Below, piece after piece: positions 1 to 40,010 of a stretch of 40,010 nucleotides of DNA. Below the pieces are notes generated by a model. That model was not told where the DNA came from and did not search any database. It was given only the letters and a program-made list of their open reading frames with translations. The translations under genes and the position numbers were made by a program. The stretch's first letter is position 1; each line of letters starts with the position of its first letter. Source of the stretch: a bacterium (GTDB lineage Bacteria; Fibrobacterota; Chitinivibrionia; Chitinivibrionales; Chitinivibrionaceae); contig JAIFMU010000084.1 of the NCBI GenBank assembly GCA_020048285.1, positions 1 through 40,010 on the forward strand, read 5' to 3'.

Positions 1-43
1 CATCGCACCCGTGAGATGTCCAGTTATGCAAAGGCTTATTCTT
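1..43. repeat. Contig-end direct repeat (copy 1 of 2)
   Basis: Bases 1-43 equal 39968-40010 except at position 14 (A here, T at 39981). The repeat lies inside the large terminase coding sequence, and the mismatch is synonymous. The length and location fit an assembly overlap of a circular or circularly permuted genome better than a biological terminal repeat. Confidence 0.9.
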
Positions 44-1198
44 ATACATCATCAGCTTAGAATCCCATTCTTTCTGGTAATCCTCAAGTGCCGATACCCC
101 ACGCTGACATTTAACCTCATCAAAATAGCTCTTCGGAAGGATAACCCTCGTCGCCTGCACCCGATCATCAATCGCTTGCCGCTTCTGAATCTCCACCCTA
201 AGTCCTAGTTTACGCAGAAATTCCTGCCGTGTCATCCCCGTACTTAAATCCCTCGCAGCGGCATCATGCGGAACCACATGCCGACCATAAGCATAGGGCC
301 TATCCCTCAATTCCTTAACAAAATGCTCCAAACCCTCGCCACTCTTCTCATAATAGTCGATATAATGCCAGTTGATTCCCACCCGCTGTCTGAACCATAT
401 CGCCGTACTGTCTCCTATCCCCAAATCCCAAAACGTATCCACCGGCACGCTAGGATCATACGGAACCGACCGCACCCTGCCATCCCTCCGCAGTTGCGCC
501 ATGATCTTACCATAATACACCCCTGGTGCTGCCGATGAAAAATTACAAAGCATTTCCTGCTCGTATTCATCCTCAGTCATATCAGCACGCATCTCTTCCA
601 ACTCAGCTCTCGGTATGATCCCACTCTCATCTGCCCGTAATATCTTAGCAAACCAGTTGGGATTTGCCACCGCCTTCATATATCTATCATAGAAGTGGTT
701 CTTCCCATGCGGAGTCCCGATGAATGTACACCACCCCTTTCTATCAGACAGCGCAGGCCTCAGAATCTGTCCCCATATTATTGGATCACATTGAGCAAAC
801 TCATCTACCACCGCTCCATCTAAGTAAATCCCCCGCAAACTATCAGGGTTATCAGATCCCAACAATCTATACGATATTTTATCATCCCACGGCGGAGGCC
901 TCTGGATCGTAACCTCTAAATCCTTCTTGTGAACATCCACCCCTGGCAAGTTCTTCGTATAGTCAAGCAAGTAATCCCACGCTATGATGCTCGCTTGCTT
1001 GTAAGTTGGAGCTATGTACGCATATTTAGGGTTCTTTAAATTGTTTCTCAGCCCTTTATCAATCATCTCATTAATGCTAAAGACTGTTTTTCCCGCTCGC
1101 CTATGTAGCACTAGCACATTAAACCGCTTCATTTCCGAATGTGTGGCACCCTGCCAATATTGTGGCTTATATCCCGTCGATATATGCTTAACTTCCAT
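1..1198 (-). CDS. terL: Terminase large subunit, N-terminal 399 codons (gene continues at 40010..39852)
   Basis: This is the packaging motor ATPase and nuclease that drives DNA into the prohead. Reading leftward from the ATG at 1198, the Walker A motif RRAGKT lies at residues 33-38. The Walker B motif is AVVDEFA at about 129-135, with the catalytic Glu after the Asp. The coupling motif IGTPHGK is near 160-166, and an RNase H-like nuclease segment begins around FWDLGIGDST. The frame runs off the left edge and resumes at the right edge. Removing the 43-bp overlap gives a complete 437-residue protein, with 1314 nt in frame. The start codon overlaps the stop of the coiled-coil gene (TAATG), indicating coupling. 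Family assignment is by motifs; the exact terminase clade is not determined. Confidence 0.95.
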   Translation of the reverse strand, partial: MEVKHISTGYKPQYWQGATHSEMKRFNVLVLHRRAGKTVFSINEMIDKGLRNNLKNPKYAYIAPTYKQASIIAWDYLLDYTKNLPGVDVHKKDLEVTIQRPPPWDDKISYRLLGSDNPDSLRGIYLDGAVVDEFAQCDPIIWGQILRPALSDRKGWCTFIGTPHGKNHFYDRYMKAVANPNWFAKILRADESGIIPRAELEEMRADMTEDEYEQEMLCNFSSAAPGVYYGKIMAQLRRDGRVRSVPYDPSVPVDTFWDLGIGDSTAIWFRQRVGINWHYIDYYEKSGEGLEHFVKELRDRPYAYGRHVVPHDAAARDLSTGMTRQEFLRKLGLRVEIQKRQAIDDRVQATRVILPKSYFDEVKCQRGVSALEDYQKEWDSKLMMYKNKPLHNWTSHGCD

Positions 1199-1443
1199 TA
1201 TTTTTTCTTACTTTTCGCTTGCGCTTCTGCCAATAATTTACTATTCGCTGCTTGCAATTCTGAATTTTCTCTTTTTAACGTGTTAATTCTGTCAACTAAT
1301 GCACCCCTCTCATCAATTGAAGTGCTATATTTCTTTTGCAACATCGCAAATTTCTCTTTCAACTCGACTAGTGGATCAATCCTCTCCGCTGTACTCAATT
1401 GCACCCACTCGTTCCTCTCGTTCAACACTCTTTCCTTCGTCAT
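1198..1443 (-). CDS. Small coiled-coil protein between the terminase subunits
   Basis: This is an 81-residue, strongly charged protein with no membrane segment. From about residue 25 to the end it has heptad-like spacing of Leu, Met and Val among Lys, Glu and Arg (for example the stretch ALVDRINTLKRENSELQAAN), so a parallel coiled coil is likely. The C-terminus is Lys-rich. I chose the ATG at 1443, since the longer frame starts from a GTG. A purine-rich GGGTGGGGA lies just upstream of the ATG. It overlaps the end of the small terminase gene by about 68 bp and the start of the large terminase by one base. Its position suggests a role in packaging or terminase assembly. I do not recognise the family. 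Confidence 0.8.
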   Translation of the reverse strand: MTKERVLNERNEWVQLSTAERIDPLVELKEKFAMLQKKYSTSIDERGALVDRINTLKRENSELQAANSKLLAEAQAKSKKK

Positions 1444-2002
1444 TGTCCCCACCCTGGTTATTGTCTCTATTAATTCCCGTCGATATTATAAATTGCACCG
1501 GTGCCGCTGCATCACCGCTATGAATAGTACGATTTCCGTACTTATACGGATTTGCCACCCCAGCCAGATACTTCAATTTATCAAACCTCAGCTTCTCCTC
1601 TGCCAGTTCATCTCTGTTTAGCCCATTAACTTCCACGTCTTGTACAATTCTGTGATAGTACCCTTCAGCTTGCACCGCTAAAGCTTCATCCAGCCGTTGC
1701 TGAACCTCAGGAAAGATTCTCTTCCACCGCATGATCGTAGAAAGCTTGGGAAACTCAGGCCGTTTACATATTTCATTCAACGTCAGATTCATGTCAACCA
1801 TCACATCGCACATTCTGTCCACTATTGACTGATGGTAACTCCACCTGGTGGTGTCACCACCCATTAGCTCTTGTAAGCCTCTAGAATGCCCTATTTTCTT
1901 TCCTGAGAGCATGTCATAGGCAATGATCTCACCACCCGGCATTGTCTCGTAGTATATCCGTTTCTCTAAATCTAGCTCTGCTTGCGATTTTGTTAAATTC
2001 AT
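1376..2002 (-). CDS. terS: Terminase small subunit
   Basis: This is the 208-residue DNA-recognition subunit of the packaging machine. Residues about 70-115 contain a helix-turn-helix-like segment with the pattern LNEICKRPEFPKLSTIMRW followed by a helical region (FPEVQQRLDEALAVQAE). This is the pattern of phage Sf6 gp1-type small terminases. It is followed by a helical oligomerisation region and an acidic, disordered tail. It lies directly upstream of the large subunit, as is usual. There is no Shine-Dalgarno sequence before the ATG; instead a sigma-70-like promoter ends five bases upstream, so the mRNA may be leaderless. The assignment is good from motif plus position. Confidence 0.85.
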   Translation of the reverse strand: MNLTKSQAELDLEKRIYYETMPGGEIIAYDMLSGKKIGHSRGLQELMGGDTTRWSYHQSIVDRMCDVMVDMNLTLNEICKRPEFPKLSTIMRWKRIFPEVQQRLDEALAVQAEGYYHRIVQDVEVNGLNRDELAEEKLRFDKLKYLAGVANPYKYGNRTIHSGDAAAPVQFIISTGINRDNNQGGDNDEGKSVEREERVGAIEYSGED

Positions 2003-2007
2003 AAGAT

Positions 2008-2036
2008 TTTATACGGCACCCCTAATGATATTTCAA
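2008..2036 (-). promoter_or_regulatory. Sigma-70-like promoter of the small terminase gene
   Basis: On the minus strand, TTGAAA (2036-2031) and TATAAA (2013-2008) are separated by exactly 17 bp. Transcription would begin about 7 nt after the -10 element, at or beside the ATG at 2002. The spacer contains one of the GGGTGC motifs. Confidence 0.6.
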
Positions 2037-2044
2037 CTATTATT

Positions 2045-2069
2045 TATGATAGTGGAGACCTTAATTGAG
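2045..2069 (+). repeat. TATGAYAGTGGAG element, copy 1
   Basis: TATGATAGTGGAG followed by ACCTTAATT lies just upstream of the small terminase promoter. Related copies, in the same orientation, are at 5111 and 5885. All are non-coding and lie next to promoters or repeat arrays, so this may be an operator or other protein-binding site. Confidence 0.55.
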
Positions 2070-2163
2070 TCTTTCGGTCAAGTATTGTTTGTCTGGTAGC
2101 TGTTAGCGCGCTTCTGGGACGGCTCACAGAGAACCAAGGTGCAAAATTTGGGGGTACCCCTAT

Positions 2164-2341
2164 GCTATTGGCAATGGTATTGGCAATGTCTATAGCATTA
2201 TCAATGTCTATGCCAGTATCAGTGCCATAGACTAGAGTAGTGATGCCTTAAGACAGTGCCATTGACCATGATGCCGATGCCGATGCCGATGCCGATGCCG
2301 ATGCCGATGCCGATGCCGATGCCGATGCCGATGCCGATGCC
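2164..2341. repeat. Hexanucleotide repeat array A (degenerate hexamers, then GATGCC x12)
   Basis: Positions 2164-2229 are eleven in-register degenerate hexamers (GCTATT, GGCAAT, GGTATT, GGCAAT, GTCTAT and so on, mostly RNNANT). After a 40-bp irregular stretch, 2270-2341 is a perfect run of twelve GATGCC units. One leftward frame reads through this as Gly-Ile repeats, but it lacks a ribosome binding site and any recognisable domain, so I treat the array as non-coding. A related array lies at 4997-5086. Confidence 0.9.
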
Positions 2342-2581
2342 GCCATGCCAGTACCACGCCATAGACTGCCCGGCCCAGATCGCTTGATTTTTATTTGCCA
2401 GGCTGAATGGCCCGATATCTCCCACCGGATGGCCTCTACGATCGATTAGAGGGCCACCACGCTGCTCGGCTCTGGTGATCGCTGCTGGTTGCTCGGCTCG
2501 GATGTTGACTCCACCGCATGCAGTTGAAAATATTTTATTTTCAGCCGCACAAACGCACATGAAAATCGGGGATTTGAACAA

Positions 2582-2680
2582 TTTAGAAAATACTCTTATA
2601 TATATATACTCTTCTCTAAATATATATTATTTAATCTCTCTTTTTAGAATCAAGTATAAGAATATAACTAAATTAATGTG
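2582..2680. other. Very AT-rich segment beside the phased repeats
   Basis: About 100 bp with under 20% GC by eye, including TATATATATATAC and AAATATATATTATTTAAT. It holds no gene. Its position between one isolated CACATGA copy and the main repeat cluster resembles the unwinding element of a replication origin. Confidence 0.6.
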
Positions 2681-2717
2681 CGTTTCAAGGTCCGTGAGAC
2701 TGAAAATCGGTCCCCGG

Positions 2718-2917
2718 TTTCATGTGCGAATTCATGTGCGTTTCATGTGATATTTCATGTGCGCTTCATGTGCGCCGAAATGTGCCAACCCAACGTGTTA
2801 TAAGATTTTTATTTAGACGCAGTGTTCTTTTTATTTAGACGCACTGGTCTGACGCGTTTGCAGCGCACATAGCACGCACATGAGATATCACATGAAACGC
2901 ACATGAGATATCACATG
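2718..2917. repeat. Helically phased inverted array of TCATGTG/CACATGA; candidate replication origin
   Basis: The left arm has TCATGTG at 2720, 2732, 2743, 2755 and 2766, with a degenerate sixth at 2778. The right arm has the reverse complement: degenerate CACATAG at 2864, then CACATGA at 2875, 2887, 2898 and 2910. Spacings are 12, 11, 12, 11 on the left and 11, 12, 11, 12 on the right, about one helical turn. The arms are inverted with respect to each other over about 48 bp with roughly 85% identity. The right arm contains a perfect 23-bp tandem duplication (2872-2894 and 2895-2917). Isolated partial copies occur at 2553-2564 and 2676-2687. This resembles an iteron-type origin or a large operator. 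Confidence 0.75.
2806..2846 (+). repeat. Tandem pair TTTTTATTTAGACGCASTG between the inverted arms
   Basis: Two 19-bp copies at 2806-2824 and 2828-2846 differ at a single base (G or C). They occupy the centre of the inverted TCATGTG/CACATGA array. No gene covers them. Confidence 0.85.
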
Positions 2918-2951
2918 AATTCTGTTAACGTGCGTGCAAGCATCACGAATT

Positions 2952-2991
2952 TATTTTTTAAAAAATAAAAAAACCCGGCACAAGGCCGGGT
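2952..2991 (-). terminator. Intrinsic terminator at the left end of the exported-protein cluster
   Basis: A 7-bp perfect stem ACCCGGC/GCCGGGT (2973-2991) with a 5-nt loop is followed, in the leftward direction, by a T-rich tract (2972-2952). It would stop transcription from the 3023-3520 gene before it enters the candidate origin. Confidence 0.85.
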
Positions 2992-3022
2992 CTATGGGTG
3001 GTGTACTGAATTTTTTTAAAAA

Positions 3023-3520
3023 TCAATCAATCCACGTCTTAAAATCATCCGAGATGCTATGCCATCTCCATTCACCATCGGCCATCATGTATAACTCCTG
3101 TTGAGTATCCTCAAATTTCGACTCAACACCGATCGAGAGGCCAAATTCACCACCATCATACTTAGTGAAAGCGCAATAACTCCGGTGGGGACTACCTATG
3201 GAAATCACCTTTCCACCTTTCAAGGCCTGAATGTAGGCCGGGTACTGGTTATCAGGGAACTTTCCATCCTTACCCCAGTATGTAGCATCGAACTCCTCAC
3301 TGACTTGGTATCCGGGTGGTAGTATTCGGCCTTTAAAACCCAACTCATAGTTGAAATGCTTGAAATAAACGTCTTCATTCACGTGTTGAGTTCCGAAATA
3401 ATACCCACCCCATCCGGTGGCAATTAACAGAAAACTCAAGGTGATCATTCTGATTGCGTATTTTTTTCTGTATTTCGCATTAAGCTCATCACAATACTTG
3501 TCAATTTTTTCAATACTCAT
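3023..3520 (-). CDS. Membrane-anchored protein of unknown function
   Basis: This 165-residue protein has a Lys/Arg-rich cytoplasmic N-terminus (about 1-24). A single hydrophobic segment follows at about 25-43 (MITLSFLLIATGWGGYYFG), then a C-terminal domain of about 120 residues with many aromatic residues. The arrangement predicts a type II membrane protein with the C-terminal domain in the periplasm. A clear AGGAGTG ribosome site precedes the ATG. It is the last gene of a leftward cluster of four exported proteins and is closed by a strong terminator. I do not recognise the family. Such clusters in phages often alter the host surface or block superinfection, but nothing in the sequence proves that here. 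Confidence 0.8.
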   Translation of the reverse strand: MSIEKIDKYCDELNAKYRKKYAIRMITLSFLLIATGWGGYYFGTQHVNEDVYFKHFNYELGFKGRILPPGYQVSEEFDATYWGKDGKFPDNQYPAYIQALKGGKVISIGSPHRSYCAFTKYDGGEFGLSIGVESKFEDTQQELYMMADGEWRWHSISDDFKTWID

Positions 3521-3546
3521 TTTTCACTCCTGTTTTTAAAAAAATT

Positions 3547-3575
3547 AAACTACATTCTGCAATCAATATTGTCAA
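3547..3575 (-). promoter_or_regulatory. Weak candidate promoter for the 3023-3520 gene
   Basis: On the minus strand a perfect TTGACA (3575-3570) lies 17 bp from TAGTTT (3552-3547). The -10 element is poor, so this is tentative. It lies in the 57-bp gap between two genes of the cluster. Confidence 0.35.
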
Positions 3576-3577
3576 CA

Positions 3578-4012
3578 TCACCACACTGCGTAATGGCCTA
3601 AGTTATCGTTGATATACGATAAACATTCGAACATTTCGTGGCTGGCCGGACTTAAATCAATCTCCTCTGGAACTGTACTGTTCATTAAAACACCCATGAT
3701 CACCGATCGATTTATTTTTAAAACCGATAAGGCCTCATTCGTGAGTACATACTTAATTGTTTTGGCCGCAGTACTGGACATAATATAAGACGTACTTGAT
3801 CGATCGATCGAACTCCTTTCAATGCATGCTATGGCCTCATCAACGCCCGCGGCCAGACGCTTATACTCGGGGGTGGTAATGGCCAGATCATACAGGCCAT
3901 TGAATTCGAAATTGTTTGATCGATGGCCCTTATATACGTCGTGAGAGGCCCAAAAATAAACGCTTATATTCGAAATGATCAAGACGATTAAAAATAAAAT
4001 CTTAGTCCTCAT
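3578..4012 (-). CDS. Exported or inner-membrane-anchored protein of unknown function
   Basis: This 144-residue protein begins MRTKILFLIVLIISNISVYFW, a positively charged start followed by a hydrophobic core typical of a signal peptide or anchor. The remainder is soluble and rich in Ser and Glu, with two Cys. An AAGGAG ribosome site lies 8 nt before the ATG. The gene starts only about 20 bp after a terminator hairpin at 4034-4056, so it is either expressed by read-through or from an unseen promoter. I do not recognise the family. Confidence 0.75.
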   Translation of the reverse strand: MRTKILFLIVLIISNISVYFWASHDVYKGHRSNNFEFNGLYDLAITTPEYKRLAAGVDEAIACIERSSIDRSSTSYIMSSTAAKTIKYVLTNEALSVLKINRSVIMGVLMNSTVPEEIDLSPASHEMFECLSYINDNLGHYAVW

Positions 4013-4024
4013 TTTTAAAACTCC

Positions 4025-4056
4025 TTAAAAAAAAGGGCCTCATTTCGAGAGGCCCT
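4025..4056 (-). terminator. Intrinsic terminator after the 4088-4405 gene
   Basis: A perfect 8-bp stem AGGGCCTC/GAGGCCCT (4034-4056) with a 7-nt loop is followed in the leftward direction by eight T residues. Both stem arms contain GGCC, the tetranucleotide enriched in this island. Confidence 0.85.
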
Positions 4057-4087
4057 AGGGGTGGTAGAACTCAATTTTTAAAAACTA

Positions 4088-4405
4088 CTATTTAACCAAC
4101 CCTTTCTTAAGTAGACGGTTTTTTACACGATCATTTGCACGCTTTTCAATCTCCGCACGAACCTGGGTGGCCTCTTGAGCGGTGGCATCTCGTTCAACGA
4201 TCGTCTTGCCCATAATCTTAGCGCCTAAAATCACCTGCTTGCCGCTGCAGTTAGTCGCTGGCTTAAGGGCCGCGACTAGGTCTTTGGCCTCTTTGTCAAA
4301 AGGGTAAGATTTGCCATCACCGATCTTAACGCATACCATGGCAGATGCTACGTTTACAGTCAGGGCCACTACACCAGCTACAACTACATTTTTCCAATTT
4401 TTCAT
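4088..4405 (-). CDS. Secreted protein with a canonical signal peptide
   Basis: This 105-residue protein has a textbook Sec signal peptide: MKNWK, then a hydrophobic core VVVAGVVALTVNV and a signal peptidase I site ASA at about residue 22. The mature protein is about 83 residues. It has two Cys that could form a disulfide (MVCVKIGDG and ATNCSG), then a Lys/Arg/Glu-rich helical C-terminus. A GGAGAT ribosome site precedes the ATG. Its own terminator follows. It is probably periplasmic or released. The function is unknown. Confidence 0.8.
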   Translation of the reverse strand: MKNWKNVVVAGVVALTVNVASAMVCVKIGDGKSYPFDKEAKDLVAALKPATNCSGKQVILGAKIMGKTIVERDATAQEATQVRAEIEKRANDRVKNRLLKKGLVK

Positions 4406-4430
4406 AACTAATCTCCAATTTTATTTTAAT

Positions 4431-4449
4431 GGGTGGCGACATGCCGCCC
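4431..4449 (-). terminator. Hairpin between two exported-protein genes; weak terminator candidate
   Basis: GGGTGGC and GCCGCCC pair with one wobble around a 5-nt loop. In the leftward direction the hairpin is followed by ATTAAAATAAAATT, which is not a convincing T tract. One stem arm is a GGGTGG motif. Confidence 0.35.
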
Positions 4450-4507
4450 AATCTGATTTTTAAAAGATAACACGCATAATCAATTCAATCAATGCGTCGT
4501 GTAAATT

Positions 4508-4729
4508 TTACTCGGCTTCTACAAATTCACAATCCTCATCATCCTCTTCTTCACACGATACATAACTGCCACCGTCAAGGGGTACATCATCACCGTAGCA
4601 TGGTACGGAGTACCCACCGCATCCGAATTTTTCACGACAATCTGCATCCGTTGTACAACTAGCGGATGGGGTGGTATCTCCGGCATTGCAATTCAAGCTT
4701 ACTAAGATCAACAATATTAAGATTTTCAT
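4508..4729 (-). CDS. Small secreted cysteine-rich acidic protein
   Basis: This is a 73-residue protein. The longer frame starts at 4750, but an AGGAG site is placed correctly for the ATG at 4729. That start gives a clean signal peptide MKILILLILVSLNCNA. The mature part is small and rich in Cys (about seven in total) with a very acidic C-terminus (EEEDDEDCEFVEAE). Disulfide-stabilised folding outside the cytoplasm is likely. It is the first gene of the leftward exported cluster. I do not recognise the family. Confidence 0.75.
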   Translation of the reverse strand: MKILILLILVSLNCNAGDTTPSASCTTDADCREKFGCGGYSVPCYGDDVPLDGGSYVSCEEEDDEDCEFVEAE

Positions 4730-4996
4730 TTTTAAACTCCTGTTTTTCATTCAATCTACATAAAAACATGATGCATCATCGATGCCAAAACGCAATCAAC
4801 GAAATTCAATCACTTAAGGGGGTGGTAAAACGGCCCCACCGTAGTATTTTGACACCGATCAAGGGCCAAAACGCCACTAATCTAATGCAACATGTTGATT
4901 TAATTGATTTTTTTCGCATCTTTATAAGAAAAAAAACTTGATTTTTCGGGCCGTCTGAATAATAGTCAGGTGTCAGAAAAATCGACAATTTTTCTA

Positions 4997-5086
4997 GACA
5001 ATGCTATTGATATAGGCATAGTCAGAGTCAGAGTCAGAGTCAGAGTCAGAGTCATAGCCATAGTCATAGCCATAGCCATAGACAAT
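4997..5086. repeat. Hexanucleotide repeat array B (15 hexamers, GTCAGA x5 core)
   Basis: The in-register hexamers are GACAAT, GCTATT, GATATA, GGCATA, five GTCAGA, GTCATA, GCCATA, GTCATA, GCCATA, GCCATA and GACAAT. The array starts and ends with the same hexamer. GCTATT and GCCATA also occur in array A at 2164-2229, so the two arrays are related. They lie on either side of the exported-protein island. Confidence 0.9.
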
Positions 5087-5110
5087 ACCCAGAAATTTTT
5101 ATAGGATGTC

Positions 5111-5137
5111 TATGACAGTGGAGGGGCCAACTTATTT
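5111..5137 (+). repeat. TATGAYAGTGGAG element, copy 2
   Basis: TATGACAGTGGAG is followed by GGGCCAACTTATTT, 24 bp after hexamer array B. It shares its core with the copies at 2045 and 5885. Confidence 0.55.
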
Positions 5138-5241
5138 TTGCAGTGGGTCAAACCGTAGAAAAATTGTTAAAGAGCTTTTGGAAATTTTCATTCTAAAACC
5201 TGTCCCATCAAAGCCCTATGGGTGGAGTTTTTTCACCACGC

Positions 5242-5517
5242 CTAAAATTCTTCTTCATCATCGGCCAATGTTCTTAGACTATTAATATATTGCTCTGCGC
5301 TGGAAGAATTAAGGAAACAACTATTAAGGTGGTGAGTTTTACTGCCATCTAAATTAAGTACATTCACACAATAAATATATTCCTTTGCGTTGATACCTTC
5401 CAAAATGCTTAATGCGTATAAGTATTCACCTGATTTTCCATACCTCATAACTTTAGTTAGGTTGGTTTTTGCACAATACGCTGCATTAAATAATCTTTTT
5501 ATCTCATATGCTTGCAT
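5242..5517 (-). CDS. Small cytosolic protein of unknown function
   Basis: This 91-residue protein has no signal or membrane segment. It starts MQAYEIKRLFNAAYCAKTNL and ends with the acidic tail DDEEEF. The start at 5517 is chosen because AAGGAT lies 8 nt upstream; the in-frame ATG at 5526 would overlap that site. It is the first leftward gene facing the rightward early operon, a position where small regulators or host-takeover proteins are common, but it has no recognisable DNA-binding motif. Confidence 0.7.
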   Translation of the reverse strand: MQAYEIKRLFNAAYCAKTNLTKVMRYGKSGEYLYALSILEGINAKEYIYCVNVLNLDGSKTHHLNSCFLNSSSAEQYINSLRTLADDEEEF

Positions 5518-5650
5518 TTTTCGCATCCTTTTTTCAATGATTTGCCTGATTACTTACACGGGCATTTACATTTTTGCAAGCAGTTTTTACAGATGAAAAG
5601 CTTACAATTGACACAAAATACTAACATTTAGCTCTAGTGATATTAATGGG

Positions 5651-5679
5651 TTGACAGTGCGTTTAGTGCAAGCAATAAT
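5651..5679 (+). promoter_or_regulatory. Rightward early promoter
   Basis: A perfect TTGACA (5651-5656) lies 17 bp from AATAAT (5674-5679), five of six matches to the -10 consensus. It points at the 5980-7551 operon across a leader of about 300 nt. No other rightward promoter in the gap is as good. Confidence 0.65.
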
Positions 5680-5884
5680 TAATTAACGCTGTAATATTTA
5701 CAACAATAGGGGGTGGGGTAGTTCTTTATGATTTCTAGCTAGTTTGTCGTGTTCTCGGTAAACTAATTTTCTTTGGACTCTTCTAGTCTCAACAACATTT
5801 ATTTATCAGACTAATTTATTTAAACAATTAATGTTTAACTATCTCGGAATCTGCGAACCAGTATCGAGAACTCCATCATTTTTT

Positions 5885-5911
5885 TATGACAGTGGAGGTC
5901 TGAATTACTTT
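5885..5911 (+). repeat. TATGAYAGTGGAG element, copy 3
   Basis: TATGACAGTGGAG followed by GTCTGAATTACTTT, about 70 bp before the first rightward early gene. It matches the copy at 2045 also in the AATT block. Confidence 0.55.
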
Positions 5912-5979
5912 TTTTAATTTATTTAATAAAACGCTTGCAATATCGTCAACGGGAGTTTATTGTTTTTTCGGAGGTAACA

Positions 5980-6318
5980 ATGAAACTAAGGGGTGGCGTA
6001 TATGATGGAGCAAAGATGAGAACAGCGTGGCGTAAAGATCTGGTTTTGGCACCCGAGGGGTGGGATTACGTTTACAGAATCGAGAATTCATACCAGACTT
6101 ATCGAAAGACGTACTGCGTGGAGGGTGAACAATACAAGCTCAGAGTGGATAGAATCGTCGAGACACCGAGCTATTATTTTCTCTATGGCCATATTACGGT
6201 AACAGATGCTCAGGGTGCCATGGTTCGGGAAGGTCCTGAAGAAACGAAGAGGAAGAAGCCTTTCGATCTTCCGCAATGGATTATCGATAAACTAGGAGGG
6301 GTGGAATGTACGAAATAA
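5980..6318 (+). CDS. Early protein of unknown function
   Basis: This 112-residue protein starts at the ATG at 5980, behind a strong GGAGGT site; an in-frame extension to 5935 has no ribosome site. It is rich in Tyr and Arg with alternating polar and hydrophobic residues that suggest a beta-rich fold (for example YYFLYGHITVTDAQGAMV). It is the first gene of the rightward early operon and its end overlaps the start of the next gene. I do not recognise the family. Confidence 0.75.
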   Translation: MKLRGGVYDGAKMRTAWRKDLVLAPEGWDYVYRIENSYQTYRKTYCVEGEQYKLRVDRIVETPSYYFLYGHITVTDAQGAMVREGPEETKRKKPFDLPQWIIDKLGGVECTK

Positions 6319-6452
6319 TTGTGGATGGTGAAACTATTGGGTTTGAATATGACAAGACTCAGGCGCATGAAATGGCACTGGAACGAGTGTACCAGCTTCG
6401 GGTGCTGGATAATATAAACGTAGAATGGGAAGTGAGAGAGGTTAGATTATGA
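6306..6452 (+). CDS. 48-residue early protein
   Basis: A short reading frame (MYEIIVDGETIGFEYDKTQA and onward to EVRL) starts behind AGGAGG with 6-nt spacing. It overlaps the end of the preceding gene by 13 bp and its TGA overlaps the ATG of the next gene. The tight packing and ribosome site make it a credible gene. The acidic, beta-strand-like sequence gives no function. Confidence 0.65.
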   Translation: MYEIIVDGETIGFEYDKTQAHEMALERVYQLRVLDNINVEWEVREVRL

Positions 6453-6658
6453 ATTGGGAGAACGGAAAAGCTAAGTATGGGGTGGCAATTGGCGTGCCTG
6501 ATTTGGTTGAAGCGATTAGCACAGGCTGCTTCGATGAACTTGCGAAGGCAGAAGAAGAAGCGATTTATTTAATGCAGAGCTGGGAAGAATTTGGTTATAG
6601 GAAACCACAATCAGCATTTATTTTTGAATGTAAACTAGTTACTGTTTACAACGTATAA
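6449..6658 (+). CDS. Small early protein of unknown function
   Basis: This 69-residue protein is translationally coupled through an ATGA overlap with the preceding gene. The middle is a Glu/Ala-rich helix (FDELAKAEEEAIYLMQSWEE) and the C-terminus is hydrophobic and beta-like. No signal peptide. I do not recognise the family. Confidence 0.65.
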   Translation: MNWENGKAKYGVAIGVPDLVEAISTGCFDELAKAEEEAIYLMQSWEEFGYRKPQSAFIFECKLVTVYNV

Positions 6659-6673
6659 TTTTGGAGTGAAAAA

Positions 6674-6886
6674 ATGGAAAACAAAAGACGGATTACGAAG
6701 ATTGAAAGGTTCTTATTCAATCGGATTGTGCAACTAAAGAACGCCAGGGTGGATTTTAAAAACAGAGAATCCACCCGGAACGTATTGCATCTAAACATGA
6801 CGCTATATATTAGGCTCACTAGCAAGCAAATGCCAACGGTGGAATTAATTGAGAAACTATTACCCGTATTTAAACAGGAGATATAA
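6674..6886 (+). CDS. Small basic early protein
   Basis: This 70-residue, Lys/Arg-rich protein follows a GGAG site. Its sequence is predominantly helical (ITKIERFLFNRIVQLKNARV) and ends LLPVFKQEI. Small basic early phage proteins often bind host proteins or nucleic acids, but there is no motif to support a specific role. The amidase gene begins three bases after its stop. Confidence 0.65.
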   Translation: MENKRRITKIERFLFNRIVQLKNARVDFKNRESTRNVLHLNMTLYIRLTSKQMPTVELIEKLLPVFKQEI

Positions 6887-6888
6887 GA

Positions 6889-7551
6889 ATGAAACGAATC
6901 GCGATTATCGTAGGACATTCACCCAACGCTAAGGGTGCAGTCAATTTTATGAACGTGTCTGAGTATGATTTCAACAAGGCAGTAGCAGAGAAAATACTGC
7001 TGGATCTAGTAGAGTACGATTGTAATGCTAAAATGTTTTTACGCTTGCACGGAATTAGCAACTTGGGTGCCGAAGTTAAGGTTTTCGACCCCGCTTATTC
7101 AGTAGAACTTCACTTCAATTCCAGCGAATATGCTGTGACGGGTGCCCAGACCGAGGTTCTATGTATGCCCTATGTTAATGGTATTGCAGCGGCACAGAAG
7201 TTGGCAGCCGCATTTGAGAAAGAATATAAGTATGGGCTTCGGAATGGTAAGGACATGGGTGCCAAAATCCTTAATCCAGAATCTAGAGGGTGGGGTAATT
7301 TGCATAGTACAGGCAAGAAAGATGCTCTTTTAATCGAGCCAGTTTTCGGCAATACGGCAACAAGTCAGGCTAAAGATTTCTTCAAAAACCCGGACAGATA
7401 TTCTAAATTTTTGTCTGATTATATCGTGAAGGAATTAGGCCTAGTTGCGAAGGATGTCCCACCCGTGCTTCGGAAAGTGGCAAGCACAGATGAGATTCAC
7501 TTAGCTATTAACAACTTAGTAGCGGCACTAGAGAACTACCGCAACGGCTAG
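6889..7551 (+). CDS. N-acetylmuramoyl-L-alanine amidase (endolysin)
   Basis: This 220-residue protein cleaves the bond between MurNAc and the stem peptide of peptidoglycan. It fits the zinc-dependent Amidase_3 fold. The first zinc ligand is His10 in VGHSPN, the second probably Glu25, and the third His75 in ELHFN. The catalytic Glu150 lies in LLIEPVFGN. There is no signal peptide, so export would need a holin. A C-terminal tail after about residue 190 might bind the wall. The start has AGGAGAT upstream. It sits in the early operon, far from the holin candidate at 18.6-18.9 kb, which is unusual for a lysis gene. Its stop codon overlaps that of the convergent primase gene. Confidence 0.85.
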   Translation: MKRIAIIVGHSPNAKGAVNFMNVSEYDFNKAVAEKILLDLVEYDCNAKMFLRLHGISNLGAEVKVFDPAYSVELHFNSSEYAVTGAQTEVLCMPYVNGIAAAQKLAAAFEKEYKYGLRNGKDMGAKILNPESRGWGNLHSTGKKDALLIEPVFGNTATSQAKDFFKNPDRYSKFLSDYIVKELGLVAKDVPPVLRKVASTDEIHLAINNLVAALENYRNG

Positions 7552-9929
7552 AACGCACTACCTTGGGGGGTGCAGAGCTTGAACCCGTTGATGACTCGGT
7601 GGTTTTTACCTTTAATGGAACGAGTTGATGGCCCCACATCTACATCAAAGGTTTCTCTAATGTATGTCCTCGTCAGTCGTCCAAACTGGCGAGCACCAAC
7701 TGGAAATGTGTTATATGTGTCTTTGCAATGATCAAGATATATTTTGTAAAGTGTATTTGTAATAACATAAGCATCAGTGCTACCTGACTGGATGAATAGG
7801 CCATCGAAGAAATCACCTAGCGAGCTTTCGTTTCGATACTCATTAAGAGCTTGAGTCATACGAGCAGCTTCGGTAAAACCTTTCTGGGTGCGATATCTGT
7901 AATAAGCCTCGATGATGATGTTTAGCACCCCTGGGAGTTCCTCAAGAAGCTTGTATTTGAGCTGTTTGTCCATGTTCTTACCAGAGAAGCGTGCATTGAA
8001 TGGAACGATGATGAATCGGCGCCACATTCCGTAAGTCTGGTCATGATTCTTTGGTAGTTCATTGGCTGCAACGATGATTTTGGCACGGTTTCGGACGGCA
8101 AAGGGTGGTTTATATACGACTTTAACCGTTACCTCTCCACCGGACACGATATTTTTAAAGTGGGATGAATCGACAAAGCTGTTAGTAGGGGTTTCTTCCG
8201 AGAGGTTGAACATCTTTCCCTGTAGACTAGCAGCTTGCTGCGAATCTGAGAACTGGGACAGATTCAGAATCGAGTACCCCTGGCGACCGACTAGAGCTTT
8301 GACAACATCAAGCAGGGTGCTTTTTCCGTTTGCACCGTCGCCGAGCAGGATAAGGGCCTTTTGCTCAAGGCAATCAACGTCAGTTAGGGAGTAGGCTATA
8401 AACTCCATGAGTAGCTGAGAGATGTGGATGTCATTCATGGTTATTTGCTCCATGAATGTATCGAATCTGGGTGCAATAGCTGTTGGATCGTACTCGTAAT
8501 CGGTGACGTAACGGAAAGCATGATCAGGAGAATGAGGAAGGATCTTCGCCACCGGGCCAGTCAGATCCAGCACCCCGTTCTGGAGGTTTATCTGCATAGC
8601 GGTGGAAGTCTCGAAGAAATCATTGGAGCGTCCGTTTGTCCGGTGGATCTTGGCGAGAAACTCCTTGGCAATTGCCTCGGTTGGTTTGGGGTCGAAGTGT
8701 TCTTCAGCGAAGCGTTTTGGGTGGATATCTAGCAAAGTTTCCCAGTGTTTGCCATTGAAGATATAGATTTGAGAGTTTTCGTCGGTTATGTACTGGTAAT
8801 GAAGACCGAAGAACTTACACATATCATCGTAGTTAGGGGTGGTTTTGGTGATTTGTCCGGTTTTTTCGTTGAATTTGACGTTATAGAACCCAGTTGACTG
8901 GGTGCGAATGTAGTCCTCAGAGCGGATAGTTATAGGAGAAACTTCCTTTTGATAATGTGGACAGGTACGGCACCCCTCCCATAAGGTATCGATGTTTTTA
9001 CACGTTCTAGGCCCTGCGTTCTTTATGGCGTAGTTGATCTTGATAGCGGTGTCCCGATGGTTGTAGTTAGGGGATTTTTCGCTCAGAGCGTGGGATAACT
9101 CCACCCCGTCATCTAAGCGGGCGGTTATCGATAGCATGGCATACCACGCCGGCTCACTAATCTGCTCAGGGTGGTTCTTGCAGTGTTTGAGGAAATCGCA
9201 CCCTTCAAGGACTGCTTTCGTATCGGGTGCCGGGAACCGAGTCAGCTGTTGGGTGGAGATTTCTTCAGTGTTGGAAATGATGGGTATCTTCGTTATGGTT
9301 TCGAGACTGTAATCTTTCTGGACAACGATGTTTTTTTGGATTAAAAAAGCATCACGCACGATATTTTTGTTTGGGTAGCCCGTGTCAGGTGTTTTCTTGT
9401 TTGTTGTATATGGTAGACGCATCAAACGCGCTGGGGACCACACGCTGGAGTCCGTTTTTCCATCCAATTTTTCAGATTCCAGTGCGTGGTTTATCAGCTC
9501 ACACACAAGAGCATATTGGGACATGGTTGCTTTAAAGTAATCTTTATCAGTGATAGTTATATCCGACTCGACTAGATACTGTAGACCATTTCCAGAGCAT
9601 ACGATTCCAACTTCCTCAAATTTTAGACCTAGCACCCCTAGAATGATTGGGTGGTACTCGTCGATTCTGGTCAGATCAATGTTGTCGATGTCGAATGGAA
9701 TAGTTGTCTGAGTGAGCATCTTGCACCCTGGGGCCTCATGGCATTCAGCGGTGGTATAGAACAAGTTCCATCGTTCCTCTTGTGGGATTTTTCCCATGAT
9801 AATCTCAAGGTTTGCAAAGAGATCAGGAACCGATTTAGCACGCCATTTCTTGTCGAAGAATGAATGAACTGATTTGTAGGCGTTGATTTTAGCATTGAAG
9901 ATTTGTCTGAGTCCAAGAATCTGAATCAT
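7548..9929 (-). CDS. Primase-helicase: AEP-type primase domain plus D5/SF3 helicase
   Basis: This 793-residue protein would make primers and unwind DNA at the phage fork. The N-terminal third shows archaeo-eukaryotic primase features: an Asp-x-Asp pair in FDIDNID (80-82), a GNGLQYLV segment (113-120) and basic residues in SPARLMRLPY. Cysteines at about 244, 250, 310, 320 and 323 could bind zinc. The superfamily 3 helicase follows: Walker A GDGANGKST (530-538), Walker B-like FNLSEET (574-580), sensor IIVAANELP (618-626) and arginine-finger segment WRRF (636-639). The end resembles the D5/P4 C-terminal winged helix. A ribosome site AAGGAT precedes the ATG. It is the only leftward gene in the 6-16.7 kb replication arm. 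Confidence 0.92.
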   Translation of the reverse strand: MIQILGLRQIFNAKINAYKSVHSFFDKKWRAKSVPDLFANLEIIMGKIPQEERWNLFYTTAECHEAPGCKMLTQTTIPFDIDNIDLTRIDEYHPIILGVLGLKFEEVGIVCSGNGLQYLVESDITITDKDYFKATMSQYALVCELINHALESEKLDGKTDSSVWSPARLMRLPYTTNKKTPDTGYPNKNIVRDAFLIQKNIVVQKDYSLETITKIPIISNTEEISTQQLTRFPAPDTKAVLEGCDFLKHCKNHPEQISEPAWYAMLSITARLDDGVELSHALSEKSPNYNHRDTAIKINYAIKNAGPRTCKNIDTLWEGCRTCPHYQKEVSPITIRSEDYIRTQSTGFYNVKFNEKTGQITKTTPNYDDMCKFFGLHYQYITDENSQIYIFNGKHWETLLDIHPKRFAEEHFDPKPTEAIAKEFLAKIHRTNGRSNDFFETSTAMQINLQNGVLDLTGPVAKILPHSPDHAFRYVTDYEYDPTAIAPRFDTFMEQITMNDIHISQLLMEFIAYSLTDVDCLEQKALILLGDGANGKSTLLDVVKALVGRQGYSILNLSQFSDSQQAASLQGKMFNLSEETPTNSFVDSSHFKNIVSGGEVTVKVVYKPPFAVRNRAKIIVAANELPKNHDQTYGMWRRFIIVPFNARFSGKNMDKQLKYKLLEELPGVLNIIIEAYYRYRTQKGFTEAARMTQALNEYRNESSLGDFFDGLFIQSGSTDAYVITNTLYKIYLDHCKDTYNTFPVGARQFGRLTRTYIRETFDVDVGPSTRSIKGKNHRVINGFKLCTPQGSAF

Positions 9930-9959
9930 GTTAAATCCTTTTAAAGTGGTAGGAAAAAA

Positions 9960-9989
9960 ATATTAATTTTTTGCTTGCTATTCTGTCAA
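9960..9989 (-). promoter_or_regulatory. Candidate promoter of the primase-helicase gene
   Basis: On the minus strand TTGACA (9989-9984) lies 18 bp from TAATAT (9965-9960), about 30 nt before the ATG. The -35 is perfect and the -10 moderate. It sits in the divergent gap shared with the SNF2 helicase gene. Confidence 0.45.
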
Positions 9990-10010
9990 TCGAAAGTTAA
10001 ATATTTCTTT

Positions 10011-11432
10011 ATGGAATATTTAGGAGAACCGACACCTTATCAAAGAGAACTTGTGGAATTATCATCGAAAATTCCACACGTTGGACTATTGTGGGATGCA
10101 GGGGTGGGAAAGACTTACGCCGTCATTCATGCCTTACGCTGGCACTATAATCTTAATCAACGTGTTATGAAAACAGTTATTTTTTCACCTTTGGTAACTT
10201 TATGGAACTGGCGAGATGAATTTGTTAAGTTCTCCAAAGTAGCGAATCATGTTCATGTCATTGATAAAAAGGGTGCCAAACGAATCGAACAAATAGAGGA
10301 TCTTCTAGAGAAAGATTGCATCATGATCTTAAACTGGGAGGCCATTCGCACCCCAAAGATATATGAACAGATTCAGAGATTCGGCGCCGAGATTCTTATT
10401 GGCGATGAGATGCATTTGATTAAAAGCTATAAATCATCAACTGCCAAGAGTGCGGTGGTAATTGCTGATGATGTTCGCCGTAGGAATGGCAGAGTTTTCG
10501 GCATGACAGGCACAGCTATTCTAAATAGCGTGCAGGATATTTTCATGCAATACAGATTCTTGGACGGTGGCACCCTGTTTGGTAAAAACTTTTTTACCTT
10601 CCGAAATGTTTATATGGTCGATAAAAATGCTTCATGGACTGGAGCTAAAAAATTCCCAGATTGGCGTCCACGGGTGGAGAAATTTGCCGAACTGACTGAG
10701 AAAATTTACAAAATATCCACTCAGGTGAGTAAGAAAACAGCTCTTCCATATTTACCTGACCTTGTTGAAGAAAACCGATATGTTGAACTATCGCCAGAAC
10801 AATCACGTTTATATAAAGACATGAAGCGCGACTATATTGCCTGGGTGGATTCTCAGAGCGTAGTCGTAGCACAACTGGCATTAACGAAACTTCTTCGGCT
10901 TCAACAAATAGTCTGTGGTCATGTTAATGATGAAATGGGTGCAGTTCATTTTATCAAAGATAACCCACGCATTAAAGTATTAGAAGAACTTGTATTAGAT
11001 TTAATTTCTCAGCACAAAGTTATTATCTGGCACACATTCAAAGCTGATGCAAAGTTGATCGGTGACATGTTAGAAGCTAATAAAGTGCAACATGTTTACA
11101 TTAACGGCACCCAAGACCTTAAAGCTAAACATGAGGCGATGGTGGACTTCAATACAAATGACAATTGTCGTGTTCTAGTAGGCAATCGCCGAGCCGGTGG
11201 GATAGGCATTAATTTAATCGCAGCTGATTATTCCATTATCTATAGCCGTAACTTCTCACTAGGAGAAGAGGAACAAAGCAAGGCCAGAAACTATAGGCGT
11301 GGTTCAGAGATCCATGAAAAAATTATAAAGATTGATTTAATTGCAAAAGAAACTATTGACGAAACGCTTGCAGAAGCGTTAAGGTCTAAAACTAATCTTG
11401 CAGATAGTATTCTGCATTCACTTAAGGAGTAA
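10011..11432 (+). CDS. SNF2/superfamily 2 DNA helicase or translocase
   Basis: This 473-residue ATP-dependent DNA translocase has Walker A DAGVGKT (29-35), motif II DEMH (132-135), motif III GMTGTA (about 164-169) and a C-terminal RecA lobe. That lobe includes RRAGGIGINLIAADYSII and motif VI-like QSKARNYRRG. This is the SNF2-type arrangement common in phage replication modules, where it is often found near a VRR-NUC nuclease, as here. I start it at the ATG at 10011; a TTG at 9975 would add 12 residues. Neither start has a Shine-Dalgarno site. It is the first gene of the rightward replication operon, and its stop lies inside the AAGGAGTAAAAATG junction with the next gene. Confidence 0.9.
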   Translation: MEYLGEPTPYQRELVELSSKIPHVGLLWDAGVGKTYAVIHALRWHYNLNQRVMKTVIFSPLVTLWNWRDEFVKFSKVANHVHVIDKKGAKRIEQIEDLLEKDCIMILNWEAIRTPKIYEQIQRFGAEILIGDEMHLIKSYKSSTAKSAVVIADDVRRRNGRVFGMTGTAILNSVQDIFMQYRFLDGGTLFGKNFFTFRNVYMVDKNASWTGAKKFPDWRPRVEKFAELTEKIYKISTQVSKKTALPYLPDLVEENRYVELSPEQSRLYKDMKRDYIAWVDSQSVVVAQLALTKLLRLQQIVCGHVNDEMGAVHFIKDNPRIKVLEELVLDLISQHKVIIWHTFKADAKLIGDMLEANKVQHVYINGTQDLKAKHEAMVDFNTNDNCRVLVGNRRAGGIGINLIAADYSIIYSRNFSLGEEEQSKARNYRRGSEIHEKIIKIDLIAKETIDETLAEALRSKTNLADSILHSLKE

Positions 11433-11434
11433 AA

Positions 11435-11842
11435 ATGATTGGAAGTTTGGTAAACGTCACCCATATTGATGGAAATGAACTTGTAGATATTGTGAAGTTG
11501 AAAGAAAAAGTTAGTGAAGACTATAGTGATGGCATCATGCCATTACAATTGGCGCAATGGTTTGAGGATCACGTTCGCCCACACAAACATATTTATGTGC
11601 GTCATGACGTTGATTCTATTTCTTTCACGATGATGACAGAACCCGCAAGTGAAGGCGGTAAGGGGTGCCAATTTACCGCCCTTATTGAAACAGCTCTTAT
11701 CATGTTGCAATCTTTAAACAAGAGGTATCCGTGTATGGAAAATTCTATAACAATTACAAAATTACAAGAGGCCCTTTTTTGGCAAGAACAACGAACAAAA
11801 GACAGACTTCAACGCGGTGTTGAAGGACATAACAAGGAGTAA
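11435..11842 (+). CDS. Protein with an Acb2-like C-terminal helical segment
   Basis: This is a 135-residue protein. Residues 1-75 form an unrecognised N-terminal region. Residues about 80-135 run as a helix (FTALIETALIMLQSLNKRYP), a short turn, then ENSITITKLQEALFWQEQRT followed by KDRLQRGVEG. The helix, turn and 'TKLxEAxxW' pattern recalls the Acb2/Tad1-type hairpin family. Acb2 proteins are phage cyclic-nucleotide sponges that block CBASS and Thoeris signalling. The resemblance is from memory of the motif and needs a profile search. It lies between the SNF2 helicase and a small coiled-coil gene, so a replication role is the alternative. AAGGAG precedes the start. Confidence 0.75.
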   Translation: MIGSLVNVTHIDGNELVDIVKLKEKVSEDYSDGIMPLQLAQWFEDHVRPHKHIYVRHDVDSISFTMMTEPASEGGKGCQFTALIETALIMLQSLNKRYPCMENSITITKLQEALFWQEQRTKDRLQRGVEGHNKE

Positions 11843-11844
11843 AA

Positions 11845-12318
11845 ATGCAAACAGTGAATCTCGAAGCGTGGGAAAATGAAACCACCCATGAGGCAATTTC
11901 AGTTGATGCTTTAGACAAAGCTATGCGTGACTATGAAGAAGCACGTAGTGTTTATGAAGAAGCTAAACATATTGCAGATGAAAAGCACGCTACTAGCGAA
12001 GTTAGGAAAGTTGAGTTAATTGATCTATTAGAGCGTGCAGGTAAACGGAATTGGAACCTAGACGGGGTGGGAAAAGTCTCAATTGCTGAGAAATTAACCG
12101 TCAAAGTACCCGCAGATTTAGACAAAAAGAAAGAAATGCTCCAGTATTTCCGCACCCTGGGTGAGGATCGTTATCTGGCAATGGTATCTGTCAACTTCAT
12201 GACCCTAAATGCCTATTACAAGCAAGAACTGGAGCAGAATCCCCAGTTTAGGGTGCCGGGGTGTGAAGAAGGCGCAGTGGAAAAAACATTAAGATTGAAC
12301 CGTAGTAAACGGGTATAG
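11845..12318 (+). CDS. Replication-operon protein with an N-terminal coiled coil, unknown function
   Basis: This 157-residue protein starts behind the same AAGGAGTAAAAATG junction as the previous gene. Residues about 20-65 are a charged helix likely to form a coiled coil (ALDKAMRDYEEARSVYEEAK). The rest is a mixed domain ending in the basic stretch RLNRSKRV. It is always cytosolic by composition. Its neighbours are the SNF2 helicase module and the candidate ssDNA-binding protein, so a DNA-replication accessory role is plausible but unproven. Confidence 0.75.
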   Translation: MQTVNLEAWENETTHEAISVDALDKAMRDYEEARSVYEEAKHIADEKHATSEVRKVELIDLLERAGKRNWNLDGVGKVSIAEKLTVKVPADLDKKKEMLQYFRTLGEDRYLAMVSVNFMTLNAYYKQELEQNPQFRVPGCEEGAVEKTLRLNRSKRV

Positions 12319-12335
12319 TAACAAAGGAATAAGAA

Positions 12336-13091
12336 ATGAGTAAAAAAGAAGTAGTTGTGAAACAAGAATCAAGTTTAACTGTTGCCACCCAAGGGGTGGA
12401 GGATTGGGGTTCTCCCGAGATTGGCTCGCAAGATATCCTGATTCCCAAAATCCTGGTCATGCAAGGACTTTCTCAGTTTGTTGCCGATGGAGCTGCATCA
12501 ATCGGAGATTTCAGAGATTCAGTATCGGGTGCCTTACTCGGCAATCTCACCACCCCCATCAAGTTTATCCCTGTCCACATTGATAAGACTTGGGTGCTTT
12601 CTAAGAAAATCGGGGACAGATTCAAGTACCAAACAATGATCCCAGTGACTCGGGATAATGAGAGTATGGAATGGGAATACACTGATGAGGAAGGGGTGCT
12701 GTGTCGCCGTGACTATACCATGACATGCTACTGCCTCTTGCCTGGGGATATTGAAGCTGGATTACCTATGCCGTACACGATCAGCTTTAGAAGAACCTCC
12801 ATGCGTGCAGGAAAGAAGCTCTTCACTCAGATGTACATTCGGAATCGTCAATCTGGGCAAGTGCCACCCGCTGTAATCATGGAACTATCTGCGAAGCGAG
12901 AGAAAAATGACCAGGGAACGTACATGGTTTTAGACGTTGCACCCGTCAAAGCTGCAAGTCCCTTAGAAATAAACTCAGCGTTTGAACTCTATAAAACCAT
13001 CCAGGGTGGGAATGTCCGAGTAGATCACTCTGATCTAGAATCGGAAGCACCTGCACCCGTAGTTGATCGACCTCTATCTAACCAATTCTAA
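12336..13091 (+). CDS. Candidate single-stranded DNA-binding or DNA-maintenance protein
   Basis: This 251-residue protein starts behind AAAGGAATAAGA. After a charged N-terminus comes SQDILIPKILVMQGLSQFV, a segment I associate with a widespread phage family found in replication operons. A beta-rich central part follows (residues about 60-200), then an acidic and Pro-rich tail (DHSDLESEAPAPVV) ending in a terminal aromatic (SNQF). An acidic tail with a terminal Phe is a hallmark of phage and bacterial SSBs such as T7 gp2.5. I infer ssDNA binding from this and the position before the polymerase; no OB-fold motif can be proven by eye. Confidence 0.55.
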   Translation: MSKKEVVVKQESSLTVATQGVEDWGSPEIGSQDILIPKILVMQGLSQFVADGAASIGDFRDSVSGALLGNLTTPIKFIPVHIDKTWVLSKKIGDRFKYQTMIPVTRDNESMEWEYTDEEGVLCRRDYTMTCYCLLPGDIEAGLPMPYTISFRRTSMRAGKKLFTQMYIRNRQSGQVPPAVIMELSAKREKNDQGTYMVLDVAPVKAASPLEINSAFELYKTIQGGNVRVDHSDLESEAPAPVVDRPLSNQF

Positions 13092-13097
13092 CTAACC

Positions 13098-13117
13098 AGG
13101 GTGGGGCAACCCACCCT
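13098..13117 (+). promoter_or_regulatory. Intercistronic hairpin built from two inverted GGGTGG motifs
   Basis: AGGGTGGG and CCCACCCT form a perfect 8-bp stem around the tetraloop GCAA (GNRA type). It lies 7 bp after the stop of the candidate SSB gene and 3 bp before the GGAG ribosome site of the next gene. There is no following T tract, so it is more likely an mRNA-stability or translation element than a terminator. Confidence 0.7.
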
Positions 13118-13129
13118 TATGGAGCTTTT

Positions 13130-13327
13130 ATGTACGAAGATGAATTGAAAACTGACTTGAAATTAATTCCTAGAAAAGATCAAACATGTACTTTTTACTG
13201 TCGAGGCGTAAAGACAAAGAACAAGAATTTCGCATTAGCAGAAGCGAAACGCCTTCGGTATAGCACAATTGGAAAGTACATTGATGCCCTGCTTGAGTAC
13301 AGAAGAACACTTAAACAAGAAGAGTAA
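13130..13327 (+). CDS. 65-residue basic protein upstream of DNA polymerase
   Basis: A small Lys/Arg-rich protein (MYEDELKTDLKLIPRKDQ and onward) starting behind GGAG. The second half is helical (FALAEAKRLRYSTIGKYIDA). It ends one base before the polymerase ATG, so the two are co-translated. The hairpin at 13098-13117 lies directly upstream. The function is unknown. Confidence 0.7.
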   Translation: MYEDELKTDLKLIPRKDQTCTFYCRGVKTKNKNFALAEAKRLRYSTIGKYIDALLEYRRTLKQEE

Positions 13328-13328
13328 A

Positions 13329-15092
13329 ATGCCATTAATATTTGATATTGAGACAAATGGACTCTTGCCCGTTCTCGATAGAATACACTGCATCTGTTTA
13401 CATGATTCTGACAATAGTACAACTATGTCATTCGCTGACCAGGAGGGGTATCCACCCATAGAAATAGCTTTAGAACTACTAGAATCTGCGCACATTGTAG
13501 CGCATAACTCTTTTGGCTTCGACATTCCAGCGATTCAGAAAGTCTATCCAGGCTGGGTGCCGAAGAACCGAGTAGACGACACACTTGTAATGTCCAGACT
13601 AATGTACCCACATCTTTGGGATTTAGACGCTTCCAGGCAGGGAGTAGTACCACCCAAGTTATCTGGTTCACATGGCTTAGCAGCATGGGGTTATCGCCTC
13701 GGGGTGCATAAAGGTGAACTTGGACAGAATACAGATTTTCAAACGTGGTCCAAAGAAATGCAGGACTATTGTGCTCAAGATGTCGTGGTTCTAGTAAGAT
13801 TATATGAGAAATTTTTACAGTTAAATTACCCTAAAAAGGCAATAGACTTAGAGAATGAGTTCTCACAAAAAATCAGAAAACAAGAAGAAAACGGAATCCC
13901 CTTCAATCTCAGACAAGCTGAAATCCTTCTCGCAACCCTCCAAGAAAAAAAAGAAGGTTTGCAAGCTACGGCCAACGTGGTCTTCCCTCTCAGAGAAACG
14001 AAGAAAGTTATTGTTCCCAAACGTGATAACGCTAAACTTGGACGACGTGTGGGAGTCCCAAGCGTAACCATCACCCAAGAACCAATCAATCTAGCTTCCA
14101 GGGTGCAGTTGATCGAATACTTTAAAACAAAATACAACTGGCAACCAAAGGAATATACAGAGAAGGGGAATCCCACCCTGAATGCTGATGTCTTCCAAGA
14201 ACTGCCGTTTCCAGAAGCTAAACTAGTTAGTGAGTATTTGGACGTAACAAAGGCAATATCACAACTAGGCGAGGGAACTGGCGCACTTTTGAACAAAGTG
14301 AACAATGGATATATCCATGGCAGATGCAACCACAACGGTGCTAGAACGGGGCGCTCGACGCACAGCGCGCCAAACATAGCGCAAATTCCCAAAACTAAAG
14401 AGTTCCGAGAGCTGTTCCATGCACCCGTGGGTAAGGTTCTGGTAGGCGCGGATTTAAAGGCCATAGAGCTGCGAGTTCTGGCGCACTATCTATCAGCCTA
14501 TGACGGTGGGAGATACGCCAAAATCCTACTAGAAAGCGATATCCACACATCAAACCAGAAGGCCGCAGGACTTGCCACCCGTGATCAGGCAAAACGATTC
14601 ATCTTTGCCTTTGCCTACGGCGCAGGTAATGAGCTTTTGGGTGGTATCGTTGATCCAACTGGAAGTCAGGAAGATAAGAAGAAGATTGGGAAAGTGCTTC
14701 GTGAAGATTTCCTCTCCAGAACCGAAGGACTTGATCAGCTGATGTTAGATGTGAAAAACGCTTATCGCACCCGTGGTTATTTACTCGGATTCGATGGCCG
14801 GCAATTGCACCCAAGGGCAGAATACAATTCACTGAACACCCTGCTCCAGGGTGGTGGTGCCATTATCGCCAAAAAATGGACTTGTTTGATTCATGAATAT
14901 TGTGACGACATGGATGTTTTGCAGCATATCCACTGTCATGATGAAATTGTTCTAAGTTGTCACGAATCTAATGCCGATGCATTAGTTAAAATTTGTGAGA
15001 AAGCTGCACTAGATACAGGCGAATTTTTCAATATTAACCTACCAATCGAGGCAAATGCAAAGATAGGTCTTAATTGGCATGAAACCCATTAA
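13329..15092 (+). CDS. Family A DNA polymerase with 3'-5' exonuclease
   Basis: This 587-residue replicative polymerase is close to the T7 gp5 layout but shorter. The exonuclease domain shows DIETNG (Asp6, Glu8), HNSFGFD (Asp65) and YCAQD (Tyr147, Asp151). The polymerase domain has motif A GADLKAIELR with Asp375 and motif B RDQAKRFIFAFAYGAG at 418-433 (Arg, Lys, Phe426, Tyr430). Motif C is HDE at 537-539. All catalytic residues are present. Phe at position 426 predicts the E. coli Pol I-like preference against dideoxynucleotides. I start at the ATG at 13329, since MPLIFDIETNG is the natural beginning; the upstream frame extension overlaps the previous gene. It heads a stretch later interrupted by an HNH endonuclease gene. 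Confidence 0.95.
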   Translation: MPLIFDIETNGLLPVLDRIHCICLHDSDNSTTMSFADQEGYPPIEIALELLESAHIVAHNSFGFDIPAIQKVYPGWVPKNRVDDTLVMSRLMYPHLWDLDASRQGVVPPKLSGSHGLAAWGYRLGVHKGELGQNTDFQTWSKEMQDYCAQDVVVLVRLYEKFLQLNYPKKAIDLENEFSQKIRKQEENGIPFNLRQAEILLATLQEKKEGLQATANVVFPLRETKKVIVPKRDNAKLGRRVGVPSVTITQEPINLASRVQLIEYFKTKYNWQPKEYTEKGNPTLNADVFQELPFPEAKLVSEYLDVTKAISQLGEGTGALLNKVNNGYIHGRCNHNGARTGRSTHSAPNIAQIPKTKEFRELFHAPVGKVLVGADLKAIELRVLAHYLSAYDGGRYAKILLESDIHTSNQKAAGLATRDQAKRFIFAFAYGAGNELLGGIVDPTGSQEDKKKIGKVLREDFLSRTEGLDQLMLDVKNAYRTRGYLLGFDGRQLHPRAEYNSLNTLLQGGGAIIAKKWTCLIHEYCDDMDVLQHIHCHDEIVLSCHESNADALVKICEKAALDTGEFFNINLPIEANAKIGLNWHETH

Positions 15093-15102
15093 GGGATAGT
15101 AG

Positions 15103-15624
15103 ATGTGTAGCTGTATAGAAAGATGGGAAAACATTGAAGGATACCACAAGATATATCAGATAAGTTCGCATGGGAGAATAAGTGAAATGAAAAATAAAGA
15201 ATATAGTATATTAGGCCCTCATACACACAAAAAAGGTTATTTGCGGCGCTCTTTATTTTATGACAAAAAGCAAAAAAGTTGTTTAGTGCATAGATTAGTT
15301 GGGAAAGCGTTTATCAATAATCCACTTAACCATCCACAAATAAATCATAAAGATGGGAATAAAGCGAATAACTGCGTATGTAATCTTGAATGGGTTAGCT
15401 GCGCTGATAATATTATACATTCTATAAAAAATAGACTGTCCCCTAACGTAGGCGATACGCACTATGGAGCGAAACTGAATAACAAGAAAGTGGCATTGAT
15501 AAAAGAAATGCTACGATATGATTCTAAAGCATTTAGCTGTATGTGGCTGGCGAAATGTTTTAAAGTCGATGCAGCTACTATTTCAGATATAAAGAAGAAT
15601 AGATCATGGAAACATGTTCAATAA
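15103..15624 (+). CDS. Free-standing HNH homing endonuclease with NUMOD4 domain
   Basis: This is a 173-residue site-specific endonuclease. Residues about 5-26 (ERWENIEGYHKIYQISSHGR) form a NUMOD4 DNA-binding module. The HNH fold follows at about 61-100, with LVHRLVGKAF, NHKDGNK and the C-terminal NLEWVS typical of HNH_3. A C-terminal helix-turn-helix-like part includes LAKCFKVDAATISDIKKN. It lies between the polymerase and a small gene, a favourite site for such mobile elements. It contains no GGGTG motif, although the surrounding operon has one about every 120 bp, which supports recent entry. It is AT-richer than its neighbours. Confidence 0.92.
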   Translation: MCSCIERWENIEGYHKIYQISSHGRISEMKNKEYSILGPHTHKKGYLRRSLFYDKKQKSCLVHRLVGKAFINNPLNHPQINHKDGNKANNCVCNLEWVSCADNIIHSIKNRLSPNVGDTHYGAKLNNKKVALIKEMLRYDSKAFSCMWLAKCFKVDAATISDIKKNRSWKHVQ

Positions 15625-15638
15625 TAGGAGGGTCACTG

Positions 15639-15944
15639 ATGTTATACAAACCAAACAATATCCACCGTATAGTTGATAAACAAGACATGTTTAACAAACT
15701 GCTTCAATCAACTGATTTTACCAAAGCACGCAATTCACTGGAAGCGGTTAAGATTATGTTTACTGCAATCTTTCCAACCATTGAAAGGGTGGTTGAAGAT
15801 AACGAATCTCTCTTGATCGAACAGGCAAAAGTGTTGCAGAATTATGCCGAGTTAGACGAAAAATATAAGAAATTGGAAGTTGAATATGATGATCTTAGAA
15901 AACAAATTCAAAAACCGAGTGATGAAGAAGTTAAAGGAACTTGA
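15639..15944 (+). CDS. Small protein with a C-terminal coiled coil
   Basis: This 101-residue protein is chosen to start at the ATG at 15639, which has AGGAGG seven bases upstream; the longer frame overlaps the HNH gene. Residues about 50-95 are a strongly predicted coiled coil (YAELDEKYKKLEVEYDDLRK). Its 3' end overlaps the start of the nuclease gene by about 59 bp, so the two are coupled. The function is unknown. Confidence 0.7.
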   Translation: MLYKPNNIHRIVDKQDMFNKLLQSTDFTKARNSLEAVKIMFTAIFPTIERVVEDNESLLIEQAKVLQNYAELDEKYKKLEVEYDDLRKQIQKPSDEEVKGT

Positions 15945-16188
15945 CGGCGGTTTCTTTTTCAGCAAAGAGGCGATGTCCTTGCGCGGATACCCCGACATTC
16001 TGGGGTGCTATAAAGGGAAATTTGTCGCTTTGGAAGTGAAAAGATCAAAAGCGGATAGCACCCGAGCAACTGGAAGGACTCCATTGCAGAAATATATACT
16101 AGGAAAAATCAATGATGCCGGTGGATATGCGACATTTATTTACCCAGAAAACGAGAACGAAGTTTTCACAACAATCAAGGAAATGTAA
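15886..16188 (+). CDS. VRR-NUC domain nuclease
   Basis: This 100-residue minimal VRR-NUC protein is a PD-(D/E)xK nuclease resembling Holliday-junction or flap endonucleases. The catalytic residues are Asp37 in GYPDILG, then Glu50 and Lys52 in FVALEVKRS. A conserved TPLQKYILGKINDAGGYA helix follows. I use the ATG at 15886 behind GGAAG rather than the TTG at 15880. It usually occurs beside SNF2 helicases in phages and would process replication or recombination intermediates. Here it is the last replication gene of the rightward operon. Confidence 0.9.
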   Translation: MMILENKFKNRVMKKLKELDGGFFFSKEAMSLRGYPDILGCYKGKFVALEVKRSKADSTRATGRTPLQKYILGKINDAGGYATFIYPENENEVFTTIKEM

Positions 16189-16195
16189 ATATGGA

Positions 16196-16732
16196 GTGGA
16201 TAATACCTTTTTGTATTATAATTGTGTTTATTTTAGCTGTTTTGCGGCCTTAGTTCTTTTCTCTTTCCAAATATTTGCGCTAGATTGCACCCAAGCATTG
16301 ACCAATCTGATGTCTGCTAGTGACCAAAAATTAAACGTCCGATACTACACCCGAACCGAGCAATTAGCGCATTTGATTCTAGTTTCTGATGAAGGTCTGC
16401 TTTTGAGTAATGGTGAGAAACTATCCACGGGTGCCAGAGGTCTTATTTATGTTGTTACATTAGAAGGTGAACTAATTGCTAGTGTAAATCTAACTAAAAT
16501 AATCCATCACACCACCCTGGCAATGGGTCAACCTATCCTTGCCGCTGGGTGGTTCGCTGTCCAGCATGGACGAATCCAGACACTGAGTAATGAATCTGGG
16601 CACTACAAACCAACTAAAAACCATTTGCAATTTATGATCAATTATCTTGTATCGAAAGGCGTTTCATTAAGGGGTGCGTTTATTGGAGATTTCAGCAGCG
16701 CATCGGGTGGAACTTTCTTTACCTTCCATTAA
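16196..16732 (+). CDS. Exported protein with IQM-like HHxx...SGHYxPT domain
   Basis: This is a protein of about 178 residues if the GTG at 16196 is the start; the start is uncertain and the nearest ribosome site (AAGGAA near 16178) is loosely spaced. Residues about 11-28 are a hydrophobic signal sequence with a likely cleavage site after IFA. The mature domain contains GLIYVVTLEGELIAS, then IIHHTTLAMGQPILAAGWFA (102-121), HGRIQTLSNESGHYKPT (124-140) and HLQFMINYLVSKGVSLRG. That order matches the pattern I know from plant IQM calmodulin-binding proteins and some bacterial secreted proteins. The catalytic role, if any, is unknown. It is the last rightward gene and its stop overlaps that of the convergent tail gene. 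Confidence 0.7.
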   Translation: MDNTFLYYNCVYFSCFAALVLFSFQIFALDCTQALTNLMSASDQKLNVRYYTRTEQLAHLILVSDEGLLLSNGEKLSTGARGLIYVVTLEGELIASVNLTKIIHHTTLAMGQPILAAGWFAVQHGRIQTLSNESGHYKPTKNHLQFMINYLVSKGVSLRGAFIGDFSSASGGTFFTFH

Positions 16733-18111
16733 AAATATTCAAGCCACTGTGCAACACTGCTGACGTTAATGCTTCCTGCTGACGATGTGGCATAGAATAA
16801 GAAAATATCTGAATTATCCGAAGCAATGTTTTGTGAAATTAATCTATTTGGATTGCTGTATGTCGAACAACCTTGGCAAGGTGCAGTTGTTCGTGTATTT
16901 GATCCCACCCAATAGGATTCGATATTGGTGCTTGTTGCGCATGTTATGGCTGAAATATCTTCACTGTACTCAACGGATGAACTGGCTCCTGCACTAACCC
17001 AGGTCGCTGTGATAGCTGAAGGAGTTCGGCATTTTACAACATCAACCAGAACAGCACCAGTTGCAAGAGGAGTAAATCCTTCTAAAAACAATGATTTTCT
17101 GTTTTCCTTCCCATCGAAAGCTGCCTTCAATCTAACAGCGAATACAAGTTCGCGAGCTGTAATAGCATCAGTTGTTGCACCGTTATTAGCAGTAAACTCA
17201 ACCACGGGTGGTGTATAGCTTCCCTCAGATACCACCGCTGAACATATTTCTTTTAGCGTTGTAGATGATGCCGTGATTCCGGTGTTCAGATTCTCATATC
17301 GCACAGGAAGCGTCGCTTGAGACATATACACGGTGGTAAATGCGTTTGCGTTTAGAAATTCATGAACATAATACACTTCACCATCTAAATCTAAACCCAC
17401 CCGGACTCGACCAACTCCTAGCCATTGAAAATCGATTACAAAAATCTGAGCTTTAGAAAAATCAATCGTTTTCTTAAATGCACCCGTACCGTCTAGTTTA
17501 TCAATATTCCAAGATGTCTGAGCCACAGCATTATCAACAACGGCACCCGAGGTATAGGTTCGTCGAACTACCGAAACTCCTGTTGATGAAACCTGGAAGA
17601 AAATACCATTCTTATCATCAAACAGCCCAACACGCCGAACATTGTTCGCCTTCGGCACCCCTATCACTCCAGTAACCAACGCTAACTGTGACTTGCCTGG
17701 AATATATGGAACATAGATAGCAGACTGTCGCACAGCTCGCTCGCCATTAGCTGTGCCAACCTGGAGACTGACAGCAGATTCATTAGGCAAGTGGGTGAGA
17801 GTAGCTCCCACCCCTGAGAGTAAGCTGATCATTGAATCAGTGTTGTAATAAACATTGGAAGAAAAGAATAAAGGAAATTGTTCAGAAACCCTTAAACGAC
17901 CAAACGCATCTCTGTATTCACCAGGAATAGCGACATCTAACCCACGCTTTAACCCTAACTGGGTGCCAGTTATTCCTAATTTGCTTTGCTGCTCGCTTAG
18001 ATCATTTGCTTCAATTGCGAAAACTTTCTCAAGAAGTGACACAATACACAGAACAACGAACATGCTTAAAATTAACTGTCTGCGTGTGAAGTTATAATCT
18101 ATTCTTTTCAT
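16729..18111 (-). CDS. Tail-associated protein with a signal-peptide-like N-terminus
   Basis: This 460-residue protein starts with a basic region, FTRRQ, then the hydrophobic core LILSMFVVLCIVSLL and a possible cleavage at VFA|IE (about 33). The TRRQLIL sequence even resembles a Tat motif. The conserved DAFGRLRVSE (about 68-77) is typical of a large family of phage virion proteins. The rest is beta-rich, with paired cysteines near the C-terminus (PCQGCSTY). It is the most distal gene of the late operon and its ATG overlaps the stop of a 53-residue gene. A receptor-binding or tail-tip role is the likely inference. Confidence 0.7.
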   Translation of the reverse strand: MKRIDYNFTRRQLILSMFVVLCIVSLLEKVFAIEANDLSEQQSKLGITGTQLGLKRGLDVAIPGEYRDAFGRLRVSEQFPLFFSSNVYYNTDSMISLLSGVGATLTHLPNESAVSLQVGTANGERAVRQSAIYVPYIPGKSQLALVTGVIGVPKANNVRRVGLFDDKNGIFFQVSSTGVSVVRRTYTSGAVVDNAVAQTSWNIDKLDGTGAFKKTIDFSKAQIFVIDFQWLGVGRVRVGLDLDGEVYYVHEFLNANAFTTVYMSQATLPVRYENLNTGITASSTTLKEICSAVVSEGSYTPPVVEFTANNGATTDAITARELVFAVRLKAAFDGKENRKSLFLEGFTPLATGAVLVDVVKCRTPSAITATWVSAGASSSVEYSEDISAITCATSTNIESYWVGSNTRTTAPCQGCSTYSNPNRLISQNIASDNSDIFLFYATSSAGSINVSSVAQWLEYF

Positions 18112-18269
18112 TTATCTGCCCATCCACTTTTAAGTGCAACTGTTTCTGGTTGGTTGCTTTGAATTGTTTTAGGTTCTTTTTTCTGCTGATCTTCCACCCA
18201 TTTAAGTATGAGTTTGACTAAAATATCAATTCCATATTTTATCAATTTATCAACAAGAAAGCTTACCAT
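18108..18269 (-). CDS. 53-residue amphipathic protein in the lysis region
   Basis: A short gene (MVSFLVDKLIKYGIDILVKL and onward, ending SGWADK) fills the gap between two late genes. Its ATG follows the upstream stop by two bases and its TGA overlaps the downstream ATG (ATGA), which supports real translation. The first 30 residues form an amphipathic or membrane-associated helix followed by a charged tail. It could be a lysis accessory protein, but no family is recognised. Confidence 0.65.
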   Translation of the reverse strand: MVSFLVDKLIKYGIDILVKLILKWVEDQQKKEPKTIQSNQPETVALKSGWADK

Positions 18270-18271
18270 TG

Positions 18272-18628
18272 CTATGCCTTTTGAAAAGCTTCGATGAATT
18301 GTTCAACATATTCAACTTGTAGCTTAGCAAGCTCAAGACCTTCGCCTAAATCCAGGTCTTTTATTTCAACAGGAATAAGATTGTAGTTTTCATAAGCGGC
18401 TAACATTTTAGCTTTGAAATCAGGATTAGCGATAATTTCAGAATAAAGGGCACTGAAATCTGCGGCCTGCACCCCATTCTTGAACTGGTACGCGCAAAAA
18501 ACACTTACTTCATTTAATGCAACCAATGCCTCTTTTGTTTCCTTGATTCCAGATACTGAATCTTCTTTCTTTAATCGTGGAATAAGTAAACCCATAACTG
18601 CAAGCAGAGCGTCCAAAATGTTCTTCAT
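18272..18628 (-). CDS. Late protein with a short hydrophobic N-terminus, lysis region
   Basis: This 118-residue protein has a hydrophobic N-terminal helix (ILDALLAVMGLLIP) and a basic patch RLKK. The rest is a mostly helical soluble domain rich in Glu and Leu (LVALNEVSVF, IKDLDLGEGLELAKLQVEYV). It lies directly after the holin candidate and before a 53-residue gene. It may be part of the lysis cassette, possibly membrane-bound. No family is recognised. Confidence 0.65.
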   Translation of the reverse strand: MKNILDALLAVMGLLIPRLKKEDSVSGIKETKEALVALNEVSVFCAYQFKNGVQAADFSALYSEIIANPDFKAKMLAAYENYNLIPVEIKDLDLGEGLELAKLQVEYVEQFIEAFQKA

Positions 18629-18632
18629 AGTT

Positions 18633-18926
18633 TCATCCTTTGAAATTACTAAGTAAATGCATGAGAAATCCTACCACGCATGATATTCCGGTGGCAAATG
18701 CATAAATATAAGAGACTTTTTTATCGAGTTCAGCAATCTTGTCAGAAAGTTGAGTCTCTAACTCATCAAGTCTATTTATTAAATATGTTTCAAAATCCGT
18801 CATTTCATCTGGCCTTGCTTGACAAGTTTCACCACCGTAATTGTAACAATTCCCCTTTGTTTTTCCTAGCATCGTGATCATACTCCAAAGAAAAAATTCT
18901 AAAAAATGCTTACATGCATAGGACAT
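18633..18926 (-). CDS. Holin-like protein with C-terminal membrane helix
   Basis: This protein has up to 97 residues. The C-terminal part is clear: an acidic/basic coiled-coil helix (LINRLDELETQLSDKIAELD), then a membrane segment VSYIYAFATGISCVVGFLMHLL and a short basic tail NFKG. That is the layout of XhlA-type haemolysin/holin proteins, which are 60-90 residues with one C-terminal membrane helix. The start is uncertain: the first ATG lies 19 bp after the fibre gene, whereas internal starts near 18866 or 18804 would give a more typical length. It is the best holin candidate to release the amidase. Confidence 0.6.
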   Translation of the reverse strand: MSYACKHFLEFFLWSMITMLGKTKGNCYNYGGETCQARPDEMTDFETYLINRLDELETQLSDKIAELDKKVSYIYAFATGISCVVGFLMHLLSNFKG

Positions 18927-18945
18927 TATTGTCGGAAAGTCTCAA

Positions 18946-20667
18946 CTATATTGACATCAATGCTTCTAATGCTAATATTTTTGCATTTGCTTCATCTAGT
19001 TTAACGGAAAGTTCTTGGATTGCTTTGACTAAAGTGGGAATTAATTCTGTAGACATTACAGAGTATTGTGTTTCTCCTGTGCCGCATACTGCTTCGCTAA
19101 CTATTGGTAGTAATTCCTGTGCAATAAATCCCATCCGTTTACTTTGTTCAGAATCATCATTAATATAATCAAATCTTACTGGATTAATTGCTAAAATTTC
19201 GTTCAATCCATATTGAAGTGGTTGAATATTCTTTTTAGCTCTTATGTCAGAAATTGCTGCCCAAGCAGTAGCAGTATTATTTAATTGTACTCCACCATAT
19301 GCTCCGGCAATTACTTGAATAATTGCAGAAGTACCACCTTGAGCTACTAGATAATTAATTCCATTTCTAGTCCATCTAATATTTGTTCCTGTTGTATCAA
19401 CTTGAACTGAACCAGTATTTCCTGTTACTTGGAATAATTCAGCAGCAGCTCCTCCAATCCCAACACTTCCGTTTGAACCAATTCGCATACGCTCAGTATT
19501 GTCTACCCTAAATTCTATGGTAGAGTTTGCCGATACATTCCCCCCGTCGGCACTGATTAGCAAAGATGTATCATTTATACCATTTAATATGTGATATAAT
19601 CCAGAAACTCCGGTATCGCTTAATCTTAACACAGGACTGCTGCCAATTACATCTAGCTGTGCGGATGGAGTGCCGCCAATACCGACATTTCCACCAGAGG
19701 TAATGCGCATCTTTTCTGCACCCAAGGTTCCAAATACTATATTGTTGTTCATGTCAGCAACGGTTGAGTATCCTGAAATATCTATATACGCTTTTTGTCC
19801 AACAGTAGATCCACCACCTGCGCTTAATCGTAAAAATCCATCATCTGCGGCATCATTTGATGGAGCGCCACTTAACTCTCCTGAAAGTCTAGTTGCTCCA
19901 ACCGCTGGACGAGTAGATGAACCACTTTGACCTTCAAGTAAAAGAATTGCTCCACTTTCATTTATCGTTAGTGCTGGAGAACCTAAAGTTTGTAATTTTA
20001 ATTTTCCATAAAAGTCATTGCCTATGGTTGTTACAGCTGAGTCAAAGTTCACACTGAAATTTGAATTCGATCCATTTGTTACATATAAAGCTGTGTCAGT
20101 ATTGTTTCCTCTGACTTCTAGTTTTCCATTTGTATTATTCCCTGATCCACCGACCCGAAGATTTCCAGTGGATGTTATACGCATACGTTCATCAAGCGTG
20201 CCAGCAGAATCACATGTAGTGAAAGCTAAGTATCCCGCATAATTTGCATCTGTTGAATTTTCTCTTTTCCCATGAATCGTGGCAGTAGGATAGTTTGCAA
20301 TAGTGCCATTAGCAGTGAATCCAAGCGATCCCCCTTTATTTATGCCGATTGCATCAGTAGATCCAACTACAAGCGCGCCTGGTGTATTTAAAACGGCGAC
20401 ACTTTCAGCGTTGAAAGTAGCGATAACGCCTGCTGTATTGGAACCATTCGCACCAACAACGAGCTTTTGATTTGGACTCGTTTCCCCTATTCCCACTTTT
20501 CCATCGGCTGCAACGTGAATAGAAGCATCCCACGCTGCACTTGTTCCATTTGATCTAAGAAGCGTGCCTAATGCACCCAGAGAAGCAGGCAAATGGGGTG
20601 CGGCTGCAACAGTATGTGCCTCAATAGTCGGTATTTTCTGAATCTGTTCAAATGAATTTATTGTCAT
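18946..20667 (-). CDS. Tail fibre with C-terminal S74 intramolecular chaperone (second fibre)
   Basis: This 573-residue fibre is made of repeated 'MRITSxGNVGIGGTPSAQLDV' type segments that fold as a triple beta-helix. The C-terminal chaperone begins at about residue 473 with SDIRAKKNI, where Ser and Lys form the self-cleaving dyad of peptidase S74. It ends in a coiled coil (LVKAIQELSVKLDEANAKIL). The chaperone would trimerise the fibre and then cut itself off. The ATG overlaps the stop of the upstream fibre gene. From 18.62 to 19.71 kb there is no GGGTG motif, the longest gap of the late operon apart from 26.83-28.32 kb, which fits recent fibre exchange. Confidence 0.85.
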   Translation of the reverse strand: MTINSFEQIQKIPTIEAHTVAAAPHLPASLGALGTLLRSNGTSAAWDASIHVAADGKVGIGETSPNQKLVVGANGSNTAGVIATFNAESVAVLNTPGALVVGSTDAIGINKGGSLGFTANGTIANYPTATIHGKRENSTDANYAGYLAFTTCDSAGTLDERMRITSTGNLRVGGSGNNTNGKLEVRGNNTDTALYVTNGSNSNFSVNFDSAVTTIGNDFYGKLKLQTLGSPALTINESGAILLLEGQSGSSTRPAVGATRLSGELSGAPSNDAADDGFLRLSAGGGSTVGQKAYIDISGYSTVADMNNNIVFGTLGAEKMRITSGGNVGIGGTPSAQLDVIGSSPVLRLSDTGVSGLYHILNGINDTSLLISADGGNVSANSTIEFRVDNTERMRIGSNGSVGIGGAAAELFQVTGNTGSVQVDTTGTNIRWTRNGINYLVAQGGTSAIIQVIAGAYGGVQLNNTATAWAAISDIRAKKNIQPLQYGLNEILAINPVRFDYINDDSEQSKRMGFIAQELLPIVSEAVCGTGETQYSVMSTELIPTLVKAIQELSVKLDEANAKILALEALMSI

Positions 20668-23378
20668 GGAACGCCCCCCTTGTTTTCTAAAGTTAAAATT
20701 CTTGCTTCTAGTGCGCTGTTCTTAGCTGATAACTCTTGCACTGCTTTTACTAAAGCAGCTGTTATTGATCGATCATATAGTCCATAATACCCATCATTCC
20801 CCATCGGGGCGGCTGAAGGAATTATTGGAGCAACTTGATCTGCAAAAAAACCTATTTCAACAGCTGCGTTTTCTCCACGTCTATCAATATCTGATAACCA
20901 TTTATAGGCCTTTGGAAATATTTTAAGGATTTCTGCAAGTCCAGGGATTTCAGCATCTGGAACTTCTTGCTTTAACCTAGAGTCAGAAGCAGCAGATAGC
21001 ACCCCATTGGCATCTGCATTTACTGCGCGTGAACCAGAACCAGCTAGATTAGCAATGGTCACTACTCCATCGGAGCTGATTCGCATTCTTTCCGCCATTG
21101 TTCCACCGGTGGCGTTTGTTGAAAAAGATAAATATCCAGCAGCATCTGACAAAGTAGAATTTTCCTTGCGTCCTGATATTTGTCCAAATGAAGTTGTTCC
21201 CAGCGCAGTTGCCGTAATAGAACCACCTAAACTAATCGCTCCACCTACCCCAGCTGCTTGGGCAATATCAGTCCAAGATCGAATGGCAAAAGTTCCAGCT
21301 CCATTGGCTATCGCTGGGTTTGTATTCACTCTAGCGTCAATGACTGATCCATATACTGCTGAAGTTCCACCCATCCCCAAAAATCCACTGCCATTTATTT
21401 GTCCTCGGAACGTGTTACTTGTGTAAAATTGAATAGCAGCAGCGTTAACAGTTTTGAACGCCAATGCTCCACCTCCTGAATAAATCAATTGCGCATTATT
21501 GGAGCTGCCACCGATAATGCCTATTTGGAATTGTCCACCAGTGTTCGCATTTTTCATGTAGATGTGAACAGCACGGTCGCCAGTCGCTTCTTCTCCCATT
21601 CGCAATTCAGTCGTTCCAGCTGCCGCAGTCGAGCTGATCCGTTGAACAGTTGTCCCAGCGCCAGCAACAGATAAAGCTGTACTAGCTACGGGTGCGGTTC
21701 CCACCCCAACAAGTCCACTGCCATCAATTTGAACTGCATTTGACCATGAAGATGCACTTCCATCACTTTTTAAAATCGAGTTAGCTGAACCAATTCCAAG
21801 TCTGTCAGGCGCACCGGCCACGCCACCTACAAATAAATCTCCAGCGGTGGTAAGAGGGTTAGTAAAACCGACATCAGCTGCCGGAGTCTGCCAAGAAACA
21901 GCACCCGCAGCCATTTGTAGAACTTTTCCATCAGTTCCCTTAGCTAAACGTGTAGCTAATCCACCGACGCCACCGACAATCATATCTTCCGCAGTTGTCA
22001 TAGGATTTGTGAAGGATGCCGCTGGATCTGCCCAAACAACTGCACCCGAACCGTTAACAGTTAAAACTTGTCCATTGCTACCAACCGCTAAGCGGTTAGG
22101 AACTCCAGCAACGCCACCCTTGATAATATCTTCAGCGGTGGTCATTGGATTGAACAAACCTGCGCCTGATGCTGTCCAAGCAGGCACGCCTCCGGAGACA
22201 GTGAGTACATGACCTTCGGTTCCAATTGGCAAGCGTGCAGGGACTCCTGTCGGAATCCCATAGATCATGTCCCCTTCAGCAGTCATTGGATTAGATAAAC
22301 TAGTTCCATAAGCACCGTGGTACAAACCACGGATGGTTAACGCAGCGGGGATTGATGAGTTTAACGTGACTTCAGAGCTTAACCCACCCGATATGCTGGT
22401 AAATTCATAATCGTATGTAGCACCCTCATTAAACAAAACGCCATCGATGAAGAGCTGAAAGTTTGCTTTGTTGGACATAGATACGTCATAGCCAAGATCA
22501 ATGACTGTCTGAGCAGCGGTACTTACGCCAAAATATTCATCAGTAGTTGAATACACCAGCGGTGGTACTGACCAGGTAGCGGCTCCTGCACCGTTTGATG
22601 AAAGAACATAATTGCTAGGAATCCCACTTGAAGATACGTTTACACCCTCTAATTTAGATTGCTTTCCAATGAAGAGGTTATCAATTTTTAAATCAAAGAT
22701 TCCAGCTCTGGATAATGTTTGATGGATGATAAAGCGATAATTTACCCCAGTCGTAACAGCAAAGGATGATGAGTAATTTATGACTGTGGAGCTTTCACTT
22801 AGTGCAGTAGTTGAAGGAGTTACCAGCGTGGCATTATCAACGTCATAGAGAAACACAGCAAAATCACCGTTTGAACTATCAGCATCTGCCCATAAATAGT
22901 CGAATGAAATAACCAGGTTCTGGTTCAAACTAGCTGAATCTAGCGTGAATGTATAAGAGCATCCATGCCCCTGACCGCCCAATGCGCTATTAAACTTGGA
23001 GATGAGGAGCGAGCCATTACCTTCCAGTGGCGTAACTGCTGATCGATCACACGTTAGAAATGTACTTGTCCCACCAGTACCATCTACAGGTACAATTCCA
23101 GCGGCGTCAACGTAGGAGGTAAAGTTTTCACCTGTCAGTTCAAAAGCTCCAATTGGTATATAGTTCTTTCTGATGTTTGCACCCTGGAAGTTGTGTGCAA
23201 TAACCTCACCGCCGACTCGCAGCTTTTTTGTTGATATGGCTTCTAGCTCAAGAAAATTGGCAAATTGGATGATGTTTTCAAGAAACACAGCTCTGCCTGG
23301 TCCATAATAAACCACGCTGGCGTATGCTGTTATGGAGAGACAAGTTAAAATAAGAAATGCGGTTATTTTACGTTTCAT
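20664..23378 (-). CDS. Large tail fibre with Sec-like signal peptide and S74 chaperone
   Basis: This 904-residue protein begins MKRKITAFLILTCLSITAYA, a canonical signal peptide with an AYA cleavage site. The start is fixed by tight coupling to the upstream gene. Residues about 350-540 carry five repeats of the type 'NPMTTAxDxIxGGVxGxPxRL' with 'GxVLxVxGGxxxW'. A beta-helical shaft follows, then an S74 autoprotease-chaperone from about residue 798 (SDSRLK with the Ser/Lys dyad; GFFADQVAPIIP) and a C-terminal coiled coil. It would form the main trimeric fibre. A signal peptide on a fibre that must assemble onto a cytoplasmic virion is odd. The first 20 residues might instead be a hydrophobic tail anchor. 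Confidence 0.85.
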   Translation of the reverse strand: MKRKITAFLILTCLSITAYASVVYYGPGRAVFLENIIQFANFLELEAISTKKLRVGGEVIAHNFQGANIRKNYIPIGAFELTGENFTSYVDAAGIVPVDGTGGTSTFLTCDRSAVTPLEGNGSLLISKFNSALGGQGHGCSYTFTLDSASLNQNLVISFDYLWADADSSNGDFAVFLYDVDNATLVTPSTTALSESSTVINYSSSFAVTTGVNYRFIIHQTLSRAGIFDLKIDNLFIGKQSKLEGVNVSSSGIPSNYVLSSNGAGAATWSVPPLVYSTTDEYFGVSTAAQTVIDLGYDVSMSNKANFQLFIDGVLFNEGATYDYEFTSISGGLSSEVTLNSSIPAALTIRGLYHGAYGTSLSNPMTAEGDMIYGIPTGVPARLPIGTEGHVLTVSGGVPAWTASGAGLFNPMTTAEDIIKGGVAGVPNRLAVGSNGQVLTVNGSGAVVWADPAASFTNPMTTAEDMIVGGVGGLATRLAKGTDGKVLQMAAGAVSWQTPAADVGFTNPLTTAGDLFVGGVAGAPDRLGIGSANSILKSDGSASSWSNAVQIDGSGLVGVGTAPVASTALSVAGAGTTVQRISSTAAAGTTELRMGEEATGDRAVHIYMKNANTGGQFQIGIIGGSSNNAQLIYSGGGALAFKTVNAAAIQFYTSNTFRGQINGSGFLGMGGTSAVYGSVIDARVNTNPAIANGAGTFAIRSWTDIAQAAGVGGAISLGGSITATALGTTSFGQISGRKENSTLSDAAGYLSFSTNATGGTMAERMRISSDGVVTIANLAGSGSRAVNADANGVLSAASDSRLKQEVPDAEIPGLAEILKIFPKAYKWLSDIDRRGENAAVEIGFFADQVAPIIPSAAPMGNDGYYGLYDRSITAALVKAVQELSAKNSALEARILTLENKGGVP

Positions 23379-23380
23379 GC

Positions 23381-24925
23381 TTACCCCAATAAATTAACAA
23401 TAAAGCTACCACTAGAAACTGTTGTACTTGCATTTACCGCCTTTAAAGATATGCGTGCATTTGCCACTAGTTCTAAATCTATCTCTCTATCCATTCCAGG
23501 CCATACAATCATTCTATTTGTTTCTGAAGCAGCTGCACCCGTGGCGAGGTATAACGGCTCGCCTCCGGCGTAGAAAATATGTAGTTTCTTGCCTGCTGTT
23601 GCGCCAATATCTGCTATGACTTCCAAATATGCTGAATCAGTGACGTTTGTTACAGCGAATTTCACCTGATGGAATGTCAGAACATTTAGATTCTTAACGA
23701 TTGTTTGATGATCGTTTGCTATGACTACCGACAAACTTCCAGCGGAGTTCTGTTGCCCTAAAGCCGATGGAAGTTTCGCATTAGCAGCGGCAAGAGTCAC
23801 TTCGGTAGCGGCACCGTTTAGATCAGCTAGTTTAACGTCTAGTTGACTGTTTCCATTGACTGTACTGTCGATCAACTCCACCGCTGTTTTGATTGCTGAG
23901 AGTATCGCTTCTTGTTCCGTTGAAAGAACTACTGGCGCAGAGTTGACTGTTGCCTTCTGTCCAAGTGAAGAGAACTTCCCGTTCAACGCCGCTAGTGTCG
24001 TTTGCGTAGCATAATCCACCGCCGCCAGGGTGGTTAACGAAGCGTTACCTGATGTCTGAAGAGCTGCGGTCGATGCACCCGTAGGTAGGCTAACTGTTCC
24101 TGAAATATTGGTGATAGGGAAACCGGCTTGATCTGACGCTATAACAACTGGCGTAGATCCTGCCATGTTCTTCTGTCCAAGAGTCCCTAGCTTAGCGGAC
24201 ATTGCCGCTAATGTTGTCTCTGTCGAAACAGCTGCGTTTAATGTAACCATTTCAGCTAAAACAGAAGCATCATGCACGGTTGCTTCGTTTGAAGCATTGA
24301 TGGCCAATAGCTCGGTTCCGTCACCGATTCGAACTGAACTTGGATCGGCACCCGTATGTGATAAAGTTATATCAACTGATCCAGCGGTGAAGTTGATATC
24401 GCCGGAAAGTCCAACAATCCTAACAGGAAGCGGGACAGTATTAGTTGGATCGTCTTTGTCGTCTAGGATGGTAACAATTGAATCAATCCCACCCTCTACT
24501 TTGTGGACGGTGAACGCTGAAATCACGCTTCCATCTGCTTCAAATCTCTGAGGAATTGGGCGTAAAATATCTACTGTATCACCAGCAGCAAAGCTGGCAG
24601 ACGCCACCCCATCAAGGGTTATAGTGTTGGCCGTAGTTTCAATGACTACAATATCTAATTCTTTGATCCCATTAGCTGATGTTTTAACCCGAACGATATC
24701 ACCAACTTTGGCATCATGGTTCGTGATTTTAAGAATAGAATCGGTAGAAGTTGCTTCAATAATCGCTGCATTTGTGACGATAAATGCACCGTATGCCATA
24801 GTATCTAGCGCAGCTTTGTTGGTTCCAAGTCTACCTATTGTTGCAAAATATTTTTGTGGTTTTACGCTGGCATTGTTGAAGTCTTCACGCTTTCCAACAA
24901 ATGAATAGCCTTCTATTCCTGACAT
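23381..24925 (-). CDS. Tail protein with repeated 'LAALxxKxxxLGQ' modules
   Basis: This 514-residue protein starts at the ATG at 24925 behind AAGGAG. It has three copies of a module of the form 'TLAAxxAKLxxLGQ' followed by 'GSxPVVIASDQ' (residues about 240-410). That module is common in phage baseplate or fibre-adaptor proteins. The C-terminus is a beta-rich domain of about 100 residues. It lies between the ejection-protein genes and the large fibre, as expected for a protein linking fibre to tail. The exact role is inferred. Confidence 0.7.
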   Translation of the reverse strand: MSGIEGYSFVGKREDFNNASVKPQKYFATIGRLGTNKAALDTMAYGAFIVTNAAIIEATSTDSILKITNHDAKVGDIVRVKTSANGIKELDIVVIETTANTITLDGVASASFAAGDTVDILRPIPQRFEADGSVISAFTVHKVEGGIDSIVTILDDKDDPTNTVPLPVRIVGLSGDINFTAGSVDITLSHTGADPSSVRIGDGTELLAINASNEATVHDASVLAEMVTLNAAVSTETTLAAMSAKLGTLGQKNMAGSTPVVIASDQAGFPITNISGTVSLPTGASTAALQTSGNASLTTLAAVDYATQTTLAALNGKFSSLGQKATVNSAPVVLSTEQEAILSAIKTAVELIDSTVNGNSQLDVKLADLNGAATEVTLAAANAKLPSALGQQNSAGSLSVVIANDHQTIVKNLNVLTFHQVKFAVTNVTDSAYLEVIADIGATAGKKLHIFYAGGEPLYLATGAAASETNRMIVWPGMDREIDLELVANARISLKAVNASTTVSSGSFIVNLLG

Positions 24926-24965
24926 CCTCAACTCCTTTAGGGTTTCTTAGTGATATTTGTTTAGT

Positions 24966-27449
24966 TTAATCAGTTCCAACCACTCTGTCAAAAAGTGATT
25001 GTTCTCTCGGCTTTCTTTGAGTATTAAAGAAACTATGTACAGAGTCAAACACGTTCTGGTTAATAATAGCTTTTGTGAATGGTATCGTTGGAGAATTTTT
25101 TTCCAAAGCAACTAATGTATCTCGATAGAATTTTTTTCTTGCGTCGTCCTTCTCCCAGTCTGTATAATATATCCCAGAAATAAAACTAACAAAATCATCA
25201 CCCATTCCACCTATAACAGGCCCTGCAACTTTCCCGGAAAGACTAATATAACTTTTAGCATGATCATCAAACAGAAAATCTGCATAAATCCCACCTGTAC
25301 CACCCTGAAGAAATGATTTCATAGCGTATTTACGCCATGCAAGCTGATTGTCCTTATCACTCATTCCTGATTTTGATGTCTGTTCAATTAGTTTATATAC
25401 TTCAGGTACTTTGTTTAGTAATAAATCACGGGCACTCATCGCAACTGCACCCAAGATTGTGCTGGCAAAGACTGTGTTAGCTACGTTTTTATAACGATCT
25501 ACTTTTGTGTCACCTGATCTAGCGACGACATTCATGGTATCAAACGCCGACCACATAAATGATTTAAACTGAAATAACATGCTGAACACTTGTCCGTGCG
25601 CAGAGTTTCGATCAAAAGCGTTTCTGAAGGCAAACTGATTTACCCCAGCCGTAGGAGAACCACGTTCTGAATAAAATGTCAGCCATTCACGAAGATTGTT
25701 TGAAAGTTTTAATTTTGCAGCGTTTATTTCATCAGCAGTCGCAAGTTTAAATCCTTCATCTGGAATATCCATAATTGAATGTGGCGTGATATATTTTCTT
25801 CCATCCTCATTTTCAGCAACTGCACTTTGCATTAACTTCCATTCTTTTTCATCAATGCCAAATTTTAAAAGAGACTTCCGTGCAGGGTGATCTTTGAACT
25901 CAATATTTACATTATCAGCAAGACTTTCTGCTAGCCTCCCAGCTTCAGCTATTTTCATTGAAACAGCTTGCCGTGAAAGACCTGTAAGACGCATGATAAA
26001 ATCATGCCCTCTACTTAACCAGTCATGCATTTGTCCATATTCACCAAATCTAGTATTCTGTGTTAACACGTTTACTTCATTTGCAAACACACCAAGAAAG
26101 TCAGCACCCTTTAATCTTGCTTCTGTTGAAGTGAAAAATTTGAATGAATCTTTCGTGACAAGTCCAAGTTCATGATAATAATTCTTTCCTGTTAGTGGAG
26201 AAATAACTCCTGAACTAAATGATAAATCTGTAAGCGTTGTTACAAGGGCATTTGATAGTTTAGACATATTTGCGAGCTGTCGTAGCGCATTCCCACCCCT
26301 AGCAATCCAATTCATTTTTCCTTGAAATTCACCTTCAGATGCAACTTTAAATAAAGTTTCAAGATTTTTGGTTTGTTGGTCAAATTTTGAATCAAATTTT
26401 GTCCCTGGAATTTGTTTAGAAAAATCTTCGGCTTTTGCCACCCGAAGCATTTCTTTGAACGTCATTTTAAAGTTAGGCCCAAATATTTCCATCGCTGCCA
26501 TTTGTGATGCATCTCTGTCAATTCCACTGATTATGTTCTTATATAAATTTCCATCAGGATTCATTGCTTTAGAATATTCATACGCAGCTGCGCCATCTTC
26601 AAATACAACATTTCTACTTCGTCCCATACGTTCAGCGAATTTAGTTTTTTCAATCTGTTTCATTTCATCAGAAGCAATTTTTGTACCACGCAATTGACCT
26701 AACTCTCTAATTCGACCATGATAGAAGTTAGTTAGATAGTCATCAATACCTTCTTGTGTGTAGAATCCCATTTTCTTAAAGTTAAAAGTCTTTTTTGCCC
26801 ATGCAGTCCATGGTGCTTCACCCATTTCAAACATTGTTTCAGCATTATGACTTTGTTTATCTAAATAATTTTCAATATACCCTAATTCTACTCCTAATTT
26901 TTTCTTTTGCGCATGAACTTCATCATTCAGTTTTTTAATAGCATCGCCAACTGCTAAAGTTGCAGTATCATAACCATCACGTTTTCCATCAATGACGATT
27001 TCATGTAGATCTTTGCTCATTTCTCCAGAAGTTAATCTTTCCATTGCATTATGTTTATTTGCAACTGAATCAATTATTTGCTGCATTCTTGATTGATAAA
27101 CTTTCTTACCATACCACAAAGATCCAATGCCTTTATAATCGTGTTTAACACTTGGTTCAATCAATGAACGAACTGCTGCAATCATATCTCCTTTAAAACC
27201 TTCTTGTTTGAGATACTCGGAAACCTCTAAGAATTTTTTCTTATTTAGTAAATTTTGTTTTTTTGTCTGTTGAATATCAATCAGTTTTCGGTCAGTTACC
27301 TTATTGATTATTTCATCAATCGTACTATCACTTTGATCTGCTTCATCAATTGTTTCTAAAATCTGTTTACGCAATACTGTGTATTGTTGAGGATCAAGCT
27401 TGTATTTAACCCTAATTAATTCACCACAATTATCAACTTTATTTTTCAT
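24966..27449 (-). CDS. Large internal virion/ejection protein, C-terminal half of a gp16-like pair
   Basis: This 827-residue, mainly helical protein begins at the ATG at 27449, which overlaps the stop of the upstream gene (ATGA). It has no signal peptide. The sequence has the Lys/Glu/Asp-rich helical character of T7 gp16-type ejection proteins, with a segment of small residues near DTMNVVARSGDTKVDRYKNV. Together with the preceding 458-residue protein the length is 1285 residues, close to T7 gp16 (about 1318). It would be injected ahead of the DNA and help form the channel across the envelope. No lytic transglycosylase motif is seen. Confidence 0.65.
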   Translation of the reverse strand: MKNKVDNCGELIRVKYKLDPQQYTVLRKQILETIDEADQSDSTIDEIINKVTDRKLIDIQQTKKQNLLNKKKFLEVSEYLKQEGFKGDMIAAVRSLIEPSVKHDYKGIGSLWYGKKVYQSRMQQIIDSVANKHNAMERLTSGEMSKDLHEIVIDGKRDGYDTATLAVGDAIKKLNDEVHAQKKKLGVELGYIENYLDKQSHNAETMFEMGEAPWTAWAKKTFNFKKMGFYTQEGIDDYLTNFYHGRIRELGQLRGTKIASDEMKQIEKTKFAERMGRSRNVVFEDGAAAYEYSKAMNPDGNLYKNIISGIDRDASQMAAMEIFGPNFKMTFKEMLRVAKAEDFSKQIPGTKFDSKFDQQTKNLETLFKVASEGEFQGKMNWIARGGNALRQLANMSKLSNALVTTLTDLSFSSGVISPLTGKNYYHELGLVTKDSFKFFTSTEARLKGADFLGVFANEVNVLTQNTRFGEYGQMHDWLSRGHDFIMRLTGLSRQAVSMKIAEAGRLAESLADNVNIEFKDHPARKSLLKFGIDEKEWKLMQSAVAENEDGRKYITPHSIMDIPDEGFKLATADEINAAKLKLSNNLREWLTFYSERGSPTAGVNQFAFRNAFDRNSAHGQVFSMLFQFKSFMWSAFDTMNVVARSGDTKVDRYKNVANTVFASTILGAVAMSARDLLLNKVPEVYKLIEQTSKSGMSDKDNQLAWRKYAMKSFLQGGTGGIYADFLFDDHAKSYISLSGKVAGPVIGGMGDDFVSFISGIYYTDWEKDDARKKFYRDTLVALEKNSPTIPFTKAIINQNVFDSVHSFFNTQRKPREQSLFDRVVGTD

Positions 27450-28822
27450 GTTGCTGCCTTCAGTAAGCAAGTAGCAAAATCACGCAATGAACGAACATAG
27501 GATTTTGTTTCTAACTCAACTTTTTTATATTCAATATCAGCAGTTCTGAACTCTGTGAAATCGCCATTATTTTTTTCTGCAAAATCGTTAAATGCTTGAT
27601 CATAGTCACTTAGCACCGCTATTTCTTTTGATAAGGTATCAGGTGTTGTGGTGATTTCTAAAGCTGGTTCTTTTGAATTAACTATTTGGTCAGCTTCTGC
27701 GTTGTAAGAAAGCTTGTTCTTAGGATCTTGTAAATCTTTTTGCATTAAGGAAATAGTTTCATCACTTAACTTTGGTTTGCTGTTCTCATCTAAAAGATAG
27801 GTTTTACGCATGTCAAACCCTTCATCTTTTAGTGCCGCTATAAATTCATCCATCTTTGCAGGAGTTACGCTAGGATATTTCTTTAATTCTTCTCTGATTC
27901 CAACAATGTCAATCGTGTCATCTAGTAGTACATCTGTTTTCTCAGGAAATGTATTTTGAAAAGCTGTGGCAAATGGTTCATCGATTACTTTATCAGCTTC
28001 TAAAGCAGCTATTGGACGTTCAAGGATAGTTGCAACATTTGCATCTGCTTTAACTGCTAACTCTGCGGTGTTGTTCAAATGTTCAACAACATTGCTGTTA
28101 ATACGGGAAAGTTTATTTAACACTGATCCGGCACCGTGAATGATTCCAGTGAACATTAATGACGTAGCTACGACATTCCTAAACACCTCATCAGCAGCTA
28201 TCTGCATCTGTTCTTTCTTAGTTGCATTGTAGTTAAACGCTTCAGTCGTTGCATTTGAAATAATGTTACCAATAGCATCAGCAGCGAAAGCAGATTTAGC
28301 TGTCAAAGCAACGCTAGAACTTGCACCCAATTGTGCCCATTTCAAACTCTCCGCAACAGCGGCACTTGTTTGCATTGTTCTCGCTGCCTTTACTCCTACC
28401 GCTAATCCTTTCGCGGCTGAACCCACTCCAATGCCTAAAGCAAAATCTGCTGGATCTGCCATTCCAGCGGCAATTGCACCCATGAATCCAGGCACTGTCC
28501 CACCCCAGAATGATTTAGGCCCTTGCTCGATTATTGTATTTAATCTATTAACTTCTTCCTGTTCACCTTGGATGACTATCGCAGCTCGCTCAGTCAATGG
28601 CGTAGTTGCGTTGATATTGTACTTCTTGTTGATTTCATCAGGCTGAAGTAATGGTCCTTCTTTGTTTTGTGATTCAATTGCATTAGAACGTGCAATGCTC
28701 ATAATCGTTGTTTGACGATATGCTTGATGTGCATACGCTGCAACCACTTCACTCGTAGTGGTTTGTGGTTCCGCTCCTTCATCAGGGCCTGAAAATATTA
28801 GTTCAGTTGGAGCTTGTAACAT
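27446..28822 (-). CDS. Internal virion/ejection protein, N-terminal half of a gp16-like pair
   Basis: This 458-residue protein contains a Gly/Ala-rich hydrophobic region (FWGGTVPGFMGAIAAGMADPADFALGIGVG, with SAAKGLAVGV) at about 105-145. A second lies near MFTGIIHGAGSVL. These are typical membrane-inserting segments of podoviral ejection proteins. The C-terminal half is charged and helical. It is coupled to the following 827-residue gene by a 4-base overlap and lies next to the gp15-like gene. The role in DNA ejection is inferred from order and composition. Confidence 0.6.
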   Translation of the reverse strand: MLQAPTELIFSGPDEGAEPQTTTSEVVAAYAHQAYRQTTIMSIARSNAIESQNKEGPLLQPDEINKKYNINATTPLTERAAIVIQGEQEEVNRLNTIIEQGPKSFWGGTVPGFMGAIAAGMADPADFALGIGVGSAAKGLAVGVKAARTMQTSAAVAESLKWAQLGASSSVALTAKSAFAADAIGNIISNATTEAFNYNATKKEQMQIAADEVFRNVVATSLMFTGIIHGAGSVLNKLSRINSNVVEHLNNTAELAVKADANVATILERPIAALEADKVIDEPFATAFQNTFPEKTDVLLDDTIDIVGIREELKKYPSVTPAKMDEFIAALKDEGFDMRKTYLLDENSKPKLSDETISLMQKDLQDPKNKLSYNAEADQIVNSKEPALEITTTPDTLSKEIAVLSDYDQAFNDFAEKNNGDFTEFRTADIEYKKVELETKSYVRSLRDFATCLLKAAT

Positions 28823-28834
28823 CCATACATCCTA

Positions 28835-30931
28835 TTAAAATGAATTTCCAGGTGCAAAAATAGACTGACTTTCATTTCTTATTATTTCTTTTCTTCTCTT
28901 ATCAACTTCATCATCAAGCCAGGATTTTCCAGGTGGATATTTTACTTTGTTTATATCGTCAAATTTGAAAATCACTGGTTCCCCTTTGGCATCCTTGAGG
29001 GGTTCTAAGTATGAAGGATTATCATGTGAAGGCTGTAATAACATCATACCATCACGATTAGCTGAAGATACCCACTGATGTGTGGCTTGTGTGAATTTAT
29101 TTGTTTTTGTGCCAACATAATCTTCCATAAAATTTTTAATATTCTCTGTATTTGCTATTGTCGTTGGAACCATTACAGATGCTTTTGGTGAACTTATCGG
29201 TTGAAACGTAGAACTGAACATTCTCCACGCTTCTTTTTGAGCATTTTCATCACTCATTTTATCCAAGCGTAATCGTTTATAGTGTTCGTTAACTGTATCC
29301 AATACTATCATTGCATTACTTTTTGATTTCTGATCATTTCCAACTGCTAAATACATTGAAAACAAATCATCTTCCATAAGTGTGCTATATTTCGACTTAG
29401 GATCACCTATTTTTTCTTTATATAGATCATCTGAAACTGGATTCATGATATTTTGAATTGCATGTTTACGAAGAACTTTATCTTTAATTTCTCCAACAAC
29501 CGCATAATTTTCAGGAAGTCCTAATTCTTTAATTGCTGCAAAAGAATCTTTCCCTGTCATATCTTCTAATTCTGAAAAAAGATCGAGTGTAATATTTTCA
29601 TCTTTTTGTTCAATTGCATTTTTAATTCCTTCACCATATTTTTTGTTCAACGCTGGACTCATATAATTTCTGCTCTGCTTTTCTATCCCCCATTGGTCAT
29701 AGAATCCATCTAATTTTGCTTTATATTGTTGATATACTTTTTGATCTCCTTGAATAACTGCCACTGAAAGATCGGATAATGATTGATCACGTCTTGCCAA
29801 ATAACCGACTGGATCTTTGTTAAACTCCGCCTGTAAATTAGAGTTAAGTGCATTTAATTTTTCAGAAACTGCACCCTTTAATGCCACAGCTTCTAATGGA
29901 TCTTTTACCTTAAAATGTTCAGCTTGGGCATTTGCAATTGACTGCACATCACGTTGCCATAGAGGCAACAATGCAAAAGTATCTTGCATCTGTGCAACTG
30001 CTTTCATTCCAGCAAATCTACGTTTCAACTCTCTTTGTTGCTCCGCTGGGAACAATTCTATTTGTTTTTCAACCGCTTGGATCACTGGATCATTATACTT
30101 CATCTGACCTGAAGTAACTCCAATTTCAGCCTCACGCATATTGTTCAAAGCTGAATTGAAAAACTCATTCTTCATCTGCATTTCACTTTGGACAGCTGCC
30201 ACCCGTAGCTGAGTTTGTTGAAATGGTGTAAGGCGTTTTAAAATCTCATCAGAATTTTTAGGATCTTTCCCATCCAATAATGCCAACGCTGCCTTATTGT
30301 TTTTCATTATAATAATGGATTTTACTGTTTCATACGCTGCATTTGACATTTTCTCTTGCAAAGCTGCGCGAGTCTTATTGTCATAAATTTCTGAATTATT
30401 GATTAATAAATCTTCATCTTTTAAATCACGGTTAGCTTTGATATAATCGCCATCACCACCCAAGTTAGCTATACGTTCATCCGTTTTACCTACATAATAA
30501 TTGCGACGTGCCTCATTTTCAAAGTTATCAGCATGAATTAACTTTTCAGCAATCATAGAATTAGCTGAACTACTGAAATAATTTTTCTTGGCATCACTAT
30601 CTAAATTATCTAAATATTTTTGTTTAGTTGTGCTGAGCATTTGATCATACTCTTGAGCGTAACCTTTGAAATCAGTACCATTATATTTTTGTTTAAGCGC
30701 AATATCTTGTTGGTTAAGCTCTCTTCCATAATCATAAGAGCTTTGAGTTACTGCTTGGATCAAATCTTCTTTGGTACGTTTTTTATATAAATCAACACCA
30801 ATCTGAGCAGCTTCACCACCCAAGCCTGCTAACGCTGAAGCAACAAGTCCAGCGTGTCTTATTTCAACATTCGGTAATTGTGTTCCAACAGCTTCTTTTT
30901 GAGGTCCATTCATTATTGGTACTATTGGCAT
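28835..30931 (-). CDS. Internal virion protein, gp15-like
   Basis: This 698-residue protein starts at the ATG at 30931 behind AAGGG, giving MPIVPIMNGPQKEAVGTQLP. It is long, helical and rich in Lys, Gln and Asp, with no membrane segment. Its position between a gp14-like and a gp16-like gene is that of T7 gp15 and its relatives (about 750 residues), which form the periplasmic tunnel of the ejection machine. The assignment is by position, size and composition. Confidence 0.6.
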   Translation of the reverse strand: MPIVPIMNGPQKEAVGTQLPNVEIRHAGLVASALAGLGGEAAQIGVDLYKKRTKEDLIQAVTQSSYDYGRELNQQDIALKQKYNGTDFKGYAQEYDQMLSTTKQKYLDNLDSDAKKNYFSSSANSMIAEKLIHADNFENEARRNYYVGKTDERIANLGGDGDYIKANRDLKDEDLLINNSEIYDNKTRAALQEKMSNAAYETVKSIIIMKNNKAALALLDGKDPKNSDEILKRLTPFQQTQLRVAAVQSEMQMKNEFFNSALNNMREAEIGVTSGQMKYNDPVIQAVEKQIELFPAEQQRELKRRFAGMKAVAQMQDTFALLPLWQRDVQSIANAQAEHFKVKDPLEAVALKGAVSEKLNALNSNLQAEFNKDPVGYLARRDQSLSDLSVAVIQGDQKVYQQYKAKLDGFYDQWGIEKQSRNYMSPALNKKYGEGIKNAIEQKDENITLDLFSELEDMTGKDSFAAIKELGLPENYAVVGEIKDKVLRKHAIQNIMNPVSDDLYKEKIGDPKSKYSTLMEDDLFSMYLAVGNDQKSKSNAMIVLDTVNEHYKRLRLDKMSDENAQKEAWRMFSSTFQPISSPKASVMVPTTIANTENIKNFMEDYVGTKTNKFTQATHQWVSSANRDGMMLLQPSHDNPSYLEPLKDAKGEPVIFKFDDINKVKYPPGKSWLDDEVDKRRKEIIRNESQSIFAPGNSF

Positions 30932-30932
30932 A

Positions 30933-31433
30933 TTATTTTCCCTTATCTTTTGTATCTGGTTCTGGTGGAGCAGCTGATTTGCTAGTAAAATTCCCCGCAA
31001 CAGAACCTGCTGCACTCATTGTCGTACCAATCCCTTGATAAATTGCAGCTCTTCCAATATCTCCTGAAAGTTGTGTATCGATATCGGCACCCATGAATAA
31101 TGCTTTAGCTTTTGAATCTGCTTCACGTTGTTGGTTTATCATATTCTGAGAAACTTTATAGGCAGTATCTTCCAAAGCAAGAAGGACTGAACCTTCTAAC
31201 TCTACGCCTGATTTAACATACGCACCAATTTGCTGTGCTGAAAATAATTCACCCTGTTTCTGTGTTTCGTTGATGTTGTAATCGGCACGCTTTAGAACAT
31301 CAAATGCCATGATTCTTTTAGATTCAGCATTTTTCTTTGCAGCTTCTGCCTGTGCCTGGGCTGACTGGTAGTCACCATAAACTTTAAGGGCCGTACCACC
31401 GATTGCAACCGCTGCTGCTGTTTCTACGCCCAC
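30933..31433 (-). CDS. Internal virion protein, gp14-like
   Basis: This 166-residue protein is read from the GTG at 31433, which has AGGGG upstream; a longer frame begins at 31460 inside the previous gene. A hydrophobic small-residue N-terminus (ETAAAVAIGGTALKVYGDYQ) is followed by a long helical Ala/Gln/Lys region (QSAQAQAEAAKKNAESKRIM). A Gly/Ala-rich segment comes next (IYQGIGTTMSAAGSVAG), then a charged tail. This is the pattern of T7 gp14-type core proteins that insert into the outer membrane. It precedes the gp15- and gp16-like genes in the expected order. Confidence 0.65.
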   Translation of the reverse strand: MGVETAAAVAIGGTALKVYGDYQSAQAQAEAAKKNAESKRIMAFDVLKRADYNINETQKQGELFSAQQIGAYVKSGVELEGSVLLALEDTAYKVSQNMINQQREADSKAKALFMGADIDTQLSGDIGRAAIYQGIGTTMSAAGSVAGNFTSKSAAPPEPDTKDKGK

Positions 31434-31873
31434 ATTATACCCCTGACTTTTGCATAACATGCGTAATCTTCAAAATCTGCACCGTATGCCTGTGCAATTC
31501 CTTCTTGATAAAACCCAAGGATCTTTGCCCACTTATGCCCCTGTTTCCAAGTATTCTTCACATAGAATTGTAATCTGCGCATCTTTCTCTCAGCGAATAA
31601 ACATCCATCAATTATTGTTTTTGTAATTTTTACAAATTGTATAGGGAACAAGTCACTATTTTCCGCAGCAATCAACCATAAATCACCCATGCCTGGTTGC
31701 AAATAGTTCACACCCATAATCATCAATGGTTTATCATCTAATTTTACCAGCATAACATCACGATTCTCACAAGCAATACTGTAGCGCATATCTGACTTAA
31801 ATGTTTCATACCTGAATTTACATGGAAATGTATCAATATCTGATTCTTCCAAATATTTTAAATTAACCTCCAT
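31424..31873 (-). CDS. gp13-like virion assembly protein (DUF2833/GNAT-like)
   Basis: This 149-residue protein has a GNAT-like pattern: beta strands MLVKLDDKPLMIMGVNYL and DLWLIAAENS, a helix, then RRLQFYVKNTWKQGHKWAKI with the typical 'KFLGF'-like end (AKILGFYQEG). T7 gp13 and the DUF2833 family show the same shape and occupy the same place between the tail tubular B gene and the ejection-protein genes. Overlaps with both neighbours indicate coupling. A catalytic acetyltransferase role is doubtful, since the homologues act in virion assembly. Confidence 0.7.
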   Translation of the reverse strand: MEVNLKYLEESDIDTFPCKFRYETFKSDMRYSIACENRDVMLVKLDDKPLMIMGVNYLQPGMGDLWLIAAENSDLFPIQFVKITKTIIDGCLFAERKMRRLQFYVKNTWKQGHKWAKILGFYQEGIAQAYGADFEDYACYAKVRGIMWA

Positions 31874-34370
31874 GTGATATCCCTCTTTGAGTGATGCTCA
31901 AAACATTGCATGGGAAAGGTAAATCATGTTTAAAATATAATTTATTGTAAGTCTCATGATCGTTTTCAATATATTCGGTCTGCTCTCCTGTGAACAATGA
32001 TAAATCACTTGTTGCAGTTGTACTCGTATCTGCTGTGAACATATCGATATAAGTAGAATTAGTTGGACTGTATTTAAAACTAAGAGTTTTATATAATCTT
32101 ACTGTGATCCTATCAGTTCTATGAAGTGTTCCTGTACTCACACCAAAATCACCACCTGCCTGGATTGGATTTAGTTCGATTTTTGCGTCATAGGAATATC
32201 CTACTGTAACTAAATCACTAGCAACATAATTTTTGTCTAGTGTAACCACCCCAGCCGCTGCGACTGTTACGTTAGGATGCTTCCTTCCTCTTGCTGTGCA
32301 TGTTGCACCAGTCTGACCAATTAAGTGAGTAAAACCATTTGCTTTATTTAATCCTATCCCGCCGTTGTTAACCAATCCTGTTGCTGAACAATCCACGTAA
32401 TTCATCGTCTTATAGTGCGTATAATCTTCTTCAAAAGATGCATCTATTGACTCATAGAAAAACTTAGTTACTCCTGCAACGGTTCTTTCAACTACCAGAA
32501 AAACATCATCAATGTTTTTCGATAAAGACTTGAGAGTACAAATACTATGAACTTTAACATTTGTTCCCCCAATAGTATGACGATGCCACGCAATTAAATT
32601 AAACTGGCGATTGTATGAAATCCCAACCAACTGATATGTTGATGTCAGCACCCAAATGACTGACCTTCCTGCATCATACGCCATTTGTGTATATTTCACA
32701 TTCTGACGATTCACCGTTCCTGTATAGGTGTAATTATTATATAAAATATCTTTATTTTGAGCGTTCAAATTTACAGAAACAAATGCACCGTTGGTGTCGA
32801 TGAAAATAAAATCATGTATTTTATCACCTGTGCGTGGAATATAAAATAAAGACTGATCAAATTTTATCGCTTGAGTTTGAGTGCTTCCAAAACTGCTATA
32901 CGTTTGAACTTTAATATTCGTTGCACTGATTATGGAATTAATTGCACCGATTACAATTTCACTAGTATCCGTCCCACAAAATAAACTTTTTCCACCGCAT
33001 AGCCAACGTATCCCACCGCTTTCATTAGTTGAAAGAGTAAAACTAAATGCATCTGTTTCTTTTAAATACCCTTTATAATTTAAATCACTTCCTGTAATTG
33101 GTGTTCCAGCTTTCTCAACATCTTCAGCTTGATAATCTTGATCAAGACGTCGTTGCATAAAATGTGCAAGGTTTCCAATCAATGAAGCAAAAATTGTATC
33201 AGGCTGAAGGAATGTACCACCAAAAAACAAACGATTTTCAAAAAATGAACACGTCTTAGGCCACCCCTGAAAATCACCGAATGCGCTCAATGTCCAATTA
33301 TCAGTTGTCAATGCTCCTGGCATCCCTACTAAAGTAGTTCCATTAGCAACAGTGCCTGGAGTTTCAGGTGTGACATATATAGTATTTACTCCATCAGCTG
33401 GTGTTGTTAATGTTAAAAAAGTTCCAGCTATAGCATTGTCATAGGTAGATGCAACTTTAAAATCAGTCGCTGATATTTTTATACAATAATAAATTTTTCC
33501 AATCTGTAATGGTTCTGGGATTCTCGCTATCCCATGGAATACAATCCCAACACCTGTTGAAGATGCTGCTGCAACTGAAAATAAATCAGTCGCATCGGTA
33601 AATGTAGCAGTCTGACGAGTAGGAAGATCATCTATCCTAAACACACCTTCAACTGACCCATTAGAAATACGAAGCAATGATCCTACCATCGACCCAGTGA
33701 AAAAAGCAGCACTACAAGTAACAGCAATTGCACCTACTGCTGTAACAGTCATTGTTTTAGAAGAAACATTTCGATCTAAATATGAAGTATATAATGGTGT
33801 CGAAAAAGCACCCAATGATAATATATTACTAAGTGAACTTATTCTGTTCCAATATGTCCAAATGAAACTGTAACCATAAACATCTCTGACATATTTAATT
33901 AAAATAGGCTCCATCATTCCACTGTTATGTGTAATGATTATAACATCATTAGAAATAGCATAATGAAATCCATTAACATCTAATAATGAACTTATAGCTT
34001 TTATTCCACTGATTGTACTATAGTAGTAATCGACTTTTGTAGCTGTTAAATATCCACCTGTTGAGACATTGCAAAAATAAATTGGGCCTGTAGTTGGATT
34101 ACTCCACGCTTTACCATCAGGTATAATTGAAATAATCCATTGTTTTTCATCAGATGAAATAAATGGAATCATAAAACTAGCAGTGGATTTTATATGTTCC
34201 CCACGGTAAACAGTGCCTGGACGTTTATAAATACTGCCATCATGACGTGGAATAAAATTAGAAAGTAATGAAACACTTGAATTGTATTCTTCGCTTGCTG
34301 AATTGCCTAAAAATGACTGAGCAATTTCACCTTTTGTAAAATTTGTTTGCGAATGAACATACTTGCTCAA
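31863..34370 (-). CDS. Tail tubular protein B (T7 gp12-like nozzle)
   Basis: This 835-residue protein forms the tail nozzle under the adaptor. The N-terminus contains the family signature 'QTNFTKGEIAQSFLG...YNSSVSLLSNFIPRHDGSIYKRPGT' (shown in part: SNFIPRHDGSIYKRPG). The sequence is then long and beta-rich. An inserted module at about 280-320 (PEPLQIGKIYYCIKI) resembles one in the adjacent gp11-like protein. The best start is the TTG at 34370: its TTGA overlaps the stop of the upstream gene, and GGAGG lies seven bases upstream. The upstream TTG at 34388 is less well placed. Confidence 0.88.
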   Translation of the reverse strand: MSKYVHSQTNFTKGEIAQSFLGNSASEEYNSSVSLLSNFIPRHDGSIYKRPGTVYRGEHIKSTASFMIPFISSDEKQWIISIIPDGKAWSNPTTGPIYFCNVSTGGYLTATKVDYYYSTISGIKAISSLLDVNGFHYAISNDVIIITHNSGMMEPILIKYVRDVYGYSFIWTYWNRISSLSNILSLGAFSTPLYTSYLDRNVSSKTMTVTAVGAIAVTCSAAFFTGSMVGSLLRISNGSVEGVFRIDDLPTRQTATFTDATDLFSVAAASSTGVGIVFHGIARIPEPLQIGKIYYCIKISATDFKVASTYDNAIAGTFLTLTTPADGVNTIYVTPETPGTVANGTTLVGMPGALTTDNWTLSAFGDFQGWPKTCSFFENRLFFGGTFLQPDTIFASLIGNLAHFMQRRLDQDYQAEDVEKAGTPITGSDLNYKGYLKETDAFSFTLSTNESGGIRWLCGGKSLFCGTDTSEIVIGAINSIISATNIKVQTYSSFGSTQTQAIKFDQSLFYIPRTGDKIHDFIFIDTNGAFVSVNLNAQNKDILYNNYTYTGTVNRQNVKYTQMAYDAGRSVIWVLTSTYQLVGISYNRQFNLIAWHRHTIGGTNVKVHSICTLKSLSKNIDDVFLVVERTVAGVTKFFYESIDASFEEDYTHYKTMNYVDCSATGLVNNGGIGLNKANGFTHLIGQTGATCTARGRKHPNVTVAAAGVVTLDKNYVASDLVTVGYSYDAKIELNPIQAGGDFGVSTGTLHRTDRITVRLYKTLSFKYSPTNSTYIDMFTADTSTTATSDLSLFTGEQTEYIENDHETYNKLYFKHDLPFPCNVLSITQRGISHGG

Positions 34371-35167
34371 TACCGTGCCTCCAGCCAAGTGTTAAAATCA
34401 AAATCATCTGGAGTACCCTCTTGAGCATCTGCTGATCTAACATCTCTAAGTAAAATTTGAACTTCTTGTGCCAATGTATTTTTTAAATTGACTGACTGAA
34501 CAAGACTATAACTCATTTCATGCGCTAACATTACACTCAGCAAATGATCAAACATAGCTTCATATTTTGTAACATCAGTGATCTTCGATACATAAAGCAT
34601 GTTAACAGAAGAATCATTGCATAATAGATAACTGCCCTCAATTTTATATTCAATATCGCTAGGATCAAGTTTAACCACCCTAAGATAATCTGTTGGTAAT
34701 GGAAACTGCATACTATAACCAAACGCTGGGACTAATCCAAAATAAAAACTAGTCACCACCCAATCATCAACTAAATCGATAGGCGTAGGAACCAAAGAAT
34801 CTGCGTATGTTAATGCTACTTTGAAAGTAGTCGCATTTAAGTTTATCGCGTAATAAACCACTCCGGTTTGAAGTGGGCTAGGTACGCCATTTGAACTCGA
34901 ATAGAATGAAATTTTTGTCCCTGTCGCTGGTGCAACCGTTGTCGTAATTACATCTGTTCCATAGTTGACTGTTCCAACATAAGGAAGCAACTCAACACGC
35001 TTTAGAGCAAAATTCCAAGGATGAGAACGAAGTAAATTATCCCTAGTTCTAGGATACATTAAAGAACAGGTCTGTGATTTTTTATCTGCGTCTGAAAGCG
35101 AAGTAATGGCAGGGGCACCCAGCCTAGAAAGTGCAGCATTACAAATTTCTAGTTCAGTTGCCGCCAT
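34367..35167 (-). CDS. Tail tubular protein A (T7 gp11-like adaptor)
   Basis: This 266-residue protein joins portal to nozzle. Its N-terminus (ATELEICNAALSRLGAPAIT and SLMYPRTRDNLLRSHPW) is the gp11 signature. The C-terminal helices follow from about 205 (MFDHLLSVMLAHEMSYSL). Between them an inserted beta module of about 80 residues (65-145) contains PLQTGVVYYAINL. A GGAG site precedes the ATG. A strong terminator sits just upstream, so expression depends on read-through. Confidence 0.85.
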   Translation of the reverse strand: MAATELEICNAALSRLGAPAITSLSDADKKSQTCSLMYPRTRDNLLRSHPWNFALKRVELLPYVGTVNYGTDVITTTVAPATGTKISFYSSSNGVPSPLQTGVVYYAINLNATTFKVALTYADSLVPTPIDLVDDWVVTSFYFGLVPAFGYSMQFPLPTDYLRVVKLDPSDIEYKIEGSYLLCNDSSVNMLYVSKITDVTKYEAMFDHLLSVMLAHEMSYSLVQSVNLKNTLAQEVQILLRDVRSADAQEGTPDDFDFNTWLEARY

Positions 35168-35175
35168 AACTACTC

Positions 35176-35210
35176 CAAAATAAAAAGCATAGGTAAATTC
35201 TTACCTATGC
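35176..35210 (-). terminator. Strong intrinsic terminator after the cement gene
   Basis: A perfect 10-bp stem GCATAGGTAA/TTACCTATGC (35187-35210) with a 4-nt loop is followed in the leftward direction by TTTTTATTTT. It lies between the cement gene and the tail tubular A gene and would lower expression of the tail genes relative to capsid. Confidence 0.85.
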
Positions 35211-35219
35211 CTTATCTAA

Positions 35220-35681
35220 TTAATCAACCAAATAAAACAAACAAAACTGGTGAGTATTGCTAGTGGCGTTAGTAGAAACTTCAGTAACAACAGCTGAGAT
35301 TACTGTTTCAGCTTCAAATTTCTTACCAAAACCAGCGATAGCTCCACTAATTTGAGCATCAACAGCAGCGGCACCGAAATCAAGTGAACTTGCACCCACA
35401 AAGATCCCATCTGGATCAGCAACAATATCACCGTTGGCTTCCCAACCAATGTTATAAATTCCTGAAGCAGCATCAACAGGAGCAACCACTCGGGCATCAA
35501 TCAATCTTGCACCCTTAGGCAACTTACAGATTTTGATAACGTCATTCACAGCTAACTCAGCAGCGAAAGTGATATCAGCTTTAATTAACCGCACTCGACC
35601 ATGCAATTTAGTAACATCGTTTTTTACTGAAGGTTCAACAATGTATGAATTGTTGTATTCAGTAGTGTATAAATCGGACAT
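35220..35681 (-). CDS. Capsid decoration/cement protein
   Basis: This 153-residue protein is started at the ATG at 35681, behind GGAGGA, instead of the longer frame. It is beta-rich and acidic (LIDARVVAPVDAASGIYNIG, then VFVGASSLDFGAAAV-like runs), without signal or membrane segments. It lies directly after the major capsid gene, where BPP-1-type podoviruses encode their cement protein. The assignment is by position, size and composition. Confidence 0.65.
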   Translation of the reverse strand: MSDLYTTEYNNSYIVEPSVKNDVTKLHGRVRLIKADITFAAELAVNDVIKICKLPKGARLIDARVVAPVDAASGIYNIGWEANGDIVADPDGIFVGASSLDFGAAAVDAQISGAIAGFGKKFEAETVISAVVTEVSTNATSNTHQFCLFYLVD

Positions 35682-35696
35682 ATATTCCTCCATAAA

Positions 35697-35716
35697 TGCC
35701 TGGTCTTCACCAGGCA
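35697..35716 (-). promoter_or_regulatory. Intercistronic hairpin between capsid and cement genes
   Basis: TGCCTGGT and ACCAGGCA form a perfect 8-bp stem with a 4-nt loop, just before the GGAGGA site of the cement gene. No T tract follows in the leftward direction, so it is more likely to stabilise or pace translation of the mRNA than to terminate it. Confidence 0.65.
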
Positions 35717-35724
35717 AAATTTAA

Positions 35725-36666
35725 TTATTCAGAACAAATTACTTCAACAACTTTTTCTTCTTCAATTCTAGCTGAACCTACACCCATACAAGCATAAACT
35801 TGCATAGAGTAAGATTTATCATCTCTTTCAGAAATACGAGCTTTAATATCTTCGCCAACTGAAAGAATAATACCATCTTGTGCCCAAGCAATACATCGAC
35901 GAGAATTTGCAGCGGTAATGGTTCCTGTTCCTGCGCCAGTCAAACCATTGGTAACTGTGTAAGTTACGTTAGCAGCAGAACGAGGAAGTCTCTCTGTTCG
36001 TACAAAATTAAATCCCATGAAAGTGTTTACTTCACCCATAACCAACGCTTTAACAGCAGCATAGTCACTGTTGGTTACTTCAGTTTGTCCAAGCAAAGAT
36101 TGTAATTGAGAAGAACCAATTGCAAAATGACGAGAGATTGATTCATCAACATCATTAGCATCAAATTTTTCTTTAACTTTTCGTAAAGTTCTTACGTTCA
36201 AGTTTACACCAGTAGTAGTGGTTCCATCATGAGCAGCTACTTTTTGAGTAGTAGGAAGAACAACAGCAGTTGAACCTTCTTCACCAGCATAAGCAGTTCC
36301 AAGAGCAGCAGCAATGATTTCATCATCCATTGCACGCCCTAATGCCCACATAGCGGCAACAGCGTATTCACTCTCAGGACTAATCAACATACGAATTTTA
36401 TCTTCGTTATCAACCAAATCAGCATATTCATAGTCGGAAAGAGTTACTCGACGACGTGAATGTGGAGTGTCCATTTTAGGGGTATCAGCATGACGTGATA
36501 CTTTTTTCTGAGCAACAACAGCACCGATGCGATCCCAAAAAGACGCTTTAGATTGTTGTGACTCATTTCGTACTAATGGACGAAGTTTAGAACCTTTTTG
36601 TTGTGATAAATGAAACACGTTTGCAGAATACTGCTTAACGAATGCTTCTGTAATTTGGACAGACAT
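35725..36666 (-). CDS. Major capsid protein
   Basis: This 313-residue protein is the main shell subunit. The ATG at 36666 lies six bases after AGGAG, giving MSVQITEAFVKQYSANVFHL. A segment rich in Ser and Arg, WDRIGAVVAQKK...DTPHSRRRVTL, is followed by ALGRAMDDEIIAAALGTAYAG, the long spine-helix region of P22/BPP-1-type HK97-fold capsids. The C-terminus contains VMGEVNTFMGFNFVRTERLP, a conserved strand of the A domain. It follows the scaffold gene and has its own promoter. The gene order portal, Bbp19-like, scaffold, capsid, cement is that of BPP-1-like podoviruses. Confidence 0.88.
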   Translation of the reverse strand: MSVQITEAFVKQYSANVFHLSQQKGSKLRPLVRNESQQSKASFWDRIGAVVAQKKVSRHADTPKMDTPHSRRRVTLSDYEYADLVDNEDKIRMLISPESEYAVAAMWALGRAMDDEIIAAALGTAYAGEEGSTAVVLPTTQKVAAHDGTTTTGVNLNVRTLRKVKEKFDANDVDESISRHFAIGSSQLQSLLGQTEVTNSDYAAVKALVMGEVNTFMGFNFVRTERLPRSAANVTYTVTNGLTGAGTGTITAANSRRCIAWAQDGIILSVGEDIKARISERDDKSYSMQVYACMGVGSARIEEEKVVEVICSE

Positions 36667-36774
36667 TTTCAACTCCTATTAAAGTGTTATGTTAATAAAT
36701 CAAATTTAATAGATTGCCTGTTACGGTCTATTGATTCAATAAGATTAAATTACCTTATTTTACTTAATGCGTTT

Positions 36775-36803
36775 ATTTTATCTAATAAAAAAATCCATGT
36801 CAA
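36775..36803 (-). promoter_or_regulatory. Strong promoter of the major capsid gene
   Basis: On the minus strand a perfect TTGACA (36803-36798) lies exactly 17 bp from TAAAAT (36780-36775), five of six matches. It lies in the gap after the scaffold gene and gives a leader of about 100 nt to the capsid ATG. Confidence 0.8.
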
Positions 36804-37669
36804 CTATACAAAGATTCATTCAATTTAAGCATCTCTTGCAAAGCTTGCCTGTGACCTGGATGCGATTTATTCAGATATGGCCCTGACTTATCAGAATACA
36901 TATCCATAATTTTTCGACTAGCATCTTCTTTGGTGATTCCAAAATTACCAACAGATTCATGCTTGAATGAATCCTCTTTTATACTCTTCCCAATCTTGTT
37001 TAAAAGTTTAACAAATTTAACATTTGACGTTAATCCTGACTCTTTCAATGTGGCAATTTCATCGTCATCCGCAAATTGGCGTAATGCCCGTTTAGCAAGG
37101 TCTACTTCCTTGTCAAAACCAACGCCCCACTCTTTTTTAAGATTAAATAACTCAGCTTCGGCACCCTTAGTTTTCTCATCTAACATTGCCTTTTGAACAC
37201 TCTCAACCTCATCATGATACCAATGAAAAAGCTGTTCGGCCTGCTTCGGAAGCAACCCTGATTTATGTGAAACTTCCTTATATTTTTTAAGGAAAGTCTC
37301 ATCAACTTCTTGTCCTTCTTTTAAATTAACTTCATATTTATCAATCTCAGGACGACCAACTTTTGTATAAAAGTTATTCCAATCTTCGTCAGTAGCATTT
37401 TTACCTGGCAAAACTACCTTATCACGTCCAATTAATTTCTGAGCATTAACGTAGGACTTTAAAATCTCAGGATAGTTAAATTTTTTATCCTTCACAAACA
37501 ACTTTAAAGAAGGTTCACGCTTCAAATTCTCATCAATTCCCTCTGGAAATTCCACGTCTAAAAGTGGGTTTACTGGAGGTGTTGATGGTTCTCCCCCACC
37601 CGTGGCCATAGGTGGCTCATCAATAATTCCAAGTGAAAAGACAAAAAAACTTAGTATCCATTTAAACAT
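36800..37669 (-). CDS. Scaffolding protein with an unusual hydrophobic N-terminus
   Basis: This 289-residue protein guides prohead assembly. The core contains the family pattern 'FPEGIDENLKREPSLKLFV', 'EILKSYVNAQKLIGRDKVVLPG' and 'EDWNNFYTKVGRPEIDKYEV' (each shown in part). A long charged helical region follows. The start is supported by AGAGGA eight bases upstream, so the first 17 residues MFKWILSFFVFSLGIID are part of the protein and look like a signal peptide or anchor. The next Met (residue 21, MATGGGEP) would give a normal scaffold but has no ribosome site. The start overlaps the previous gene by eight bases. Confidence 0.8.
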   Translation of the reverse strand: MFKWILSFFVFSLGIIDEPPMATGGGEPSTPPVNPLLDVEFPEGIDENLKREPSLKLFVKDKKFNYPEILKSYVNAQKLIGRDKVVLPGKNATDEDWNNFYTKVGRPEIDKYEVNLKEGQEVDETFLKKYKEVSHKSGLLPKQAEQLFHWYHDEVESVQKAMLDEKTKGAEAELFNLKKEWGVGFDKEVDLAKRALRQFADDDEIATLKESGLTSNVKFVKLLNKIGKSIKEDSFKHESVGNFGITKEDASRKIMDMYSDKSGPYLNKSHPGHRQALQEMLKLNESLYS

Positions 37670-37934
37670 AATTTAATTCCTCTTCTTCGTTTTTATCTAT
37701 AAACATTTTTAAATTGACTGGATCTTGCTTCAACATCATTAAAATATAGTTGACCACATTCCTTTCGCCTTCACGAAAAATGCAGTCATTAATGTCACCC
37801 TGGAATGATGTATGCATAAAATGGCACTTCTTCATCAAATCAAACAGCACCCTCTGACCTTTCTCATCTTCAAAAATAGCTTTATAATCAGCAATTAGAT
37901 CAATCTGCTTATAAGCTTTTTTGTTTTGTGTCAT
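37662..37934 (-). CDS. Bbp19-like head morphogenesis protein
   Basis: This 90-residue protein matches the small Bbp19 family of podoviruses: a conserved 'YKAIFEDEKGQRVLFDLMKKCHF' region followed by 'FREGERNVVNYILMML' (shown in part). It overlaps the portal gene at its start and the scaffold gene at its end. The function in head assembly is inferred from its constant position in BPP-1-like genomes. Confidence 0.75.
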   Translation of the reverse strand: MTQNKKAYKQIDLIADYKAIFEDEKGQRVLFDLMKKCHFMHTSFQGDINDCIFREGERNVVNYILMMLKQDPVNLKMFIDKNEEEELNYV

Positions 37935-39522
37935 TCATTGCCCCTGCTGCTTGCTGCATTGCTTGAGTTTGATTCAATGCGCTCTGTTCTGCTTGCTGTT
38001 TCTGTATTGCCTGTTGACGCTGTTCACGCAATTGTTTCTTCTCTTCATCACGTCTAAAAATCACTTGTGGAACATTATATATGCTTGCAACATACTTTAG
38101 CATCCTATCACTGTCAACATTATCTACCACCGCTGGATCAAATTGTGCAATCGGTGCCAAAATCCCCATGATCCTGTTTAAGTTCTCAGCTTCTGAACTT
38201 CTCTGTGCCCTAGCTATCATAGATGAATATCGAACCTCGAATGATCTACCTTGGATCTTCTCAGGTGCCGGCTTAATCTTCCCACGCCGTAACAATATCG
38301 AATAAACACGGTTAACCAACGGCTTTAGCAGCTCATAGTGCTGACGCCCCAATATAGGCCCTAACAACCTCAATTTCTCCTCTGTCCTCTGCAAAACCTC
38401 AGTAGCTGTCATCTGTGGGCCATCATTCAACTGCAACTGATCAATGAAAAATGCATCTCGAATCCGCTTCTGAATCAGCTCAAGCAACTGCACCCCAATA
38501 TCTGGCCTTGCGCCTGTAAGAAGCGGCTCAATCCTGTCCTTCGTCCCTGCTCGATAGTAGTTAGTCCCACCCGGTGTAGTTCGTATTGGCAACACCATCC
38601 CATCATCAGGAACCTGTAATGGAGGGTCAGTTACCTTCTGCGCTGCCCGAATTATCGTCTGCATCATCGTATTCGTCATTTTAATATCAGATAATGCTTT
38701 CATTGCTGGCGATCTTCCATAGATCTCACCACTGATCTTAGTCCACCGTGGAGTGATATATGGAAACTCCTCAAACCCAGATTCTTTCAATAATAACTTC
38801 ATTCCCAACAAAATATGGAAAGAAGCATACTTCATGCCTTTCGGTCCAACATCACCACCGATTTCACTATCTTGCCGTTTAAATACCGCATGTAAAATAT
38901 CATGTTCCTTATCCAGATCCCCACGCAATTGGTTCATCTCATGCGCGCTTAATTCAGCGTCTGGGAACTCTTCAAGCAGCTGCCTGCCTGTTAGCACATA
39001 TTCTCTGAAGATACCGTTCACAAGCCCGTTTGCGCTCTCCTCAAGATATGATTCATTGATAGGTCGAGAGTTGAATACAACATCTAGCTCGTCATCTTCT
39101 TCCACCCTTAGGATGGCTGTACCAAAACTCCCAAGATCCAAGTACACCTCATGGATCTCAGTCTGAAAATTCGAGTTGTTAAGCACCTGATGGATCTGCA
39201 CCGCTGTATTCTGTAACCACAACTTCACATCATAATCACCATCAAGCTCTTCATCTCCCATCGACAACTCAAACCACTGCACCGATGGATTCGTTAGCAT
39301 TCCATGCAATGCTGAAGCTAGAAGCTCGTTAGCATGTATTGCCGTAGCATCGAATACCTTCACATTCCCCTTCTTCTCCCCACCGACATTCCGTTGCTTC
39401 GTATAGATGTCATCCTTCTTCGGAATAACGTAATCAGCAACTTCCTTCCAGTGAGCATCCCAATTCGCTCTGGCACCCTTCAGCTTATTATATCGACGTA
39501 CAACAATTGCTACTTTATCCAT
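37909..39522 (-). CDS. Portal protein (head-tail connector)
   Basis: This 537-residue protein forms the dodecameric DNA gateway of the head. It matches the T7 gp8/BPP-1 head-tail connector family: an N-terminal 'ANWDAHWKEVADYVIPKKDD' segment, 'ATAIHANELLASALHGMLTN' (residues about 60-80), then 'GPQMTATEVLQRTEEKLRLL' in the stem region (about 355-375). The C-terminus is a Gln-rich coiled barrel (EQRQQAIQKQQAEQSALNQT). An AGGA site precedes the ATG. It follows the terminases and a small gene and precedes the scaffold, as in related phages. Confidence 0.92.
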   Translation of the reverse strand: MDKVAIVVRRYNKLKGARANWDAHWKEVADYVIPKKDDIYTKQRNVGGEKKGNVKVFDATAIHANELLASALHGMLTNPSVQWFELSMGDEELDGDYDVKLWLQNTAVQIHQVLNNSNFQTEIHEVYLDLGSFGTAILRVEEDDELDVVFNSRPINESYLEESANGLVNGIFREYVLTGRQLLEEFPDAELSAHEMNQLRGDLDKEHDILHAVFKRQDSEIGGDVGPKGMKYASFHILLGMKLLLKESGFEEFPYITPRWTKISGEIYGRSPAMKALSDIKMTNTMMQTIIRAAQKVTDPPLQVPDDGMVLPIRTTPGGTNYYRAGTKDRIEPLLTGARPDIGVQLLELIQKRIRDAFFIDQLQLNDGPQMTATEVLQRTEEKLRLLGPILGRQHYELLKPLVNRVYSILLRRGKIKPAPEKIQGRSFEVRYSSMIARAQRSSEAENLNRIMGILAPIAQFDPAVVDNVDSDRMLKYVASIYNVPQVIFRRDEEKKQLREQRQQAIQKQQAEQSALNQTQAMQQAAGAMNDTKQKSL

Positions 39523-39525
39523 CGT

Positions 39526-39855
39526 TTATCCTATATTCAATTGATTGGATGCCATCGTCTGTGATAGTCCTGGCATCGCTCTTTTTGTATCAACTTCTTT
39601 CTTTCTCATCGAGAACATACTCATCATCTTATCAAGCGTGTCCTGGCTCATTGACATAAAATCTTTTTCGGCATTATAAATTTTAGCACCGCTTTTTTTA
39701 TCTGTCGTTATCGTTGCATATTCCTCACGCGCATTCAAACCCATCAAATCAGTAGAAGCAAGGTTTGCACCCTGAGCTGCAAATTTATCATATTCAAGCT
39801 TATTAACTCCGTTTCTAAAACTTGCGGCACTTGCGTTAGCTGTACTATTACTCAT
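39526..39855 (-). CDS. Small head-region protein of unknown function
   Basis: This 109-residue protein sits between the large terminase and the portal. The first half is rich in Ala, Ser and Asn, and the second half has a Met-rich helical stretch (FMSMSQDTLDKMMSMFSMRK). Its ATG overlaps the terminase stop (ATGA). I do not recognise the family. It may assist packaging or portal assembly. Confidence 0.7.
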   Translation of the reverse strand: MSNSTANASAASFRNGVNKLEYDKFAAQGANLASTDLMGLNAREEYATITTDKKSGAKIYNAEKDFMSMSQDTLDKMMSMFSMRKKEVDTKRAMPGLSQTMASNQLNIG

Positions 39856-40010
39856 CCTACACCCCTAAATTCATCATACGCGCCATCCGCGCTTGTTGGT
39901 AAATTTTTTCCATAATTCCCACCCTCAAACTCACTGTCCCGAACATCCAAAGCACTATATCCATAAGCATCGCACCCGTGTGATGTCCAGTTATGCAAAG
40001 GCTTATTCTT
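39852..40010 (-). CDS. terL: Terminase large subunit, C-terminal part (joins 1..1198 across the contig ends)
   Basis: The leftward frame entering from the right edge repeats the last 14 codons seen at the left edge (ending in TSHGCD). It then continues for about 38 residues to a TGA that overlaps the ATG of the next gene (ATGA). The only difference in the repeated codons is TCA here against TCT at the left end; both encode Ser. The reading frame is preserved across the join, so the gene is intact in the circular molecule. Confidence 0.9.
   Translation of the reverse strand, partial: KNKPLHNWTSHGCDAYGYSALDVRDSEFEGGNYGKNLPTSADGAYDEFRGVG
39968..40010. repeat. Contig-end direct repeat (copy 2 of 2)
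   Basis: This matches bases 1-43 with one mismatch at 39981. It lies in the large terminase gene and marks where the circular genome closes on itself. Confidence 0.9.

Follow-up and report, generated by a model that had tools for sequence, protein, structure and literature searches.

The iterons of phage lambda are located within the O gene and share one orientation, and in the SaPI elements the iterons flank an AT-rich stretch and the Rep-ori pairs are specific. In P4, the alpha protein is a primase-helicase whose C-terminal winged helix binds the origin repeats (PMC4234260, citing Yeo et al. 2002), and SaPI Rep and SCCmec Cch2 are helicases that bind iterons via their C-terminal domain, with origins downstream of their own genes (PMC7581432). 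The primase-SF3-winged-helix proteins of pRN1 and Bordetella phage BIP-1 have been proposed to assemble at stem-loops of unconserved sequence and to start replication bidirectionally, the large stem-loop being conserved in form and not in sequence; no iterons were reported in pRN1, and the stem-loop was placed just 3' of the replication gene (PMC4234260).

The locus described here resembles these in part. The window, by which we mean the whole 40,010-bp stretch of DNA that was analysed, is the IMG/VR contig IMGVR_UViG_3300002026_000078, and because its 43-bp ends are near-identical (one mismatch), it is a circular assembly and probably a complete phage genome. The tail, connector and capsid proteins are of the podovirus type, and TerL and the capsid protein are 40-54% identical to those of Pelagibacter phages of the HTVC010P group, in contrast to the replication genes (a D5-type primase-helicase, an SNF2 helicase and a family A DNA polymerase), which are unlike those of that group. 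No close DNA relatives of the window were found among the phage records searched. A side observation concerns positions 11435-11842, where the Acb2/Tad1 hairpin domain is matched weakly (E 0.023, short of the cut-off), which could indicate an anti-defence sponge.

We propose, with a probability of about 0.83, that the non-coding gap upstream of TerS and TerL is the bidirectional (theta-type) origin of this podovirus-like phage, where replication would start and where mirrored iterons would be bound by the phage's own D5-type protein (Table 1). That a replication origin lies here was the proposal of a previous sequence-only reading, and it is largely supported by evidence to which that reading had no access: the least stable DNA of the genome, a switch in the strand of the pentamer GGGTG, the position of the locus in 11 of 11 genomes, and a predicted winged helix, all of which, together with the array itself and the asymmetry change in two genomes, were computed directly.

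Table 1. Features of the proposed origin and of the associated genes, in window coordinates.
Feature	Position	Strand	Description or basis
Small terminase subunit TerS (Sf6-type)	1376..2002	-	PF20901, phrog_1482; located downstream of the gap
Outlying heptamer, left of the AT-rich block	2556..2562	-	Exact TCATGTG on the - strand
AT-rich candidate DNA-unwinding element	2577..2676	.	Least stable 100 bp of the genome, nearest-neighbour energy, z = 4.2
Heptamer-like TAATGTGC, right edge of the AT-rich block	2674..2681	+	One mismatch to TCATGTGC
Left iteron arm	2719..2775	+	Five TCATGTG at 2720, 2732, 2743, 2755, 2766
Spacer between the arms	2776..2862	.	22-bp direct repeat TTTTTATTTAGACGCA... at 2806-2827 and 2828-2849
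Left arm sixth site (AAATGTGC)	2778..2785	+	Degenerate, in phase with the arm
Right iteron arm	2863..2919	-	CACATAG 2866 (degenerate), CACATGA 2877, 2889, 2900, 2912
Intrinsic terminator	2971..2993	-	9-pair stem, U-tract; closes the leftward operon (5526-3023) ahead of the array
D5-type primase-helicase, proposed initiator	7548..9929	-	793 aa; D5_N, DUF5906; Pfam and PHROGs
D5-type C-terminal 104 aa, predicted winged-helix DNA-binding domain	7551..7862	-	AlphaFold, Foldseek, profile match

It is in 363 bp of this gap where 10 of the 11 TCATGTG/CACATGA copies of the window fall (binomial p = 3.6e-16, uncorrected for having chosen the motif), the remaining copy being at 29022, and the array region is the strongest two-orientation heptamer cluster among the ~390 segments examined, in a scan that excluded plain tandem arrays. 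The sequence-only reading had described two mirrored arms, and these are indeed present: the left arm is spaced 12, 11, 12, 11 bp and the right arm 11, 12, 11, 12 bp, counted from its degenerate first copy, and they mirror each other across 93 bp as a 62-nt inverted repeat that is 82% complementary. The additional claim that every site lies on the same face of the helix is only roughly true, given that an average of 11.5 bp per site drifts by ~34 degrees per copy on 10.5-bp B-DNA, or ~137 degrees from the first to the fifth copy, and exact phasing was therefore rejected. Besides the arms, the heptamer at 2556 and a AATGTGCG at 2676 form an inverted pair that brackets the AT-rich block.

Of the ~120 TCATGTG triplets seen in public contigs, both virus and genome, only those of the window have the alternating 12/11 spacing; the rest are plain 12,12 or 11,11 tandem repeats, and because of this difference the sites look like maintained protein-binding sites rather than the product of simple tandem duplication. 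The heptamer itself was discarded as evidence of an origin because it recurs too widely in unrelated contigs, with CACATGA arrays in 25 virus and 103 genome stretches, many of them in coding sequence. Some of these arrays deserve a separate mention. In L106 (4239-5303), an O-like/DnaD-like replication gene (family match) contains CACATGA repeats phased at 12 bp, which encode AHEA repeats; in L120 (2845-3732), such repeats encode THEN repeats and are part of a gene of no assigned function, whose likeness to a replisome organiser was judged by inspection alone. Small mirrored CACATGA/TCATGTG arrays are also found beside exonuclease-like (DUF3799) genes in two unrelated virus contigs, L104 (3448-3529), where a Sak4-like gene is next to the DUF3799 gene, and L114 (1634-1726).

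The array adjoins the least stable DNA of the whole genome. A+T reaches 83% over 2582-2680, and the least stable 60 bp, according to nearest-neighbour energies, are at 2617-2676; the earlier suggestion of a block placed like an unwinding element is thus supported by both the 60-bp and the 100-bp minimum. The same reading was also right in placing a terminator beside the array and in seeing no gene there, as the region holds no convincing gene and only mechanical ORFs at 2219-2581 (a low-complexity GATGCC repeat) and 2475-2750. The leftward operon lies on the other side of the gap from TerS, and its transcription would stop at the terminator first, which would keep it off the array. We also noted hexanucleotide microsatellites in the non-coding gaps of the window, (GATGCC)12 at 2270-2341 and (AGTCAG)5 at 5020-5049, with comparable but different tandem repeats (ATGGCACTGG-type, 6167-6246) in the related genome G002. 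Another element, TATGACAGTGGAG(G), has three copies in each of the two genomes (window 2046, 5112, 5886; G002 5785, 9482, 11064), always on the plus strand and intergenic, and is possibly a phage-specific promoter or regulatory site.

The relatives share the site and not the motif. G002 (30,218 bp), whose TerL, TerS and D5 proteins are 86%, 58% and 62% identical to those of the window, has the same gap with its own inverted repeat (44 nt, 91%, 57-nt spacer), a different iteron motif, AAAACCGGTGC, repeated at 11-12 bp, and an AT-rich block at 6520-6619 that is its least stable DNA. In the case of G001 (circular, ~38.6 kb), 13 GGTTGCCAG sites lie in 0.4 kb, three mirrored pairs surround its least stable DNA (142-241), a gapped inverted repeat is found at the site, and a DUF5906 primase-like gene ends ~0.86 kb away. 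The search for D5 homologues added eight genomes, and in 11 of 11 the least stable 100 bp fall between the terminase and the primase gene, an interval that takes up 10-22% of each genome or contig; this set shares an orthologous gap, however, and does not amount to 11 independent events.

Most copies of a given motif are concentrated at the site in several members: 7 of 7 GGTAACAG copies in G010 and 6 of 7 in G021, 7 of 8 AATCGGTA copies in G009 (three of them at 11 bp), and 7 of 8 TGTAACA copies in G048; the least stable block is flanked or overlapped by short mirrored copies in two of these, G010 and G009. The clusters are weaker in G005, G006, G037 and G007, and the site is the top both-orientation cluster of its genome in 6 of the 11, other clusters being stronger in G002, G001, G006, G037 and G007, so the iteron evidence is strong in some members and only suggestive in others. 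A large stem-loop is present in the window and G002, and the relatives other than these and G001 have short inverted repeats or none. No long gapped inverted repeat was found in six genomes of HTVC010P-type or other distant TerL relatives, and the TerS and D5 alignment scans returned no further close relatives. Of the expectation that related phages would carry the phased heptamer array at the same place, therefore, the architecture held, with clustered, often mirrored iterons kept beside the least stable DNA, and the heptamer and its exact spacing did not, each relative having its own motif.

Strand asymmetry also changes at the gap. GGGTG is over-represented in the window (189 seen vs. 118 expected, both strands), and over 30-40 kb plus 1-2002 there are 45 copies on the minus strand and 0 on the plus strand (15:0 minus in 1-2002 alone); from 2996 to ~10 kb, it is mainly on the plus strand, and the best change point falls between 2017 and 2996. 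The plus-strand excess is found inside the leftward genes of 3023-5526 (8:2) and inside the leftward primase gene (12:7), and the minus-strand genes on the two sides of the gap differ with a Fisher p of 2.7e-10, and since genes of the same direction differ across the gap, transcription direction alone is not the cause of the switch. Neither is it the cause of the skew change, because the four-fold-site skew of leftward genes is +0.23 left of the gap (+0.52 near it) and -0.22 to its right. The neutral-site skew goes from -0.45 left of the gap through ~0 inside it to 0.37 at 6-7 kb, and the best change point for this skew is 4.65 kb, not 2.7 kb. The skew test that accompanied the sequence-only reading came out in favour with a qualification, as the GGGTG and four-fold-site changes do occur across the gap, but the raw and neutral-site GC-skew minimum lies at ~4.7-5.5 kb and not exactly at the array. 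Over 10-17 kb, GGGTG is of mixed polarity, so the second change is a diffuse one, and the terminus would likewise be diffuse and not opposite the array.

The asymmetry pattern of the window is the one expected if bidirectional forks left the gap. In G002, the GGGTG count on one side is 0:18 and the strand changes within 6-8 kb; for GGGTGC, the switch falls between ~6.40 and 6.71 kb, across the AT-rich block, and the neutral-site skew changes at 6860, inside the inverted repeat. In most of the more distant relatives, GGGTG is not polar; the D5 gene has a negative skew in 5 of 5 genomes that transcribe D5 toward the block, and its mean skew is near zero in those where it is directed away. The GC skew of G001 was dropped as origin evidence because it tracks gene direction. 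As for the pentamer itself (GGGTGG/GGGTGC in the window and G002), it may signal where the primase starts on the lagging template, or else act as a Chi-like site.

The sequence-only reading had named the D5 primase-helicase as a protein to be tested for binding, and this protein is present, with an SF3 (D5-type) helicase fused to a primase region (D5_N, DUF5906 and DNA primase PHROGs) and a predicted winged helix at its C-terminus. AlphaFold models these last residues as a winged helix with a mean pLDDT of 80, the model being limited to this domain since the full-length model from two sequences had a pLDDT of 31. The Foldseek matches of the model were 1DP7, AsfvPrimPol and 1KA8, all with E-values above 0.001, the profile match to 1DP7 was 2e-4, and the P4 origin-binding domain 1KA8 was among the weaker matches of both profile and model; there are also weak matches to the Pox_D5 and RFX families. 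The domain is therefore predicted to resemble the RFX DNA-binding domain, AsfvPrimPol and the origin-binding domain of phage P4. Among isolates, no D5 protein matched over 80% of the length, and the best-covered matches were 22-30% identical.

We suggest that the mirrored heptamers would be bound cooperatively by this C-terminal winged helix, that the D5-type protein would assemble on both arms, which face inward, possibly forming two rings, and that it may then melt the adjoining AT-rich block or the spacer and prime both forks. Between the window and G002, the C-terminus is 27-36% identical, against 52-76% for the remainder of the protein. Of the D5 parts compared across ten homologues, it also has the lowest conservation, as a DNA-reading domain chasing a changing iteron would be. 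This co-variation is imperfect, since G021 and G010 share GGTAACAG and yet their D5 C-termini are only 29% identical. We consider it an even bet that the origin architecture is fixed across this clade. Groups of iterons, arranged as mirror images in several members, would adjoin the least stable DNA in the region bounded by the terminase and the D5-type primase, and the iteron sequence would have been substituted completely from one close relative to the next, in step with the rapid evolution of the winged helix.

The alternative that survives best keeps the origin and changes its binder, which would be host DnaA, a further phage initiator, or a regulator that limits initiation. The D5 gene is ~5 kb from the array in the window and not adjacent to it, and several small window proteins have no family match, both of which fit such a factor. 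Nevertheless, we regard this as unlikely, as a conserved host protein, DnaA for instance, would be hard to reconcile with the turnover of the motif between relatives, and it is the D5-type protein that has the predicted P4-like winged-helix domain, with D5- or DUF5906-type genes in 11 of 11 genomes.

A packaging site (cos or pac), where TerS would bind the repeats to mark the concatemer cut, is quite improbable and could, in any case, coincide with the origin. The gap does lie upstream of TerS and TerL, comparable to lambda cosB, the array being 720-920 bp from the TerS gene start, and TerS is of the Sf6 type with a middle region that diverges between the window and G002; short CACATGA arrays also occur near terminase small-subunit genes in the unrelated contigs L110 and L103 (the latter by inspection). 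However, packaging is directional and the array is mirror-symmetric, a packaging site does not predict the least stable DNA together with a change point of strand asymmetry, and GGGTG, if Chi-like, would be oriented for forks leaving the site and not for a nuclease entering from ends located there. More improbable still is a phased operator array for a transcription factor of the terminase or late operon: cooperative regulators typically bind arrays of several helically phased sites, and there are sigma-70-like matches in the gap, but at about the number expected by chance, the TerS start codon is separated from the closest heptamer by >500 bp and from the arms by >700 bp, the terminator isolates the other side, and the asymmetry switch and least stable DNA would be left unexplained. 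A large hairpin RNA or structured non-coding transcript is hardly credible, since, despite single-strand folding beyond that of shuffles (z = -7.7 in the window and -10.6 in the relative, with DNA energy parameters), the Rfam search gave only sub-threshold matches to long-hairpin microRNA models, the 11-12 bp direct repeats and outlying single copies point to protein sites, and most relatives have no long hairpin.

Few replication origins have been located in uncultivated phages. Here, a number of computational lines converge on a single stretch of 400 bp and carry over to ten relatives, which provides the clade with an origin that can be tested and with a named candidate for its initiator. 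Because iterons turn over between relatives whose primases are 62% identical, matched pairs would be available in which to study how a D5-type (SF3) initiator, of the family to which the P4, SaPI and poxvirus D5 proteins belong, changes its specificity, and, if the proposal is true, the clade is a natural series of matched initiator-origin pairs.

In comparison with the known systems, the D5-type protein resembles P4 alpha as a primase-helicase with a predicted C-terminal winged helix, but the window arms are mirrored, and no second repeat cluster like the P4 crr was found in the window, where 10 of 11 heptamers are in one place. With the SaPI and SCCmec elements, it shares a D5_N-type helicase, whose C-terminal domain recognises short iterons in those elements, but their origins are directly downstream of the helicase gene, whereas the window array (2.56-2.92 kb) is ~5 kb from the D5 gene (7.55-9.93 kb) and beside the terminase. 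The primase, SF3 helicase and winged helix recall pRN1 and BIP-1, as does the large stem-loop form in the window and G002, except that the stem is here made of iterons and the loop is 57-92 nt. Like the lambda origin, the locus has iterons adjoining an AT-rich element, although they are mirrored and in a non-coding gap, and none of the window proteins that were scanned is O-like. Our best reading, by analogy, is that the locus works like the P4 and SaPI origins, while differing from the known systems in its single repeat cluster, its gene placement, and its mirrored, phased arms.

What the first reader, a model, noticed from the sequence alone, without database searches (positions are those of the whole stretch)
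16196..16732. Exported phage protein with a plant IQM-like domain
The order HHTT, AAG, HGRI, SGHYKPT and GVSL, with spacing of about 12, 10, 8 and 18 residues, matches what I recall of plant IQM calmodulin-binding proteins and some bacterial secreted proteins. In a phage, with a signal peptide, it suggests a secreted effector acting outside the phage or host cytoplasm, perhaps on a competing organism or on a eukaryotic host of the bacterium.
Basis: inference. Interest (0 to 1): 0.62.

Follow-up and report, generated by a model that had tools for sequence, protein, structure and literature searches.

The report
Phage-borne cousin of bacterial toxin domains
A phage carries a small, apparently exported protein made of one domain that bacteria elsewhere attach to their interbacterial weapons, and that also resembles the core of a plant calmodulin-binding family; no protein-family library searched has a model for this domain and its predicted fold matches no solved structure.

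Summary
The motif series is real. ORF 16196-16732 (178 aa, GTG start) has a hydrophobic export-like N-terminus followed by one ~120-residue domain. No model in Pfam, NCBIfam or PHROGs matches it, and no PDB sequence does. Profile searches recovered about 80 bacterial relatives. In many, the domain is the C-terminal payload of a polymorphic toxin (LXG and WXG100/T7SS in Listeria, Nocardia and Streptosporangiales, PAAR/T6SS in Noviherbaspirillum, Rhs in Enterobacter and Janthinobacterium), often followed within about 30 nt by a small immunity-type gene. Others are stand-alone proteins with signal peptides, as in the phage. The phage copy keeps the family's invariant residues (second His of HH, AG, G, SGHY).

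The resemblance to plant IQM covers the whole domain, not just SGHY: 103 bits for a recalled IQM segment against a bacterial profile, 72 for the phage protein, at most 11 for 4,000 shuffles. But the phage protein has no IQ motif and is not an IQM protein. AlphaFold models are confident (pLDDT 89 and 94.5), yet Foldseek finds no PDB relative, so the ADP-ribosyltransferase and lectin ideas get no support.

Best reading: an exported, stand-alone member of an undescribed toxin-domain superfamily, probably an effector released from infected cells. Activity and target are unknown; the translation start is uncertain.

The parts
16196..16732 (+). ORF of the finding, 178 aa plus stop, GTG start; last gene of the rightward replication-side gene run, tail-to-tail with the leftward structural genes
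16196..16279 (+). hydrophobic export-like N-terminus (residues 1-28, plausible cleavage IFA|LD); no positive charge in the n-region
   Evidence: hydropathy; sequence
16328..16678 (+). conserved toxin/IQM-like domain (profile match to the bacterial relatives)
   Evidence: 72 bits, profile built without the window; 71.5 bits; AlphaFold pLDDT 89 over the mature protein
16505..16510 (+). His-His (residues 104-105); the second His is invariant in the relatives, followed by S/T
16544..16549 (+). near-invariant Ala-Gly (residues 117-118)
   Evidence: A 99%, G 100%
16595..16606 (+). SGHY signature (residues 134-137); His invariant; the Gly is replaced by Thr/Ser in all 18 immunity-fused copies of relatives
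16191..16253 (+). 20-codon overlapping ORF (MEWIIPFCIIIVFILAVLRP) with the best-placed Shine-Dalgarno in the region, in another frame; makes the true start of the finding's ORF uncertain
   Evidence: sequence
16112..16195 (+). possible longer in-frame N-terminus (ATG 16112), Lys/Arg-rich, overlapping the upstream endonuclease gene (15880-16188)

Best explanation
The ORF is a stand-alone, exported member of an undescribed toxin-domain superfamily. Other bacteria mount the same domain at the C-terminus of T7SS, T6SS and Rhs polymorphic toxins, and plants seem to carry it as the core of IQM proteins. I propose that the phage makes it during infection and sends it through the Sec pathway out of the infected cell's cytoplasm, so the producer is not poisoned even though no immunity gene is encoded. 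It is then released at lysis or by secretion and acts on other cells, either bacterial competitors or eukaryotic neighbours. The toxic act is probably enzymatic, with an active site built from the HH-S/T loop and the SGHY loop. Shown here: domain membership, conservation of the signature residues, the toxin and immunity context of the relatives, and a confident predicted fold without a solved relative. Inferred: export, toxicity of this copy, cytoplasmic target, enzymatic nature, and action on another cell.
For: Relatives are C-terminal domains of LXG (PF04740), PAAR (PF05488), T7SS_signal (PF21725) and WXG100_2 (PF25547) proteins and of Rhs-type proteins. The downstream small ORFs fall into recurrent families: one type next to 9 domains, another next to about 25, starting from a few nt of overlap to about 30 nt after the domain ORF. 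Immunity-type proteins from Gram-negative hosts have no signal peptide (sequences), which points to a cytoplasmic target. Stand-alone relatives with signal-peptide-like N-termini and no immunity-type neighbour exist: L056, L059, L062, L063, L082 and Candidatus Megaera. The phage copy keeps second His, AG, G and SGHY. All 18 immunity-fused copies in relatives keep the other conserved residues but change SGHY to S[T/S]HY, which marks that motif as functionally decisive; the phage has the toxin-type motif. The N-terminus is hydrophobic.
Against: No trafficking domain and no immunity gene in the phage, so toxicity is only inferred from relatives. The n-region lacks positive charge and the best ribosome site belongs to another frame, so the N-terminus may be mis-assigned. 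The sequence is a long branch with at most 29% identity to any relative in the tree, so function may have diverged. No other viral copy was found in the sequence scans, so there is no comparative evidence within phages.
Confidence: 0.5

Rival explanations
1. Envelope role in the infected cell: the exported protein stays in the periplasm or is tethered by an uncleaved N-terminal helix, and helps lysis or blocks superinfecting phages.
For: Small exported proteins of lytic phages often have such roles (general knowledge). The phage has other small proteins with signal-like N-termini (4088-4405, 4508-4750).
Against: The endolysin is elsewhere (6889-7551). Relatives' immunity-type proteins look cytoplasmic, so the domain's usual target is probably not in the envelope.
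Confidence: 0.2
2. Non-toxic binding protein: the domain binds a ligand and acts as a decoy or regulator, like the immunity-fused domain copies in Nocardia or plant IQM.
For: Nocardia immunity genes are fused to copies that keep the conserved residues except the Gly of SGHY. Plant IQM proteins are described as calmodulin-binding regulators (PMC9853202, PMC6008652).
Against: The phage copy has the toxin-type SGHY, not S[T/S]HY.
Confidence: 0.15
3. Cytoplasmic host-takeover protein: the hydrophobic N-terminus is not a working signal and the protein acts inside the infected cell.
For: Uncharged n-region and unclear start. The gene is the last of the replication-side run of genes.
Against: A 19-residue stretch of mean hydropathy 2.09 right before the domain is hard to explain in a soluble protein. 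Several relatives have clear signal peptides.
Confidence: 0.1
4. ADP-ribosyltransferase or glycan-binding effector.
For: Only the general idea of an effector with conserved His and Tyr.
Against: Two confident models have no significant match among PDB structures, which include ART, RIP and lectin folds; the best hits have E of at least 0.3 and TM-scores of about 0.3 or less.
Confidence: 0.03

Closest known systems
C-terminal toxin domains of LXG/WXG100 (T7SS), PAAR (T6SS) and Rhs polymorphic toxins carrying the HHSS...AG...SGHY domain (no library model found)
   Same: Same domain over ~120 residues, same invariant residues, same order of the main predicted secondary-structure elements
   Different: Phage protein has no trafficking domain and no adjacent immunity gene; it has an export-like N-terminus; HHSS is HHTT
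Plant IQM (IQ-motif-containing, calmodulin-binding) proteins
   Same: The domain aligns nearly end to end with a recalled IQM core (103 bits to the bacterial profile; 25% identity to the phage protein over 117 residues)
   Different: No IQ motif, no plant N-terminal region, export-like N-terminus; the IQM sequence used was recalled, not retrieved
Stand-alone signal-peptide relatives in Bdellovibrionota, Elusimicrobia, Halochromatium and Candidatus Megaera
   Same: Single IQM-like domain at the C-terminus behind a signal peptide, no immunity-type neighbour found
   Different: Cellular (chromosomal contig or plasmid), longer N-terminal regions, below 30% identity to the phage protein

Membership tests
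HHSS/SGHY toxin-domain superfamily (defined here) | Significant profile match over the whole domain | tested here: met
   72 bits against a profile built without the window protein; shuffles at most 11 bits
HHSS/SGHY toxin-domain superfamily (defined here) | Invariant His, AG, G, SGHY residues | tested here: met
Polymorphic toxin (full system) | N-terminal trafficking domain (LXG, WXG100, PAAR, Rhs) | tested here: not met
   only a short hydrophobic N-terminus precedes the domain; no Pfam hit
Polymorphic toxin (full system) | Adjacent cognate immunity gene | tested here: not met
   immunity profiles immA/immB/immC find nothing in the window; only a stop-interrupted E 0.32 match in the genome bin
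Plant IQM family | IQM core domain | tested here: inconclusive
   strong profile score, but the IQM sequence was recalled from memory
Plant IQM family | IQ calmodulin-binding motif | tested here: not met
   no [ILV]QxxxRGxxxR-type motif in the 178 residues (read)
ADP-ribosyltransferase | ART fold | tested here: not met
   no ART among the listed Foldseek PDB hits of two confident models
Sec-exported protein | Signal peptide with charged n-region, h-region and cleavage site | tested here: inconclusive
   h-region and cleavage site plausible, n-region uncharged; no dedicated predictor available

The most novel reading that the evidence does not exclude
The HHSS/SGHY domain is a previously unrecognised toxin fold, with no relative in the PDB, shared by bacterial weapons of three delivery types, by an exported phage effector, and by the plant IQM proteins, so that a plant regulatory family described as plant-specific derives from, or shares ancestry with, an interbacterial toxin domain.
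Probability: 0.5. Interest if true: 0.75.

Novelty: new variant of a known kind. Interest (0 to 1): 0.56.

Why it matters
Polymorphic toxins are catalogued by their C-terminal domains, and this one has no model in the family libraries searched here although it is widespread and paired with recurrent immunity-type genes. Its predicted fold has no solved relative. The IQM literature calls the family plant-specific (PMC9853202, PMC10887524) and compares its C-terminus with a ribosome-inactivating protein (PMC9853202, citing earlier work). A shared origin with a bacterial toxin domain would give IQM a testable biochemical activity. A phage carrying an exported, immunity-free version suggests such domains can travel as phage cargo.

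Tried and rejected
Pfam, NCBIfam and PHROG scans of the protein, and Pfam and NCBIfam scans of its relatives, gave only noise. The phmmer search of the PDB gave nothing, and the profile search gave mainly repeat-type designed proteins, which I reject because each match is a short stretch of low score. Foldseek against PDB gave no significant match for either model; against BFVD there was one match, G8DGH9 (E 2e-4, TM 0.56), which could not be named with the tools. Viral-contig scans with several queries found only the window's own record or nothing, and phage-collection tblastn found no convincing relative. The tree cannot place the phage copy: long branch, joined to other long branches. A canonical programmed frameshift site between the 20-codon ORF and the main ORF was looked for by eye and not found. 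The held papers searched gave no description of this toxin domain. The organism of the genome bin could not be named with the tools; 60 relatives had no copy by the first profile, and only five diverged homologues were found among 168 genomes of the phylum.

Full report
The observation. ORF 16196-16732 on the + strand reads, from a GTG, VDNTFLYYNCVYFSCFAALVLFSFQIFALDCTQ... to ...GGTFFTFH, 178 residues. The window is the whole contig C213 of a 3.4 Mb genome bin and matches an IMG/VR record of the same length. Its DNA polymerase and portal/head-tail connector resemble those of T7-like podoviruses and HTVC010P-type pelagiphages. The gene is the last of the rightward run of replication-side genes (helicase, polymerase, HNH and other endonucleases) and faces the leftward virion genes tail to tail. 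Its G+C (40.4%) equals that of the window (40.5%).

What the domain is. No model in Pfam, NCBIfam or PHROGs matches it, and no PDB sequence does. A tblastn search of plasmids, however, gave 14 records, among them the C-terminus of a Listeria LXG protein, of a Nocardia protein next to WXG100 genes, and of Rhs-type proteins. An alignment of four of these, used on the GTDB genome collection, returned 75 loci across Actinomycetota, Pseudomonadota, Bacteroidota, Cyanobacteriota, Bdellovibrionota, Acidobacteriota and others. The N-terminal parts of several are known trafficking modules: LXG, PAAR, T7SS_signal, WXG100_2. In many loci the domain ends its protein and a small gene follows almost at once. 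Profiles of those small proteins find the same families repeated: one next to 9 domains, another next to about 25, most of which were not used to build the profile. None of the ten tested has a Pfam match. This is the usual toxin-immunity layout. The immunity-type proteins of Gram-negative members start without a signal peptide, so the toxin presumably acts in the cytoplasm (inference).

Conserved residues. Across 93 non-immunity copies the second His of HH, the Gly of AG, a later Gly and the His of SGHY are invariant, and Y of SGHY and A of AG are at 99%. The phage protein keeps all of these; it differs in HHTT for HHSS and LAMG for FLAG. In Nocardia and related loci, 18 immunity genes are fused to another copy of the domain that keeps the other conserved residues but changes SGHY to S[T/S]HY, in all 18. 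I read this as an inactivated, ligand-binding copy, which makes SGHY the likely active-site motif; this is an inference.

Relation to plant IQM. A profile of bacterial domains built without the window protein scores a plant IQM segment, recalled from memory, at 103 bits and the phage protein at 72 bits; 4,000 shuffles reach at most 11. The alignment runs from the V-Y start of the domain to the helix after SGHYxP, so the similarity is not confined to SGHY. Because the IQM sequence was recalled rather than retrieved, this is a strong lead, not a closed test. The phage protein lacks the IQ motif and is not an IQM protein. The IQM literature describes the family as plant-specific and its C-terminus as similar to trichosanthin (PMC9853202, PMC8469326); the present models match no ribosome-inactivating protein among the listed hits.

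Structure. AlphaFold2 gave confident models for the phage domain (pLDDT 89.1, pTM 0.85) and for a toxin relative from Paracidovorax (pLDDT 94.5, pTM 0.90). Foldseek against the PDB gave no significant match for either. Against viral models one unnamed protein matched (G8DGH9). The ADP-ribosyltransferase and glycan-binding proposals are therefore not supported.

Export and start. Residues 11-29 are strongly hydrophobic and end at a plausible cleavage site, but the n-region MDN has no positive charge. A better-spaced ribosome site serves ATG 16191, in another frame, which closes after 20 codons; an in-frame ATG at 16112 lies inside the upstream endonuclease gene. The start is therefore unresolved and the frame at the N-terminus should be checked against raw reads. 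Stand-alone relatives with clearer signal peptides and no immunity-type neighbour exist (L056, L059, L062, L063, L082; and Candidatus Megaera), which is the architecture the phage protein shares.

Mechanism. The most likely account is an effector: exported from the producing cell, harmless there because its usual target is cytoplasmic, and released to act on another cell. Rivals are an envelope role in the infected cell, a non-toxic binding role, and a cytoplasmic role if the N-terminus does not export. The evidence does not identify the chemistry; two conserved histidines with Ser/Thr and Tyr suggest an enzyme.

Novelty. A toxin domain with no library model, found with three types of delivery system, with its own immunity-type families, no solved fold relative and a probable plant branch is of interest beyond this phage. 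The phage protein itself is a new variant of a known kind.

Noticed in passing
L018, L019, L022-L024, L026-L032, L037, L038 (Nocardia) and other immB hits: Immunity-type proteins are fused to a second copy of the toxin domain in which the Gly of SGHY is changed (to Thr/Ser, 18 of 18) while the other signature residues are kept.
   Followed up: partly
window 16729-18111 (-) and 20664-23378 (-): A virion structural protein (phrog_1645) and an S74-type fibre-like protein begin with signal-peptide-like N-termini, unusual for phage virion proteins.
   Followed up: no
window 4088-4405 (-) and 4508-4750 (-): Two further small proteins with signal-peptide-like N-termini, one cysteine-rich.
   Followed up: no
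L083:3743-4645 (Gammaproteobacteria MAG): Upstream of the domain the protein reads CIDPKHR...FWQWLE, which resembles the recalled plant IQM stretch AIDPRHR...FFYWLD; Nostoc-type and other relatives also carry FW-WL before the domain.
   Followed up: partly
L092-L095 (genomes of the bin's phylum): Diverged homologues of about 185 aa (HP rather than HH, SGHYKPN or SGHFKPN), mostly near an RNA 2'-phosphotransferase-like ORF, with a small ORF downstream.
   Followed up: partly
L066, L068, L069: Proteins with two copies of the domain (cyanobacterium, Zoogloea and a Verrucomicrobiota MAG).
   Followed up: no
BFVD entry G8DGH9 (no window coordinates): Only viral model structurally similar to the domain (351 aa, TM 0.56); its virus could not be named with the tools.
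   Followed up: no
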